The notes under the pieces were generated by a model. It did no database searches. It was not told the DNA's origin and saw only the letters and a list, made by a program, of their open reading frames with translations. From NCBI RefSeq assembly GCF_004023665.1, contig NZ_SAUF01000005.1, forward strand, positions 372,001 to 436,000: a DNA stretch of 64,000 nucleotides. The letters run 5' to 3'. Shown piece by piece: positions 1-64,000 of this stretch (its first letter is position 1; the number at the start of each line of letters is the position of its first letter). The translations under genes and the position numbers were made by a program. This stretch comes from Afifella aestuarii. GTDB lineage: Bacteria; Pseudomonadota; Alphaproteobacteria; Rhizobiales; Afifellaceae.

Positions 1-3000
1 GGTCGCCGATGTAGACGGGAATCTCGCCGCCCTTGGCCTTGCGCACCGAGCGGCTGATTCCGCCGAGCGTGTCGAAGTAGTGATCGACGGTGGTCACGCC
101 GAGCTCGACCGATTCGAGGTTCTGGTAGGCGAGCTCCACATCGCTGAAGATCGTCTGCAGAAGATCGGCTTGCTGCTTGGGCGCGCCCTGGCGTCCGTAA
201 GCGAAGCATTTGCGCTTTGCGTAGGTGTCGGCGAGCTCGTCCTCGTCTTCCCATCGCCCGGAATCGAGCAGCATGTTGACGTTGGAGCCGTAGGCACCGT
301 CGGCGTTGGAGAAGACGCGCAGCGCGGCCGTCTCCAGGTCGCATTGATGCTCTTCCTGATAGCGCAGCGCGTGCTTGCGCACATAGTTCATTTCAAGCGG
401 TTCATCCGCCGTGGCGGCAAGATAGGCGGCCTCGGCGAGCAGCTTGGTCTGCAACGGCAGGAGGTCGCGGAAGATGCCCGATAGCGTCATGACGACGTCG
501 ATGCGGGGCCGGCCGAGATCTTCCAGGCGGATGAGAGCCGCCCCACAGAGACGACCGAAGCTGTCGAAACGCGGCCGCGCGCCGAGCAGCGCCAACGCCT
601 GGGCGATCGGACCGCCTTCGCTCTTCAGATTGTCGGTCCCCCACAGGACCATCGCCACCGATTCCGGGATCGGATGTCCGTCTTCGACGTATCGGTCGAG
701 GAGGCGCTTCGCCTGGCGCGCCCCATCCGTAACGGCGAACGCACTCGGCATGCGGAAGGGGTCGAAGCCATGCACATTCCGGCCCGTCGGCAGGATCGCC
801 GGCGTGCGCAGAAGATCGCCGCCGGGGGCAGGGCGCACGAAGCATCCGTCGAGCGCGTGGATGAGGGACGGGAGTTCGTGGTCTTCCGACAGGAGCTTGT
901 TGGTCGAGGCGAGCTCATCGAACAATTCGATGTTCGCGTCGTTCTCATCCATTCCGCCGACGACCAGAGCCTGCCGCGGCTGCCGCCCGGCAACGAGCGC
1001 CTCGACAGCGTCCTTCTCCGGCTTGGTGCCGAAACGGGCTTCAGCCACCGCGAGGAGGAGATCGGCACGCTCTTCCGCCGAAGGTGGCTCGCCGATGACG
1101 TGCAGTCCGTGCGGGATGAGGCTGTATTCGAGGTCGAGAATGGCCTCACTCAGCTTCGCCGTCTCCGCTGCGGGATCCTCCCAGGCGGGTTCCGGAGCCG
1201 CCAGGTCGAGCTCTGCGGCCTGAGCCTGAATGAGCGGGGCGAGCTGCTCGCGCTCATTCGTCTCGTCCGGCGGCAAAGCCCGCCAGCGGTCGAGAGACGC
1301 TTTGAGATCGAGAAGGCCGCGATAGAGCCCGGCCCGGGCCACGGGCGGCGTGAGGTAGGAAATCAGTGTTGCTGCGGAGCGCCGCTTGGCAATCGAGCCT
1401 TCTGACGGATTGTTGGCCGCATAGAGATAATAGTTCGGCAGATCTCCGATCAGCCGGTCAGGCCAGCAGGCATCCGAGAGCCCCGTCTGTTTGCCGGGCA
1501 TAAATTCGAGCGCGCCGTGCATGCCGAAATGCAGAACCGCGTCGGCACGGAAATCTTCGCGCAGATACCGATAGAAGGCGGAGAACGCGTGCGTCGGAGC
1601 AAAGCCCTTCTCGAAAAGCAGCCGCATCGGATCGCCTTCATAGCCGAAGGCCGGCTGCACACCGACGAAGACATTGCCGAGCTGAACGCCGAGCACGAAG
1701 ATCGAGCTGCCGTCGCTTTGTTGCCGTCCGGGCGCCGGGCCCCACTGCGCTTCGATGTCCTTCAGATAGCGCTCGCGCCTCACGTGATCGTCGGTCGCGA
1801 TGCGATCATGCACATTGGCGTCCGTGCCGTAGCGGCTCGCATTGCCCTTCAAAATCATGTCGCGCAGGGCATCGACGCTTTCCGGCACGTCGACCGTGTA
1901 ACCCGCTTCCTTCAGGGATTTCAGCGTGTTGAAGAGCGAATGATAAACCGAAAGGTAAGCGGCGGTGCCGGTGCTGCCAGCGTTTGGTGGGAAGTTGAAG
2001 AGAACGACGGCGAGCTTACGCTCAGCGCGCTTCGTGTGACGAAGCCTGACGAGCTTATCGACACGCGAGGCGAGCATTTGAGCGCGTTCTGAATGCGCCT
2101 GCATGTCGCGCGTTTGTTCGGCATTCTCCGAACGACCGCCGAAGAGCATCGGTCCGGTTGCCCCGTCGAGTTCCGGGATCGCGACCATCATGGTCGTTTC
2201 GACCGGAAGAAGGCCGCGGTCAGACCCATCCCATTGCTCGAGCGTCTGGAACTCGACAGCCTGTGCCGAAATGTAGGGAACGTCGAGATGCGTCAGCATC
2301 TCTTCGGCCGCCTTGGCGTCGTTGTAGGCGGGGCCGCCGACGAGCGAGAAGCCCGTCAATGAAACGACGGCATCGACGACCGGGCGTCCGTTCGGCGTGA
2401 AGAAAGCTTCAACCGCAGGGCGGCTGTCGAGACCGCTCGAATAGGCCGGCACCACCTGCAGGCCATGGGCCTCCAGGGCGTCGATCACAGCGTCGTAATG
2501 CGCCGTGTTTCCGGCAAGCACATAGGACCGCATGATGAGGAGGCCGACACGGCCCTTGCGCTCCTTCGACGGGGAGGGCAGGGCTTCCAGGCGCTCCGTG
2601 ATGCGTCCCTTGAGCCTCGGATGATAAAGTCCGACCTCCGGATAATGGACCGGCGGCTTGGCCTTCAAATGGTGGCGCAGCTGCTTGCGCGGGCCCTCGG
2701 CGTAACGCTCGACGAGAAGCCGCACCATGTTGACGATATTGTCTTCCGAACCGGCGAGCCAGTACTGCAGAACCAGGAAGTAGGCGCGAACATCCTGGGC
2801 CGTGCCCGGGATGAACCGCAGGAATTGCGGGATTCGGCGCAGCATCGCCATCTGCTTGGCGCCGGAATTGGCGGCCTGCTTGGCGCCTTCCTTGTCGCGC
2901 TTGTCCGAGCCGCGAAGCCGCTTGAGAAGGGCGAGCGCGCCGCCTTGCGAGCCGTCCATCTTGAAACGGCCGATGCGGGTGAGGCGGATCACTTCGCCGG

Positions 3001-3316
3001 CCGACATGAAGCCGACGATGGCGTCGCATTCGTCCTGCCGCGCCTTCAAGGCCGGCATCACCGCCTGAATATGGTCTTCCATGAAGAGCATATTGGCGAG
3101 GATGATATCGGCCTCGGCGATGTCGGCCTGGCACCGGCCGAGCGCAGTCGCATCGTCGCCCCATTCGGTGGCGGCGTGCAGATTGAGCGTGAGACCGGGG
3201 ATCTCTTTCTGAAGAATCGGGCGTGCGCGCTCGACTGCGCTCGCCAGATGGCTGTCGAGTGTCACGATGACGACGCGCAGAGGCGTCGCGTTATCGGCCG
3301 AAATGGGCTTTGGCAT
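1..3316 (-). CDS. bchH: Magnesium chelatase subunit H (partial, 3' end outside window)
   Basis: Large porphyrin-binding subunit of the Mg-chelatase (with BchI and BchD), which inserts Mg2+ into protoporphyrin IX as the first committed step of bacteriochlorophyll synthesis. An open minus-strand frame of 1105 codons runs off the left edge; the family is about 1200-1300 residues, so the C-terminus is missing. The start is an ATG at 3316 giving [20 protein letters not shown], followed by the N-terminal HxxH-rich CobN-type region; [18 protein letters not shown] about two thirds along is a recognisable BchH/CobN core motif. The start lies inside the end of bchB (26-bp overlap), so translation is probably coupled. 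It is the fourth gene of a bchF-bchN-bchB-bchH operon; bchL and bchM would be expected just outside the window, by analogy with other purple bacteria. Confidence 0.95.
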
Positions 3317-4874
3317 CGTAGAGTGTCTCAACTGTAATCGTCGCTAAGCCGCGTTCTTCGGCGAAACGTTCGGTATTGCGGCGCGCCTTGCCGCGGACGA
3401 AGAACGGTATTTTGCGCAGTTCCTGCTCCGCTTCTGCCGCCCAGGTGACAGCTTGGACGACACTGGCAATCTCAGCCTTTTCGATCTCCGTTTCTTTGAT
3501 CTGAGTCTGGTCTGGCGCCGGTGCGGCGCCGTGCCCCAGATGCGACGGCTGGACCTCGTCGTGGAATTCGAAATCGCCGCGGAACATGCCGAGAAGGTGT
3601 TCTTCGAGGCCCATCATCAAAGGATGCACGAAGGTGTCGAAGATCACATTGGCGCCTTCGAAACCCATCTGCGGCGAATAGCGTGCCGGAAAATCCTGGA
3701 CGTGGACGGGCGCCGAGATGACTGCGCAGGGCACACGCAGCCGCTTTGCGATATGGCGCTCCATCTGCGTGCCGAGAACGAGCTCGGGATGAAGCTCTGC
3801 CACCTTCTCTTCGACTTCGAGATAGTCGTCGGTGATGAGCGCTTCGACGCCATAGCTTTCGGCGGCGGCGCGCACGTCGCGGGCGAATTCACGCGAATAG
3901 GTGCCAAGGCCTACGACCTTGAAGCCGAGCTCCTTGTCGGCGATGCGCGCGGCTGAAACGACATGCGTCGCATCCCCGAAGATGAAGACGCGCTTGCCGG
4001 TGAGATAGGTCGAATCGACGGAGCGTGAGTACCACGGAAGACGCGATGGCGCGCCCGCGAGAACGGCGGTGGGATCGACGCCTGCGATCTCGGCGACTTC
4101 CTTGATGAAGTCGATTGTCGCGCCGAAGCCGATCGGGACCGTTTTCGTTGCCGGCTGGCGGAACGTGCGGGTGAGCCAACCGGCGGCCGTTTGCGCAATT
4201 TCCGGATAGAGCACGACATTGAAATCTGCCTCTCCGAGTCGCGCGATATCGGCCGGAGTGGCGCCGAGCGGCGCCGTCACGGCGACATCGATGCCGAGGC
4301 GGTCGAGAAGTCGGGTGATCTCCGCCACATCGTCGCGGTGCCGAAAGCCGAGAGCGGTCGGTCCGAGCAGATTGCACCGCGGCCGGCGGCCTGCGTCCCG
4401 GGGCGGTCGTTCCGTGCCAGGCGCCGGCGCATGCGGGCCGGCGAGGGCGCGAACGAGATGATAGAAGGTCTCCGAGGCGCCCCAGTTTTCCTTCCGCTGA
4501 TAGGATGGCAGTTCCAGCGGAACGACGGGGATCGGCAGGGCCAATGCTTTGGCAAGGCCGCCCGGATCGTCTTGGATGAGTTCCGCCGTACATGACGCGC
4601 CGACCAGCATCGCCTGCGGCTGAAAGCGCTCATACGCATCGCGTGCCGCGTTCTTGAAGATCTCGGCCGTATCTGTGCCGAGGTCGCGCGCCTCGAAAGT
4701 CGTGTAGGTGACCGGTGGGCGTTTGTTGCGCCGCTCGATCATCGTGAAGAGAAGATCGGCGTAGGTGTCGCCCTGCGGTGCGTGCAAGACGTAGTGGATG
4801 CCTTCCATGGCGGTGGCGATGCGCATCGCTCCGACATGCGGCGGCCCTTCATAGGTCCAGACGGTGAGCTGCAT
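3291..4874 (-). CDS. bchB: Light-independent protochlorophyllide reductase subunit B
   Basis: BchB of the dark-operative protochlorophyllide oxidoreductase, a nitrogenase-like enzyme that reduces ring D of protochlorophyllide. With BchN it forms the catalytic NB tetramer fed by the BchL iron protein. The 527-residue product begins [20 protein letters not shown]; Asp36 (in APQGDTY) matches the aspartate known to be the unusual fourth ligand of the NB [4Fe-4S] cluster, and Cys in the VGASCTAEL segment is the conserved downstream cysteine. A longer in-frame start exists 14 codons upstream, but the ATG at 4874 has a strong GGAGG six bases ahead and begins where the family begins. It starts one base after the bchN stop and overlaps bchH, so the operon is translationally coupled. 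Confidence 0.96.
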
Positions 4875-4875
4875 C

Positions 4876-6677
<1,802 letters not shown>

Positions 6678-6714
6678 CGCGCCCCGTCTCCCCAACCGGC
6701 ACAACGTAAGACCG

Positions 6715-6772
6715 ACTCTAGGGCTGCCGCTCGGCGACTGTCAACAACACTAGACGTAAATCTCACTTTACA
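6715..6772 (-). promoter_or_regulatory. Predicted bchF promoter with two adjoining PpsR-type operators
   Basis: Two near-consensus PpsR/CrtJ operators (consensus TGT-N12-ACA) lie side by side upstream of bchF. Read on the plus strand, the first runs TGTC-N10-GACG at 6739-6756; the second, read on the minus strand, is TGTAAA-N6-TTTACG at 6772-6755, so each misses only the last base. On the minus strand the first box contains a perfect -35 TTGACA (6744-6739) followed after 18 bases by TAGAGT (6720-6715) as a possible -10. A repressor bound here would cover the -35. The divergent aerR gene may share this control region. Confidence 0.6.
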
Positions 6773-6941
6773 TTCCGCCGAGCCGAGGCGTACGCTCCGG
6801 CTCTATCGCTGAGGGACCGAAAGTGCTTAAACTCGCGCGTCGAAAGGCGGAGGTCTGAGGCCTCCATCCGGAGCCGCTGCCGGGAAGGTGAAGCGGTGCA
6901 ATATCCGTTTTATGGCCAGTTTGAGCTCGGGGGTGCGAGAG

Positions 6942-7844
6942 ATGGTCGACATTAGGCAACACGCTGAGGACCGCTGCGGAAGCTGGGACGTAAATAGGCC
7001 ATGGGAAGATGTCCCCATGCGCTCGTTCCCGGTCTCAGACATTGAGGCGGCTTCCAGCGAGAGCGCCTGGAGTGGCCGTATTCTCACGACGATCGAAGGT
7101 GAGATCATCCCGCGGTTGATGCTGGCCCACCGGGTCGGGTGGGGAGAGCCGCATCTCAATTGCGTTGAGGGAACTGGCGTCGACGCGGTTGATATCGACG
7201 AATTCGCCCGTCTTTTGCTGGCGCGTGATGGGAGCGTCGCCTTCGCTTATGTGGATATGGCACGCGCGCGCGGTGTCGGGCTCGAGGCACTTCTGCTCGA
7301 GCTGATGGCGCCTGCAGCAGCGCGGCTTTGGGATTTCTGGAACGATGATCGCTGCGATTTCGCCGAGGTGACCATCGGCATGTCGCGGCTTCAGCACCTT
7401 TTGCGGGAGCTCGGCCCGGCCTTTTACAGCCAGTCAGCCGATTGCGGCGACGGACGGCGCATCCTGCTCGCCTCTGCACCGGGCGAGCGGCATTCCTTCG
7501 GCATCTTTTTGACGGAGGCTTTCTTCCGTCGCGGCGGCTGGGATGTATCTGTGGAACTCGATGCGAACCCCGCCGATCTCGTTGGAACCGTCAAGCGCGA
7601 GTGGTTTTCGATGGTCGGGTTGTCGCTGTCGAGCGCGCGTGGAATCGACGATCTGGCGGCGACGATAAAGGCGGTCCGTCTGGAATCTCGTAACAAATCC
7701 ATCGCTGTAATCGTTGGTGGACACATTTTTATGGAGCATCCAGAGCTTGTCGCGTTGGTCGGGGCCGATGTAGGAGCGACGGATGCGCGCAGTGCAGTAT
7801 CGCAGGCCGAGCGTATGCTCGGGCTTCTAGCTATGCGTTGCTAA
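6942..7844 (+). CDS. aerR: Cobalamin-binding antirepressor AerR/PpaA
   Basis: Member of the AerR/PpaA family, known in Rhodobacter to bind B12 and relieve repression of photosynthesis genes by CrtJ/PpsR in the light. The middle has the helical cap signature WNDDRCDFAEVTIGMSRLQ and is followed by a Rossmann-like B12 domain with GERHSFG, where the His (about residue 184) would be the lower cobalt ligand; GGHIFMEHPELVALVGAD fits the far end of that domain. The start is uncertain: ATG 6942 is preceded by GGGGG at a usable distance, but GTG 6888, ATG 6912 and ATG 7017 (weak GGGAAG upstream) are also possible. It lies 34 bases ahead of ppsR1 in the same direction, the usual arrangement for an antirepressor with its repressor. 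Confidence 0.85.
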   Translation: MVDIRQHAEDRCGSWDVNRPWEDVPMRSFPVSDIEAASSESAWSGRILTTIEGEIIPRLMLAHRVGWGEPHLNCVEGTGVDAVDIDEFARLLLARDGSVAFAYVDMARARGVGLEALLLELMAPAAARLWDFWNDDRCDFAEVTIGMSRLQHLLRELGPAFYSQSADCGDGRRILLASAPGERHSFGIFLTEAFFRRGGWDVSVELDANPADLVGTVKREWFSMVGLSLSSARGIDDLAATIKAVRLESRNKSIAVIVGGHIFMEHPELVALVGADVGATDARSAVSQAERMLGLLAMRC

Positions 7845-7878
7845 TGATTCATGCCTGATGCGGGACTAAGTGCAACAG

Positions 7879-9327
7879 ATGGACGGCTTGGTTACAAAAT
7901 CAGCCCCAAGCGAGTTCTCGGTCCCGCATAAGTCGGTCGGCGACCTGGACGCCGAGATCGCCGGAAAGCTAATCGCCCACGCGGCAGATATTGCCCTTGT
8001 CCTGGACAAGGAGGGCGTCGTTCAGGATCTCGCCTTCGGCGACGAAGAATTCTCTCACGAAGGCGTTTCAGACTGGGTTGGAAAGGCCTGGCGCGATCTT
8101 GTCACGGCCGATAGCGAAAAAAAGGTTGCGGCTCTTCTGAGCGAGGCGGGTGCGAAAGGCGTTTCGCGCTGGCGCGAGGTCAATCACCCTTCAAACCGTG
8201 GCGCCGACGTGGCCGTCCGTTATTTCGCGATGCAGGTGGGCGGTGGTGAGCGTTACATCGCGATCGGTCGCGATTTGCGTCCCGTGTCCGCGCTGCAGCA
8301 GAGGCTGATTGAAGCGCAGGTGGCGCTGGAGCGAGAATATTCGCGCCTGCGGCAAGCCGAGACACGCTACCGCCTGTTCTTCAAAATGGCCTCTGAGGCC
8401 GTCTTGATCGTCGATGCCAACAGCCAGAAGGTCGTCGAGGTCAATCCCGCCGCCAGCGGGCTGCTCGACCAGTCTCCGGAGCAGCTTGTCGGGGCACCGC
8501 TGCGCAGGCTCTTTTCCGACGAGTCGGAGCGCGCCGTGCAGGCGCTGCTTGCGATGGTGAGGGCTGCCGGTCATGCTGAAGATGCGCGCGTGCGGCTTCC
8601 TTTTAGCGAGCAGGAGTGCGTTCTCTCCGCTTCGCTTTTCCGGCAGGAATCCTCGGCCCATTTCCTCATCCGCCTGTCGCCGGTCGACGGCGAGAGAGTG
8701 AGGCAGGATGCCGGGACGACCTCGCTTCTGGTCGATATCGTGGAGCATCTGCCCGACGCTTTCATCGTGACCGACCCCGACCGGCGGATCCTGGCGGCCA
8801 ACATCGCTTTTCTTGATCTGGCGCAGACCGCGAGCCTCGAGCAGGTTCGTGGAAAGCGCTTGGAGCGTTGGGTCGGGCGGCAGGGGATCGAACTCGACGT
8901 TCTCATCGCCAATCTGCGCGAACACGGCTCGGTTCGGCATTTTCGGTCGATCCTGCGCGGTGAATACGGCTCTGTCGTCGATGTCGAAGTTGCCGCGGTA
9001 TCGGTGCTCGAGGGGGAGCAGCCCTGCCTCGGTTTCGTTCTTCGCGATGTCAGTGCGCGGGTGGAAAGAGAGCGCCCGGCGGCGAGGCAATTGCCCCGCT
9101 CGGTCGATCAATTGACGGAACTCGTCGGCCGCGTGCCCCTCAAGGATCTCGTGCGCGAAACCACCGACGTGATCGAGAAGCTCTGCATCGAGGCGGCCCT
9201 TGAGCTGACCGGCGACAACCGCGCGTCGGCGGCCGAAATTCTCGGTCTCAGCCGGCAAAGCCTCTATTCGAAGCTTCGCCGGTACGACCTCGTAGATTTT
9301 ACGCCGGAAAGCGGCAGCGACCACTGA
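7879..9327 (+). CDS. ppsR: Transcriptional repressor of photosynthesis genes PpsR/CrtJ, copy 1
   Basis: Redox- and light-responsive repressor of bch, crt and puc genes. Layout of the 482-residue protein: N-terminal PAS (about 30-130), a long Q-linker helix (about 135-165), PAS1 (about 167-267), PAS2 (about 282-392) and a Fis-type helix-turn-helix at the end (ETTDVIEKLCIEAALELTGD then ILGLSRQSLYSKLRRY). Three cysteines are present: C247 in PAS1, C383 in PAS2 and C436 in the DNA-binding helix; two of them sit where the redox cysteines of Rhodobacter PpsR lie. A GTG three codons upstream (7870) is an alternative start, and neither has a good ribosome site. Likely co-transcribed with aerR; its probable operators are upstream of bchF and bchG. 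Confidence 0.93.
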   Translation: MDGLVTKSAPSEFSVPHKSVGDLDAEIAGKLIAHAADIALVLDKEGVVQDLAFGDEEFSHEGVSDWVGKAWRDLVTADSEKKVAALLSEAGAKGVSRWREVNHPSNRGADVAVRYFAMQVGGGERYIAIGRDLRPVSALQQRLIEAQVALEREYSRLRQAETRYRLFFKMASEAVLIVDANSQKVVEVNPAASGLLDQSPEQLVGAPLRRLFSDESERAVQALLAMVRAAGHAEDARVRLPFSEQECVLSASLFRQESSAHFLIRLSPVDGERVRQDAGTTSLLVDIVEHLPDAFIVTDPDRRILAANIAFLDLAQTASLEQVRGKRLERWVGRQGIELDVLIANLREHGSVRHFRSILRGEYGSVVDVEVAAVSVLEGEQPCLGFVLRDVSARVERERPAARQLPRSVDQLTELVGRVPLKDLVRETTDVIEKLCIEAALELTGDNRASAAEILGLSRQSLYSKLRRYDLVDFTPESGSDH

Positions 9328-9375
9328 AATGCATTGCGGCCTTGAGACAGGCCCGAGAGGTCTGCGCGAGACGCC

Positions 9376-10383
9376 TCAGGCTTTTGCGGACGTGAGAAAT
9401 TCTTCGAAGCTCGCGAGGAAAGCTTCCGGCTGCTCGAAATAGACCATCGCGCCGGTCTTGAACGGCTTCACCGTCCAATTGGGTTGCGCGCGCAGCCAAT
9501 CGACCTCGGAGAAATCCTGAAAATCCCCGCGGGTGCCGTGGGCGAGGAAGATCGGCAGCGTCAGCTTCTCGTAGATACGCCTGATATCGTTGGCGAAGAG
9601 GCATCCCGAAACGAAGGCATAAGGCGCGTGACGAGCCCCGTCCTGATGCGTCGTCTCATAGGCGTAGTTGAAAAGCCCCTCGTCGATGTCCTTGCTGCCG
9701 AAGGTTTTTTCCAGGAAGAAGCGAATGCTCGGCCTCGTGGTGAGGAGGCGAAAGGCCCCCTTGCTCCAAAGCGGCACGTTGAGCGTTTCGTAGAGAAACG
9801 GCACCTGCCGCGTGGAGCCTTCGGGACCACGACGTTTGCTCGACCCGGTCTCGAACCCGGTTGGCGTGACGAAGGTGAGGCTGCGAAGCCTTTCCTGCCG
9901 TTCGGTGGCGGCGCGCGCCAGAAACTCTGACGACAAGGAGAGTGCCATGGCGTCGATCGCCTGTGAGCCGGTCTCCGCTTCGATGAGATCAAGCATGTCG
10001 TGGACCGCGTCGACGAAGAGCCGAATGTCGTACGTGCGGTCGGAGCGATCGGAAAACCCGAAACCCGGAAGATCGACGGCATAGACGCGGTGCCGCGTCT
10101 GTGTGTGCATGAAAACCGGCCGCACTTCATAGGCAGAGCCTGCGGCGTTGATGCTGTGGATGAGGAGGAGGGGGCTCCCTTCGCCTGCGACATAATAGGA
10201 GAGGCGGCCGGCACGTCCCGTGATCTCGCGCCTTTCGGCGGGAAAGGCCTCAGGCAAAGAGGGCATTGGCGCGGCAGGTCGGCTGTCGCTGACCGGCGAG
10301 ACGCTTTTCGCGGCGGGTTCGGGGCGCATGTGAGCGCCATTGCCCAACGCTGCGCTGCCTTCAGTTTCGTTCTGCGATGTCAT
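9376..10383 (-). CDS. Alpha/beta-hydrolase-like protein of the photosynthesis cluster, catalytic His missing
   Basis: A 335-residue protein with an alpha/beta-hydrolase fold, placed between ppsR and bchG. Visible landmarks: an oxyanion-hole strand PLLLIHSINAAGS (about 71-83), VYAVDLPGFGFSDR (about 100-113), a degenerate nucleophile elbow AMALSLSSEF with Ser149 but Ala and Ser in place of the two glycines, and the end KTGAMVYFEQPEAF. In normal family members that last motif reads GH....E.P, so the catalytic His is replaced by Ala312 here; the acid segment HGTRGDFQDF is also unusual. The first 45 residues are Pro/Ala-rich and probably disordered. ATG 10383 is chosen for its upstream AGGAT; the frame stays open upstream. 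It is not an obvious BchO. I infer a binding, regulatory or altered-catalysis role in pigment synthesis, without direct evidence. Confidence 0.75.
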   Translation of the reverse strand: MTSQNETEGSAALGNGAHMRPEPAAKSVSPVSDSRPAAPMPSLPEAFPAERREITGRAGRLSYYVAGEGSPLLLIHSINAAGSAYEVRPVFMHTQTRHRVYAVDLPGFGFSDRSDRTYDIRLFVDAVHDMLDLIEAETGSQAIDAMALSLSSEFLARAATERQERLRSLTFVTPTGFETGSSKRRGPEGSTRQVPFLYETLNVPLWSKGAFRLLTTRPSIRFFLEKTFGSKDIDEGLFNYAYETTHQDGARHAPYAFVSGCLFANDIRRIYEKLTLPIFLAHGTRGDFQDFSEVDWLRAQPNWTVKPFKTGAMVYFEQPEAFLASFEEFLTSAKA

Positions 10384-10511
10384 CGCCTTATCCTCGCTCG
10401 TCATCCGCTCCGCCATTTTGCTCTGCAACATTCGCGATGCTCTCGCAACGTCCGCCAGTGACGCGGGTTCCCCGCTGCCGGGGGGGCGCGAGATTCCGCC
10501 GCGGGGGCGAG

Positions 10512-10552
10512 TGTAAAGTTGAGTTGACGGTGCGCGAGGCGGCCAATACTGT
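10512..10552 (+). promoter_or_regulatory. Predicted bchG promoter with PpsR-type operator
   Basis: The stretch at 10512-10529 reads TGT-N12-ACG and shares its TGTAAAGT start with the bchF operator. Its end overlaps a -35-like TTGACG (10524-10529); TACTGT follows after 17 bases (10547-10552) as a weak -10. If used, transcription would start next to the bchG ATG at 10560, giving a leaderless or nearly leaderless message, in keeping with the absence of a ribosome-binding site there. Confidence 0.5.
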
Positions 10553-10559
10553 CCCGGCC

Positions 10560-11468
10560 ATGTCTCGTTCGGCTTCGATTGCATCCGATACTTTAACCCG
10601 CCCGAAACCGGCGGCCGTGCTCGAATTGTTGAAGCCGATCACATGGTTCGCACCCATGTGGGCGTTCGGCTGCGGCGTCGTCTCCTCAGGCGTTCCGATC
10701 TCTGAGCGCTGGCTGGTGATGCTTGCCGGCATCGTGCTCGCGGGACCGATGGTCACGGCGACGAGCCAGGCCGCGAACGACTGGTACGATCGCCATGTCG
10801 ACGCGATCAATGAGCCGAACCGCCCGATCCCGTCTGGGCGCATTCCGGGCCGTTGGGGCCTTTATATCGCACTCATTTGGACGGCTTTGTCGCTCGTCCT
10901 CGCAGCGTTTCTCGGCATCTGGGTGTTCTGGGCGGCAGTGGTCGGCCTCATTCTCGCCTGGGCCTATTCGGCGCCGCCCTTCCGGCTGAAAAAGAACGGC
11001 TGGTGGGGCAATACAGCGGTCGCGGCCTGCTACGAGGGGCTTCCGTGGTTCACCGGCGCCGCTGTCATGGTGGGCGGGCTGCCGGACTGGCGGATCATCA
11101 CGCTTGCCGCGCTCTACAGCCTCGGCGCCCACGGGATCATGACCCTCAACGACTTCAAGGCGGTCGAGGGCGACCTCAAGATGGGGATCCGGTCGCTGCC
11201 GGCGCAATTGGGCGTCGCGCGCGCGGCGAGGTTTGCCTGTTTTGTCATGGCTTTCCCGCAAGCCATTGTGATTGCGCTCCTGTTTTCGTGGGGAAAGCCG
11301 ATTTACGCGGCCGCGGTCTGTGTCTCCTTGCTCGTGCAGTTCGTGCTGATGGCGCGCCTGTTGCGTGAGCCGAAAGAGCAGGCCGCCTGGTACAATGCCA
11401 CCGGCACCACGCTTTACGTTCTTGGCATGCTGATTTCGGCTTTCGCACTGCGTACGATTGGAGCGTGA
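10560..11468 (+). CDS. bchG: Bacteriochlorophyll synthase (geranylgeranyl transferase)
   Basis: Membrane UbiA-family prenyltransferase that esterifies bacteriochlorophyllide a with geranylgeranyl diphosphate. The 302-residue product has the first Asp-rich substrate motif within NDWYDRHVDAINEPNRPIPS and a second one around LNDFKAVEGDLKMGIRSLP, with about eight hydrophobic segments. The frame is open 61 codons further upstream, but that part includes the promoter region and low-quality sequence, and the family begins near LLKPITWFAPMWAFGCG, so ATG 10560 is preferred. No Shine-Dalgarno is visible. First gene of a bchG-bch2-bchP unit; bch2 starts one base after its stop. Confidence 0.94.
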   Translation: MSRSASIASDTLTRPKPAAVLELLKPITWFAPMWAFGCGVVSSGVPISERWLVMLAGIVLAGPMVTATSQAANDWYDRHVDAINEPNRPIPSGRIPGRWGLYIALIWTALSLVLAAFLGIWVFWAAVVGLILAWAYSAPPFRLKKNGWWGNTAVAACYEGLPWFTGAAVMVGGLPDWRIITLAALYSLGAHGIMTLNDFKAVEGDLKMGIRSLPAQLGVARAARFACFVMAFPQAIVIALLFSWGKPIYAAAVCVSLLVQFVLMARLLREPKEQAAWYNATGTTLYVLGMLISAFALRTIGA

Positions 11469-11469
11469 C

Positions 11470-12837
11470 ATGCAGACAGCCACGTTGGGCTGGGTCAGCA
11501 TCGTCCGTCTCGGACTGGTGCAGGCGGCGCTTGGAGCGATCGTCGTCCTGACGACGTCGACTTTGAACCGGGTGATGGTCGTGGAGCTTGCGCTCCCTGC
11601 CACTTTGCCCGGCGCTCTGGTCGGCGTCCATTATGCGGTGCAGATGCTGCGCCCGCGTTGGGGTTATGGCTCGGACATCACCGCGCGCAGAACGCCGTGG
11701 ATCATCGGAGGTATGGCTGTCCTCGGGGGCGGCGGCTTCCTGGCCGCGGTCGCGACAGCCTGGATGAGTGTCAATCTCGCCGGTGGTATCGCGCTTGCCG
11801 TCATAAGCTTCTTTGCAATCGGCATCGGCGTCGGCGCGGCCGGCACCTCGCTTCTCGCCCTGCTTGCCGCGAAGGTCGATCCCGGCCGTCGCGCGGCGGC
11901 AGCGACGCTCGTCTGGGGGATGATGATCGTCGGTTTCGTGGTGACGGCGACCTCCGCCGGCCATTTCCTCGATCCGTTCTCTCCGCAGCGGCTCGTTGCC
12001 GTGACGGGAGCGGTCTCTCTGGCGGCTTTCCTGGTGACAGTCGTAGCCGTCTTCGGTGTCGAAAAGCGCGTTGCCCGGCCCGATGATGCGCATCCCGCGG
12101 GGAAGGACGGGGCGGAGGAAAAGCCCGCATTCCGGCAGGCGCTGAAAGAGGTCTGGAGCGAGACGACGGCCCGTCGCTTCACCATCTTCATCTTCGTGTC
12201 GATGCTCGCTTACAGCGCCCAGGATCTCGTGCTTGAGCCTTTCGCGGGCACGGTCTTTGGAATGACGCCGGGCGAATCGACGAAGCTCGCCGGCGTCCAG
12301 CACAGCGGCGTCCTTGTCGGCATGCTTCTGGTCGGCGCTCTCGGCAGCAACGTGATCGGCCGGCGCATCGGCACCATGAAGAGCTGGACCATCGGCGGCT
12401 GCTTTGCCTCCGCTTTGGCGCTCTTCGGGCTGGTCATGGCAGGCTTCTGGGGGCCCGGTTGGCCGATCAGGGGCTCGGTCTTCTTTTTGGGTGCGGCAAA
12501 CGGCGCCTTCGCTGTGGCCGCCATCGCGTCGATGATGGGTCTTGCGGGTGCCGGGCGCGAGCGCCGTGAAGGTGTGCGCATGGGCCTGTGGGGTGCCGCG
12601 CAGGGCGTGGCTTTCGGCCTTGGCGGATTCCTGGGCACGGTGGCCATCGACACGACACGCACGATCTTTGCTTCGCCGGTACCGGCCTATGCCATGGTCT
12701 TTGCGATCGAAGGCGTGTTCTTTGTGATTTCGGCCTGGCTTGCATACCGGGTCGATCGCGCGGGGGAGGTGATCTCGGCCCCGCTGGATGTGACGGCCGT
12801 GGGCGAGGAGACGCTCGCAGGTTTAGGGGGACGGTAA
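11470..12837 (+). CDS. BCH2/PucC-family major facilitator protein
   Basis: A 455-residue membrane protein of the BCH2 family within the major facilitator superfamily (relatives: Orf428, PucC, LhaA), found between bchG and bchP in purple bacteria and thought to help supply pigment or assemble light-harvesting complexes. Twelve hydrophobic stretches can be traced, with the typical GVHYAVQMLRPRWGYGSD and RRTPWIIGG after the second one. ATG 11470 follows the bchG stop within a TGACATG arrangement and has GGAG upstream. bchP starts two bases after its stop. Family assignment is good; the exact cargo is unknown. Confidence 0.88.
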   Translation: MQTATLGWVSIVRLGLVQAALGAIVVLTTSTLNRVMVVELALPATLPGALVGVHYAVQMLRPRWGYGSDITARRTPWIIGGMAVLGGGGFLAAVATAWMSVNLAGGIALAVISFFAIGIGVGAAGTSLLALLAAKVDPGRRAAAATLVWGMMIVGFVVTATSAGHFLDPFSPQRLVAVTGAVSLAAFLVTVVAVFGVEKRVARPDDAHPAGKDGAEEKPAFRQALKEVWSETTARRFTIFIFVSMLAYSAQDLVLEPFAGTVFGMTPGESTKLAGVQHSGVLVGMLLVGALGSNVIGRRIGTMKSWTIGGCFASALALFGLVMAGFWGPGWPIRGSVFFLGAANGAFAVAAIASMMGLAGAGRERREGVRMGLWGAAQGVAFGLGGFLGTVAIDTTRTIFASPVPAYAMVFAIEGVFFVISAWLAYRVDRAGEVISAPLDVTAVGEETLAGLGGR

Positions 12838-12839
12838 TC

Positions 12840-14078
12840 ATGCCTGAGAGCAAAACATACGATGTGGTCGTCGTCGGGGGTGGCCCGGCTGGCGCGACGG
12901 CTGCAACCGATCTTGCCTCCAAGGGGCATTCGGTCCTGCTGCTCGACAGGCAGGGCCGCATCAAGCCGTGCGGTGGCGCGGTGCCGCCACGTCTTTTGCG
13001 CGATTTCAACGTCCCGACGTCGATGCTCGTCGCGCAGGTCTCCTCCGCGGAGATCGTCTCGCCGACCGATCGGCGCGTGAACATGCCCATCGAAGGCGGC
13101 TTCGTCGGCATGGTCGATCGCGAACATTTCGATGAGTGGCTGCGTCAGCGTGCGGCCGAGGCCGGCGCTGAGCGCTGTGCCGGCACGTTTGAAGCTTTCG
13201 ACCGCGACACCGACGGGGTGGCGCGCATCCATTACCGGCCGAAAGACGGCGGACGCGACGCGTCTCTCGAAGTCGTGCGCGCACGCGCCGTGATCGGCGC
13301 GGACGGCGCAAATTCCGCAGTCGCGCGCGAGGCTGTGCCGCGGGCTGGCCGGGTGCCGTACGTTTTCGCTTATCATGAGATCGTTCGCTCGCCCCAAGAC
13401 GGCGCCGCGCATTTCGATCCAAAGCGCTGCGATGTCTATTACAATGGCCGCATGTCGCCGGACTTTTATTCCTGGGTCTTCCCCCATGGCGATACGACGA
13501 GCATCGGTACCGGCAGTGCCAACAAGGGCTTTTCGTTGCGCAACGCCGTCGCCGATCTGCGCGGCATCACGGGCCTCGACGCGGCCGAAACGATCCGCAA
13601 GGAAGGTGCGCCGATTCCGCTGAAGCCCCGCCGGAAATGGGACAACGACCAGGATGTGCTTTTGGCGGGTGATGCCGCTGGCGTCGTGGCGCCGGCTTCC
13701 GGCGAGGGCATCTATTACGCCATGGTTTGCGGTCGCTTCGCCGGAGAGGCCGTCGAGGAATTCCTGCGCACCAACGACGCGAAGGCGCTCGCGGGTGCAC
13801 GCAAGCGCTTCATGAAAGAGCATGGGCGCGTCTTCTGGATCCTCGGGATCATGCAGTACTTCTGGTACAAGAACGACAAACGGCGCGAGCGCTTCGTGTC
13901 CATGTGCGCCGATCCGGACGTGCAGCGGCTGACCTGGGAAGCCTATATGAACAAGAAGCTCGTGCGGGCGCGCCCGGGGGCACATATGCGGGTCTTCTTC
14001 AAGGATATGGCGCATCTTCTGGGGCTCGTGCAGCCGGACGAGGCGAGCAAGCTCGGTCCCCGTCGCCGCGTTTCCTGA
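12840..14078 (+). CDS. bchP: Geranylgeranyl diphosphate/bacteriochlorophyll reductase
   Basis: Flavoprotein that reduces the geranylgeranyl tail (of the pigment or of the free diphosphate) to phytyl, the last step of bacteriochlorophyll a synthesis. The 412-residue protein opens with an FAD-binding VVVVGGGPAGATAATDLA, has the KPCGGAVPPRLL motif and, near residue 280, the second flavin motif GDAAGVVAPASGEGIYYAM. ATG 12840 starts two bases after bch2 with GGGGG upstream; an 84-codon extension into bch2 is a shadow. Third gene of the bchG operon. Confidence 0.95.
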   Translation: MPESKTYDVVVVGGGPAGATAATDLASKGHSVLLLDRQGRIKPCGGAVPPRLLRDFNVPTSMLVAQVSSAEIVSPTDRRVNMPIEGGFVGMVDREHFDEWLRQRAAEAGAERCAGTFEAFDRDTDGVARIHYRPKDGGRDASLEVVRARAVIGADGANSAVAREAVPRAGRVPYVFAYHEIVRSPQDGAAHFDPKRCDVYYNGRMSPDFYSWVFPHGDTTSIGTGSANKGFSLRNAVADLRGITGLDAAETIRKEGAPIPLKPRRKWDNDQDVLLAGDAAGVVAPASGEGIYYAMVCGRFAGEAVEEFLRTNDAKALAGARKRFMKEHGRVFWILGIMQYFWYKNDKRRERFVSMCADPDVQRLTWEAYMNKKLVRARPGAHMRVFFKDMAHLLGLVQPDEASKLGPRRRVS

Positions 14079-14099
14079 TCCCTTTCAGGAGGCGCTCTC

Positions 14100-14363
14100 A
14101 TGGCCGGTCTCATCGAAAGCGGTCGGATCGCCGACCTCATCCTTCTGCTCGTGCTCGCGGAGGCTGTCGGCCTCGTCTACTTTTATCGGCGGACCGGGCG
14201 GGGCGTTCGCCCGCTCGAACTTCTCGTCAATCTTGCCGCGGGCGCGACGCTGATTTTGGCGTTGCGTGCTGCACTGGTGGGGGCGGAGTGGCAGGTGATC
14301 GCCTTCTTCCTGACGCTCGCGGGGTTTGCGCATCTCGGGGACCTCGTCCGCCGCTGGCGTTGA
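14100..14363 (+). CDS. Small three-helix membrane protein downstream of bchP
   Basis: An 87-residue protein with three hydrophobic segments (IADLILLLVLAEAVGLVYFY, LLVNLAAGATLILALRAALV, WQVIAFFLTLAGFAHLGDLV) and basic residues between them. It has an excellent ribosome-binding site, AGGAGG seven bases before the ATG, and begins 21 bases after bchP, so it is very probably the last gene of the bchG-bch2-bchP operon. I do not recognise a characterised family. Its place suggests a membrane helper for late pigment synthesis or delivery, which is inference from position only. Confidence 0.8.
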   Translation: MAGLIESGRIADLILLLVLAEAVGLVYFYRRTGRGVRPLELLVNLAAGATLILALRAALVGAEWQVIAFFLTLAGFAHLGDLVRRWR

Positions 14364-14439
14364 GCGGCTCTGCATCGGCCTTCGTTGACTTCGCCTCGGC
14401 CTGACGGCTAAAGCCGGCGCCTTGAAGCGAGGGTTTGAT

Positions 14440-15492
14440 ATGCACGAGAAGATTCGCATCGGCGTCCTTGGCGCCTCCGGCTACACCGGCGCCGATCTGG
14501 TGCGTCTCGCGGCGCGCCATCCGCATGTCGAGATCGCTGCGCTGACCGCCAACACCCATGCCGGCAAGGAGATGGGGGCGGTGTTTCCGCACCTCGCAAT
14601 CCTCGATTTGCCGCGTCTCAAAGCCTGGGAAGAGGTCGATTGGAGCGAGCTTGACGCCGTTTTCTGTGGCCTTCCACATGGGACGACGCAAGAGATCACG
14701 GCGGCGGTTTTGAGCGCCAATCCGAAAGCGCGCATCATCGATATGTCGGCCGATTTCCGTCTCCGCGATGCATCCGTCTATGCCGAGTGGTACGGCCATG
14801 AGCATCAGGCGCCGGAGCTTCAGGAAGAGGCGGTTTATGGCCTGACCGAGCATTACCGCGCTCTCATCAAGGATGCCCGGCTGATCGCCTGTCCGGGCTG
14901 CTACCCGACCGCGGTGCTGATGGCACTCCTGCCGCTCGTGCGCCAAGACATGATTGATGCGAGCGATCTCATCATCGATGCGAAATCGGGCGTGACCGGT
15001 GCCGGCCGCGGTCTCAAGCAGAATACGCTCTTTGCCGAGGCGGGCGAGGGGCTGTCACCCTATTCCATCGGCAAGCATCGCCACGCGCCGGAGATCGAAC
15101 AGGAAATCGGCGTTGCCGCGGGGATGCCCATCACCGTGAATTTCACGCCGCATCTCATCCCGATGAGCCGGGGCGAGCTCGTCACCTGCTATGTGCGCCT
15201 TGCCGAAGGCGCGACGGCCGGCGATCTTCGCCAACGGCTCGTGGAGGATTACGCGCCGGAGCCGTTCGTGCACGTCCTGCCGGAAGGGGGCGTTCCCCAG
15301 ACGCAGAATGTCCGCGGCTCCAACTACGTGCAGATCGGCGTTTTCCCCGACCGCATCCCCGGACGTGCGCTGGTCATTGCCGCAATCGACAATCTCGTCA
15401 AAGGCTCCGCTGGCCAGGCCCTGCAGAACATGAATGTCGCGTTCGGCTTTGAAGAAGGCGAAGGCCTCTTGCAGCTGGCGCTGTTTCCTTAA
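14440..15492 (+). CDS. argC: N-acetyl-gamma-glutamyl-phosphate reductase
   Basis: ArgC, third enzyme of arginine synthesis, reducing N-acetylglutamyl phosphate to the semialdehyde with NADPH. The 350-residue product has the dinucleotide motif GVLGASGYTGADLVRL at the N-terminus and the catalytic cysteine C154 in LIACPGCYPTA. ATG 14440 has GAGGG seven bases upstream; the TTG six codons earlier is less likely. It marks the end of the photosynthesis cluster: the genes beyond are ordinary metabolism. A strong terminator follows the stop. Confidence 0.95.
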   Translation: MHEKIRIGVLGASGYTGADLVRLAARHPHVEIAALTANTHAGKEMGAVFPHLAILDLPRLKAWEEVDWSELDAVFCGLPHGTTQEITAAVLSANPKARIIDMSADFRLRDASVYAEWYGHEHQAPELQEEAVYGLTEHYRALIKDARLIACPGCYPTAVLMALLPLVRQDMIDASDLIIDAKSGVTGAGRGLKQNTLFAEAGEGLSPYSIGKHRHAPEIEQEIGVAAGMPITVNFTPHLIPMSRGELVTCYVRLAEGATAGDLRQRLVEDYAPEPFVHVLPEGGVPQTQNVRGSNYVQIGVFPDRIPGRALVIAAIDNLVKGSAGQALQNMNVAFGFEEGEGLLQLALFP

Positions 15493-15513
15493 GGCGTTCT
15501 TTTCCGCGATACG

Positions 15514-15550
15514 AAAAGAGCCCGTCCGGGTGTCCCGGACGGGCTCTTTT
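15514..15550. terminator. Bidirectional terminator between argC and rne
   Basis: Perfect 17-bp stem with a three-base loop (TGT); A-rich and T-rich flanks make it work on both strands. It sits between the convergent argC and rne genes. Confidence 0.9.
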
Positions 15551-15575
15551 TTAGCTCAACGAGCGATCGCTGTGT

Positions 15576-18230
15576 TCAGAGGAATGAACGACGCTGCCAC
15601 CAGCCGACGCGCTTCGGCCGGTTCGGGTCGTCCTTCGGCTCGTCGTCCTTGGCCTTTTCGGCAACGTCAGCCTGTGCCGAAGCGGTCTCATCGGACTGCC
15701 GCTCTTCTGGCGTGCCGCTCGAGGTAGCGCCGCTTTCGGTTGCCTCTGGTTCGGCAGGCATTGCCGCTTCCGCCACACGATCGGCGTTCTCGTCCTTGGC
15801 TTCTTCGTAGCTCGAACGGTTTTCGTCTTCTTCGACAGCTTCGTCGCCGGCGTCCAAGCTTGTGGCAGGTTCCGCCTTCGGCTCGCTCTCAGCGCCCGTT
15901 CCGACCTGTTCTGACGCGGCCGGGAGCGACGGCTGTTCCACCGCCGTCTCCTCGGAAGGCTCGGCCGACGCGGTTTCCTGCGTCGCTTCGACGGTCGGAG
16001 AGGTCTGCTCCGCCGACGGGGCTTCTGGGGTCTCAGAGGGGTTCGCTACTTCGTTCTGCTCTTCGGTCTCGGGCCGGCGCGCGTCTGCGCGATCGTCGTC
16101 CTCATCGTCGTCATCGGAGCGCGAACCACGATCTTGCGCATTGTCGCCGTTCGTTGCATTCGCATCCTGCTGCTCGTCGCGATTGCGACCGCGCCGCCTT
16201 CCGCCACGGCGGCCACGGCGCCGCTTCTTCGGCTTTGTCTCGTCGCCATCGTCGTCTTCCGAGTTTTCGTCCCGCCGGCCTTCGCCGCCATTGGCTGCGG
16301 CGGCTTCCGAGGTCGCGGCCTCCGCCTCCGAGCGGTCGCTTTCGGCTCTCTCGCCCTTCGGACGACGACGCTTGCGCCGCCGGCCTCCGCGGCGGCCACC
16401 ATCCTCGCCGTCCTCATCGAGGCTCGCTTCGCTCTCTTCTTCGACTTCGGCCGGAGCCGGCTCGTCGAAATCAGACACGTCGAGCATCGCGACGGCGGCT
16501 GAGTGCGGCGGCTCCTCTTCGGAGAGGTCGGCGCGATCGATGGTGAAGCCCGAGGCCGCATCCGGAGCATCCCCGGCGACGCTGATCGAAACCGCGAAGC
16601 GGCGTTCAAGGTCGGCGAGATGCGAACGCTTCTGGTTCAGCACGTAAAGCGCAACGTCCGGACGCGTCGACACTTCGAGATTGCGGCTGCGGTCCTGAAT
16701 GAGGTGCTCTTCCAGCATGCGCAGGAGCTGCAGCGCCAGAGACGCCACAGAGCGAACCTGGCCGGTGCCATGGCAGGCGTGGCAGAGCGCCGTCGAACTC
16801 TCCAAGACGCCGGTCCTGAGGCGCTGCCGCGACATCTCCATCAGACCGAAATGCGAGATGCGCCCGAGCTGGATGCGCGCCCGGTCGAAGCGCAGGCAGT
16901 CCTTCAGCTTGCGTTCGACCGCCCGATTGTTGCGCTTCTCCTCCATATCGATGAAGTCGATGACGATGAGGCCTGCCAGATCGCGCAGCCGCAATTGGCG
17001 CGCGACCTCTTCGGCCGCCTCGAGGTTCGTTCGAACCGCGGTGTCCTCGATCGAATGCTCGCGCGTCGAACGGCCTGAATTGACGTCGATGGCGACGAGC
17101 GCCTCCGTCTGATTGATGACGATGTAACCGCCCGAGCGCAGGGTGACCTGCGGCAGGAACATCGCTTCGAGCTGACGCTCCACCGAATGGCGCGAGAAGA
17201 TCGGGGCGGCATCACGGTAGGGCTGAACATTCTTGGCATGGCTCGGCATGAGCATGCGCATGAAGTCCTTCGCCTCGCGATAGGCTTCTTCGCCGGCCAC
17301 CATGACCTGGTCGATCTCGCGCGAATAGAGATCGCGGATAGAGCGTTTGACGAGACTGCCTTCCTCGTAAACGAGGGTCGGTGCCGCAGATTTCAGCGTC
17401 AGATCGCGAACATTCTCCCACAATCTGAGGAGATACTCGAAATCGCGCTTGATCTCCGTCTTCGTTCTGGAGGCGCCCGCTGTGCGCAGGATGACGCCCA
17501 TTCCGGACGGCACCTCGAGCCCTGCCGCAATGCTCTTCAGGCGCTTGCGGTCGGCCGGGTCCGTGATCTTGCGGGAAATGCCGCCGCCACGGCCCGTATT
17601 CGGCATCAAGACCGAATAGCGACCGGCGAGCGACAGATAGGTCGTCAGCGCAGCGCCTTTGTTGCCGCGCTCCTCTTTGACCACCTGCACCAGCAGAACC
17701 TGGCGACGTTTGATGACTTCCTGGATCTTGTACTGCTTGGCCCGTTGGCGGCGCCGTTCCGGCACCTCCTCCATCGCATCTTCCGCGCCGACGCTTTCGA
17801 CGGCATGGTCGGCGTCGTTATCGTCGCCGTTGGAGTCGTCGCTGTTGTCGTCGTCGGAATCGTCATCGGACGACTTGTCCGCCTTTGCGGGGGCGTCGTC
17901 GCCGTGGGCGTCACCGCCATGATTGTCGGAATCCTCGTCGCGGTCGGATTCTTCCGCATCGAGAAGCGCCTGCCTGTCGGCGAACGGGATCTGGTAATAG
18001 TCTGGATGGATCTCCGAGAACGCCAGGAAGCCGTGCCGGTTGCCGCCATAATCGACGAAGGCGGCCTGCAGCGACGGTTCGACCCGCGTTACCTTCGCCA
18101 GATAGATGTTGCCTCGAAGTTGTCTTCTCTCTGCTGATTCAAAATCAAATTCTTCAACCTTGTCGCCGCGCAGCACCACGACCCGGGTCTCTTCCGGGTG
18201 GGCCGCGTCGATGAGCATCTTGTTCGACAT
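15576..18230 (-). CDS. rne: Ribonuclease E
   Basis: RNase E, the endoribonuclease that starts mRNA decay and processes rRNA and tRNA, and the scaffold of the degradosome. The 884-residue protein starts MSNKMLIDAAHPEETRVVVL (ATG 18230). The S1 domain (about 36-185) is interrupted at about 91-156 by a long Asp/Ser-rich acidic insert, a feature known from alphaproteobacteria. The catalytic DNase-I-like part has VIDFIDMEEKRNN and LRFDRARIQLGRIS, and the Zn-link is the CHAC pair of TALCHACHGTGQVRS. The last third is low-complexity, alternating acidic blocks and Arg-rich blocks (KPKKRRRGRRGGRRRGRNR) that would bind RNA and degradosome partners, and ends with VGWWQRRSFL. A 24-codon upstream extension is rejected. 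Confidence 0.96.
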   Translation of the reverse strand: MSNKMLIDAAHPEETRVVVLRGDKVEEFDFESAERRQLRGNIYLAKVTRVEPSLQAAFVDYGGNRHGFLAFSEIHPDYYQIPFADRQALLDAEESDRDEDSDNHGGDAHGDDAPAKADKSSDDDSDDDNSDDSNGDDNDADHAVESVGAEDAMEEVPERRRQRAKQYKIQEVIKRRQVLLVQVVKEERGNKGAALTTYLSLAGRYSVLMPNTGRGGGISRKITDPADRKRLKSIAAGLEVPSGMGVILRTAGASRTKTEIKRDFEYLLRLWENVRDLTLKSAAPTLVYEEGSLVKRSIRDLYSREIDQVMVAGEEAYREAKDFMRMLMPSHAKNVQPYRDAAPIFSRHSVERQLEAMFLPQVTLRSGGYIVINQTEALVAIDVNSGRSTREHSIEDTAVRTNLEAAEEVARQLRLRDLAGLIVIDFIDMEEKRNNRAVERKLKDCLRFDRARIQLGRISHFGLMEMSRQRLRTGVLESSTALCHACHGTGQVRSVASLALQLLRMLEEHLIQDRSRNLEVSTRPDVALYVLNQKRSHLADLERRFAVSISVAGDAPDAASGFTIDRADLSEEEPPHSAAVAMLDVSDFDEPAPAEVEEESEASLDEDGEDGGRRGGRRRKRRRPKGERAESDRSEAEAATSEAAAANGGEGRRDENSEDDDGDETKPKKRRRGRRGGRRRGRNRDEQQDANATNGDNAQDRGSRSDDDDEDDDRADARRPETEEQNEVANPSETPEAPSAEQTSPTVEATQETASAEPSEETAVEQPSLPAASEQVGTGAESEPKAEPATSLDAGDEAVEEDENRSSYEEAKDENADRVAEAAMPAEPEATESGATSSGTPEERQSDETASAQADVAEKAKDDEPKDDPNRPKRVGWWQRRSFL

Positions 18231-18706
18231 AGTGTGTGACTCCGCCCCGGGCCAAATATGCGTTGGGCGCGCCAGTTGCTCTTGGCGCGCGGCCGGGGCC
18301 AAATGTGAATAAGGGGAGAACAGGCGCCAGCGCGTGTCGCCGCGGAAGCATCGGCTGCTGCGCGATCTGCCTTTGCGGCAGAACCATCAGCTGCTGAGCG
18401 TTGCGGGCGCGGTCACCCATGGGCTGCCTTTCCAAGTCGTTGCGGCTCATGCCGCCTGAGACCAGCGGTGTGTCCGGCTGGTCCGTCTTCGCCTCCGTAC
18501 AGTCGGCTGAAGGGCGTTGATCTTTACAACGCCGCACCCGATGACAGCCGGAGAAGAATCCGTCATTCTCTCTCTTATAAACGAGCTTCGTTCGATTCAA
18601 GAGAACGTTGCGACGTGGAGACGCGAAAACCACATTCGCTCGCCTTTGCCTTGCCACATCCTTTAGAGAGAAGCGAGGCGTTTTCTAAGAACTGAAGAAG
18701 GTGGGC
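18231..18706. other. 476-bp divergent intergenic region between rne and the amidase gene
   Basis: Holds the rne leader and the upstream region of the amidase gene. A long leader for rne is likely, since RNase E commonly controls its own message through its 5' untranslated region. The only clear structure I see is the hairpin at 18460-18483. No convincing small gene was found, and I could not place either promoter with confidence. Confidence 0.5.
18460..18483. repeat. Hairpin element, copy 1 (core GGTGTGTCCGGCTG)
   Basis: Inverted repeat GACCAGC / GCTGGTC with a loop that can pair GG with CC around TGTGT, leaving one bulged G. A nearly identical hairpin occurs at 34051-34073. Here it lies about 230 bases upstream of the rne start, on the opposite strand to its coding sense. 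No T-run follows. Confidence 0.55.
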
Positions 18707-19921
18707 ATGGTCCGCTTCGCCCTCATGCTGCTCGTCTTGCCTTGGCTTGTAGCTTCTCCAGCGCTTGCCGCGAAGGTTTCCGACATCCGTGTTGTTGGAG
18801 ATAGTGAGCGCACGCGTATGGTGCTCGACGTGGAAGGAGAGCCCCGCTTTCACATCTTGCGGTTACGCGCGCCCTATCGGCTTGTTGTCGATCTCCCCGA
18901 TACGGAATTTGCCGCCCCAGCCTCCAAGACCAAAGCGATAGGTCTCGTCAGCGATTATCGGTTCGGCCAGATTGCGGCCTCGCGCGGTCGCGTGGTCCTC
19001 GACCTGACGGGTCCGGTGGAGGTGGAAAAATCGTACCTGATGCCGGGAGTTGCCGAACAGCCGGCTCGTCTCGTCCTCGATATGGTTCCCTCCACGGCGG
19101 AAGCCTTTTCGGAGGCGGCGGCGCCGATCAGCGAGCCTACGCCGGCGCTCGCCTCGCTTCAGGAAGGGGAGGAGGGCACATCACCCGAGACCCACGAAAT
19201 TCCGATCGATCGGCCCGACGCGGCCGACACCCGTCCGGTCGTCGTCATCGATCCTGGCCACGGAGGCATCGATTCCGGCGCGATCAGTTCAGATGGGCTC
19301 TTGGAAAAGGACATTACGCTCGGCTTCTCGAAGGCATTGCGCGAAGTCCTGATCGAGCGTGGCAAGACGATCCCGATCCTCACGCGCGACGACGACGTCT
19401 TCCTGCCCCTCGGCAAGCGCGTCGCCTTCGCCAGACGTGAGGGGGCGGCGCTCTTCATCTCGGTGCATGCCGATACCGTGCCGCAGGATTACGTGCGTGG
19501 CGCAACCGTTTACACGCTCTCGGAAGAAGCCTCCGATGTGCTTGCGGCGCGTCTCGCCGCACGCGAGAACCGGGCCGACATTCTGGCGGGCCTTGCCATC
19601 GAAGATCAGCCGGACGAGGTGGCCACGATCCTGTTTGATCTGGCGCGGCGCGAGACCCGCAACCTCTCGATGCGTTTCGCCGCCGATCTCGTAAAGGATC
19701 TGAGCGCGGAAATGGTCCTGAACAAGAAACCTCGGCGGGGTGCATCCTTTCGTGTTCTCAAGGCCCCGGACGTGCCCTCGGTGCTCTTGGAACTCGGCTA
19801 TCTTTCCAATAATGTGGACGAGAAGCTTTTTCAGTCGGATGAATGGCGAGAGCGCACGAGCGAGGCGGTGGCCAGCGCCGTCGAGAAGTATCTCGCCTTG
19901 CCGGGCGTCGCGCGGCGCTGA
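18707..19921 (+). CDS. N-acetylmuramoyl-L-alanine amidase (AmiC type)
   Basis: Periplasmic zinc amidase that cuts the stem peptide from muramic acid to split septal peptidoglycan. The 404-residue protein has a signal peptide (ending near SPALAA), an N-terminal AMIN domain (about 25-125) that targets it to the wall, an acidic Pro-rich linker, and an Amidase_3 domain with zinc ligands in DPGHGGIDSG, LLEKDITLGF and FISVHAD and the catalytic Glu in LLELGYLSNNVDE. ATG 18707 is preceded by AAGGTGGG; a GTG two codons earlier is possible. The PBP1A gene follows 149 bases downstream, a common pairing in Rhizobiales. Confidence 0.93.
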   Translation: MVRFALMLLVLPWLVASPALAAKVSDIRVVGDSERTRMVLDVEGEPRFHILRLRAPYRLVVDLPDTEFAAPASKTKAIGLVSDYRFGQIAASRGRVVLDLTGPVEVEKSYLMPGVAEQPARLVLDMVPSTAEAFSEAAAPISEPTPALASLQEGEEGTSPETHEIPIDRPDAADTRPVVVIDPGHGGIDSGAISSDGLLEKDITLGFSKALREVLIERGKTIPILTRDDDVFLPLGKRVAFARREGAALFISVHADTVPQDYVRGATVYTLSEEASDVLAARLAARENRADILAGLAIEDQPDEVATILFDLARRETRNLSMRFAADLVKDLSAEMVLNKKPRRGASFRVLKAPDVPSVLLELGYLSNNVDEKLFQSDEWRERTSEAVASAVEKYLALPGVARR

Positions 19922-20070
19922 GGAAGATCACGAGAAAGCGTGTGGCTTATTGGCGACAGAGCCAGCGCCGGGGCGGTCCCGCCGGGGAACCGCCTCAGTT
20001 TCATCACAAAACTGGATGAAGCCGATCTTTAGCAATCTCGGCTTTTCCGAATAGGTGGGGCAGCCCCTTC

Positions 20071-22500
20071 ATGTTCTTGCGATTAATCGGCTATTTGTTC
20101 GGCATCGGCGCGCTTCTGGCGCTGTGCGTGGCGGCTGTGGCCGGCTTCCTGTTGCATCGCTACAATCAGGATCTTCCAGATTACGACGTGCTCGCCAAGT
20201 ACGAGCCGCCGGTGATGACGCGCATCCATGCCGATGACGGCCAGCTCGTTGCCGAATATGCGCGCCAGCGTCGGCTCTATCTGCCGATTCAGGCCGTGCC
20301 GGACCTGGTCAAGGCTGCCTATCTGTCTGCCGAGGACAAGAATTTCTACAACCATCCTGGGATCGACGTGGAGGGCATCCTTCGCGCCATCGTCTCCAAC
20401 CTCAGGAACAGCGGCTCTGGCAAACTGCAGGGTGCCTCCACCATCACCCAGCAGGTGGCGAAGAATTTTCTTCTCACCAACGAGCGCACTTACGAGCGCA
20501 AGATCAAGGAAGCGCTTCTCTCGCTGCGCATCGAACAGGCCTATTCCAAGGACCGTATCCTGGAGCTCTATCTCAACGAGATCTATCTCGGCCTCGGCTC
20601 CTACGGCATTGCGGCCGCGGCTCTCAACTATTTCGACAAATCCGTGAACGAGCTGACTCTCGCTGAAGCGGCCTATCTCGCCGCGTTGCCGAAGGCGCCG
20701 GAGAACTACAATCCGTTTCGCGACACCGAGCGCGCCGTCGATCGCCGCAATTGGGTGATCGATCAGATGCTTGAGAACGGTTACATCCGGGCCGAGGATG
20801 CGCAGAAGGCAAAGACCGAGCCGCTCGACGTCAATCCGCGCCCGCGTGGGCAGTATCTTTTCGCGTCCGAATATTTCGCCGAAGAGGTGCGCCGCCGTCT
20901 GATCGATATGTACGGCAGCGAAAAGCTCTATGAGGGCGGCCTGTCGGTGCGCACCACGCTCGACCCGCAGCTTCAGGCGCTCGCCCGCAAGACCCTCCAG
21001 AAAGGTCTCATCGCATTCGACGAAAAGCGCGGCTTCCGTGGGCCGGTCGATCGTATCGATATCGCCGGCGACTGGGGCAAGAAGCTGGGTGAGGTGGACG
21101 GCCTCTCGGACGTTCCGGAATGGCACCTGGCTGTCGTGCTGGCGACGGGTGACGGCGAGGCCGACATCGGTTTGAAGCCGAAGCGTCTCATCTCTGGCAA
21201 GCTTTCCGATGAGCGCGAAACCGGCGTCTTGCCTGTCTCGAACATGAAATGGGCGAAGCGCAGCGTCAAATCCGCGAGCGATGTGTTGAGCGCCGGCGAC
21301 GTCATCTTCGTCGAAGAGGATGCCGATAAGAAGGGCGTCTACAAACTGCGGCAGGCGCCGAAGATCCAGGGTGCCATGGTCGCCATGGACCCCTATACGG
21401 GCCGCGTCCGCGCGCTTGTCGGGGGATTTTCCTTCGACCAGAGCAAATTCAACCGCGCGACGCAGGCCTATCGCCAGCCGGGCTCGTCCTTCAAACCGTT
21501 CGTCTACGCGACGGCTCTCGACAACGGCTACACGCCGTCCTCCGTGGTCATGGATGCTCCGATCGAGATCAAGGCTGGCGACAAGATCTGGCGGCCGCAG
21601 AATTACTCGAACAAATATTACGGCCCCTCGACGCTGCGCATCGGCATCGAGCATTCCCGCAACGTCATGACCGTGCGTCTGGCGCAAGATATGGGCATGC
21701 CGCTGATCGCCGAATATGCGGAGCGCTTCGGCATCTATGACGACCTGAAGCCCTATCTGCCGATGGCGCTCGGGGCGGGTGAAACGACCGTCCTGCGGCT
21801 CGTCACCGCCTATGGAACGATCGCCAATGGAGGGCGTAAGATCAACGCGACGCTGATCGACCGCATTCAGGACCGCTACGGCAAGACCATCTATCAGCAT
21901 GATCAGCGCGAATGCATCGGCTGCGAAGCTCAGGACTGGCACGGACAGGCCGAGCCGGAGCTGATCGACCAGCGTGAACAGATCCTCGATCCGATGACGG
22001 CCTACCAGATTACCTCGATGATGGAAGGCGTTGTCCAGCGGGGCACCGGCAGCCGCGTCAAGGTCGTCGGCAAGCCGATCGCCGGCAAGACTGGAACGAC
22101 GAACGAGGAGAAGGATGCCTGGTTCATCGGCTTCTCGCCGGATCTCGTCGTCGGTGTCTTCATCGGCTACGACCAGCCAAAGCCGATGGGTCGTGGGTCG
22201 ACGGGCGGTGTGCTCGCGGCGCCGATCTTTGCAGATTTCATGAAAGTGGCGCTTGCCGACGAGCCGGCGAAGCCCTTCCAGGTACCGCCGGGTATCCAGC
22301 TCATCCCAATCGATGCCCGTACCGGTCTACGCGCCAGCGGCGCTGAAGGTGAGAAGGTCATCATGGAGGCCTTCAAGCCGGGCACGGCACCTCCCTCCAG
22401 CTATTCCATCATCGGCTATCAGGATTCCTCCGGTCAGCCTTTGACCGTGACGCCCGAGGCCGACAGAGCGATCAGCACCGGGACGGGTGGCCTTTACTAG
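20071..22500 (+). CDS. mrcA: Penicillin-binding protein 1A, bifunctional transglycosylase/transpeptidase
   Basis: Class A penicillin-binding protein that polymerises and cross-links peptidoglycan at the inner membrane. The 809-residue protein has one N-terminal membrane helix (about 3-27), a GT51 domain with EDKNFYNHPGID (catalytic Glu), GASTITQQVAKNFLL and ERKIKEALLSLRIE, an OB-like insert typical of PBP1A, then the transpeptidase domain with PGSSFKPF (nucleophile Ser), SRN in IEHSRNVMTV, and KTGTT in AGKTGTTNEEKDAWFIGF. All signature motifs are intact. Likely in one unit with the preceding amidase gene. Confidence 0.96.
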   Translation: MFLRLIGYLFGIGALLALCVAAVAGFLLHRYNQDLPDYDVLAKYEPPVMTRIHADDGQLVAEYARQRRLYLPIQAVPDLVKAAYLSAEDKNFYNHPGIDVEGILRAIVSNLRNSGSGKLQGASTITQQVAKNFLLTNERTYERKIKEALLSLRIEQAYSKDRILELYLNEIYLGLGSYGIAAAALNYFDKSVNELTLAEAAYLAALPKAPENYNPFRDTERAVDRRNWVIDQMLENGYIRAEDAQKAKTEPLDVNPRPRGQYLFASEYFAEEVRRRLIDMYGSEKLYEGGLSVRTTLDPQLQALARKTLQKGLIAFDEKRGFRGPVDRIDIAGDWGKKLGEVDGLSDVPEWHLAVVLATGDGEADIGLKPKRLISGKLSDERETGVLPVSNMKWAKRSVKSASDVLSAGDVIFVEEDADKKGVYKLRQAPKIQGAMVAMDPYTGRVRALVGGFSFDQSKFNRATQAYRQPGSSFKPFVYATALDNGYTPSSVVMDAPIEIKAGDKIWRPQNYSNKYYGPSTLRIGIEHSRNVMTVRLAQDMGMPLIAEYAERFGIYDDLKPYLPMALGAGETTVLRLVTAYGTIANGGRKINATLIDRIQDRYGKTIYQHDQRECIGCEAQDWHGQAEPELIDQREQILDPMTAYQITSMMEGVVQRGTGSRVKVVGKPIAGKTGTTNEEKDAWFIGFSPDLVVGVFIGYDQPKPMGRGSTGGVLAAPIFADFMKVALADEPAKPFQVPPGIQLIPIDARTGLRASGAEGEKVIMEAFKPGTAPPSSYSIIGYQDSSGQPLTVTPEADRAISTGTGGLY

Positions 22501-22586
22501 GTCGACGCAAAAGCGTTACGGCTCCCTCTTTCATCAGGCGGCGCTCCTCTGGGGCGCCGCCGTCGGTACATTTGCATGAGGACAAG

Positions 22587-23712
22587 ATGCGCGCCGAAAT
22601 CGAAAACCTCGTTGACGAGATCAGGGAGGCGCTGACCCTGATAAGGAGGCATCTTTGACTGGGATGTCTCTCAGAAACGTCTCGCCAAGCTGAACGAACG
22701 CGTCGAAGACCCGACGCTCTGGGATGATCCGCAGGAAGCTCAGAAGGTGATGCGCGAGCGCCAACGGCTGGAGACGGCCATTTCCGGCGTCCGCGAGATC
22801 GAAGCGAGCATTGCCGACAGCATCGAGCTGATCGAGCTTGCCGAGGAAGAAGACGACGACACCGTCATCGCCGAGGCTGAGAAGTCCCTCGTCGCTCTGC
22901 ATAAGGACGTGCAGAGACGGCAGGTCGAAGCTTTGCTTTCAGGCGAAGCCGACGCGAGCGATGCCTATCTCGAAGTCCACGCCGGTGCGGGCGGTACGGA
23001 GAGCCAGGACTGGGCCTCGATGCTGCTGCGCATGTATACGCGCTGGGGCGAGCGCCGGAAATTTTCCGTCGAACTCATCTCGCAGACGGACGGCGAAGAA
23101 GCCGGCATCAAGTCAGCTACCCTCCTGCTCAAAGGCGAGAATGCCTATGGCTGGCTGAAGACCGAATCGGGCGTTCACCGTCTCGTCCGGATTTCGCCCT
23201 TCGACAGCCAGGCTCGCCGGCATACGTCCTTCTCGTCTGTCTGGGTCTATCCGGTCGTCGACGACAACATCGAGATCGAGATCCAGGACAAGGATATCCG
23301 TATCGACACCTACCGGTCTTCAGGTGCCGGCGGACAGCACGTCAACACGACCGATTCGGCTGTGCGGATCACGCACTTGCCGACCGGCATCGTGGTGACG
23401 TCATCGGAGAAGTCGCAGCACCAGAATCGCGCCAACGCCATGAAGGCGTTGAAGTCGAGGCTCTATGAGATGGAGCTGAAGAAGCGCGAGGAATCGATCC
23501 AGGAGGCTCACGAAGCCAAATCCGAAATCGGCTGGGGCCATCAGATCCGCTCGTACGTGCTGCAGCCGTACCAGCTGGTCAAAGATCTGCGCACATCCGT
23601 GGAGCACACGACGCCGTCTGAGGTTCTCGACGGGGACCTGGATGGCTTCATGGAAGCGGCTCTCGCCCAGCGCGTGGGCAGCACCGACAATACCGAGGAA
23701 GCGGCCGAATAG
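22587..23712 (+). CDS. prfB: Peptide chain release factor 2, with programmed +1 frameshift
   Basis: RF2 releases finished proteins at UGA and UAA codons. The reading frame opens at ATG 22587 (GAGGA upstream), runs 23 codons to CTT, meets an in-frame TGA at 22656-22658 and resumes in the +1 frame at GAC 22657, giving 374 residues. This is the known autoregulatory shift of prfB: when RF2 is scarce, the ribosome slips past UGA. The product carries SPF (RISPFDSQ) for stop-codon recognition and GGQ ([13 protein letters not shown]) for peptidyl hydrolysis. Simple gene callers would start it at an internal codon near 22747 and lose the N-terminus. Confidence 0.96.
22644..22659 (+). promoter_or_regulatory. 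RF2 programmed frameshift signal
   Basis: AGGAGG (22644-22649), three bases CAT, then CTTTGAC: an internal Shine-Dalgarno at the canonical spacing before the slippery CTT and the UGA with a following C, as in the E. coli site. Confidence 0.95.
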
Positions 23713-23723
23713 CCGCTTCCTTT

Positions 23724-23777
23724 CCGCGAGCCATCCCTCTCAAAAACCCAAGGTCAGGTGAGGGATGCGCTTCGCGG
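23724..23777. terminator. Hairpin between convergent prfB and the M23 peptidase gene
   Basis: Outer arms CCGCGA / TCGCGG and inner arms CATCCCTC / GAGGGATG enclose about 20 bases. The stem lacks a T-run, so it may act as a factor-aided terminator or an mRNA 3'-end stabiliser for both genes. Confidence 0.45.
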
Positions 23778-23780
23778 CGT

Positions 23781-25133
23781 TTAGCTGAAGCGTTCGGTTT
23801 TCAAGAACGGTGTCGGGTCTTCCGGCCGGCCGTCGCGCCTTGTTTCGTAGTGAAGGTGCGGGCCGGTTGAGCGCCCGGTCGAGCCGACGCGACCGATCAC
23901 TTCACCGGCGGTGATCTTGTCGCCGACCTTCACGTCGATGCGCGACAGATGCCCATAGCGCGTGCTGACGCCGTGGGCATGTCGGATCTCGATCATCTTG
24001 CCGTAACCGCCGTTCCATCCGGCCTCGACGACTTCACCCGGAGCCGTGGCGCGAACCGGCGAACCGCTCACCGCTCGGAAGTCGATGCCGGTATGCAGGG
24101 CCGGCCGCTTCAGAAACGGATCCGTGCGATAGCCGAAGCCGGACGACCGCGGCGCGATGATGGGGCGCCCGAGAGGCAAAGACGCGAGTTTTCGGCGCAT
24201 ATCCTGCAAATTGGCGAGCGTGGTATCGATCCCATCGATCGTTTCCACGAAGGCGAGCCCGCGCAACGCGGCATCATCGTCGACCGGAACGAAAGGTCCG
24301 CCTGTGGCATCGTCGCCTGACGATCTGTTCTTCCTCGGAACGAGATCGGAAAAACCGAGATCGTTCAGCGTCGTCTCGAGACGTTCCGTTTCAGCGTGAG
24401 ACGCGGCTGAGAGAACCGCTGCGGCATCCAGTTGGGTCGCAAAGCTGTCCCGCAAGGCTCCATCCATCGATTTGAGGAGAGGGCGAAGTTTTTCGCTCTC
24501 GAGATCGCTCGTCCTTGCAGCTGCCGGTTTGATCTGCGCCTCGCCCGGATGGGCGAAGATGCTGCCGGTGATGATGTCCGCCCGAGAAGGGCCATCCTCG
24601 GCATAGCCGAGCGCCGGGCCTTCCTCTGGATTCGCAACCTCTCCTGGCGCGGCTGCCAATTGCTGGGACGGTCGGTCGGGGCGCGGTCGCGGCGTCGTCA
24701 TGCGTGTTTCGGCAATGCTGATGCCGGCAGCCTCGGCCTTTTGCATGACATCGTCGAGCAGGGACTGGCGCCGGAAGATCGCCTCCTGGCGGTCGAGCAG
24801 CGTTGCCAGCTGCTCCTCCATCGATTGTGTCTCGACGAGATGCTTGCTGGTGACCTTGTCGATTTCACCTCGAAGCCGGGCAATCCTGTCTTCATAGACA
24901 TGTTGCAGTTCCGCCTGGCGTGCGGAGGCCGCATCGAGAAGGCCGTCGCGGTAAAAGAGGTAAGCGGTTCCGCCGATATAGCCGGTGCCGAACAGGACGA
25001 AGACGCTGGCGATCGAGCCGAAAAGCCAGGGTCGAAGCGTATAGGACGTGAGTCGTCCGCGCCGAGCGATGATGACGCGGGGCGGTTCTTTTCGGGGTTT
25101 GGAAGCAGGCTGAGAACTTGAGAAGGGGACCAT
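23781..25133 (-). CDS. M23 family metallopeptidase with membrane anchor and coiled coil
   Basis: A 450-residue cell-wall endopeptidase or amidase activator. After a basic cytoplasmic start there is one membrane helix (SIASVFVLFGTGYIGGTAYLFY), a long coiled coil (about 65-135), a Pro/Ala-rich linker, and a C-terminal LytM/M23 domain. Metal and catalytic residues are present: HTGIDF (His and Asp) and GPHLHYE (HxH), with YGHLSR between them, so it looks enzymatically active, unlike EnvC-type activators that lose the zinc site. ATG 25133 is taken as start; a GTG two codons earlier is possible and no clear ribosome site is seen. Related to the DipM/MepM group of division or elongation hydrolases by architecture only. 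Confidence 0.88.
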   Translation of the reverse strand: MVPFSSSQPASKPRKEPPRVIIARRGRLTSYTLRPWLFGSIASVFVLFGTGYIGGTAYLFYRDGLLDAASARQAELQHVYEDRIARLRGEIDKVTSKHLVETQSMEEQLATLLDRQEAIFRRQSLLDDVMQKAEAAGISIAETRMTTPRPRPDRPSQQLAAAPGEVANPEEGPALGYAEDGPSRADIITGSIFAHPGEAQIKPAAARTSDLESEKLRPLLKSMDGALRDSFATQLDAAAVLSAASHAETERLETTLNDLGFSDLVPRKNRSSGDDATGGPFVPVDDDAALRGLAFVETIDGIDTTLANLQDMRRKLASLPLGRPIIAPRSSGFGYRTDPFLKRPALHTGIDFRAVSGSPVRATAPGEVVEAGWNGGYGKMIEIRHAHGVSTRYGHLSRIDVKVGDKITAGEVIGRVGSTGRSTGPHLHYETRRDGRPEDPTPFLKTERFS

Positions 25134-25234
25134 GAGCACGAAGGCGCGGTATGGTTGAGAGGAGGTAAAGACCCTCGCAGCCCATGGTTAATATCGCGTT
25201 TCCTTAAGAGCGATTAGCGCTCTCGGCGGTCTCC

Positions 25235-25711
25235 TCAGGTCGCCATCATCCGCGCGGCTTCCAAGACGTCATCCACATGGCCCGGGACCTTCACCTTGCG
25301 CCAGACGCGTGCGATGACACCGTCGCGGTCGATCAGAAAGGTCGAACGCTCGACACCCATAAAGCGGCGGCCGTACATGGATTTTTCCGCCCACACGCCA
25401 TAAGCCTCGCACACCTTCGTGTCTTCGTCGGCGACGAGCGTGATGGAGAGATCGTGCTTCGTCTTGAACTTGTCGTGGCTTGCTGCGCTATCGGGTGAAA
25501 TCCCGACCACGGAAATGCCGGCGGAGCGGAAGGCGTCTATTTCGGAGCTGAAGGAGATCGCCTCTTTGGTGCAGCCGGGCGTGTTGTCCTTCGGGTAAAA
25601 GTAGAGAACGACCGGTTCGCCGCGATGCGCGGCGAGCGAGAATTCGCCGCCGCCATCGGTTGGAAGAGTGAAGTCCGGGGCCGGATCGCCCACATCGGGG
25701 GCCTTCGCCAT
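25235..25711 (-). CDS. bcp: Thioredoxin-dependent peroxiredoxin (Bcp/PrxQ)
   Basis: A 158-residue peroxiredoxin that reduces hydrogen peroxide and organic peroxides. The peroxidatic cysteine is C47 in KDNTPGCTKEA. The usual PrxQ resolving cysteine five residues later is absent (Ile-Ser-Phe follows TKEA); the only other cysteine is C101 in DTKVCEAYGVW. So it may be a 1-Cys form or use the C101 position. Divergent from the AsmA-like gene. Confidence 0.93.
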   Translation of the reverse strand: MAKAPDVGDPAPDFTLPTDGGGEFSLAAHRGEPVVLYFYPKDNTPGCTKEAISFSSEIDAFRSAGISVVGISPDSAASHDKFKTKHDLSITLVADEDTKVCEAYGVWAEKSMYGRRFMGVERSTFLIDRDGVIARVWRKVKVPGHVDDVLEAARMMAT

Positions 25712-25836
25712 CTCGTCATCCTTTCGACGTGTTTGGAAATCAGGTGAACTCTAGGGTGCGATTTCGTGCCTGCGCTCGCCAAGTTGTCTATCGTTGGCAG
25801 CCACCTTGGGAAGAGCGAGACCCGATTCGGAAGAAA

Positions 25837-28800
25837 ATGCTGTCGCAGGAACCCAAGTCAACGACCGAGAAGCCAGGGAAGAACGCTCCGCGAACGACAC
25901 GTCGTGTCATGCGTCGGATCCTTCGTGTCGCATTTCTATCCTTGCTTGTGGTCGTCGGCCTGTTGGTTTTGGTGACGGGTGGCCTCGTTTACAGCGTGAG
26001 CGGGGAGGGCTTCGGCCCGAACTGGATGCGCGATCGCCTCGAGGCGAGACTCCAAGACCGTGTCCCGCCCGGGGCGCACGTCGAGCTTGGCAGCATCCGT
26101 GCCTACTGGGAATCGGGCAGTGGCCTCGTGCTCGAAGCTGGAGACGTCGATTTCAGCTTCGGTCCCGCCTTGCACATCAAGGCCAAGACAATGGCCGTTT
26201 CCTCCTCGCTGCGTGACTGGCGAGAGACCTGGATCAAGCCGCGTCATGTGCGCATCTCGCAGGTGGAAGTCTCCCTGCAATTGCCGGAAAGCGCGACCGA
26301 GGCGCAGCCGCGCGCCGAATTGATCCGTCAGTTCGCGCGGTCTTTCTCGGAAGGCGTCGTGGAAGCGGACGTGACCCTGCGCGAACTCGGATTTGAGGAT
26401 TTCGAGGTTGAGAACATCAAGCTCGAACTGCCGCGTTCCGATCTGCCTCCTCTGACCGGGCAGATTTCCGATTTCACCTGGCAGCCGCTGGGAGAGGCGC
26501 GCAGCAAGCTATGGCTTCAGGCCTCCGCGGCGGGGGCTTTCTGGTCGTTGACCGTGGAGCGCACGCGCGAGAGCGGTGCTGACATCGTGGAGCTCAATCT
26601 CGATGATCTGCCGCTTGCGACGCTCGTTCCTACATTGGCGAACCCGCAGACACAGCAAAGCTATGCCGGCCGCCTGCAGCTTCATGCTCGTTTCCAGGCG
26701 GGTGTGGATGACGTGCAGCTTCTGGGCGAGATCGGGCTGACGCCGGGGCTCGTCACCGTCGACGATGCCAGTTCCTTCTATCTGAATGATGCGCGCTTTG
26801 CCTTTACGCTACCTCCCGAAGGCGACGAGATACTCTTCAACCGGGCCTATGTGGCGAGTTCTGCCGGCCTCTTCGGCCTCGCTGTGGCGCTCGATCTCAA
26901 CGATGTCGACGAACCGGTGGAGGTGCGTGCGCAAATGCCCTCCGGCGTCGTTTTCGCCCCAGGCGGGGCGCGGGAGCAGGTGCGGGGCGAATTCGACGTC
27001 ACATTCGATCCCGCCCGCGGCAGCGTCTCGATTGATCGTTTCTCGGTCGCAAACCCTGCCGGTAACATCAGTGTCGTTGGCGGCTGGCATCCCGATGGCG
27101 CCTCGCCGGGCCTTGCGCTCGCCGTATCGATCAGCGAGATGCCGAGCTCGCTCTTTGTGGCGCTATGGCCGGGGTTCGTGGCGCCGGGCGTGCTCCACTG
27201 GCTTGAGGACAATCTCAAAGAAGGCGTCGTCGGACCGGTCGAGTTGCAGGTTGCATTGCCGCCGGACCACATCGGCCCCGAGGGCAAGGACAAGGTTCTG
27301 CCGGAGTACGGTTTGTCCGGCGATGTGCCGTTCCGCTCTGGACGTTTCACACCCGCTCCCGATCTGCCGGACTTTGTCAATGCGAAAGGCTCTGTAAGGC
27401 TCGCCGACGCGACGGCCACGATCGCGTTGGATTCGGCCGATGTTGCCGTGCCGAACTATCCGGCTCTCTCGGCCGGAGGGTCTTTGCTCGTTATTCCGGA
27501 CCTCGGAGGCAAGGACGCCGTCGGCGACCTCACCCTGCGGCTCATCGGTCCGGCGCCCGCACTTGCCGCGCTTTCCAATACCGGACCGCTGGACGTGGCG
27601 GCGTCGAAGGGCATTTCGCCGGATGACTTGTCGGGAGAGGCAGAGCTTTCGCTCGTTGCGGCTGTGCCTTTGAAGAAAGAGGCTTCGCTTCTCTCGGTGG
27701 AGCCGAAGTTCGAACTCGTCTTGCGCGATTTTTCGAGCAAGGCGCCGATAGAGGGCCACTCCGTCGCGGATGCTGACTTGACGTTGAGTGGGGTCCCCGA
27801 CGCCTACCGGGTTGCGGGCAAGGCTCGCCTCGACGGGATCGAGGCGAACATCGACATGACGGGGGGCGAGGCCGGCAAGTCCGACACCGACGTTGCCCTC
27901 ATTCTCGACAAGGCCGCACGAGAGCGCCTCGGCATCAACCTGGATGATTATCTTTCCGGACCCGTGATCGCGTCGATATCCGCCGAAGACGACGGATCGC
28001 AGATCATCAATCTCGATCTGACGAAAGCGCGCGTGCGCCTGCCGCCGATTTCGTGGGAAAAGGGCGCGGGTGTTGCTGCCAGCGCCGAGTTTCGCGTGAA
28101 GACGAGCTCCTCTGGTCGCGATGTCGAGGGGCTTTCGCTGAAAGGCGAAGGCTTCCACGCCTCCGGGTCGCTGAAGCTGACCTCGGACGGAAAGCTCGAC
28201 AGCCTCGACCTTAACGATGTGGCTCTGCGGCCGGGGGATGATTTTGCGCTGAAGGCGAACGTCTCCGGCGGAAATGGGAGCATCAGCGTGAGCGGGGCTC
28301 AGCTCGATGCGCGTGGTCTCATCCGCGCGCTGAAAAGCAGCAAGAAGGGTGCGGGTGCCGGCATGATGCCATTACGTCTCGATGTCGCGCTCGATCGCGT
28401 GAAGGGCGAAAACGATGTCACGGCTTACGGCATCAAGGGCTCTGCGGCGATCGCCGGCGGTCGCCTCCACGGGCTGAACCTTTCAGGCGTGCTTGGGGAT
28501 GCTGCCGGTGGCGCCTTCAATTGGCGCATCACCGAGAACTCGAAACTGCGAGAGCAGGTGCTGGATGCCGCCGACGGCGGAGCGGTCCTGCGCTTTGTCG
28601 ATCTCTATGCACGTGTCCGCGAAGGGCTCTTTACCCTCGTCATGCGCGGTCCGCCGGGTGGCGACAGCGCCTCTGGAGAAGCCTGGCTACGGGACTTCCG
28701 CGTTGTGGAAGAGGCCGCACTCGCCGAAGCCGTCCGTCCGGCGACGCGCAAACGCGACCAGCCGGGGTCGCAGCGGGCGCGCGAACAGATCACCGAGGAG

Positions 28801-29160
28801 GTCGACACCTCCAATATGACTTTCACGAAGCTCCGCATCCCCTTCCGCATGGAGAAGGGAGTGGTCGCGATCGATGAGGCTTATCTGCGCGGGCCGATGC
28901 TGGGAGCGACCGCGAGCGGGACCATCAACCTGACCGATGAGAAGATCGCCTTAAGCGGAACCTTCATCCCGGCCTTCGGCATCAACAACATGGCGGGTAC
29001 GATCCCGATCTTCGGACAGATACTCGGGGGCGGTCAGAACGAAGGCCTGGTCGGAGTGACCTTCAAACTCTTCGGCAATCTCGGCAATCCATCTCTCAAG
29101 ATGAACTTGATGTCGGCGATCGCACCCGGCATTTTTCGAAAGATCTTCGAGTACCGCTGA
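25837..29160 (+). CDS. AsmA-like DUF3971-domain protein
   Basis: A 1107-residue protein with a basic N-terminus, one membrane helix (VAFLSLLVVVGLLVLVTGGLVYSV) and a very long beta-rich periplasmic part. The sequence fits the YhdP/AsmA2 group of bridge-like proteins, thought to carry phospholipids between membranes. The end is typical: a conserved AsmA C-terminal segment with GTINLTDEKIALSGTFIPAF, INNMAGTIPIFGQILGGGQN and GVTFKLFGNLGNPS. The start is uncertain; ATG 25837 is chosen because GGAAG lies just upstream, while the frame is open to 25729 and ATG 25909 would start right before the membrane helix. No substrate can be read from the sequence. Confidence 0.85.
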   Translation: MLSQEPKSTTEKPGKNAPRTTRRVMRRILRVAFLSLLVVVGLLVLVTGGLVYSVSGEGFGPNWMRDRLEARLQDRVPPGAHVELGSIRAYWESGSGLVLEAGDVDFSFGPALHIKAKTMAVSSSLRDWRETWIKPRHVRISQVEVSLQLPESATEAQPRAELIRQFARSFSEGVVEADVTLRELGFEDFEVENIKLELPRSDLPPLTGQISDFTWQPLGEARSKLWLQASAAGAFWSLTVERTRESGADIVELNLDDLPLATLVPTLANPQTQQSYAGRLQLHARFQAGVDDVQLLGEIGLTPGLVTVDDASSFYLNDARFAFTLPPEGDEILFNRAYVASSAGLFGLAVALDLNDVDEPVEVRAQMPSGVVFAPGGAREQVRGEFDVTFDPARGSVSIDRFSVANPAGNISVVGGWHPDGASPGLALAVSISEMPSSLFVALWPGFVAPGVLHWLEDNLKEGVVGPVELQVALPPDHIGPEGKDKVLPEYGLSGDVPFRSGRFTPAPDLPDFVNAKGSVRLADATATIALDSADVAVPNYPALSAGGSLLVIPDLGGKDAVGDLTLRLIGPAPALAALSNTGPLDVAASKGISPDDLSGEAELSLVAAVPLKKEASLLSVEPKFELVLRDFSSKAPIEGHSVADADLTLSGVPDAYRVAGKARLDGIEANIDMTGGEAGKSDTDVALILDKAARERLGINLDDYLSGPVIASISAEDDGSQIINLDLTKARVRLPPISWEKGAGVAASAEFRVKTSSSGRDVEGLSLKGEGFHASGSLKLTSDGKLDSLDLNDVALRPGDDFALKANVSGGNGSISVSGAQLDARGLIRALKSSKKGAGAGMMPLRLDVALDRVKGENDVTAYGIKGSAAIAGGRLHGLNLSGVLGDAAGGAFNWRITENSKLREQVLDAADGGAVLRFVDLYARVREGLFTLVMRGPPGGDSASGEAWLRDFRVVEEAALAEAVRPATRKRDQPGSQRAREQITEEVDTSNMTFTKLRIPFRMEKGVVAIDEAYLRGPMLGATASGTINLTDEKIALSGTFIPAFGINNMAGTIPIFGQILGGGQNEGLVGVTFKLFGNLGNPSLKMNLMSAIAPGIFRKIFEYR

Positions 29161-29180
29161 GGCCGCCGGAATGCGGCCTC
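29159..29180. terminator. Hairpin at the end of the AsmA-like gene, facing tyrS
   Basis: Eight-base-pair stem GAGGCCGC / GCGGCCTC with a six-base loop, starting in the stop codon. No clear T-run, so a weak candidate. Confidence 0.35.
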
Positions 29181-29215
29181 GATGGTGTGTGGCGCCGTGA
29201 CGGCAGGCGGGCGGC

Positions 29216-30478
29216 TTAGGCCGCCCCGCCCATACGCAAAAGCGCGTGTTTCTTGCGGCCGCTCGAAAGCTTCACGGCACCGTCCTCGGAGAGGTCGGAA
29301 AGGCCAATGAGGGCGCGCTCATCGCTGACTGGCGTATCATTCACCTTGATACCCCCGCTGCGGATGAGACGCCGGACTTCGCCATTGGAAGTGGCAAGAC
29401 CCGCACGCACAAAGGCGGAAAGCACGCCGATCCCGGCCTCGAGCTCGCTGCGCTCCACTTCGATGCTCGGCAACGCATCACCCGTCTGACCGGCTTCGAA
29501 GGTGCGCCGCGCAGTCTCTTCGGCGTCCTTCGCCGCGTCGCGGCCATGAAGGAGCGCCGTGGCCTCCGTGGCGAGAACCTTCTTCGCCTCGTTGATCTCT
29601 TCGCCTTGCAAGGCTGCCAGACGTTCGATCTCGTCGAGGGGGAGGATCGTGAAGAGCTTCAGGAAGCGACCGACATCCGCATCGGCGGCGTTGCGCCAGA
29701 ACTGCCAGTACTCGTATGCCGACAGCATGTCGGGGTTGAGCCAGACAGCTCCCTCCGCGGTCTTGCCCATCTTGGCTCCCGTCGCAGTCGTCAGGAGCGG
29801 GGTGGTGAGGGCAAACATCTCCACCTGTTCCATCCGGCGTCCAAGATCGACACCCGAAACGATATTGCCCCATTGGTCGGAGCCGCCCATCTGCAGGCGC
29901 GCGCCATAACGGCGGTGAAGCTCGACGTAATCGTAGGCCTGCAGCACCATGTAATTGAACTCCAGCAAGGAGAGGTGCTGCTCGCGCTCCAACCTCAGCC
30001 GCACGGAATCGCGCTGAATCATCTGGTTGACGGAGAAATGCCGCCCGACATCGCGCAGAACGTCGATGTAGTTAAGTTTCAGAAGCCACTCGGCATTGTC
30101 CGGCATGATGGCGTCGTTGCCGCTCTCGCCGAAATGCAGAAGCGGGTCGAAGGCGCGTCGGATGCCCTGCTTGTTCGCCTCGATCTCGGCATCGGAGAGG
30201 ATTTTGCGGCTTTCGTCGCGGCCGGACGGATCGCCGATCCGCGTCGTGCCTCCGCCCATCAGCGCGATCGGCCGATGCCCTGTCTGCTGCAACCAGTAAA
30301 GCATCATGATCTGCACCAGGCTGCCGGCATGGAGGCTCCGGGCGGTGCAGTCGAAGCCGATATACGCGCTCACCATCTCCTTCGACAAAAGGCTGTCGAG
30401 CCCTTCCGGATCGGAGATCTGATGGATGAAGCCCCGGGCCTGGAGCGTGTTGAGGAAATCGGATCGAAACGTGGTCAT
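29216..30478 (-). CDS. tyrS: Tyrosyl-tRNA synthetase
   Basis: Class I synthetase that charges tRNA-Tyr. The 420-residue product shows the HIGH-like [16 protein letters not shown], the tyrosine-binding [12 protein letters not shown] and the KMSKS-like motif as AKMGKTAEG, then a C-terminal S4 RNA-binding domain ([20 protein letters not shown]). ATG 30478 starts [13 protein letters not shown] where the family starts; the 25-codon extension upstream is rejected. Only 68 bases separate it from the divergent anmK. Confidence 0.96.
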
Positions 30479-30546
30479 GGGTTCGTTAGTTGCAGGAATG
30501 ATATGGGGTGCTCCCTTAGCACCTGAAATCACGGAGCGCGAAGGGC

Positions 30547-31662
30547 GTGACAAAATTTCGTAGCACTTTGGGGGTGATCAGCGGCACATCGATGGATGGG
30601 GTCGACGTTGCGCTGCTTGAAAGCGACGGCGAAACGCTCGGCGATATCGGCCCTGCCGCGACTTATCCTCTCGATGATACGCACCGGGCGCTGCTGAGGC
30701 GCGCGATGGCGGCTGCAAAAGACGGTACTGTGCGAGGCGCGCCGGTCATCGACGAGGCGGAGGCTGCCGTCACCAAAGCGCATGAGCTCGCTCTTCGTCG
30801 CTTTGTGAGCGATCACGCGTTACGGCTTGAAGATATCGCCTGTGTCGGGTTTCACGGACAGACCGTTTTTCATGCGCCTGAACGCGGCATTACGCTCCAA
30901 CTCGGAGACGGCCAGGCCCTAGCCGATTCGCTTGGCGTTCCAGTTGCTTGGGATTTCCGAACTGCCGATGTGATCGCAGGCGGCGAAGGTGCGCCGCTCG
31001 TACCGGTTTATCATCGTGCGCTCGCCCGACGCCTGGGCCGCGGATTGCCGATCGCTTTCGTCAATATCGGCGGTGTCGCCAACGTGACCTATGTCGGTGA
31101 GGGCGACACCTTGATCGCGCTCGACACGGGGCCGGGCAATGCGCTGATCGATGATCTCGTGACTTCGCGCCGAGGCCTGGCGTTCGATGCTGACGGTGAA
31201 ATCACGATGCGTGGGCACCCCGATGTCTCACGGGTTGAGAGGTGGCTCGAGCATCCCTTCTTCACGCGGCCGGTGCCCAAATCGCTCGACAGAGACGCCT
31301 TTGCAGCCACCGATGTGACCGGGCTCGACGACGACGATGCGGCCGCCACGCTTGCCGCCTTCACGGCTTCCGCGTTGAATCGAGGTTTTCAGCTTTTGCC
31401 GCAAGTTCCTGATCTCGTGGTCGTTTGCGGAGGAGGTCGGCTGAACCGGGGCTTGATGAAGCTGCTTGCCGCAGAGCTTGCCCCGGCGGAAGTCGTCGCG
31501 GCCGAGCATCTGGGGCTCGACGGAGACGCGATCGAAGCAGAGGCTTTTGCCTATCTGGCTCTCAGGGCGGCGGAAGGGCTGCCGCTCACATTCCCCGGGA
31601 CCACGGGCGCTCCGCGGCCCTTGCCCGGAGGCCGCTGGAGTCGTCCCAACCGCAACAATTAA
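30547..31662 (+). CDS. anmK: Anhydro-N-acetylmuramic acid kinase
   Basis: AnmK phosphorylates 1,6-anhydro-MurNAc for recycling of peptidoglycan breakdown products. The 371-residue protein has the ATP-binding [15 protein letters not shown] at its N-terminus, [22 protein letters not shown], the catalytic [13 protein letters not shown] and the late [13 protein letters not shown]. The start is a GTG preceded by GGAG. The divergent tyrS-anmK pair is common in alphaproteobacteria. Confidence 0.95.
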
Positions 31663-31722
31663 CCTCGAATCAAGCCTTTTGGATCAAGGTCAAGTTCCGA
31701 AGAAGGTATCGGGTCCGAGTTC

Positions 31723-34026
31723 ATGCGTAAAATAGCGGCCTCCTTCGCGGATATGTTCCGAGGCAAGGCGACAAAACACGGCCGAACGGTCGCATCAGCA
31801 CAGCCCCTCGAAGAAACATCAGCCCGCGAAACCGCGCCCGCAACGACGCCTCAGGTGATCGAAGCCGGCCGCGAGGCAATCAAGAAGGCTTCCCCCGCCA
31901 AGGAGAAGAAGGTCAAGGCCGCAAAACGGCAGAAGAAAGCGGCTCGCTCCATTCCAAGCCGGCGCGGCTCGATTGCGGGCGACCAGACGATCGCGGTCTT
32001 CGTCACCTTTGTCGGGCTGATCACGGCGGCACTGACCGCTGGCGTTGTGTATTTTTCTGCCGACGAGCTCTATTCGAAATATGTGCGATCGGAGGCGCTC
32101 GAGCGCGCGACCTTTGCGGCAGGCCGACTTCAGGAGACAGGTCTGCAGGACAGGGATGGCAGCATCTCTTCTGGAGAGAATGTCGCCCTTAAGACAATCC
32201 TGGCGATGCCCGATGTCTTCCGCATAGAGGTGTTCAACCGGGCGGGTGAGCGCGTCCGAGAGTTGAGTGATGCGCCGGGCGGTGCAGAGATTGCTCCCAT
32301 TGGTCGCGATGAGGCGCGCACGCTCGTCGAGGCAGGGAAGGGTGCGCTAAGCTGGCAGGACCGCCATGCCGAGGAAGGCGCGGGGCCGTCCTATTACAGC
32401 CGTACCCTGGTGCCGATCGAGGATGCAGACGGAAACGCCGACGGCGCGATCGCGGTCTATCTCGACCACAGCGCCGATGAGGCGGGTTTCTGGCAGTGGC
32501 TGACAGGAATTCTCGGGACCATCCTGGTGCTGGCGCTCGTCGCCTTCACGATCCCGGCGGTCAGCCTGCTCCTTCGCACGCGTCAGAAGCGCGAGGTCTA
32601 TGAGGAACTCACCTATGTGAGCGGTCACGATACGCTGACGGGCCTCAGCAATCGCGACGAATTCCTGAGGACGCTGGAGGTCGAAATCCGGCGTCAAAGC
32701 GAAGAAGGACATCATCTCGCCCTTCACTACATCGACATCGACCGCTTCAAGGAAATCAACGACACGCATGGCCATGCTGCAGGCGATGAATTCCTGAAGC
32801 AGGTGGCCGAGCGGTTACGCGATGTCGTGGAGAAGCCCCAGTACCTTGCGCGGCTCGGTGGCGACGAATTCGCCATCATTCAGCTCGAGGCCGGCGGCAC
32901 CAAATACGCGGAAATCCACGCGCGACGTATCGGGTCCGCTCTCAACGGCGTCTACAAGGTCGGTGACGGTGAGAACAACGAAGTCGTCGCGAGCGCCTCG
33001 ATCGGGATCGCGGTATCCCCGGAGCACGGCGAAAACGCCAACGAGCTCCTGAAGAATGCCGACCTCGCCTTGAACAAGGTGAAGGCGGGCGGACGCAACG
33101 ATATCTCTGTGTTCACCACGGAGCTGACCACCTCGATGCAGGGTCGTCTGGAAATGCAGGCGATTCTCCGCAAGGCCTTCCGAGAGAAGTGGTTCGTCCT
33201 CTATTTCCAGCCTCAGTACGATCTCGTGACGCGGCGCCTCACAGGCTTCGAGGCGCTCCTTCGGCTGAAACATCCCGAGCGCGGCGTCGTCTCACCCACG
33301 GAGTTCATTCCGGTTGCGGAAGAGACCGGCCTCATCGAGCCGATCGGCGAGTGGATTTTGAAGGAATCATGCCGTGCGGCAAGCCTTTGGCCGGAGCATT
33401 TGACTCTGGCCGTGAACCTATCGCCCGCACAGTTCAAGAAAGGCAACTTGCCCCGTTTGATCGCCAAGACATTGAAGCAGACTGGGCTCAAAGCGGACCG
33501 CCTCGAGGTGGAGATCACCGAAGGTCTGCTTTTGGAGACGTCTAATCGTGTGCTGTCGCAGCTTCGCGAGATCAAGAAGATGGGGGCCGCCCTCATCATG
33601 GACGATTTCGGTACCGGCTATTCAAGCTTGAGCTATCTCTGGCGGTTCTCTTTCGACGGCATCAAGATCGACCGCTCCTTCGTGCACGGTGTGGGCGTCG
33701 GCGGGCAGGTGGAGAAGCTTCTGCGTTCCATCATCAGGCTCGGCATTTCGCTCGACCTCAAGGTGACCGCCGAGGGCGTGGAAAGCGCTCAACAGGCACA
33801 TTTCCTCGTCGCCAACGACTGCCGCAACGTCCAGGGCTTCCTGTTCGGCTGGCCGGTTCCGAAGGACGAAGTGGCAACCGTGATTGCCAAGGACATTCGC
33901 GTAGGAACGCGTGCCGCCCAAAAGCGGCATGAGGCGAAGAGGCTCGAGGCGCAAGCGGCAGGCAATGAGTCAGCGAACGCGCAAGCGCCCGAGGAGGGTG
34001 TGCGCAAGAGCCGGAACGCCGCCTAG
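31723..34026 (+). CDS. Membrane-bound GGDEF-EAL protein (c-di-GMP turnover)
   Basis: A 767-residue protein likely to make and/or break cyclic di-GMP. Order: Lys/Ala-rich cytoplasmic start (1-85), membrane helix (about 89-111), periplasmic sensor region (about 112-255), second membrane helix (about 259-284), GGDEF domain (about 293-465) with intact GGDEF at 379-383, and EAL domain (about 480-735) with EAL at 510-512, NLSPAQF, MDDFGTGYSSLSYL and KIDRSF. Both active sites look complete; I see no RxxD inhibitory site at the usual place before GGDEF. The end is charged and low-complexity. A hairpin lies 25 bases after the stop. Confidence 0.93.
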   Translation: MRKIAASFADMFRGKATKHGRTVASAQPLEETSARETAPATTPQVIEAGREAIKKASPAKEKKVKAAKRQKKAARSIPSRRGSIAGDQTIAVFVTFVGLITAALTAGVVYFSADELYSKYVRSEALERATFAAGRLQETGLQDRDGSISSGENVALKTILAMPDVFRIEVFNRAGERVRELSDAPGGAEIAPIGRDEARTLVEAGKGALSWQDRHAEEGAGPSYYSRTLVPIEDADGNADGAIAVYLDHSADEAGFWQWLTGILGTILVLALVAFTIPAVSLLLRTRQKREVYEELTYVSGHDTLTGLSNRDEFLRTLEVEIRRQSEEGHHLALHYIDIDRFKEINDTHGHAAGDEFLKQVAERLRDVVEKPQYLARLGGDEFAIIQLEAGGTKYAEIHARRIGSALNGVYKVGDGENNEVVASASIGIAVSPEHGENANELLKNADLALNKVKAGGRNDISVFTTELTTSMQGRLEMQAILRKAFREKWFVLYFQPQYDLVTRRLTGFEALLRLKHPERGVVSPTEFIPVAEETGLIEPIGEWILKESCRAASLWPEHLTLAVNLSPAQFKKGNLPRLIAKTLKQTGLKADRLEVEITEGLLLETSNRVLSQLREIKKMGAALIMDDFGTGYSSLSYLWRFSFDGIKIDRSFVHGVGVGGQVEKLLRSIIRLGISLDLKVTAEGVESAQQAHFLVANDCRNVQGFLFGWPVPKDEVATVIAKDIRVGTRAAQKRHEAKRLEAQAAGNESANAQAPEEGVRKSRNAA

Positions 34027-34050
34027 AATTTGCGGAAATATGGTCGTCCG

Positions 34051-34073
34051 GTCAGCCGGTGTGTCCGGCTGAC
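34051..34073. repeat. Hairpin element, copy 2 (core GGTGTGTCCGGCTG)
   Basis: Perfect nine-base-pair stem GTCAGCCGG / CCGGCTGAC with loop TGTGT, between the convergent GGDEF-EAL and ribbon-helix-helix genes. Nearly identical to the hairpin at 18460-18483. No T-run; may act as a weak two-way terminator. Confidence 0.6.
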
Positions 34074-34081
34074 GGCAAACA

Positions 34082-34300
34082 TCACGCCAGACGATAGACC
34101 CGGCTTATCTCGCTCAAAAGCCCGAGGCGTATGAGCTCACCCAAAGCCTCCGAGCGTTCTGGGATTCCCCGTGCAGAGCGCCAACCTTCGGCCGCCGCAA
34201 GCTGCTCATCCGTTAACGTCACAACGACCTTGTGAACGGTCTCAGATGTCTGCGACGCCAATTCCTCGCCCACAGCCCAGCAGGATTTTTTTGGTGGCAT
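34082..34300 (-). CDS. Small ribbon-helix-helix (CopG-like) protein
   Basis: A 72-residue protein with a likely ribbon-helix-helix fold: strand HKVVVTLTDEQ, helix LAAAEGWRSARG and helix ERSEALGELIRLGLLSE. Such proteins bind DNA as dimers. AGGGGC lies ahead of the ATG. No toxin gene lies beside it, so an antitoxin role is not supported. It sits downstream of the phytochrome response regulator on the same strand, with a FixJ-like site in the gap. Confidence 0.65.
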   Translation of the reverse strand: MPPKKSCWAVGEELASQTSETVHKVVVTLTDEQLAAAEGWRSARGIPERSEALGELIRLGLLSEISRVYRLA

Positions 34301-34412
34301 GACACATGCCCCTTATTTGGGGCGCCGTTGGGGGCAGGCCCGTAACGCCGCCCATTGCTTTTCGAGCGCAAAGTAGGCTCAACCGCAAGGCGGCGGTATC
34401 TCGGATATTCCG

Positions 34413-34430
34413 CTACGTAGAAACTGCGTA
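34413..34430. promoter_or_regulatory. Possible FixJ-type binding site
   Basis: CTACGTAG at 34413-34420 differs in one base from the FixJ core GTAMGTAG, and the wider block has TACG and CGTA as inverted arms (34414-34417, 34427-34430). It lies between the FixJ-like regulator gene and the ribbon-helix-helix gene. Confidence 0.3.
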
Positions 34431-34458
34431 TATCCAAAACGCTGATCGCAAATAGGCG

Positions 34459-35064
34459 TCAGCGCATCATCCGGATGAGATCTGCAAGCCCGCGGGCCTC
34501 GAGTTTCTCTCGAATGCGGGCGCGGTGTATCTCGACCGTGCGTTGGCTGATGCCGAGCTCGACCGCAATATGCTTGTTGGTCATGCCGAGGACGAGGTGA
34601 TCGAGAACCTCACGTTCTCGTCCGGTCAATCGGGCCAGCCGCTCCGAGACGATGTGCGGTGGCAGCTTCGAAGATGGGCGGTTTGCTAGCTGGTCGGATG
34701 CGGCGCGGATCGCGCCGAGCAGTTGCTCTTCCGAGCCGGGTTTTTCGATGAAGTCGACCGCACCGTTCTTCATGGCTTCGACCGCGAGCGGGACATCACC
34801 GTGGCCGGTCAGGATCACAACAGGGATCCCGATGCCATGTTCGGCCATCGTCTTCTGCAAATCCATGCCGCTCAGACCGGGCATTCGCAAATCGATGAAC
34901 GCGCACAGCCCCTTATCGGCGTCGGCAGCCTCGAGAAAACTCTCGGCGGAGGGAAATGCCTCGGTTTCAAATCCGTGCGCGGAGAGAAGGGCGCCGAGCG
35001 AATGACGGACGGACATCTCGTCATCGACGATATAAACCACTCTGCCGCGGGCGGCGTCACGCAT
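34459..35064 (-). CDS. FixJ-like response regulator with LuxR-type DNA-binding domain
   Basis: A 201-residue two-component regulator. The receiver domain (about 8-122) has the acidic pair in YIVDDE, the phospho-acceptor Asp58 in FIDLRMPG, TGHGDVPLAVEAMKNGAVDF and the Lys of IEKP, all close to FixJ. The C-terminal LuxR/GerE domain (about 138-200) reads LARLTGREREVLDHLVLGMT then GISQRTVEIHRARI. Its start overlaps the end of the phytochrome gene by eight bases, so the two are translated together and it is almost certainly the phytochrome's partner. Known phytochrome partners are often single-domain CheY-like proteins; this one can bind DNA itself. Confidence 0.92.
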   Translation of the reverse strand: MRDAARGRVVYIVDDEMSVRHSLGALLSAHGFETEAFPSAESFLEAADADKGLCAFIDLRMPGLSGMDLQKTMAEHGIGIPVVILTGHGDVPLAVEAMKNGAVDFIEKPGSEEQLLGAIRAASDQLANRPSSKLPPHIVSERLARLTGREREVLDHLVLGMTNKHIAVELGISQRTVEIHRARIREKLEARGLADLIRMMR

Positions 35065-37342
35065 CGTCTGGATCCGTAATTCTCAGGGTGAAGACGAAAG
35101 TTGCGCCTTCGCCGTTTTCCTGCATCCAGAGCCGCCCGCCGTGGGCTTCGACGATGGAGCGGCAGAGCGACAGGCCGAGTCCCATTCCGCTTGTGGTCGA
35201 GTTGTGAAACGGTTCGAAGAGCGTGTCTTCCATTTCTTGCGGGACGCCTGTTCCAGTGTCGCAGATGCTGATCTCCGCCATCGGCGAGGCATTGCGGATC
35301 GATAACGTCAAGCGCCTTATCTTGCTACCGGCCATCGCCGTGATGCTGTTGCGTGCGAGGTTCAGGATGACCTGAACGATCTGCACGGGGTCGGCGGATA
35401 GAGGAGGGATATCGTCGGCGAAATCAAAGACGATCTCGGGGCGAGGTTCGTTGCTCGCGGCGAGGGCGAGCTCGACCCCTTGCCGTACCACCGCTTTGAG
35501 ATCCACCCGCTCCACGGTGATCTCTCGTTGACCGATGAAATTGCGCAGACGGCGGACGAGGTCTGCAGCGCGCGCCGATTCGCTGACGGCGCTCTCCATA
35601 AGGCCACCGATATGGTCAGGCACGGCAATCCCGTGATTGCGCAGCTCTTGCCGGGATGCGTTCACGTAATTGCTGACGGCTGAAAGGGGCTGGTTGAGTT
35701 CATGCGCAAGTGCTGAGGCGAGTTCGCCCATCGAACGATCTTGCGCCGCATCCATCAGCATCAGCCGCAGCCGCGCCTCTTCGGCCTCCGCCCTGCGCAT
35801 CGCCGCCGTTGCGGCGCGCTCGCGATCGAGACTGTTGATGGCAAAGAGCGCGCGCCGCGTGATGCGGAGGATCTCGCCATCGGTTTCCGTAAACGGCTGG
35901 CTGTGTCCGCGCCGCTCTTCAAGCCACAGCGCGAAGGAACCCCGGGGAGACAGGCGCGTCGAGCCGTCTTCCTTGCGGATCTCGATCTTCTCGGGCTTGC
36001 CAGCCCATCGGATCGTCTCGCTGAAGGCTTCCCGGAAAAGAATGAGCCAGTCGGACCGATCTTCGGAGAGCTCCATCATCGCGGCGCCGGCGATATCGTT
36101 TCCGAGATTGTCGACGCCAAGGAGTTCATGCAACTGATCGCAGGTCGCGATCCCACTCGACATTCTTGCAGCCAGCGGGGCGTAGTTGAAATTGCCGACA
36201 GGGACCTTTCCGATAGCCAAGACCTCGTCAGCGAGCTTCAAAAGCATGCCCTGCGCGCCCAGCTGGTTGAGCAGGTCGTCTGCATGCGCCTCGATAGTTT
36301 CGCGCAACGGCTGGCCGCTTCGAGCCTCGCTCTCAATCGCAAAAGCGGTTTTCTCCGCACAAATACTGGCGCGCAGCTGGCTGGTGTTTTCCAGGCTATG
36401 CAGCAGGGCGGAGATGGTCCCGCCGATCAGCTCACAGGCTCTCAATCTGCTCCAGGACAATTCGAGCGGGCTATAATTGTGGCAGGCGACAAGGCCCCAC
36501 AGCTTGTTTTCGGAAATAAGGGAGATCGAGACGCTGCCCGCCACTCCCATATTGTTGAGGTATTCGACATGCACCGGCGCGACCGCGCGGAGCTTCGAAT
36601 AGGTGAGGTCGAGAGGAGCCTGAGACCCGGCATCCGCGACAGTGCCGCCGCGCGTCATGATGGGAACGGGCTCGGCGTTGATGTCCGCGATCACGCGGAT
36701 CACGTTGCGCACGAAATGGCGCCGAGCCGGATCGGGAATGTCGGATGCAGGATAGTGGAGGCCGAGAAAGCTGTCCGGACGCACGGTGCTTTCGGCAATC
36801 ACCTCGCCGTGCTGGTCCGCCGCAAAGCGGTAGATCATCACGCGGTCGAAGCCCGTCGCCTCGCGCAAGATCTGTGCGCCGACTTGTGCGAGATCTTCGA
36901 GGGTATCAGGGATGATCAGTTCGGAAATGACCCGCTGCCGCAGGACTTCGTCGTCCCAGACGCTGCCTGAGCGGCTTTCGGGGTGGACGAACTCCAAAAC
37001 GAGCCAGTCACCGCAGCGGTGCGGAAAGCATTCGAGTTCGACGGGCTCACCGTCGACAGAGGGAATCTGGAGCAGGGCGGGTCGGAGAAGATCGGGCGCT
37101 GTTGGAGCGAGGCGTCGCGCCAAAAGTGCTTCGCAGCCGTCCGCGCCAAGCAGCTCTGCCAGAGGCAGTCCCAACAGGGAGGGATAGTCTCTTCCGAAAT
37201 AGGCGCGTGTGTTGGTGCTGGCATATTCGATCGTCAACGAGCCGGCGTCGACTGCGATGAGACAGCCGATCGGCTGGATCGCACCGATCATGTGAATAGG
37301 CTCTGTGTCGCAGGCGCTGAGATCAACCGGACTGTTCAGCAA
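35057..37342 (-). CDS. bphP: Bacteriophytochrome histidine kinase with FixL-like transmitter
   Basis: A 761-residue red/far-red photoreceptor. PAS domain (1-125) with the biliverdin-binding Cys11 in LSACDTEPIH; GAF domain (about 140-320) with PASDIP at 198-203 and chromophore-pocket histidines H258 and H288; PHY domain (about 325-505) with the tongue motif PRGSF at 466-470; then a coiled linker and a histidine kinase with phospho-acceptor H547 in ALAHELNQPLSAVSNYV, N-box VILNLARNSITAM, and G-boxes in CDTGTGVP and GMGLGLSLCRSIVEAHGG. The kinase half is closer to FixL than to usual phytochrome kinases. Followed by an overlapping FixJ-like regulator and divergent from ppsR2, as with the BphP-PpsR pairs of Bradyrhizobium and Rhodopseudomonas that derepress photosynthesis genes under far-red light. 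Confidence 0.94.
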   Translation of the reverse strand: MLNSPVDLSACDTEPIHMIGAIQPIGCLIAVDAGSLTIEYASTNTRAYFGRDYPSLLGLPLAELLGADGCEALLARRLAPTAPDLLRPALLQIPSVDGEPVELECFPHRCGDWLVLEFVHPESRSGSVWDDEVLRQRVISELIIPDTLEDLAQVGAQILREATGFDRVMIYRFAADQHGEVIAESTVRPDSFLGLHYPASDIPDPARRHFVRNVIRVIADINAEPVPIMTRGGTVADAGSQAPLDLTYSKLRAVAPVHVEYLNNMGVAGSVSISLISENKLWGLVACHNYSPLELSWSRLRACELIGGTISALLHSLENTSQLRASICAEKTAFAIESEARSGQPLRETIEAHADDLLNQLGAQGMLLKLADEVLAIGKVPVGNFNYAPLAARMSSGIATCDQLHELLGVDNLGNDIAGAAMMELSEDRSDWLILFREAFSETIRWAGKPEKIEIRKEDGSTRLSPRGSFALWLEERRGHSQPFTETDGEILRITRRALFAINSLDRERAATAAMRRAEAEEARLRLMLMDAAQDRSMGELASALAHELNQPLSAVSNYVNASRQELRNHGIAVPDHIGGLMESAVSESARAADLVRRLRNFIGQREITVERVDLKAVVRQGVELALAASNEPRPEIVFDFADDIPPLSADPVQIVQVILNLARNSITAMAGSKIRRLTLSIRNASPMAEISICDTGTGVPQEMEDTLFEPFHNSTTSGMGLGLSLCRSIVEAHGGRLWMQENGEGATFVFTLRITDPDDA

Positions 37343-37787
37343 ACGGCCGTACCCCTTCGAAACGGTGTGACGTCAGCTCTTCCACGCAGGGCGGCCAAGC
37401 GACGCATCAAGACGGCGAAATTGCGCGGACGGAGGCTCAACAGCAACCCCGCGAGGGACAAAAGTGCGACACCGGGACACATGGTACAAACGAGTGGCCA
37501 AAGTTCGATTCTCTCGAATCTGCCGGTCTATTGGGATCTGGAGCCTTTGAAGCCAGGCGTTGCATCTGAAAAGCACTGTCCGTTGCGAAGCCCGGGATCC
37601 CGGGCACGGATATCTGCCCTGCAATAGGCCCCCGGAAATGTTGCACGTCGGCACTGGACAAACCCTTCATAAAGGGAAACGCTCCCAAGAACATGCGTCT
37701 TGTCAACGTGCACTGGACGGTTTTTTCCAGATCGCCGCGAACCACGGCGCTTTCGCTCGACATCCGGCTTTCGATCGTTGAACTCAG
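37343..37787. other. 445-bp divergent intergenic region between bphP and ppsR2
   Basis: Control region for the phytochrome and the second ppsR. No exact TGT-N12-ACA operator was found; the closest is a TGT-N13-ACG at 37711-37729, one base too wide. No small gene is supported. Confidence 0.45.
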
Positions 37788-39182
37788 ATGGCCCTGTATT
37801 CTCACAGCCTGTCGCCACTCCTGCAGATGGATTCCGTTGCCGTCACATCCCTGATTTCGGCGATTTCGGATCTCGCTTTAGTCGTGGGCAAAGATGGTAC
37901 GATTAGCGACGTTTCGTACAATCTTGAATCTGCCTCGGGCGACGAGATCATGCAGTGGCGTGGCCAGCCGGTCGAGAATCTTGTTACGGTCGGTAACCGT
38001 ACCCGGCTGCGCAGGCTGATCGATTCGGCTCGGCGCGGTCGTGTCCTCGAACGTGCGGACGTCAGCCACCCACTCAAAGCTGGCGGTGAGCTCCCTGTGC
38101 GGTATTCCGCTCTTCAGGTCGATGGTGGCGACCAGGTGGTTCTTATTGGCCGCGACCTGCGTCTCGTCGTCGAGCTGCAGTCGCGTCTTCTGGCTCATGC
38201 GCGATCGGTCGAGCAGCATGCCCGCAGCCTGCGGCAGGCCGAAGCGCATTACCGGCTTCTGTTCGAGACGGTCTCTGAGGCCATCATCGTGGTCGATGCG
38301 GACAGCAGAAAGGTGCGCGAGGCCAACGCTCACGCTGCGCTGCTCCTGGGCGTTCCGGGCAAGGCTCTGAGTGGGCGGAAATTCACGGCTCTCTTCCGCA
38401 GCAAGCAAAGGCCGGACGTCCAAGCCTTGCTGCAGGCCGTCGGCGAGACAGGGGCGCCGCTCACGATCGAGGTTGAGGCAGAGGGACGCGTTTCGCTCTC
38501 CGCCGAGGCGTTTCGGGCAGGTGACCTCCATTTGCTGATGGTCCGGATATCACCGGTGGAGGAGGAGACAGCGCCGGAATCCGATCTTGTCGCCCTTGTC
38601 CGTAACGCCCCCGAAGCGGTCATTCTCGCCGATGAGGATGGCAAGATCGTCTGGGTGAACGAGACGTTCCTTAGGCTTGCAGACGTGCCGTTTGCGGCCA
38701 ACGCGGCCGGGCGTCATCTCGACGATTTTCTGTCGTGGAGCGGACTGACCCAGGATGTGCTTTTGCAGAACGTGCGCCGCCACGGACGATTGCAGAATGT
38801 CTCCGGTATCATTGGTAGCCGAAGCGGTGAGAAAGTCGCTGTGCGCTTTTCCGCGCTCACTCTGCCGGAAGGCACGACGCCAGGTTATGGTTTTGTGTTG
38901 CGGCCCCTCGGCCCGGATGAGACGCAGGTGGGGAGCGAGTCGAGCGATCTGGTCCGGGCGGTCGAGAATCTCGTCGAGATGATCGGCTACACGCCGATGA
39001 AGGATCTCGTCCGCGACACGACCGATGTGATCGAAAAAATGTGCATCGAGGCGGCTCTAAACCTGACGGGGAATAACCGCACGGTCGCCGCGCGCGTCTT
39101 GGGACTGAGCCGCCAGACCCTTTATCTTAAGATGAACCGCTTTGGCCTCGTCGGCCCCGATGATGAGGCCGGCGAGGACTGA
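37788..39182 (+). CDS. ppsR2: PpsR-family repressor, copy 2, with a single cysteine
   Basis: A 464-residue paralogue of the PpsR at 7879-9327 with the same layout: N-terminal PAS (about 20-125), Q-linker helix (about 127-158), PAS1 (about 158-258), PAS2 (about 265-372) and a Fis-type helix-turn-helix (TTDVIEKMCIEAALNLTGNN, GLSRQTLYLKMNRFGL). It has only one cysteine, C419 in the DNA-binding helix; the PAS1 cysteine of copy 1 is replaced (arginine in EGRVSLSAEAF), so an intramolecular redox switch is not possible. Adjacent to bphP, it is the probable target of light control. ATG 37788 has no clear ribosome site; ATG 37827 is an alternative. Confidence 0.92.
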   Translation: MALYSHSLSPLLQMDSVAVTSLISAISDLALVVGKDGTISDVSYNLESASGDEIMQWRGQPVENLVTVGNRTRLRRLIDSARRGRVLERADVSHPLKAGGELPVRYSALQVDGGDQVVLIGRDLRLVVELQSRLLAHARSVEQHARSLRQAEAHYRLLFETVSEAIIVVDADSRKVREANAHAALLLGVPGKALSGRKFTALFRSKQRPDVQALLQAVGETGAPLTIEVEAEGRVSLSAEAFRAGDLHLLMVRISPVEEETAPESDLVALVRNAPEAVILADEDGKIVWVNETFLRLADVPFAANAAGRHLDDFLSWSGLTQDVLLQNVRRHGRLQNVSGIIGSRSGEKVAVRFSALTLPEGTTPGYGFVLRPLGPDETQVGSESSDLVRAVENLVEMIGYTPMKDLVRDTTDVIEKMCIEAALNLTGNNRTVAARVLGLSRQTLYLKMNRFGLVGPDDEAGED

Positions 39183-39210
39183 TAGCTCGGCGGGACTCGT
39201 TGCGGTCAGC

Positions 39211-39861
39211 TCAAGCCTCGACCTGCGCCAGCCGCTTTTCCAGATAGTCGCTGCAATTGCCGATGAGCTCGTCGACCTGGCCCTCGAAGAAGTGGTTCGC
39301 GCCTTTGACGGTCTGCTGATCGATGACGATGCCCTTTTGCGATTTCAGCTTGTCGACCAGAGTCTGGACGGCCTCCGGCGGCGCCACGCGATCGTTCTCG
39401 CCGTGGATGATCAGCCCCGAAGACGGGCAGGGAGCGAGAAACGAGAAGTCGTAGATGTTCGGCTGCGGGGCGATGGACATGAAGCCTTCCGCTTCTGGTC
39501 GCCGCATCAAGAGCTGCATGCCGATCCATGCGCCGAAGGAGAATCCGGCGATCCATACGCCGCGCGCATCGGGGTGTAGCGTTTGCACCCAATCGAGGGC
39601 GGCCGCTGCATCCGACAGTTCACCGACGCCGTGATCAAAGAAGCCTTGACTGCGTCCCACACCGCGGAAATTGAAGCGCAGAGCGGTGAAGCCGCGCTCC
39701 TGGAACATATAGAACAGGCGATAGACGATTTGATTGTTCATCGTCCCGCCGAATCGCGGATGCGGGTGCAGCACGATGCCGATCGGGGCAGTCTTCGTCT
39801 TTCCTGGCTGATAACGGCCTTCGAGACGACCGTCGGGGCCGGGGAAAATCACTTCAGGCAT
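39211..39861 (-). CDS. Alpha/beta hydrolase (COG2945-like)
   Basis: A 216-residue serine hydrolase of the small dienelactone-hydrolase-like group. Catalytic residues are all visible: nucleophile in IAGFSFGAWIG, acid in IHGENDRVAPPE and His in KGANHFFEGQVDEL. HPHPRFGGTMNN and RFNFRGVGRSQG are typical for the family. Convergent with ppsR2 and divergent from the suf operon. The substrate is unknown. Confidence 0.88.
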   Translation of the reverse strand: MPEVIFPGPDGRLEGRYQPGKTKTAPIGIVLHPHPRFGGTMNNQIVYRLFYMFQERGFTALRFNFRGVGRSQGFFDHGVGELSDAAAALDWVQTLHPDARGVWIAGFSFGAWIGMQLLMRRPEAEGFMSIAPQPNIYDFSFLAPCPSSGLIIHGENDRVAPPEAVQTLVDKLKSQKGIVIDQQTVKGANHFFEGQVDELIGNCSDYLEKRLAQVEA

Positions 39862-39920
39862 GGTTCACAGGACTCTCAACTCGCTGGGTCAGGAAACTTG
39901 CATCTTAGACGGAGGTTTTG

Positions 39921-39970
39921 TTGACTCCGCCCGAACCCCTCCCTAAAACTTAGTTTGGAATAGTTCAAAA
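39921..39970 (+). promoter_or_regulatory. suf operon promoter with Irr-like inverted repeat
   Basis: TTGACT (39921-39926), a 17-base spacer, then TAAAAC (39944-39949) fit a sigma70-type promoter. Just downstream, 39954-39970 reads TTTGGAA-TAG-TTCAAAA, one mismatch per arm from the Irr-type iron-control element TTTAGAA-N3-TTCTAAA. Bound there, an iron regulator would sit at the transcription start. Confidence 0.5.
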
Positions 39971-40066
39971 GAAATGCATTCGTCCCCGCTCGTGGCAGGG
40001 GCGCATCTAAACACTATGTGTTCGTTCGGTTGCAAGAATAAAGCAGCCGTCCGGCCAGGAGCCATG

Positions 40067-41200
40067 ATGAGTCGGGCTAGAACCTATCTGGACGCAAATG
40101 CCACCGAGCCGCTTCGCCCGCAGGCGCGCGAGGCAATGCTTGCGGCTCTTGAACATCCCGGCAACGCGTCCTCGGTGCATGGTGAAGGGCGATGGGCGCG
40201 CGATCTGATCGAAGGCGCGCGCGAAGCCGTCGCCGCACTTTTGGGAGCGAAAGCCGCAAACGTCGTCTTCACCAGCGGCGCGACCGAAGCCGCCAATTGG
40301 GCACTGACTCCGATGGCGCCGGACGAGCGGCTTTATGTCAGTGCGGTCGAGCATCCCTGCGTTCTTGCTGGCGGCAAGTTCGATCCGGACAGGACGGCTT
40401 CCGTGCCGGTGCGCGGTGACGGCGTTCTCGATATCGAGGCATTGCGTGCACGGCTCGCTGCCGACTCAACCGAATCTCGTCCGGTTCTTGCCTTGATGGC
40501 CGTCAACAACGAGACGGGGGTGGTACAGCCCGTCGCCGAAGCGGCGGCCGTCGTACATGAGTTCGGCGGGCGGGTGGTCTGCGATGCCGTTCAGGCGGCC
40601 GGCCGCATGCCTCTTTCTCTCGAGGGCCTTGGCGCCGACATTTTGTTTCTCTCCTCGCATAAGCTTGGAGGCCCGCAGGGTGCCGGAGCGCTCGTGGTGC
40701 AGAGCGACGAGGCCTTCCCGAAGAATCTGCTGAAGGGCGGAGGCCAAGAAAAGCGTCGCCGCGCAGGCACCGAAAACCTCGCCGCGATCGCTGGTTTCGG
40801 CGTTGCGGTGCAAGAGGTGCGCCACCATGTGTCGCACATGGAAAGGCTGCAGGAGCTGCGCCAACGGCTTGAGCAGGGTCTGCGCAAAATTGAGGCGCGC
40901 ACTTTGATTGCCGGCGAAGCGGCTGAGCGGGTCGCCAACACGGTCTTGTTTGCAACGCCGGGCATGGCCGCGGAAACGCTGGTGATCGCATTCGATTTGG
41001 AGGGTGTGAGCGTCTCCTCCGGGTCTGCCTGTTCATCGGGCAAAGTCGGCGACAGTCATGTGCTGCGCGCCATGAATTTTGCCGCTCCGAGCGCTGTCAG
41101 GGTCAGTCTTCCTTGGAACGCGGACGAGCGGGATATCGATCGTTTTCTTGACGTGTGGCAGACCATCCATCATCGGATGAACCTCGGCCGGGCGGCTTGA
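40067..41200 (+). CDS. iscS: Cysteine desulfurase (NifS/IscS type), first gene of the suf operon
   Basis: A 377-residue PLP enzyme that takes sulfur from cysteine for iron-sulfur clusters. The PLP lysine is in LFLSSHKLGGPQGAG and the sulfur-carrying cysteine is on the long loop VSSGSACSSGKVGD, the group-I pattern unlike the SufS at 44975-46210. In Rhizobiales suf operons an extra desulfurase of this kind leads the operon (called sufS2 or iscS). ATG 40067 is chosen with AGGAG at the right distance; a further in-frame start at 39974 is unlikely. sufB follows 19 bases later. Confidence 0.93.
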   Translation: MSRARTYLDANATEPLRPQAREAMLAALEHPGNASSVHGEGRWARDLIEGAREAVAALLGAKAANVVFTSGATEAANWALTPMAPDERLYVSAVEHPCVLAGGKFDPDRTASVPVRGDGVLDIEALRARLAADSTESRPVLALMAVNNETGVVQPVAEAAAVVHEFGGRVVCDAVQAAGRMPLSLEGLGADILFLSSHKLGGPQGAGALVVQSDEAFPKNLLKGGGQEKRRRAGTENLAAIAGFGVAVQEVRHHVSHMERLQELRQRLEQGLRKIEARTLIAGEAAERVANTVLFATPGMAAETLVIAFDLEGVSVSSGSACSSGKVGDSHVLRAMNFAAPSAVRVSLPWNADERDIDRFLDVWQTIHHRMNLGRAA

Positions 41201-41219
41201 ACCAATAAAGGAGAACTGA

Positions 41220-42749
41220 ATGCCAGCCGTTCAGGAGACCATTGAGCAAGTTAAGCAGATCGACGTCGATAAGTATAAGTACGGCTTCGAAACGCTGATT
41301 GAGTCTGACCGGGCGCCGAAGGGGCTCGATGAGAGCACCGTGCGTTTCATTTCTGCCAAGAAGGGCGAGCCGGAATGGATGACCGAATGGCGTCTTGAGG
41401 CTTACCGGCGCTGGCTGACGATGAAGGAGCCTTCCTGGGCGCGGGTGAAATATCCCAAGATCGATTACCAGGAGCTCTATTACTACGCCGCTCCGAAATC
41501 GATGAGCGGACCGAACTCGCTCGATGAGGTCGATCCGGAGATCCTGGCGACCTACGAGAAGCTCGGCATTCCTCTGAAAGAGCAGGAGATTTTGGCGGGC
41601 GTCCGCAAGGCGGATGAGCCCTCCTCACTCGACGAAGATTCCGGCACTCCGCCCAGTGGCAGCGGCGGCCGGCAGGTTGCGGTTGATGCGGTTTTCGATT
41701 CCGTCTCTGTCGCCACGACATTCAAGAAAGAGCTCGCCAAAGCCGGCGTCATCTTCATGCCAATTTCAGAAGCGGTCCGTGAATATCCGGATCTCGTCAG
41801 GAAGTATCTCGGCTCGGTCGTGCCGATCACCGACAATTTCTTTGCGACCCTGAACTCGGCAGTCTTTTCCGATGGATCCTTCGTCTACGTGCCGAAGGGC
41901 GTGCGCTGCCCGATGGAACTGTCGACCTATTTCCGCATCAACGAGCGCAATACGGGTCAGTTCGAACGCACGCTGATCATCGCCGACGAGGGAGCCTACG
42001 TCTCGTATCTCGAAGGCTGCACGGCGCCGATGCGGGACGAAAACCAGCTCCACGCGGCTGTCGTCGAGCTCGTTGCCCTCGACGATGCCGAGATCAAATA
42101 TTCCACGGTCCAGAATTGGTATCCGGGCGACAAGGACGGCAAGGGCGGCGTCTACAACTTCGTGACGAAGCGTGGCGATTGCCGGGGCAAGAACTCCAAG
42201 ATTTCCTGGACCCAGGTCGAGACCGGTTCGGCGATCACCTGGAAATACCCGTCCTGCATTTTGCGCGGCGACAATTCGGAAGGCGAATTCTACTCGATCG
42301 CCATTTCCAATGGTCACCAGCAGATCGATTCCGGCACGAAGATGATCCATCTCGGCAAGAACACAAAGAGCCGGATCATCTCCAAGGGCATCTCGGCGGG
42401 CAACTCCAACAACACCTATCGTGGCCTGGTGTCGGCGCACCGCAAGGCCTCGGGAGCCCGGAACTTCACGCAGTGCGATTCGCTCCTGATCGGCGAAAAC
42501 TGCGGCGCTCACACCGTGCCCTATATCGAATCCAAGAACGCCGGGGCGATCTTCGAGCATGAAGCGACGACGTCGAAAATCTCCGACGACCAGATGTTCT
42601 ACTGCCAGCAGCGCGGCATGAGCGAGGAAGAAGCGGTGGCCCTGATCGTCAACGGCTTCGCCCGTGAGGTCATCCAGAAACTGCCGATGGAGTTCATGGC
42701 CGAGACGCAGCGCCTGATCGGCATCTCGCTGGAAGGCAGCGTCGGCTGA
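41220..42749 (+). CDS. sufB: Fe-S cluster assembly scaffold SufB
   Basis: SufB, core of the SufBCD scaffold on which iron-sulfur clusters are built in the cytoplasm. The 509-residue frame contains the family hallmarks [52 protein letters not shown] and the late [27 protein letters not shown] lies six bases ahead of ATG 41220. A small hairpin occupies the 83-base gap to sufC. Confidence 0.97.
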
Positions 42750-42787
42750 TTGCGGGCGGCTCTTCGGAAGCCGAATTTTGAGACATA

Positions 42788-42805
42788 TCAGGGGGCTGAC
42801 CCTGA
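42788..42805 (+). other. Intercistronic hairpin between sufB and sufC
   Basis: TCAGGG / CCCTGA arms with a six-base loop. It could tune stability or relative output of the two coding regions; no T-run follows, so it is not a terminator. Confidence 0.3.
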
Positions 42806-42832
42806 AAGCTGAATCAATTCAGGAACAAACGC

Positions 42833-43585
42833 ATGCTTGAGATCAACGACCTGCACGCCAAGGTGGCGGAAGACGACAAGGAAATCCTGCGCGGCCTCTC
42901 TTTGAAAGTCGGAGCGGGAGAGGTGCATGCCATTATGGGCCCGAACGGGTCCGGCAAGTCGACCCTGTCCTATATCCTGGCGGGCAAGGAGGATTACGAG
43001 GTCACGGGCGGATCCGTCACCTTCAAGGGCGAGGACCTCTTGGAGATGGAGCCCGACGAGCGGGCCGCCGCCGGCGTCTTTCTGGCCTTCCAGTATCCGA
43101 TCGAAATTCCGGGCGTCGGCACGATGACTTTCTTGAAGACGGCGATGAACGCCCAGCGCAAGGCGCGCGGCGAGCCGGAGTTGACGACGCCGGAATTCAT
43201 GCGCCGCGTGAAGGAAGTGGCGGGCGAGCTCAACGTCACGCCGGAGATGCTGAAGCGCCCGCTCAATGTCGGGTTTTCGGGCGGTGAAAAGAAGCGCAAC
43301 GAAATCCTGCAGATGGCGCTTCTCGAGCCGTCGCTCTGCTTGATGGACGAGACGGATTCCGGCCTCGATATCGATGCGCTCCGTGTCGTGGCCGATGGCG
43401 TCAACAAGCTGCGTTCGCCTGATCGCGCGATCGTCGTCATCACCCACTATCAGCGCCTGCTTGAGTACATCGTGCCGGATTACGTGCATGTTCTCTCGCG
43501 AGGCCGCATCGTGACGTCCGGTGGGCGCGAGCTGGCGCTCGAGCTGGAGGCGAAGGGCTACGCCGATTACGTGGAGGCCGCGTAA
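42833..43585 (+). CDS. sufC: Fe-S cluster assembly ATPase SufC
   Basis: ABC-type ATPase of the SufBCD complex, 250 residues. Walker A is GPNGSGKSTLSYIL, the signature is NVGFSGGEKKRNEIL, Walker B is LCLMDETDSGLDIDALR and the switch His is in VVITHYQRLLEYI. AGGA stands eight bases before the ATG. Its stop overlaps the sufD start (TAATG). Confidence 0.97.
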   Translation: MLEINDLHAKVAEDDKEILRGLSLKVGAGEVHAIMGPNGSGKSTLSYILAGKEDYEVTGGSVTFKGEDLLEMEPDERAAAGVFLAFQYPIEIPGVGTMTFLKTAMNAQRKARGEPELTTPEFMRRVKEVAGELNVTPEMLKRPLNVGFSGGEKKRNEILQMALLEPSLCLMDETDSGLDIDALRVVADGVNKLRSPDRAIVVITHYQRLLEYIVPDYVHVLSRGRIVTSGGRELALELEAKGYADYVEAA

Positions 43586-44907
43586 TGGCCGAGCCCGAAC
43601 GCACGCGCACAAAAGCCGAGGAGGCGCTGGCCCACCATTTTGCAGCGCTTTCCGGCGACGATCCGATACGCGACATGCGCACCACGGCCTTCGATGCCTT
43701 CATCGAGAAGGGCTTGCCGAACCGCCGCGTGGAAGACTGGAAATATACTGACCTGCGGCGGCTGATGACGGACGCGCCGGCGCCTGCCGAGCCTGTCAAT
43801 CCGGAGCGCGCGCGTCACCTGGTCGACCAGGCGGATATTTTCGCCGATATCGACCGCGCCCGCATCGTCTTCGTGAACGGATATTTCGTACCGCCGCTCT
43901 CCGATTTGAGCGGCGTCGAAGATGCGCTCGATTTTGCGTCGCTCGGCCGTTTTTTGAACGACGGTGGCGCTCTCCTGGAGCGGAGCGAGCAGGTCGATCC
44001 AGGTGAAGCGCCGGTCTATGCGCTCAACAGCGCCTTCGTGCGCGACGGCGCCGTGATCCGTATTCGCGAAGGCGCAAAGCTTACGAAGCCGCTTGAGATC
44101 TGCACCGTCTTTGCCGGAAACGAGCCGGGGCTGCAGACACTCCGCCATCAGGTGACGGTGGGAGACGGAGCGGAAGCTGTCATCCTGCAAAGCTATGTCG
44201 GTCCCGATGGCGTCGGCTACCACACCAATGTCGTCTCCGACATTCGCATCGGCAAAGGTGCGAAGGTGAAATGGGTGAAGGCGCAGGAGGAGGGTGACCA
44301 GGCGCTCCATCTTGGTCTCATCCTGCCGCGTGTCGAAGCCGACGCGGTGTTCGATCCGTTCTTCTTCGCAGCTGGAAGCGCGGTCGCTCGTTCCGAGATC
44401 CGAATGATCTTCGACGGCGAGGGGGCCACGTCCGGCATCCGCGGGGCGACCATCGCGAGAGGCCGTCAGCATCTCGACACCACCTTGATCGTCGATCACG
44501 CGGTGCCGGAATGCGTGAGCCAGGAGTTCTTCAAGGCGGCGATAGACGACGAGGCGCGCGGCGTTTTCCAGGGGCGCATCAATGTCTGGCCGCACGCGCA
44601 GAAGACCGAAGGCAAGATGATGAGCCAGGCTCTGCTCTTGTCGGAGGACGCGGAGTTCTCCAACAAGCCGGAGCTCGAAATCTTCGCCGATGACGTGGTT
44701 TGCGGCCACGGCGCGACCTGCGGTCAGATCGACGAAGAAATGCTTTTCTTCATGCGCTCTCGCGGCGTTCCGGCCGATGAGGCCGAACGTTTGCTGGTGC
44801 ATGCATTCCTCGCCGAGGCGATCGAGGAGATCGCAGACGACGACGTCGTCGCGGCACTTGAGGCGCGCACACGCCGCTGGCTGTCGCTCGGAGGCGAGGT
44901 CCGCTGA
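43585..44907 (+). CDS. sufD: Fe-S cluster assembly protein SufD
   Basis: SufD, 440 residues, structural partner of SufB and SufC. It has the N-terminal RVEDWKYTDLRRL and the C-terminal helix-strand region with ICGHGAT-like VVCGHGATCGQIDEEMLFFM RSRG pattern typical of SufD. The start overlaps the sufC stop by one base, so synthesis is coupled. Confidence 0.96.
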   Translation: MAEPERTRTKAEEALAHHFAALSGDDPIRDMRTTAFDAFIEKGLPNRRVEDWKYTDLRRLMTDAPAPAEPVNPERARHLVDQADIFADIDRARIVFVNGYFVPPLSDLSGVEDALDFASLGRFLNDGGALLERSEQVDPGEAPVYALNSAFVRDGAVIRIREGAKLTKPLEICTVFAGNEPGLQTLRHQVTVGDGAEAVILQSYVGPDGVGYHTNVVSDIRIGKGAKVKWVKAQEEGDQALHLGLILPRVEADAVFDPFFFAAGSAVARSEIRMIFDGEGATSGIRGATIARGRQHLDTTLIVDHAVPECVSQEFFKAAIDDEARGVFQGRINVWPHAQKTEGKMMSQALLLSEDAEFSNKPELEIFADDVVCGHGATCGQIDEEMLFFMRSRGVPADEAERLLVHAFLAEAIEEIADDDVVAALEARTRRWLSLGGEVR

Positions 44908-44974
44908 CGGAAGCTGCCGCGACCTGCGGCAGCCATTTTGCGAATAGGCGCTTCGGCGCGAGAGGACGGGGCTG

Positions 44975-46210
44975 ATGCTGACAAAGAACGCCACCTACGA
45001 CGTGGAGGCTGTGCGGGCCGATTTCCCGGCGCTTGCGCTGGAGGTCTATGGCAAACCGCTCGTCTATCTCGACAACGGTGCCTCGGCTCAGAAACCGCAG
45101 GCGATGATCGACGCCGTTTCGCGGGCCTATGCCTCGACCTATTCCAACGTTCATCGCGGCCTTCATTTCCTCTCGAATGCGGCGACCGAGGCCTACGAGG
45201 ATGCCCGAGAGACTGTGCGCGGCTTTCTCAATGCTGCGTCGGTGGATGAGGTGATTTTCACGCGCTCCTCGACGGAGGCGATCAACCTTGTCGCATCGTC
45301 TTATGGAAGCATGGCGATCGGAGAGGGGGACGAGATCGTCCTTTCCATCCTCGAGCACCACTCGAACATCGTGCCTTGGAACTATCATCGCGAGCGCGCT
45401 GGCGCGGTGATCCGTTGGGCGCCGATTCGCGAGGATGATTCGTTCGATCTGGAAGCCTTTGAGCAGCTTCTCAACGATCGCACCAAAATGGTTGCCGTGA
45501 CTCATCTTTCCAACGTCACGGGGACGGTCGTGCCGATCCGGGAGATCTGTCGGCTTGCCCATGAGCGCGGCATCCCCGTTCTCGTCGATGGCAGCCAGGC
45601 CGCCGTGCACCTGCCAATCGACGTTCAGGATCTCGGCTGCGATTTCTATGTCTTCACCGGCCACAAGACCTATGGACCGACCGGCATCGGGGTCCTCTGG
45701 GCGAAACGGGAATGGCTGGAGAAAATGCCACCGTTTCTCGGTGGTGGAGAGATGATCAAGGATGTGACGCAGGACGGCGTCACCTATGCGGAACCGCCGC
45801 ATAAATTCGAGGCCGGGACGCCGCCGATCGTTCAGGCGATCGGGCTGGGCTCTTCGCTCAAGTACATGCGGGAGCTCGGGCGCGAAAAAATCGCGGCCCA
45901 TGAGCACGAGCTCAAGGAGTACGCGCACGAACGGTTGGGGGAGATCAATTCGCTCACGATCTATGGGCATGCACCGGATAAGAGCGCCATCATCTCTTTC
46001 AACCTGGAAGGCACGCACCCGCACGATGTCTCGATGATTATTGACCGGGAAGGGGTGGCGGTGCGTGCGGGCACGCATTGCGCGCAGCCGCTTCTCACCC
46101 ATTACGGGACGACCGCCACGTGCCGTGCGTCTTTCGGCCTCTATAATACGAAAGCAGAAGTCGATAAATTGGCGGAAGCCCTGATGAAGGCGCAGACCTT
46201 CTTCGCGTGA
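44975..46210 (+). CDS. sufS: Cysteine desulfurase SufS
   Basis: Group-II cysteine desulfurase, 411 residues, the main sulfur donor of the Suf system. It begins with VRADFPALALEVYGKPLVYL and has NVHRGLHFLSNAAT, the PLP lysine in VFTGHKTYGPTGIG and the reactive cysteine on the short loop VRAGTHCAQPLLTHYG. GAGGA stands before ATG 44975. No sufE-type sulfur acceptor is seen in the window. Confidence 0.97.
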   Translation: MLTKNATYDVEAVRADFPALALEVYGKPLVYLDNGASAQKPQAMIDAVSRAYASTYSNVHRGLHFLSNAATEAYEDARETVRGFLNAASVDEVIFTRSSTEAINLVASSYGSMAIGEGDEIVLSILEHHSNIVPWNYHRERAGAVIRWAPIREDDSFDLEAFEQLLNDRTKMVAVTHLSNVTGTVVPIREICRLAHERGIPVLVDGSQAAVHLPIDVQDLGCDFYVFTGHKTYGPTGIGVLWAKREWLEKMPPFLGGGEMIKDVTQDGVTYAEPPHKFEAGTPPIVQAIGLGSSLKYMRELGREKIAAHEHELKEYAHERLGEINSLTIYGHAPDKSAIISFNLEGTHPHDVSMIIDREGVAVRAGTHCAQPLLTHYGTTATCRASFGLYNTKAEVDKLAEALMKAQTFFA

Positions 46211-46221
46211 GGATAAGAGCG

Positions 46222-46641
46222 ATGGACGAGACCACGCACAAGGACGAAACCGACGCCGCGGCGGCGCCCGAGCCGCACGCGGACGAGGCGCCGAATTCCC
46301 CGGATATCGAGGTTTCGGCGATGCCGCCTGAGGAGGTTGAGCGCCTGAGCCAGGATATCGTGGCGGCTCTCAAAACCGTGTACGATCCCGAGATCCCGGC
46401 AGACATCTATGAGCTTGGCCTGATCTATAAGGTCGATATCGACGATTCGCGCCATGTGAACATCGACATGACTCTCACGGCGCCGGGCTGCCCGGTGGCC
46501 GGCGAAATGCCGATCTGGGTGGAGAACGCAGTGGCCTCTGTTCAGGGCGTTTCCGGTGCGACGGCGACGATGGTCTTCGATCCCCCCTGGACGCCGGAAC
46601 GGATGTCGGATGAGGCGAAAGTCGCGATCGGTTGGTGGTAG
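46222..46641 (+). CDS. sufT: SUF system maturation protein SufT (MIP18/DUF59 family)
   Basis: A 139-residue protein whose DUF59 domain (about 40-139) has TVYDPEIPADIYELGLIY, MTLTAPGCPVAGEMP with the conserved cysteine, and VFDPPWTPERMSDEAKVAIG. The family helps put clusters into target proteins. The first 40 residues are acidic and variable. ATG 46222 follows GAGGAT at good spacing; the GTG five codons earlier overlaps sufS. Confidence 0.92.
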   Translation: MDETTHKDETDAAAAPEPHADEAPNSPDIEVSAMPPEEVERLSQDIVAALKTVYDPEIPADIYELGLIYKVDIDDSRHVNIDMTLTAPGCPVAGEMPIWVENAVASVQGVSGATATMVFDPPWTPERMSDEAKVAIGWW

Positions 46642-46746
46642 GGTCCGGCGCCGCTTGACGCGGGGGCTCCGCAGTCTCGTGCTCCGGCTTTTGCAAGACG
46701 CACCGCGGGACTGGAAACGACGAACCTCAGTGACTAGGTTGAACCT

Positions 46747-47133
46747 ATGGCTTTTCCCGGATTTCAAGTTCTGAGCCTCACGGATGCCGCAACAGCGCGT
46801 GTCCGTGAAATTGTGGCAAACGCCGAAGCGCCGGCTTCGGGCATCCGAGTCGGCATCAAGAAGGGCGGATGCGCCGGTATGGAATATACCGTCGATCTCG
46901 CGCGCGACGCAGACCCCTCCGATGACAAGGTCGATCTTGGAGAGGGGGTTGCGGTTTTCGTCGATCCCTCCGCCACCTTGTTTTTGCTCGGCACCGAAAT
47001 GGACTTTGAGGTGACGAAGCTGCGGACGGGCTTCGTGTTTCGCAATCCCAATCAGACCTCGGCCTGCGGTTGCGGCGAATCGGTGGAATTGCGGGCTGCC
47101 GATCCTGGCAACTTTCAATCGGCCCGTGTGTGA
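46747..47133 (+). CDS. sufA: Iron-sulfur cluster carrier SufA (A-type)
   Basis: A-type carrier of 128 residues that moves [2Fe-2S]/[4Fe-4S] clusters from the scaffold to targets. The three ligand cysteines are present: GGCAGMEY and SACGCGES near the end. Last gene of the suf operon, 105 bases after sufT. A short inverted repeat (TAGGTT / AACCTA) runs into the start codon. Confidence 0.95.
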   Translation: MAFPGFQVLSLTDAATARVREIVANAEAPASGIRVGIKKGGCAGMEYTVDLARDADPSDDKVDLGEGVAVFVDPSATLFLLGTEMDFEVTKLRTGFVFRNPNQTSACGCGESVELRAADPGNFQSARV

Positions 47134-47153
47134 GCACGGTTTCTGATCTCAAT

Positions 47154-47187
47154 AAAAAACGCCGGCCCTCGGGCCGGCGTTTTTTTA
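47154..47187. terminator. Bidirectional terminator between sufA and the DEAD-box helicase gene
   Basis: GC-rich stem (CGCCGGCC / GGCCGGCG) with a tight four-base loop, flanked by six A on the left and seven T on the right, so it works on both strands. Confidence 0.92.
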
Positions 47188-47252
47188 TTGGGAATGAGAC
47201 GGAGCGGCGATCGATCGATTCGGCCGCCTTGCGGGCCCGTCTACGTGCTCGT

Positions 47253-48770
47253 TCAGCTGTTGCCGACGCGAACCGGCTGCAGAAGAAAGGCCGGCACGTG
47301 ATCGCCGAAGCCAACGGGCTCCTCTTCGCGCTGCCTCTGCTGCTTGCCTTTCGACCGCCCGCTCTGCTGCGGCTTGTCGTTGCGCTGTGGCCGCGAATCC
47401 GGACGAGAACTCGCCTTGCTGTGCTCGGATTTCCCGTGCTCGGACTTGCTGTGACCCGACTTGATTTGGCCGGACCGGGCTTCGGTCGGTGCAGAACCCT
47501 CGCTTGCAGCAACCTCGTCCGCATCCGTCTTCGTTGCAGGCTTTGCGCTGCGCGAACGCTCTCGGCCGCCGCTCTTCCCGCGCCGCGAACTTGAGCGCCG
47601 CGGACGTTCGTCTTCGTCGTCTGCCTCCGGTTCGGCGGTTTCAAAGTCGGGAAGGGGCGGGATTTCGCGATGAATGAGCTTTTCGATCGCAGAGACGTAC
47701 TTTTTCTCTTCAGCTGTCATCAGCGTGAAGGAGCGACCCTTGCGCCCAGCCCGCCCCGTCCGGCCGATGCGGTGCACATAATCTTCCGCATGCGTCGGTA
47801 CGTCGAAATTGAAGATGTGGCTGACCGCCGGGATATCGAGGCCGCGGGCGGCGACGTCCGAGGCGACGAGAAGGCTGATGCGATTTTCGCGGAACGATTC
47901 CAGCGTCGCAAGCCGCGCATGCTGGTCCATATCGCCGTGCAGCGCCCCGGCTGAATAGCCATGCCGCCGGAGCGAACGCTCGAGCGTCGCAACATCGCGC
48001 TTGCGATTGCAGAAGATGATCGCGTTGGTGAGATCCTTCTCGCGATCGATCAAAGCCCGCAAAGCGACACGCTTCTCGTGCGGTTTGCGACCCGTGACGA
48101 CGGTGTGTTGGCTGACGTTTTCCGCAGTGCTGGACGGTCGGGAAACCTCCACCCGCTCCGGATTGGTCATGAACTTCGCCGCGAGCGTGGCGATTTCCTT
48201 CGGCATCGTCGCCGAGAAGAGAAGCGTCTGCGGTTTGCGCGTCGCCGTGATCAGGCTGACGATCCGCTCGATGTCGGGAATAAAGCCCATGTCGAGCATG
48301 CGGTCCGCCTCGTCGATGACGAGGACTTCGACACCTGTCAGAAGCAGCCGACCGCGCTCGAAATGATCGAGCAGGCGCCCCGGTGTCGCGATGAGAACGT
48401 CGGCACCCCGCGTCAGCTTCTTGTCCTGCTCATCGAAGGAGATGCCGCCGATGAGAAGCGCCACGGTGAGTTTGTGGTTGGCGCCATAGCCGGAGAAATT
48501 GTCTTCCACCTGTGCCGCGAGCTCGCGCGTCGGCTCAAGGATGAGCGTCCGCGGCATACGTGCGCGTGCACGACCGCGCTCCAGCAGCGTCAGCATAGGC
48601 AGTGTGAAGGACGCCGTCTTGCCCGTGCCTGTCTGGGCGAGGCCGAGGACGTCTCGTCCTGCCAGCACATGCGGGATTGCCGCCGCCTGAATGGGCGTCG
48701 GTTCGGTGTAGCCAACCGCGTGAACGGCCTGCAAAACCTTGTCGCTTAAACCTAGATTATCAAAGCTCAT
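47253..48770 (-). CDS. rhlE: DEAD-box RNA helicase (RhlE-like)
   Basis: A 505-residue ATP-dependent RNA helicase. Q motif YTEPTPIQAAAIP, motif I AQTGTGKTASF, Ia PTRELAAQ, Ib TPGRLLDHF, II VIDEADRMLDMG, III FSATMP, IV IIFCNRKRDV, V ARGLDIP and VI HRIGRTGRAGRKG are all intact in residues 1-380. The C-terminal 125 residues are low-complexity: an Arg/Ser-rich block, then a Lys-Ser-x-His run (SGHSKSEHGKSEHSKASS) and Gln/Arg-rich end, likely RNA-binding. ATG 48770 starts MSFDNLGLSDKV as usual. Roles may include ribosome assembly or cold growth. Confidence 0.95.
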   Translation of the reverse strand: MSFDNLGLSDKVLQAVHAVGYTEPTPIQAAAIPHVLAGRDVLGLAQTGTGKTASFTLPMLTLLERGRARARMPRTLILEPTRELAAQVEDNFSGYGANHKLTVALLIGGISFDEQDKKLTRGADVLIATPGRLLDHFERGRLLLTGVEVLVIDEADRMLDMGFIPDIERIVSLITATRKPQTLLFSATMPKEIATLAAKFMTNPERVEVSRPSSTAENVSQHTVVTGRKPHEKRVALRALIDREKDLTNAIIFCNRKRDVATLERSLRRHGYSAGALHGDMDQHARLATLESFRENRISLLVASDVAARGLDIPAVSHIFNFDVPTHAEDYVHRIGRTGRAGRKGRSFTLMTAEEKKYVSAIEKLIHREIPPLPDFETAEPEADDEDERPRRSSSRRGKSGGRERSRSAKPATKTDADEVAASEGSAPTEARSGQIKSGHSKSEHGKSEHSKASSRPDSRPQRNDKPQQSGRSKGKQQRQREEEPVGFGDHVPAFLLQPVRVGNS

Positions 48771-49322
48771 GGGAAATTTCGCGCCCGGCGGAAAACTTCT
48801 CAACGTCGGGCTTGTTTACACGAGGCGCACCATAGGTGCCATGCGACATGTGTCAAGCAAGCGGTTGAGCTGGCATGCTTTCGTCCTCCGCGCATTTTCG
48901 TTGAGCCCCTCCTGGGGCAGCGCACCCAGAGCCAATTGCGATGGAATGGCCCCGAATTAGGTGTTGAAGTTGCCTCTGTTTTGAGAGGTCCTTGGAGGCT
49001 TTTTCCTTAATACGCCTTCGTCCGAGACCTTGATGATAGCAAAAGTCGCAAGACGCTACCGAATAAACATTGTAGGATCATCGTTATGCTAAAAATAGAC
49101 TTCGCCAAAAATCCGGTCGGTTTCTGCCACAATGTGGCGGGAAAAGGGTGTATTAACTTATCGTTCACAGTTTGCCGCCGTACATTAACGTTCGTTAACA
49201 ATAAACAGCTGGTTTGAAAGCCTCCCACTGTTGCGTTTCGGCGACAGACAGGACCGTCGCGCTTTGCTAAATGAACTCTTGGCAAAGGGGAGCCTTACAG
49301 TTTTCCCGCAATGGAGTACCAC
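48771..49322. other. 552-bp divergent intergenic region between rhlE and the outer-membrane protein gene
   Basis: Contains the rhlE promoter at its left end. On the plus strand, GCCTC (48972-48976) and GAGGC (48995-48999) followed by five T form a terminator-like structure that no listed gene explains. The right half is AT-richer, with an inverted repeat TTAACG-TTCGTTAA around 49185-49198, and probably carries the porin-like gene's promoter, which I could not place. Confidence 0.45.
48829..48856 (-). promoter_or_regulatory. Predicted rhlE promoter
   Basis: On the minus strand a perfect -35 TTGACA (48856-48851), a 16-base spacer, and TATGGT (48834-48829) as -10. Transcription would begin about 50 bases upstream of the rhlE ATG. 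Confidence 0.5.
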
Positions 49323-50051
49323 ATGAAAAAGATCCTTCTCGCGAGCGCCGCGGTTGCCCTGATGGGCGGTTCCGCCCTCGCAGCGGATTTGCCGACCTAT
49401 GAGCCGGCTCCCGTCGCAACGCCGGTTGCCACCCCGACCTACAACTGGTCCGGCGGCTATGTCGGTCTTCAGACTGGCTGGGCGTGGTCGAACGTCGACA
49501 CCGACTTCAATTACGGTGGCACGACGGTCGGCGGTTTTGATTTCGACAGCGACGGCTGGACGGCCGGTGTTGCCGCAGGTTGGGACTACCAGTGGAACTG
49601 GGCCGTCCTCGGCGTGCGCGGCGACATCAACTGGCTTGACGTCGATGGCGACGGCAACCGTGACACCGTTGTCAACGGCATGGACGCCAACTGGCTCGCC
49701 AGCTTGACGGCCCGCGCCGGTGTCGGCATGGACCGCTTCCATCCGTATGTCCTCGGTGGTGTTGCCTACGTCGATTATGACCACAGCAACTCTTACACCG
49801 ACGGCACTGTTGTCTATGGCGACAGCGACGACGATGGCGACTTCGGCTGGACGCTCGGTGCCGGCATCGAGGTTGCGGTCACCGACAACATCTCGGTCTC
49901 GGGTGAGTATCGCCACTACTGGTTCGACGACAAGTCGATCGGTTATGCGGACGGCTCGAGCGTCGATTTCGACACCGACATGGACACCTTCATGGTTGGT
50001 GTGAACTGGCGCTTTGGCGGCCCGAGCGGCTCGGTGATGGCCAACTACTAA
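49323..50051 (+). CDS. Outer-membrane beta-barrel protein (Omp25/RopB-like)
   Basis: A 242-residue outer-membrane protein. Signal peptide with cleavage after SALA at residue 20, then a short Pro-rich stretch, WSGGYVGLQTGWAW, and alternating strands with many Asp, Gly and aromatic residues; loops such as DVDGDGNRD and YGDSDDDGDFG are acidic and might bind divalent metal. The end, DTFMVGVNWRFGG, is a typical last strand. GGAG lies ahead of the ATG. Strong codon bias and a strong terminator suggest high expression. The acidic loops are unusual for the family and could be an adaptation to salt. Confidence 0.88.
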   Translation: MKKILLASAAVALMGGSALAADLPTYEPAPVATPVATPTYNWSGGYVGLQTGWAWSNVDTDFNYGGTTVGGFDFDSDGWTAGVAAGWDYQWNWAVLGVRGDINWLDVDGDGNRDTVVNGMDANWLASLTARAGVGMDRFHPYVLGGVAYVDYDHSNSYTDGTVVYGDSDDDGDFGWTLGAGIEVAVTDNISVSGEYRHYWFDDKSIGYADGSSVDFDTDMDTFMVGVNWRFGGPSGSVMANY

Positions 50052-50073
50052 TTCTCGCTTCCGAGCGAGTGCG

Positions 50074-50105
50074 AAACCGGCGGCTTCGGCCGCCGGTTTT
50101 TTTTT
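50074..50105 (+). terminator. Intrinsic terminator after the outer-membrane protein gene
   Basis: Eleven-base-pair stem (AAACCGGCGGC / GCCGCCGGTTT) with a stable TTCG tetraloop and a run of nine T. The rest of the gap to parE (50106-50290) holds nothing I can support. Confidence 0.93.
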
Positions 50106-50290
50106 GTGCATCACGGTGTGTCGTGAGGAGAGGTTTTGCGGGCGCCTCGCGCAGGCCTGGGACCCGCCCCGTCGCATCGATCGAGATGATTTGCCCGGCC
50201 GCTGCATCGCGCTCGAATGCAGCGTCGACACGCCGGATATCGGGCTTGCTCCGAACCGCTTTGTGAAGCGAGAGCCGCGCTCGGGCGGGC

Positions 50291-52330
50291 CTAGATGTCG
50301 AGATCCGGCGGTGCGAAAGCCGCGCGCTCTTGGATGAAGGCGAAGCGTGCTTCGGGCTTGTTGCCCATGAGCTGTGTCACGGTGGCGCGAACCGCCTGAG
50401 CTTCGTCTTCAACGACACCGACGCGCAAAAGCGTGCGGCGGGCCGGGTCCATCGTCGTCTCTTTGAGCTGCGCCGGCATCATCTCGCCGAGGCCTTTGAA
50501 GCGGCTCACCTCAACCTTTCCGCGGCTTGAGAACTCGGTTCGCATCAGTTCGTCGCGATGAGCTTCGTCGCGGGCGTAGAGAACCTTTCCGCCTTGCGAA
50601 AGCCGGAAGAGAGGAGGGACCGCGAGAAACACGCGTCCCTGCCGGATTGCCTCCGGCATTTCACGATAGAAGAACGTGATGAGGAGGGACGCGATATGCG
50701 CGCCGTCCACATCGGCGTCGGTCATGATGATGATCTTGCCGTAACGCAGATCCTGCTCGCGGTAGCGCGAGCCGGTGCCGCATCCGAGCGCCTGGATCAG
50801 GTCCGAGAGCTGCTGATTCTGAGAAAGCTTTTCGCGCCCGGCGCTTGCCACGTTGAGGATCTTGCCCCGGAGCGGGAGAATTGCCTGCGTGCGCCGGTTA
50901 CGGGCCTGTTTGGCGGAGCCTCCGGCCGAATCGCCCTCCACGATGAAGAGCTCGGTATCGTCGCGGTCGCTCGCGGAGCAATCGGCAAGCTTGCCCGGAA
51001 GGCGGAGTTTGCGGGTCGCGGTCTTGCGGGAGATTTCTTTTTCACGGCGTCGGCGCAGGCGCTCTTCGGCGCGGTCCACCACCCAGTCGAGAAGGTTTGC
51101 CGATTGGTTCGGTGATGCGGCGAGCCAATGATCGAACGCATCGCGAATGGCGGCGTCGACGATGCGGGATGCTTCGCCAGTTGCGAGCCGGTCCTTGGTC
51201 TGACCGACGAATTCCGGTTCGCGGATGAACACCGAGAGCATGCCGCCCATCGAGGTCATGATATCGTCGGAGGTGATCTGGGCCGCGCGCTTGTTGCCGA
51301 TAAGCTCGCCATAGCCCTTAAGGCTGCGCAGGAGCGCGGTGCGCAACCCTGCTTCGTGCGTGCCGCCTTCAGGCGTCGGCACCGTGTTGCAGTAGGAGCT
51401 CAGGAAACCGTCGCCGGCAAACCAGGCCAAGGCCCATTCGACGGCCCCATGCCCGCCCGGACGTTCCGTGCGGCCGGAAAAAATGTCTCCGACTCGGGTC
51501 TCTCCGGCGAGCGTAGCGTCGAGATAATCGCGCAGCCCATCCGGAAAATGGAAGACGGCCTTCTCCGGCACTTCGCTCTTCGGATCGATAAGGGACGAAG
51601 GGCAGTTCCAGCGGATTTCGACCCCGCCGAAGAGATAGGCCTTCGATCGCGCCATCTCGTGCAAACGCTTGGGATCAAACGTGATCTCGGTGCCGAAGAT
51701 TTCCGGATCCGGGCGGAAACGGATGCGCGTGCCGCGGCGATTCGGGGCGTCGCCGGCTTCTTCCAGCGGGCCGAGCGGCTTGCCGCGCGAAAAAATCTGT
51801 CGGTAGAGCTTGCGATTGCGCGCAACCTCCACCTCGAGTTTTTCCGACAGGGCATTGACGACGGAGACGCCGACCCCGTGCAATCCGCCGGAGGTTTCAT
51901 AGACCTTCGAATTGAACTTTCCGCCGGCATGCAGCGTCGTCATGATGACTTCGAGCGCGGACCTGTCGGGGAATTTCGGATGCCTGTCGACGGGGATTCC
52001 GCGGCCATTGTCGGTGACGGTCAGGAATCCTTCGGTGTCGAGCTCGACCTCGATCCAACTGGCGTGGCCGCCCACGGCCTCGTCCATCGAATTGTCGATC
52101 ACCTCGGCAAAGAGATGGTGGAAAGCCTTCTCGTCGGTGCCGCCGATATACATGCCCGGCCGGCGCCGGACCGGCTCCAAGCCCTCCAAGACCTCGATGT
52201 CGGTGGCGGAATAGCCCGACGCCGGAGCGCTCGCCTCACGCGCCTTGCGGCGGCGCGGGGTCCGCTCGGTGGGCGTTTTTGTGCCGGAGGGCTTGCTGGC
52301 GCTCGAAAAAAGATCCTCGGCTCGGTCCAT
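50291..52330 (-). CDS. parE: DNA topoisomerase IV subunit B
   Basis: ParE, ATPase half of topoisomerase IV, which unlinks replicated chromosomes. The 679-residue product has the GHKL ATP site ([43 protein letters not shown]), the transducer with QTKDRL, and the TOPRIM domain with [10 protein letters not shown] and [14 protein letters not shown] 52330 gives MDRAEDLF, like rhizobial ParE; ATG 52369 would add 13 residues. Confidence 0.95.
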
Positions 52331-52787
52331 GCTTCTGCCTTGATGCGAATCGGGTGGCGATGTTGCCATGGTCTCGGCCTTGCGGCGACGTGACCCTACT
52401 CCATGCGCAGCCGCAGAGAAGCGACCGCAGAGCATGCCGCTATCGATGCGCCTTCAAGCGCTTGGTTTCAAGGGCAGCGCGCAGCTCGGCTTGCAACCGG
52501 TGGAGAACCGGAGGTGGACGACCGACAGGGCAAAGGAAGCCTTTTCGGATGCGCGCGATGAACCTAGCCGGCCATCCACCTGGACCGCCTAAAGATAGAG
52601 CAGATTCGTTAACGGTGCTGTGCCGTTTGCGACACATCTGCCTAGAAACTCGGCCTGCGCCAATTTAGCCGACCATGCCTCATCTCCCGCCGGCAGTCGG
52701 GACGAGACCACAGGGGCTTGCCAAAACCGAGGACGTCACTCTGGCTCTGCCGTTTCGTTGGGAGGTGGCCCAATTCGCGCGCGCAAC
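52331..52787. other. Intergenic region between parE and glnA terminator
   Basis: About 460 bases, upstream of parE on the minus strand. Short open frames exist but none has a ribosome site, family signature or codon pattern I can support. I see no RNA gene. Confidence 0.4.
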
Positions 52788-52815
52788 AAAAAGGGGAGGC
52801 GGTGACCGCCTCCCC
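52788..52815 (-). terminator. Intrinsic terminator of glnA
   Basis: On the minus strand, a perfect ten-base-pair stem (GGGGAGGCGG / CCGCCTCCCC, loop of three) followed by five T, 36 bases after the glnA stop. Confidence 0.93.
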
Positions 52816-52850
52816 AAAGTGCTTTCGATGATGGCTCTGAGCCCGAAGGG

Positions 52851-54260
52851 TCAGACCGAGTAGTACATCTCGAACTCGATCGGATGCGGGGTCTGCTCGT
52901 AGCGGATGTTCTGCTCGCGCAGGAGGTCGAGATAGGCCTCGATCTGATCCTCGTCGAAGACGCCACCGGCCGTCAGGAAGTCGTGATCGGCTTCGAGCGA
53001 AGAGATGGCTTCACGCAGCGAGCCGCAAACCGTCGGGATGTCCTTCAGCTCCTCCGGCGGCAGATCGTAGAGGTCCTTGTCCATCGGGTCGCCCGGATGG
53101 ATCCGGTTCTTGATGCCGTCGAGGCCGGCCATCAGCATGGCGGAGAAGGCGAGATACGGGTTCGCCGCCGGATCCGGGAAGCGGATCTCCATGCGCTTCG
53201 CCTTCGGCGAATTGGTGTACGGGATACGGCAGGAGGCCGAGCGGTTGCGCGCCGAATAGGCGAGCAGCACCGGAGCCTCGTAGCCCGGGACCAGACGCTT
53301 ATAGGAGTTGGTGGTCGGGTTCGTGAAGGCGTTGAGTGCCTTGGCGTGCTTCAGGATGCCACCGATGTAGAAGAGGCATTCTTCCGAAAGATCGGCGTAC
53401 TGGTTGCCGGCGAATACCGGGTTGCCGTCCTTCCAGATCGACTGGTGGCAGTGCATGCCGGTGCCGTTGTCGCCAAAGACCGGCTTCGGCATGAAGGTCG
53501 CCGTCTTGCCGTAGGCCGCGGCCGTCTGATGGATGCAGTATTTGTAGATCTGCAGCTTGTCGGCGACGCGCACGAGCGTGTCGAACTTCATGCCGAGCTC
53601 ATGCTGAGCGGAACCGACCTCGTGATGGTGCTTTTCGACGTCGACGCCCATCTCGGCCATGTACATCAGCATGTCGGAGCGCAGGTCCTGGGCCGAATCG
53701 ATCGGCGGCACCGGGAAATAACCGCCCTTGGTGCGCACGCGGTGGCCCATATTGCCGCCTTCGTACTCCGTCCACTGGTTCGTGGGCAGCTCGATGGAAT
53801 CGAGCAGGAAGCCGGTGTTGTAAGGCGTGCAGGAGAAGCGCACGTCGTCGAAGATGAAGAATTCCGCTTCCGGACCGAAAAAGGCGGTGTCGCCGACGCC
53901 GGTCGACTGCAGATAGGCGAGGGCCTTCTTCGCCGTAGTGCGCGGGTCGCGGTTGTAGGGCTCGCCCGTGGACGGCTCCAGGATGTCGCAGAAGATGGCG
54001 AGCGTCGGCTGCGCGAAGAACGGGTCGATGACGGCGGTGTCGGGGTCCGGCATCAGCGTCATGTCGGACTCGTTGATGGCTTTCCAGCCGGCGATGGAGG
54101 ACCCATCGAACATGATGCCGTCGGCGAACATATCCTCGTCGACGATGGATACGTCCATGGTCACGTGCTGCATCTTACCGCGCGGGTCGGTGAAGCGCAG
54201 GTCGACATATTTCACATCGTTGTCTTTGATCGTTTTCAAGACATCGGAAGCATTGCTCAT
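52851..54260 (-). CDS. glnA: Glutamine synthetase type I
   Basis: GSI makes glutamine from glutamate, ammonia and ATP. The 469-residue protein shows [50 protein letters not shown] and, near the C-terminus, LYDLPPEE with the tyrosine that is adenylylated by GlnE, so it is the regulated beta-type enzyme. ATG 54260 with AAGGTG ahead is preferred to the GTG three codons before. It follows glnB by 69 bases, the usual glnB-glnA operon of alphaproteobacteria. Confidence 0.97.
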
Positions 54261-54329
54261 GAGTGTCACCTTCTAAATGGAATGGGGAAAGGGTGCGGCC
54301 ATCGGAGAAGTGCCGGCCGCGACCGATCT

Positions 54330-54719
<390 letters not shown>

Positions 54720-54722
54720 TCA

Positions 54723-54737
54723 GCAGGAAGCGTGCCA
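54723..54737 (-). promoter_or_regulatory. Sigma54-type promoter of glnB-glnA
   Basis: On the minus strand TGGCAC-N5-CTGC, with the invariant GG and GC separated by exactly ten bases, 55 bases before the glnB start. glnBA operons are commonly NtrC/sigma54-controlled. No clear NtrC dyad was seen upstream. Confidence 0.6.
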
Positions 54738-54858
54738 GCCCGCTCTCGGCGGCGTGCGCATGGAAGACGAGGCGCCTGCCGCTGCCAAGGCTAATTTTGC
54801 GGCGACGGATGACCGCTTTTTCCCCATCGGCACGGCATAATAATGAGGCAACTGCACA

Positions 54859-56376
54859 ATGCGTGATCACTTCTCTGCCCGGGATGCTCTTCTCCTCCTC
54901 ACTCCGGAGGAAATGGGGCGCGCCGACCGCGCTGCGATGGACGCCGGAATTTCCGGCCCTTTGCTCATGGAGAACGCCGGCGCGGCGGTCGCAAAACATG
55001 CACAGGCCATGTGCCCGCACCGCGGGCATGTCCTCGTTCTGGCCGGGCCCGGCAACAACGGAGGCGACGGCTTCGTCGCCGCACGTTGTCTCGCCGAGCG
55101 CGGTTATCGTGTCCGCCTTGCGCTCCTCGGTTCCCGCGAAAAACTGTCAGGTGACGCGGCGAGCGCCGCTTCGCGCTGGCCGGGCGAGATCGAGCCGCTG
55201 TCGGCCGGGATCGATCTGTCCGCCGACCTCATCGTCGATGCGCTTTTCGGGGCGGGTCTCGGGCGGCCGATCGACGGGGAGGTGGCCGCTCTCGTCGAGG
55301 CGGTCAATGCGAGCGAACGACCGGTTTTGGCCGTCGACCTCCCAAGCGGCATCGATGGTCGTACCGGAGGCGTTCGCGGAGCGGCCTTCAAGGCGGCAAG
55401 GACCGTGACCTTCTTCCGCGAGAAGCCCGGACACCTCCTGTTGCCCGGGCGTCTCCATTGCGGGGAGATCCATGTGGCCGACATCGGCATCCCGGGCGCG
55501 GTGTTGCCGGGTCTTTCGCTCCGCCTGTGGCGCAATCATCCAGGCCTGTGGCGCACCGTTCTGCCGCTCCCGGGTGTGGAGGGACACAAATACGCCCGCG
55601 GCCATGCCGTCGTCGTCTCAGGGCCTGCCCATGCTACGGGAGCCGCGCGCCTGGCGGCGCGGGCCGCTCTGCGGGCGGGGGCGGGTCTCGTCAGTATGGC
55701 GGCGGAGGAAGATGCCATTCCGGCGCTTGCGGCCCATCTCACTGCAATCATGATCAAGAAGGCGGACGGCTCTGGAGGTCTGGCCGAGCTTCTTGCGGAT
55801 ACGCGCCTCAACGCCGTGGTGATCGGGCCGGGCGCCGGGGTGGGGAAGGCGACATGCGAACGTGTGATCGCCTGCCTGAAGAGCGAGGCGGCCGTCGTCC
55901 TCGACGCCGATGCCGTGACGAGCTTCAAGGAGTATCCCGGCAGGCTCTTCGATGCGATCGCAGGCCGCTCGGCTCCGGTCTTGATGACGCCGCATGCGGG
56001 CGAGTTTTCGCGGCTTTTTCCTGATCTCGCGGAGGAGGACGACAAGGTCGAGAAAGCACGCAAGGCCGCCGAGCGAGCCGGAGCGATCGTCATTCTCAAG
56101 GGCGCGGACACGGTCGTGGCCGCCCCTGACGGTCGGGCTGCGATTTCCGCGCAGGATGCTCCATGGCTCGCGACGGCCGGGACGGGCGACGTTCTCGCTG
56201 GCATGATCGCGGGGCTTGCCGCCCAAAGAATGCCGGCCTTCGAAGCCGCATGCGCCGCGGTGTGGATGCATGCCGATGCGGCAAACCGTTTTGGGCCGGG
56301 CCTGATTTCGGAAGATTTATCGGAGATGCTGCCCGCGGTGTGGTCGCAGCTCGCATCTGAATGCTGCGCTGATTAA
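54859..56376 (+). CDS. nnr: Bifunctional NAD(P)H-hydrate epimerase / ADP-dependent dehydratase
   Basis: A 505-residue repair enzyme that restores damaged, hydrated NAD(P)H. The N-terminal YjeF_N epimerase (about 10-215) has LAGPGNNGGDGFVAARCL and VDALFGAGLGRPIDG; the C-terminal ribokinase-like dehydratase (about 225-500) has LMTPHAGEFSRLFP, VILKGADTVV and TAGTGDVLAGMIAGLAA with the catalytic Asp. It starts divergent from glnB, 190 bases away. Confidence 0.94.
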   Translation: MRDHFSARDALLLLTPEEMGRADRAAMDAGISGPLLMENAGAAVAKHAQAMCPHRGHVLVLAGPGNNGGDGFVAARCLAERGYRVRLALLGSREKLSGDAASAASRWPGEIEPLSAGIDLSADLIVDALFGAGLGRPIDGEVAALVEAVNASERPVLAVDLPSGIDGRTGGVRGAAFKAARTVTFFREKPGHLLLPGRLHCGEIHVADIGIPGAVLPGLSLRLWRNHPGLWRTVLPLPGVEGHKYARGHAVVVSGPAHATGAARLAARAALRAGAGLVSMAAEEDAIPALAAHLTAIMIKKADGSGGLAELLADTRLNAVVIGPGAGVGKATCERVIACLKSEAAVVLDADAVTSFKEYPGRLFDAIAGRSAPVLMTPHAGEFSRLFPDLAEEDDKVEKARKAAERAGAIVILKGADTVVAAPDGRAAISAQDAPWLATAGTGDVLAGMIAGLAAQRMPAFEAACAAVWMHADAANRFGPGLISEDLSEMLPAVWSQLASECCAD

Positions 56377-56400
56377 CCACAGGCGAACCGGGGGATTTCG

Positions 56401-56530
56401 TTAAACTCCAGTTTACGCTAAGAGAGGACGTGTGGGCAGGTGACGTGATGTGTCGTCGGTTGCCACGGCAAGCTTCAAGACTCACTGCACAATGATTGGA
56501 CCTCAGCCCTCTTCGGAGGGCTTTTCTTTT
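56401..56530 (+). other. Inverted repeat and distant terminator; possible small RNA
   Basis: A perfect inverted repeat TAAACT-CC-AGTTTA (56402-56415) starts 25 bases after the nnr stop. An intrinsic terminator (seven-base-pair stem AGCCCTC / GAGGGCT, TTCG loop, T-rich tail, 56505-56530) lies 129 bases after the stop. The gap could be a long nnr 3' end or a small RNA of about 100 bases. Confidence 0.4.
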
Positions 56531-56613
56531 GGCGGTTGCGCGCCACCTTGTGCGCGGACAAAGACATGATATAGAGCCCCAACCTTGGCAGGGCGCGCCA
56601 GCTCTTGAAGGTG

Positions 56614-56698
56614 GCGGGCGTGGTGGAACTGGTAGACACGCTTGGTTTAGGTCCAAGTGCCTAACAGCTTGGGGGTTCGAGTCCCTCCGCCCGCACCA
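56614..56698 (+). tRNA. tRNA-Leu (anticodon UAG)
   Basis: Acceptor GCGGGCG pairs with CGCCCGC, anticodon loop TTTAGGT gives anticodon TAG, there is a class-II variable arm (TGCCTAACAGC region), T-loop GTTCGAGTC, and an encoded CCA at 56696-56698. Confidence 0.96.
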
Positions 56699-56787
56699 CG
56701 TCACCCGACGCTTGACGGCGCGAACCGCTTACATCTCAACTTCAGGCAATCAAGCGGCGAGTTTCGCCTGAGCATCAGGAAGCGACA

Positions 56788-58167
56788 ATGGATATCAACG
56801 AGACCCTCTCCGACGGCCTCAAGCGCGAATTGAAGGTTACCGTTCCGGCCGGCGAATTGAACGATCGGCTGGCTGCGCGCCTGGATCAGCTGCGGGGACA
56901 GGTCCGCCTCAAGGGCTTCCGCCCTGGCAAAGTCCCGACCGAGCATCTGCGCCGGCTCTATGGCAAGGCCGCGATGGCGGAAATCGTCGAGAACATCGTT
57001 GCCGAGACGACACGTACGGCCATCAACGAACGGGGCGAGAAGGCTGCCATGCAGCCGGAAATCGCCATGACCGACGACGAGGCGGAAGCCAACGAGATCT
57101 TGGCAGCCAATGCCGATCTGACCTTCACGGTGAATTACGAGGTTCTGCCCGAATTCGAGATCGCCGAGATCAAAGGCATCAAGATCGAGCGCCCGATCGC
57201 CGAAGTGCCGGATGAAGAGGTCGATGAGCGCCTGAACGCCATCGGCGAAGGAAGCCGCACCTACGAGGCGGTGAAGCGCAAGGCCAAGGACGGCGACCGC
57301 ATCACGATCGGCTTCGTCGGCAAGATCGATGGCGAAGTCTTCGACGGCGGCAGCGACGACAACACCCAGATCGTCATTGGCTCCGGCCAGTTCATCCCGG
57401 GCTTCGAAGAGAAGCTGAAGGGCGTGAAGGAAGGCGAGGAGAAGACGATCGAGGTGACCTTCCCGGAGGATTATCCCTCTGAGAAGCTTGCCGGAAAGCC
57501 GGCGACGTTCGATGTCACGGTCAAGGAAGTGGCCGCTCCGCAGGAGCTGAAGCTCGACGACGAGTTCGCGCAGAAGCTCGGTGTCGAATCGCTCGACAAG
57601 CTGAAGGAAGCCGTCCGCGCCCAGCTCGAAAGCGAATACGGTTCTGCCACCCGCCAGCGTGTGAAGCGTCAGCTCCTCGACGCGCTCGACGAGAAGCACG
57701 AATTCCCGCTTCCGGAAAAGCTGGTCGAGCAGGAGTTCGAGAACATCTGGCGGCAGGTGATGCACGATGTGGAGCATCACGGTCGTTCCTTCGAGGATGA
57801 AGGCACGACGGAAGAAGAGGCGCGGGCGGAGTACCGCACCATTGCCGAGCGCCGCGTGCGTCTCGGTCTCGTCCTGTCGAAGATCGGCGAAGAAGCGAAG
57901 GTCGAGGTCGGCGAGGAAGAGCTGCAGCGCGCTCTCTACGAGCAGGTTCGCCGCTTCCCGGGTCAGGAACAGCAGGTGATCGAGCACTACCGCAACAATC
58001 CGGAAGCGGTGCAGGCGCTTCGCGCTCCGATTTTTGAGGAGAAGGTCGTCGATTACATGCTCGAGCTCGCCGACGTCACCGACAAGACGGTGTCACGTGA
58101 GGAGCTGCTTGCCGATGACGATGAGGATGACCACGAGCATCACCATCATCACGACCACGATCACTGA
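56788..58167 (+). CDS. tig: Trigger factor
   Basis: Ribosome-bound chaperone and prolyl isomerase, 459 residues. The N-terminal ribosome-binding domain has the signature GFRPGKVPTEHLRRLYG; the FKBP-type PPIase (about 160-245) contains GDRITIGFVGKIDGEVFDGG and GQFIPGFEEKLKGVKEGEEK; the C-terminal helical arms follow. The last 16 residues are an Asp/Glu/His-rich tail (DHEHHHHHDHDH), unusual and probably metal-binding. First of tig-clpP-clpX-lon. Confidence 0.96.
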   Translation: MDINETLSDGLKRELKVTVPAGELNDRLAARLDQLRGQVRLKGFRPGKVPTEHLRRLYGKAAMAEIVENIVAETTRTAINERGEKAAMQPEIAMTDDEAEANEILAANADLTFTVNYEVLPEFEIAEIKGIKIERPIAEVPDEEVDERLNAIGEGSRTYEAVKRKAKDGDRITIGFVGKIDGEVFDGGSDDNTQIVIGSGQFIPGFEEKLKGVKEGEEKTIEVTFPEDYPSEKLAGKPATFDVTVKEVAAPQELKLDDEFAQKLGVESLDKLKEAVRAQLESEYGSATRQRVKRQLLDALDEKHEFPLPEKLVEQEFENIWRQVMHDVEHHGRSFEDEGTTEEEARAEYRTIAERRVRLGLVLSKIGEEAKVEVGEEELQRALYEQVRRFPGQEQQVIEHYRNNPEAVQALRAPIFEEKVVDYMLELADVTDKTVSREELLADDDEDDHEHHHHHDHDH

Positions 58168-58186
58168 TAGGTGACCAAACGGGCGT

Positions 58187-58246
58187 GTGACGCAGTCGAC
58201 GCTGCGTCACCGCACCACGCAGGCCGCGCATCGCGCGGCCTTTTTT
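58187..58246 (+). terminator. Terminator after tig
   Basis: Two hairpins: GTGACGCAG / CTGCGTCAC at 58187-58210 and GGCCGCGC / GCGCGGCC at 58222-58240, the second followed by six T. Confidence 0.9.
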
Positions 58247-58361
58247 CCGCCAAGTCGGGCGTCATGTTTTACGGGGCTTTGGCAGATTGCTAAGAACCCC
58301 CTAAATTAGGACGAATCGTATCCCCGTGCCCGCGCCTCTGCGGGCAGAGCAAAGGCCTCCC

Positions 58362-58994
58362 ATGAAAGATCCCGTTGAAACCTACATGAACCTCGTCCCC
58401 ATGGTCGTGGAGCAGACCAACCGGGGTGAGCGCGCCTACGATATCTTTTCGCGCCTTCTGAAGGAGCGCATCATTTTTGTTACGGGCATGATCGAGGATC
58501 ACATGGCGACCCTCGTCTGTGCCCAGCTCCTTTTCCTCGAGGCGGAGAACCCTAAAAAGGAGATCAGCCTCTACATCAATTCGCCCGGCGGTGTCGTGAC
58601 CTCCGGCTTTGCGATGTACGACACGATGCAGTTTATCAAGCCGGCTGTGTCGACCTTGTGCATCGGGCAGGCTGCCTCGATGGGCTCGCTGCTTCTTTGC
58701 GCCGGTGAAAAGGATATGCGCTTTGCCGTTCCCAATGCCCGCATCATGGTGCACCAGCCCTCGGGCGGCTTCCAGGGTCAGGCCTCGGATATCGAGCGCC
58801 ACGCCGAGGATATTATCAAAATGAAGCGCCGGCTGAACGAAATCTACGTCAAGCACACAGGTCAGAACTATGAGACGGTTGAGCGGACGCTCGATCGTGA
58901 CTATTTCATGACGGCTGAGCAGGCGCAGGAGTTCGGATTGATCGATCGCGTGATCACAAGCCGGGCGATGACGGAGACCGAGGGGCAGGGTTGA
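58362..58994 (+). CDS. clpP: ATP-dependent Clp protease proteolytic subunit
   Basis: Barrel-forming serine protease of 210 residues that works with ClpX and ClpA. Catalytic Ser106 is in [11 protein letters not shown] and His131 in [27 protein letters not shown] is the oxyanion region. ATG 58362 gives [18 protein letters not shown], the family start; a GTG 12 codons upstream is less likely. clpX follows 148 bases on. Confidence 0.96.
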
Positions 58995-59142
58995 CGTTGC
59001 AAGCGTCACGCAGGCTAGAAGCTGTTAAGTTTATCTTGAAACCGTACAGCCAAAGATGTTCGATGAAAGGGGCGTGCCGCTTCGCGGCAGCGCCTCGTGC
59101 CAGGCGCCGGAATGGCGGGCTGGCCCACCGGAGAGGTGACCG

Positions 59143-60423
59143 ATGAGCAAAATCAGCGGTAACAGCGGGGACAGTAAGAACACGCTCTACTGCTCCTTCT
59201 GTGGCAAGAGCCAACACGAGGTGCGGAAGCTCATCGCGGGACCGACCGTGTTTATCTGCGACGAGTGTGTCGAGCTTTGCATGGACATCATCCGGGAGGA
59301 GAACAAATCCTCACTGGTGAAGTCCGGCGACGGCGTGCCTTCGCCGCAAGAGATTTACAACGTCCTCAACGACTACGTGATCGGCCAGACGGGTGCCAAG
59401 AAGGTGCTCTCTGTCGCTGTCCACAACCATTACAAGCGCCTCAACCATGCGGCGCGGAACAATGATGTGGAGTTGGCGAAGTCCAACATTCTGCTGATCG
59501 GCCCGACGGGTTGCGGCAAGACGCTGCTAGCGCAGACCTTGGCCCGCATTCTCGATGTGCCCTTCACCATGGCGGATGCAACGACACTGACCGAAGCCGG
59601 CTACGTCGGTGAGGATGTCGAAAACATCATCCTGAAGCTGCTTCAGGCCGCCGATTACAATGTGGAACGTGCCCAGCGCGGCATCGTCTATATCGACGAG
59701 GTCGACAAGATTTCTCGCAAGTCGGACAACCCTTCCATCACCCGCGATGTGTCGGGCGAGGGCGTCCAGCAGGCCTTGCTGAAGATCATGGAAGGCACAG
59801 TTGCTTCCGTGCCGCCCCAGGGCGGGCGCAAGCACCCGCAGCAGGAATTCCTCCAGGTCGATACGACGAACATCCTGTTCGTGTGCGGCGGTGCGTTCGC
59901 CGGTCTCGATCGCATCATTTCCGACCGTGGCCGCAAGACCTCGATCGGCTTCTCCGCCACCGTGGCGTCGCCGGACGATCGCAAGATCGGCGAGCTTCTG
60001 AGCCAGGTGGAGCCGGAGGACCTTCTGAAATTCGGTCTTATTCCGGAATTCGTCGGACGTATGCCGGTCGTGGCGACGCTTGAGGATCTCGACGAGCCGG
60101 CTCTCGTCTCCATCCTGACGGAGCCGAAGAACGCGCTGGTGAAGCAGTATCAGCGGCTCTTCGAGATGGAGAATGTCGAGCTGACGTTCCATGAGGATGC
60201 GCTTGCGGCGATCGCCCGCAAGGCGATCGAGCGCAAGACGGGCGCCCGTGGCCTGCGTTCCATCATGGAGGCGATCCTGCTGGAGACGATGTTCGATCTT
60301 CCGGGTCTCGACGGCGTGGAGGAGGTCGTGATCTCCGGCGACGTGGTCAACGGCAGCGCACGCCCGCTCTACATTTACTCGGAACGTCATTCCGAGACGC
60401 AGAACGCCGGTCGCTCGGCCTAG
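59143..60423 (+). CDS. clpX: ATP-dependent Clp protease ATP-binding subunit ClpX
   Basis: Unfoldase of 426 residues that feeds ClpP. The N-terminal zinc domain has C17, C20, C39 and C42 ([16 protein letters not shown]). Walker A is [12 protein letters not shown], Walker B is [12 protein letters not shown], and the C-terminal part holds the sensor-2 region [14 protein letters not shown]. In Caulobacter this protease degrades CtrA; alphaproteobacterial ClpX is usually essential. Confidence 0.97.
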
Positions 60424-60619
60424 GAAAGCGGTGAGGGGCCTCAGGTTGACAACCGGGCCTCTCCTATCCACCTAACCGGGTAACGCAACAAGCTCGCTTC
60501 GAACGGTCGCGCCAGGTGTGTGGCTTGTCATTTTGTCTGCGCCCAAAAGTGATCCCGTAAGCGAGTACTCTTTACACTGAGATTTCGTCGGATCGACCGG
60601 CGAACGCGAAGGAATCCTT

Positions 60620-63049
60620 ATGACAGAACCCACTGGTTTCCTCGGATCTGCTGAAGGGAACGGGGTTTATCCCGTCCTTCCTCTTCGCGACATCGTTGTC
60701 TTCCCGCACATGATCGTGCCGCTCTTCGTCGGGCGGGAGAAGTCGATCAATGCCCTGGAAGAGGTGATGCGGGCAGATAAGATGATCCTGCTGGCCACCC
60801 AGAAAGACGCCAGCGACGAGGATCCGTCTCCGGAACGTATTTACGAGGTCGGCACGCTCGCCTCGGTTCTGCAGCTTTTGAAATTGCCCGATGGCACCGT
60901 GAAGGTGCTGGTCGAGGGGCGCAGCCGTGCGTCCATCAAGCGCTTCAGTGATCGCAAGGACATTTTCGAGGCCGAGGCCGAAGAGATTCCGGAGACGCTG
61001 GGCGACGAGGTGGAAGTCGAGGCGCTGTCGCGCTCCGTGGTCGCGGAGTTCGAGAACTACGTGAAGCTCAACAAGAAGGTGAGCCCGGAAGTTCTGACCG
61101 CCGTCGCCAACATCGAGGATTATGCCAAGCTCGCCGATACGGTGGCGTCGCATCTCGCCATTCGCATTCCCGAGAAGCAGGAAATCCTGGCTCTCACCTC
61201 TGCGACCGACCGCCTGGAAAAGGTGCTCGGCCTGATGGAGAGCGAGATCTCCGTTCTGCAGGTGGAGAAGCGCATCCGCTCGCGCGTCAAGCGCCAGATG
61301 GAGAAGACGCAGCGCGAGTACTACCTCAACGAGCAGATGAAGGCGATCCAGAAGGAGCTCGGCGATTCGGAAGACGGACGCGACGAGCTGCGCGAGCTGG
61401 AAGACCGCATCGGCAAGACAAAGCTCTCCAAGGAGGCCCGGGAAAAGGCCGAGGCGGAGATGAAGAAGCTGCGCCAGATGAGCCCGATGTCCGCCGAGGC
61501 GACCGTCGTGCGCAATTATCTGGATTGGCTGCTCAGCATCCCGTGGGGCAAGCGCACCAGGGTGAAGAACGATCTCGGTCATGCCGAATCCGTGCTCGAG
61601 ACCGATCATTACGGTCTTGAGAAGGTCAAGGAGCGGATCGTCGAGTACCTCGCCGTGCAGAGCCGCGCCAACAAGCTGAAGGGTCCGATTCTGTGCCTCG
61701 TCGGACCTCCCGGCGTCGGCAAGACCTCGCTCGGCAAGTCGATCGCAAAGGCCACCGGCCGCAATTTCGTGCGCATGTCGCTGGGCGGCGTTCGTGACGA
61801 AGCCGAAATCCGCGGCCACAGGCGCACCTATATCGGCTCGATGCCCGGCAAGGTGATCCAGTCGATGCGCAAGGCGAAGAAGTCCAACCCGCTCTTCCTG
61901 CTCGACGAGATCGACAAGATGGGCATGGATTTCCGCGGCGATCCGTCGTCGGCGCTTCTCGAGGTGCTCGATCCGGAGCAGAACGCAACCTTCATGGACC
62001 ACTATTTGGAGGTCGAGTACGACCTGTCGGATGTGATGTTCGTGACGACCGCGAATACGCTCAACATCCCACCCGCCTTGATGGACCGGATGGAGATCAT
62101 TCGCATCGCCGGTTACACCGAGGATGAGAAGGTCGAGATCGCGCGGCGCCATCTCTTGCCAAAGTCGGAAAAGGATCACGGCCTCCGGAAGGGCGAGTTC
62201 TCGATCGACGACGAGGCTCTGCGGACGGTGATTCGCCGCTATACACGGGAAGCTGGCGTCAGAAATCTCGAGCGAGAGCTCGCCACACTCGCCCGCAAGG
62301 CGGTGAAGAAGCTCCTGACGAGCGATGAAAAGAAGGTCGCGATCACCTCAGACAATCTCGCCGATTATCTGGGTGTGGCCCGGTACCGATTCGGTGAAGC
62401 CGAAAGGGAGGACATGACTGGTGTCGTCACCGGTCTTGCCTGGACCGAAGTCGGTGGCGATCTGCTCACGATCGAGGGTGTCATGATGCCCGGTAAGGGC
62501 AAGATGACCGTCACCGGCAACCTTCGCGACGTGATGAAGGAATCGATTTCCGCAGCGGCGTCCTATGTGCGCTCGCGGGCCGTCGATTTCGGCATCGAGC
62601 CGCCATTGTTCGATCGGCGCGATATCCACGTGCACGTGCCCGAGGGCGCGACGCCGAAGGATGGACCCTCGGCCGGTATCACGATGGTGACGGCGATCGT
62701 TTCGGTGATGACGGGCATTCCAGTCCGTCGCGATGTCGCCATGACCGGTGAGATCACCTTGCGCGGCCGCGTTCTGCCGATTGGTGGCCTTAAGGAGAAG
62801 CTTTTGGCGGCCCTCCGCGGCGGCATCAAGACCGTGCTCATCCCGGAAGATAATGCCAAGGATTTGGCGGAGATTCCGGACAATGTGAAGAGCGGCCTTG
62901 AGATCATACCTGTTGCCCGAATGGATGAGGTTCTGCGGCATGCATTGGTCCGCCAACCTGAGCCGATCGTGTGGAGCGAAGTGGAGAACGAGCCAAAACG
63001 CTCTGACGTCGCCGAGGATGACAACGCCGCAACGATGATTGCGCACTGA
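60620..63049 (+). CDS. lon: ATP-dependent protease Lon
   Basis: An 809-residue AAA+ protease that clears misfolded and regulatory proteins. LonA layout: N-terminal LON domain (about 15-210), coiled helix, AAA+ domain with [15 protein letters not shown] and [10 protein letters not shown], and protease domain with the Ser684/Lys727 dyad ([22 protein letters not shown]). ATG 60620 has GGAATCC ahead. I could not assign a heat-shock promoter in the 196-base gap after clpX. Confidence 0.97.
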
Positions 63050-63066
63050 GTGCGCTTAAGCTTCAG

Positions 63067-63093
63067 ACGGCCCGGAACCTTCCGGGCCGTTTT
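63067..63093 (+). terminator. Terminator after lon
   Basis: Ten-base-pair stem ACGGCCCGGA / TCCGGGCCGT with a four-base loop, followed by TTTTGT. Confidence 0.85.
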
Positions 63094-63217
63094 GTCGTTC
63101 AAAGTTGCGGAAATGCCCAGTTTTCTTGAAGATTTTGCAGATTTTCCGGGCTCTGGCGCTTGCCCCAGGCGTTAATGTGACGCAGAGAATCGCCATCTCG
63201 ACAAAGGGAGAATGAGA

Positions 63218-63493
63218 ATGAACAAGGGTGAATTGGCCGCTGCGGTGGCAGAGAAGACGGATCTGTCCAAGACTCAGGCGACGGACGCTGTGGAAGCCGT
63301 TTTCGGCTGCATCACGGATGCCCTTAAGAAGGGCGAAGAGGTGCGTGTGCTTGGTTTCGGCAATTTCGCCATCTCGGAACGCGCCGCCAGCACGGGCCGC
63401 AATCCGCAGACCGGCGAAAAGATCGAAATCAAGGCTTCCAAGCAGGCCAAGTTCAAGCCGGGCAAGGGTTTGAAGGACGCCGTCAATAGCTGA
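63218..63493 (+). CDS. hupB: DNA-binding protein HU
   Basis: Histone-like nucleoid protein of 91 residues. It has the N-terminal MNKGELAAAVAEKTDLSKTQ, the dimer core VLGFGNFAISERAA and the DNA-gripping arm GRNPQTGEKIEIKASKQAKF with the conserved Arg-Asn-Pro. ATG 63218 has GGGAG seven bases upstream; the ATG two codons earlier is too close to it. Its place after lon is typical. Confidence 0.97.
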   Translation: MNKGELAAAVAEKTDLSKTQATDAVEAVFGCITDALKKGEEVRVLGFGNFAISERAASTGRNPQTGEKIEIKASKQAKFKPGKGLKDAVNS

Positions 63494-63512
63494 CGGTCCC
63501 GCTGTTTTGTTG

Positions 63513-63537
63513 AAAGGCCGACCTCTTCGGCCTTTTC
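63513..63537 (+). terminator. Terminator after hupB
   Basis: Nine-base-pair stem AAAGGCCGA / TCGGCCTTT with a five-base loop and a T-containing tail. Confidence 0.8.
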
Positions 63538-63612
63538 GATTCCGTCTTCGCGGAATCCATTCTCTTCCAACAGACTTGTCATGAGCGACCGCCCTTTATA
63601 CAGGGGGGCGGC

Positions 63613-63688
63613 GGGCGGTTAGCTCAGTTGGTAGAGCATCTCGTTTACACCGAGAGGGTCGGCAGTTCGAGCCTGTCACCGCCCACCA
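63613..63688 (+). tRNA. tRNA-Val (anticodon UAC)
   Basis: Acceptor GGGCGGT pairs with ACCGCCC, D-loop AGCTCAGTTGGTAGAGC, anticodon loop TTTACAC with anticodon TAC, T-loop AGTTCGAGC, and an encoded CCA at 63686-63688. Confidence 0.96.
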
Positions 63689-63838
63689 GAATTCCCGGAG
63701 CCAGCTCGCAGCCAACGGCTTGCTGGCGCCGGTTTCAGAAAGCTGCACCAATCGTTCGGTGCACGCTTGACACAGACGGCGCAGTCACCTATCTCGCCGT
63801 CTCGCTGAGGGCCGAACCACTGGCCCGACGCCGCCCGC

Positions 63839-63915
63839 GGGGGTGTAGCTCAGTTGGTTAGAGTGCCGGCCTGTCACGCCGGAGGTCGCGGGTTCGAGCC
63901 CCGTCACTCCCGCCA
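63839..63915 (+). tRNA. tRNA-Asp (anticodon GUC)
   Basis: Acceptor GGGGGTG pairs with CACTCCC (one G-T), anticodon stem CCGGC/GCCGG around loop CTGTCAC gives anticodon GTC, T-loop GGTTCGAGCC, discriminator G and an encoded CCA. Followed by a run of T. Confidence 0.95.
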
Positions 63916-64000
63916 TTTTTTCTCAGATCCAACCAACGTCTGAGAGCCTGCCGGAGAGAGAACATCTCTCTCCCCCAAAGGCGGAATTTCCCAAACCTCA

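Follow-up and report, generated by a model that had tools for sequence, protein, structure and literature searches.

Through which output, and over which genes, does a phytochrome act when it is fused to a FixL-type kinase and paired with a DNA-binding regulator? The question is raised by bphP of Afifella aestuarii, located in a 64,000-nt stretch of contig NZ_SAUF01000005.1 that was analyzed as a whole (the window; Table 1). In phototrophs, phytochromes are known either to bind PpsR directly or to reach light-harvesting genes via separate relays. The locus was compared across 24 genomes of Afifella and other, mostly Hyphomicrobiales, bacteria, with three loci (L153, L154, L163) left out of the counts as duplicates.

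Table 1. Features of the bphP locus in window coordinates.
Feature	Position	Strand	Basis
bphP, bacteriophytochrome PAS-GAF-PHY with FixL-type HisKA/HATPase kinase, 761 aa, TTG start	35057..37342	-	ORF and profile matches
Photosensory module of bphP, residues 1-501	35840..37342	-	Pfam PAS_2, GAF, PHY
Biliverdin Cys11 codon of bphP	37310-37312	-	Cys in 23/23 orthologues reaching the position
FixL-type kinase of bphP, residues 515-757	35072..35800	-	NCBIfam FixL profile (523-756, 185.4 bits); tree
Predicted phospho-acceptor His547 codon, H-E-L-N-Q motif	35702-35704	-	Residues invariant in 24/24 except N
AAGGGG, nine bases upstream of the bphP TTG start	37352-37357		Read by eye
FixJ-type response regulator, receiver and GerE/LuxR HTH, 201 aa	34459..35064	-	Pfam Response_reg and GerE; NCBIfam
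Predicted phospho-acceptor Asp58 codon of the regulator	34891-34893	-	
Overlap of bphP stop and regulator ATG, 8 bp	35057..35064	-	Coordinates of both ORFs
ppsR-bphP intergenic region	37343..37787	.	Without TGTN12ACA box
Candidate operator core TGTCCAG, within TTTGTCCAGTGCCGAC	37654..37660	-	Word common to six relatives
Second, weaker copy CGTCCAG	37713..37719	-	
Divergent ppsR, second PpsR of the genome	37788..39182	+	TIGR02040, 331 bits (cut-off 275.4)
First PpsR gene in the genome, next to bchFNBH	7870..9327	+	TIGR02040, 497 bits

Domain architecture and family placement

The bphP reading frame is no chance frame, because the whole protein is conserved in Afifella marina (92% identity) and in 13 further loci (51-69%). 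Pfam matches to PAS_2 (residues 11-118), GAF (148-299) and PHY (339-501), together with the PASDIP and PRGSF motifs and Cys11, identify a complete bacteriophytochrome photosensory module, as the preliminary description had stated. HATPase_c follows at residues 651-755, and HisKA (538-602) scores 26.4 bits, just below the Pfam cut-off of 26.9. Of 20 residues inspected in sensor and kinase, with pocket positions numbered after DrBphP, 19 are invariant in all 24 genomes, as is the biliverdin Cys wherever the sequence reaches it, and the kinase carries the H-E-x-x-Q motif typical of a kinase/phosphatase. A structure model (mean pLDDT 77.9, below 50 at residues 526-546) has a straight helix after PHY, and in a fold search full-length phytochromes rank top, as expected. 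What the model adds is only the predicted absence of a PAS domain between PHY and HisKA, where Pfam likewise found none.

The kinase had been described as FixL-like rather than as a usual phytochrome kinase, and phylogeny bears this out. In a tree of 111 rows (L002, L006, L015 and L042 removed as duplicates), the phytochrome kinases of this type form a clade with support 100, and the branch that holds FixL, FixL-like kinases and this clade has support 98. An AU test on 80 rows, from which 31 of the 111 had been removed for long branches (including three of the ten BphP kinases) or by thinning, rejected one clade with seven ordinary BphP kinases (log-likelihood difference 140, p 9.2e-5). Identity to haem-FixL kinases reaches 45% (median 39%), as against up to 32% to BphP kinases; the haem-FixL label comes from a motif of our own, built on haem-PAS residues. 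From these comparisons the kinase is placed in the FixL family, yet it is no true FixL: the haem-binding PAS that characterizes FixL is absent, and the FixL profile (NCBIfam NF041777) matches the kinase part only, with 185.4 bits against a cut-off of 850. The FixL-family phytochrome kinases make up a separate branch, for which the tree supports no particular sister group in that family. An AU test that forced the phytochrome clade and haem-FixL into one clade (rejected, p 9.9e-5) was discarded as worthless, because haem-FixL alone was also rejected as one clade (p 2.1e-5).

The regulator is encoded downstream of bphP in all 24 genomes. Asp58, Asp15 and Lys108 are invariant among them, while Asp14 is replaced by Glu in five and Thr86 by Ser in one. 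The partner had been called FixJ-like rather than CheY-like, and this assignment holds: it combines a receiver bearing the phospho-acceptor Asp with a GerE-type HTH, as FixJ does, whereas a single receiver domain follows each of the six plasmid-borne control BphPs for which a regulator is annotated. Its best NCBIfam match is FixJ (NF006900), at 224.6 bits against a cut-off of 255, by which it is classed as FixJ-type and not as a true FixJ. In the regulator tree, from which ten rows and all partial regulators were left out, the bphP-linked regulators lie outside all 63 sampled FixJ and FixJ-like proteins (support 99), the outgroup branch being very long. One outcome that the preliminary description had named as contrary to its reading, kinase and regulator grouping with ordinary BphP kinases and NarL-type regulators, was therefore not observed. 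Its further proposal, that an oxygen-sensing FixLJ system had been rewired to light, is not established, given the separate kinase branch without a supported sister group, the position of the regulators outside the sampled FixJ and the sub-cut-off FixJ score. Many kinases without haem likewise combine a FixL-like domain with a FixJ-like partner. In the A. aestuarii genome no further regulator of FixJ type exceeding 35% identity was found, and there is hence no obvious cross-talk partner.

The reported 8-bp overlap of the two genes is real, and a start codon that yields it occurs in 14 of the 24 genomes. It was rejected as a mark of special coupling, since bphP and its response regulator gene in D. 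radiodurans and fixL/fixJ in S. numidicum overlap by the same length. Translation of the pair is possibly coupled, a matter about which so commonplace an overlap says little.

A fixed linker of two extra heptads

The spacing from the Arg of PRxSF to the phospho-acceptor His is 80 residues in all 24 genomes; among eight control BphPs it is 66 in six, 73 in one and 56 in one. The linker of the FixL-type phytochromes therefore exceeds that of most ordinary phytochrome kinases by 14 residues, or two heptads. Natural BphP kinase linkers are reported to cluster within roughly ±10 residues, and +14 falls outside this range. Since the linker shares its heptad register with DrBphP and the engineered DrF1, net kinase activity would be expected in Pr and, provided that Pr is the dark state, would fall under red light. 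Engineered linkers that share one register do not always behave the same way, according to the available portions of PMC11164954 and PMC12582566. For optogenetics, where engineers tackle the choice of linker by manual screening, the 24 proteins represent natural answers, all at +14.

Gene neighborhood, promoter region and phototrophy

A divergent ppsR adjoins bphP in 18 of 22 evaluable loci, and the other four keep the regulator. Two PpsR genes are present in 12 of 14 carriers and in none of 30 phototrophic non-carriers (Fisher 4.3e-9, by genus 1.5e-6, values that overstate independence because the sampled genomes are related). G435 has one PpsR only, and in G425 the ppsR reads in two frames. 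In three distant relatives the ppsR scores 180-214 bits, under the TIGR02040 cut-off of 275.4. The bphP-adjacent ppsR genes are not united in one clade with good support (12 and 6 rows, split 87). In 16 of 23 loci a haem oxygenase gene lies between ppsR and bphP, confirmed by Pfam in all four tested; it is absent from this position in A. aestuarii. Absent from the preliminary description were the adjacent second copy of ppsR, the cluster of photosynthesis genes, the relatives' haem oxygenase gene and the constant length of the linker.

Within the order sample, pufLM is present in all 12 carriers, as against 75 of 397 genomes overall (Fisher 9.7e-10, by genus 1.5e-5, with the same overstatement of independence), and it is also present in both carriers from another order. 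The presence of the module thus tracks phototrophy across eight genera from this sample, and in a further order too. In eight of 14 carriers, bphP and pufLM lie on one contig at a distance of 21-47 kb. A host among the Anaerolineae was rejected, L049 being the same stretch as G393, which groups beside G148.

The region between ppsR and bphP contains candidate regulatory sites. The box TGTN12ACA, the PpsR consensus, occurs in eight of 18 intergenic regions, with ends set by eye, against 0.77 expected; none was found in the A. aestuarii region. In six relatives, the word TGTCCAG lies 24 bp before the PpsR-type box. The outer loci L157-L161 lack this word, although the recognition helices of their regulators are similar. 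A motif sampler run on 15 intergenic regions at width 22 scored 163, against at most 141 in shuffles, with more restarts and iterations for the real set. A genome-wide search for TGTCCAG gave 29 matches with up to three mismatches, against 15 in the reversed control, and no site set at photosynthesis genes.

Proposed function and known systems

Taken as a whole, the locus probably encodes a two-component switch of anoxygenic phototrophs that would let red and far-red light govern photosynthesis genes, doing with FixLJ-type parts what BphP1-PpsR2 does elsewhere. We infer its light response, phosphotransfer, DNA targets and sign of response from sequence. Biliverdin bound to Cys11 would isomerize in light, and the signal would pass down the long helical linker to the FixL-type kinase, which would load or unload phosphate on Asp58 of the regulator. 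Once phosphorylated, the regulator would act at DNA, first, most likely, at the divergent promoter region common with the second ppsR, and would thereby tune photosynthesis genes. A more far-reaching version is offered tentatively: this may be a third, previously undescribed phytochrome command of photosynthesis, a portable module of second ppsR, in some loci haem oxygenase, phytochrome-FixL and FixJ-type regulator, in which the phosphorelay would set transcription both of a dedicated second PpsR and of the module as such at their common promoter, with regulator and PpsR sites fixed 24 bp apart, like a natural pREDusk with a +14 linker.

It is unlikely that the phytochrome instead binds the neighboring PpsR directly and light-dependently, like RpBphP1 and RpPpsR2, and that the kinase and its regulator have some other, or only a minor, role. 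The adjacent divergent ppsR and the extra PpsR copy do recall the BphP1-PpsR2-PpsR1 layout, as far as the available parts of PMC10569730, PMC3899966 and PMC6899989 describe it. However, the protein lacks the PAS9 and HOS output that RpBphP1 has, with no Pfam PAS after PHY and a straight helix in the model, whereas L027, whose BphP also lies beside a ppsR, does have an extra PAS there. Moreover, the active sites of kinase and regulator are intact in all 24 genomes, and the four loci without an adjacent ppsR retain the regulator.

An ordinary phytochrome two-component system that governs a different response to light (stress, motility, haem or bilin economy), tied to photosynthesis only by common descent and position, is a rather improbable explanation. 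The relatedness of the genomes, the lack of a TGTCCAG regulon at photosynthesis genes and a GGDEF-EAL gene that adjoins the module in the window and in A. marina would fit it, but the module follows both phototrophy, beyond a single order, and the second PpsR, and within genera g1 and g285 a phototroph without the module also lacks the second PpsR. Taken strictly, the preliminary description would make the pair true offspring of FixLJ that go on serving micro-oxic genes (fixK, cbb3 oxidase), with light in place of oxygen as the gate. This is very improbable despite the median kinase identity to haem FixL and the FixJ profile match, given that kinase and regulator both fall outside the FixL/FixJ core (in poorly resolved trees), that the haem PAS is lost and that the neighboring genes are ppsR and those of bilin metabolism, whereas fixK or ccoN stand beside fixLJ in L131 and L132.

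The proposed two-component switch can be set beside several known systems. With FixL-FixJ it shares the kinase family, a REC-LuxR regulator, the gene order and, as in S. numidicum, the overlap, and it differs in the missing haem PAS, the sub-cut-off scores and the neighbors. Like the type 1 bacteriophytochrome kinases (DrBphP, Azospirillum, Sinorhizobium), it joins PAS-GAF-PHY by a continuous helix to a HisKA kinase, but kinase family and linker length differ, and its regulator is of a DNA-binding type whereas theirs is a single domain. In Rhodopseudomonas and photosynthetic Bradyrhizobium, the PAS9 and HOS output of BphP1 binds PpsR2 directly (PMC6899989, PMC10569730, PMC3899966, in the parts available). 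There, too, a second ppsR stands next to the phytochrome gene, within or close to the photosynthesis gene cluster, whereas the present system has a kinase and a DNA-binding regulator and lacks PAS9. Phytochrome control of photosynthesis would thus have a further solution, in which kinase and DNA-binding regulator are passed on together with an extra PpsR, and the link between light color and repressor is directly testable because Afifella is culturable. The closest parallel is an engineered one: pREDusk/DrF1-FixJ, as set out in the available part of PMC9594775, is a phytochrome-FixL kinase fusion with FixJ and a haem oxygenase in the operon. The natural loci have the same kind of fusion and partner, and mostly a haem oxygenase gene, but they draw on their own FixL-family branch and not on B. 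japonicum FixL, use their own regulator and targets, and carry a linker 14 residues longer. For optogenetics, it offers a regulator pair that is likely to be orthogonal to FixLJ, and the system looks like a natural equivalent of the light-controlled gene switch that engineers assembled.

Architecture and affinities of the kinase and its regulator

The bphP gene and its overlapping regulator gene are listed with neighboring features in the table below. Within the phytochrome, residues 523-756 match the NCBIfam FixL profile (185.4 bits; whole-protein cut-off 850) and residues 4-527 the BphP profile (228.8 bits; cut-off 1040), and among three candidates scored in the 3.9 Mb host genome it is the best FixL match. 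The best NCBIfam match of the regulator is FixJ (224.6; cut-off 255), followed by TtrR (158.6). Sequence searches against the PDB placed full-length bacteriophytochromes on top for the sensor kinase, and 1yio and FixJ 5xso for the regulator. No second regulator with more than 35% identity to this regulator was found in the host genome.

Among the 111 kinase domains placed in one tree, those of bphP-type phytochromes (15 rows) form one clade (SH-aLRT 100) within the group of FixL and FixL-like kinases (support 98), while nine of ten ordinary BphP kinases fall outside that group; the tenth, from A. brasilense, occupies a long branch near the base without a resolved place. Constraining this clade and seven ordinary BphP kinases to group cost 140 log units (AU p 9.2e-5). 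The preliminary description, a phytochrome with a FixL-like instead of a usual BphP kinase and an overlapping FixJ-like DNA-binding partner, is thus borne out by the kinase tree and by the domains and best profile match of the regulator. Its further proposal, that an oxygen-sensing FixL-FixJ output had been rewired to red/far-red light, is supported as regards the FixLJ-type parts but not, in its strict sense, as regards their descent: no sister of the clade among FixL-like kinases was resolved in the 111-domain tree, and the bphP-type regulators form a 15-row set apart from 63 FixJ and FixJ-like regulators (support 99, in a tree rooted on a very long branch). Descent from the oxygen sensor lies beyond the reach of such a clade test, since in this data set even the haem-FixL kinases do not form a single clade. 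The photosensory part also represents its own lineage (15 rows, support 100, stem length 2.0) compared with 32 other phytochromes.

Features of the bphP region and related loci (window positions, the window being G000:C5:372001-436000, unless a contig of the host genome, G000, or a compared locus, L156, is named)
Feature	Position	Strand	Remarks
End of photosynthesis gene cluster	2-9327		bchH (cut by window edge), bchB, bchN, bchF, first PpsR (497 bits); 318-aa ORF without NCBIfam match between bchF and first PpsR
GGDEF-EAL protein gene	31723-34026	+	other side of regulator gene; same in A. marina
72-aa ORF	34082-34300	-	directly downstream of regulator; without NCBIfam match
Regulator gene	34459-35064	-	201 aa; receiver, GerE/LuxR helix-turn-helix
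bphP	35057-37342	-	761 aa; PAS_2, GAF, PHY, HisKA, HATPase_c
ppsR-bphP intergenic region	37343-37787
Candidate operator word TTTGTCCAGTGCCGAC, kept in window	37654-37660 (core)
Weaker copy of TGTCCAG word	37713-37719
Second ppsR	37788-39182	+	331 bits; divergent from bphP
Second phytochrome (L001)	G000:C1:868720-870267		HWE kinase, fused receiver; upstream gene weakly like bphO (29% identity)
ppsR beside bphP in G425	L156:8412-9437		matches as two overlapping parts, not in one frame; shortened gene, frameshift or assembly error

Distribution and linker length

A scan of named genomes identified at least 14 orthologous loci, a lower bound as only two peptide patterns were used. Named hosts are Afifella marina (phytochrome 92% identical to that of the window), Afifella sp. 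IM 167, two Aquibium and Chelativorans; others carry the MAG labels Mesorhizobium, Rhizobiales, Hyphomicrobiales, Rhizobiaceae, Salaquimonas, Anderseniella (two), Alphaproteobacteria and Anaerolineae. The Anaerolineae contig (L049) is probably mislabelled or mixed; it shares a stretch with G393 (L163), a genome placed in the window's class. The window's own genome belongs to Afifella, as do three further genomes with orthologues. Full-length orthologues were found in one genome besides the window's among 385 of the class, in 12 of 397 genomes and 8 of 141 genera of the order (E <= 1e-100), and in 2 of 17 genomes of another order, that of G148. The regulator gene follows bphP in all 24 genomes of the comparison set (duplicates removed).

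The arginine of PRxSF and the phospho-acceptor histidine are separated by 80 residues in 24 of 24 cases. This spacing was measurable in eight of ten control BphP kinases: D. aquaticus has 73 residues, P. aeruginosa 56, and the other six (D. radiodurans, two Azospirillum, Sinorhizobium sp. B11, L024, L029) have 66 each; 80 and 66 differ by 14, or two heptads. The D. aquaticus linker (L138) holds the seven-residue unit LERSNAD twice (73 = 66 + 7), a natural heptad insertion. Measured from W483 to H532 as in Meier et al. (PMC11164954), the clade has 63 residues vs 49 in DrBphP (by eye, ungapped rows). According to passages of the same paper, natural BphP linkers stay within roughly ±10 of those of DrF1 and DmF1, which sets the bphP-type linker outside that cluster with its register unchanged. 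The H-E-x-x-Q motif, described for YF1 in part of PMC6798134, is present in all 24 genomes. The predicted structure shows a helix at 486-533 and a second at 537-569, joined with low confidence, and no PAS domain is predicted between PHY and kinase.

Association with ppsR and photosynthesis genes

A divergent ppsR adjoins bphP in 18 of 22 evaluable loci (L049 and L052, whose sequence ends too early, are outside this count). None is adjacent at L051, L054 and L055, and at L162 (G435) a ppsR lies about 5 kb off. Identity to the window's copy is at least 50% in nine (window counted), 36-40% in five and 31-36% in four; three distant copies score 180-214 bits against TIGR02040, under the cut-off, without a better full-length family. 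The adjacent genes split into two groups of 12 and 6 rows (support 87) and show no clear single clade, which counts against a simple single-module story.

Two PpsR matches exist in 12 of 14 carriers, i.e., genomes with a bphP orthologue of this type, and one in G435 and G393, the latter with a contig beginning inside bphP; the second match of G425 is under the cut-off. By comparison, 29 of 30 phototrophic non-carriers have one and the remaining genome none (Fisher 4.3e-9; by genus 1.5e-6), these controls being the first 30 of 63 listed, with Rhodopseudomonas and Bradyrhizobium not knowingly among them. Both genera are described as having two PpsRs alongside BphP1 in passages of PMC10569730 and PMC3899966. 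G559 and G604, from the genera of G000 and G425, have neither a bphP-type phytochrome nor a second PpsR.

Within the order, pufLM occurs in 75 of 397 genomes, among them 12 of 12 carriers (Fisher 9.7e-10; by genus 1.5e-5). The two carriers from the other order have it too, and a smaller sample of 40 genomes gave 14/14 carriers vs 4/26 others. In 8 of 14 carriers, bphP and pufLM lie on one contig at a distance of 21-47 kb (46-47 kb in the window's genome). A haem oxygenase-like gene separates ppsR and bphP in 16 of 23 loci, the exceptions being the window, A. marina, G501, L050, L053, L056 and G425; all four tested exceeded the Pfam cut-off, and two are without an NCBIfam match. In the window's genome, a haem oxygenase gene is located elsewhere.

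The PpsR-type box TGTN12ACA is found in 8 of 18 ppsR-bphP intergenic regions, two of them near-identical sisters (expected 0.77; 0 of 500 mononucleotide shuffles as high), and was not found in that of the window and its two nearest relatives. Six regions have both, and in each of them TGTCCAG begins 24 bp ahead of the box. Visual inspection suggests that the box overlaps a -10 element, TTACAC, with TTGCCG or TTGAAG 17 bp upstream; TGTCCAG would consequently occupy an activator's position.

Comparison with known phytochrome systems

Judged from sequence, bphP and its regulator make up a genuine phytochrome two-component system, natural and conserved, which is built of FixLJ-type parts and tied to anoxygenic photosynthesis as well as to a second PpsR. 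No natural phytochrome-FixL/FixJ pair appeared in titles and abstract openings of the open-access papers listed by literature searches, which is weak evidence of absence as subscription papers were mostly outside this scope. The known phytochrome-PpsR link, as described in parts of PMC6899989 and PMC10813442, is direct binding via PAS9-HOS. Two compared phytochromes, L027 and L032, adjoin a ppsR; L027 carries a Pfam PAS domain behind PHY, as expected for BphP1-PpsR2 phytochromes, and probably belongs to this direct-binding type. The combination of haem oxygenase, phytochrome-FixL and FixJ is known as an engineered circuit (passages of PMC9594775, PMC12582566, PMC11164954 and PMC9614035), whose arrangement, as described there, is the same as that of the natural loci.
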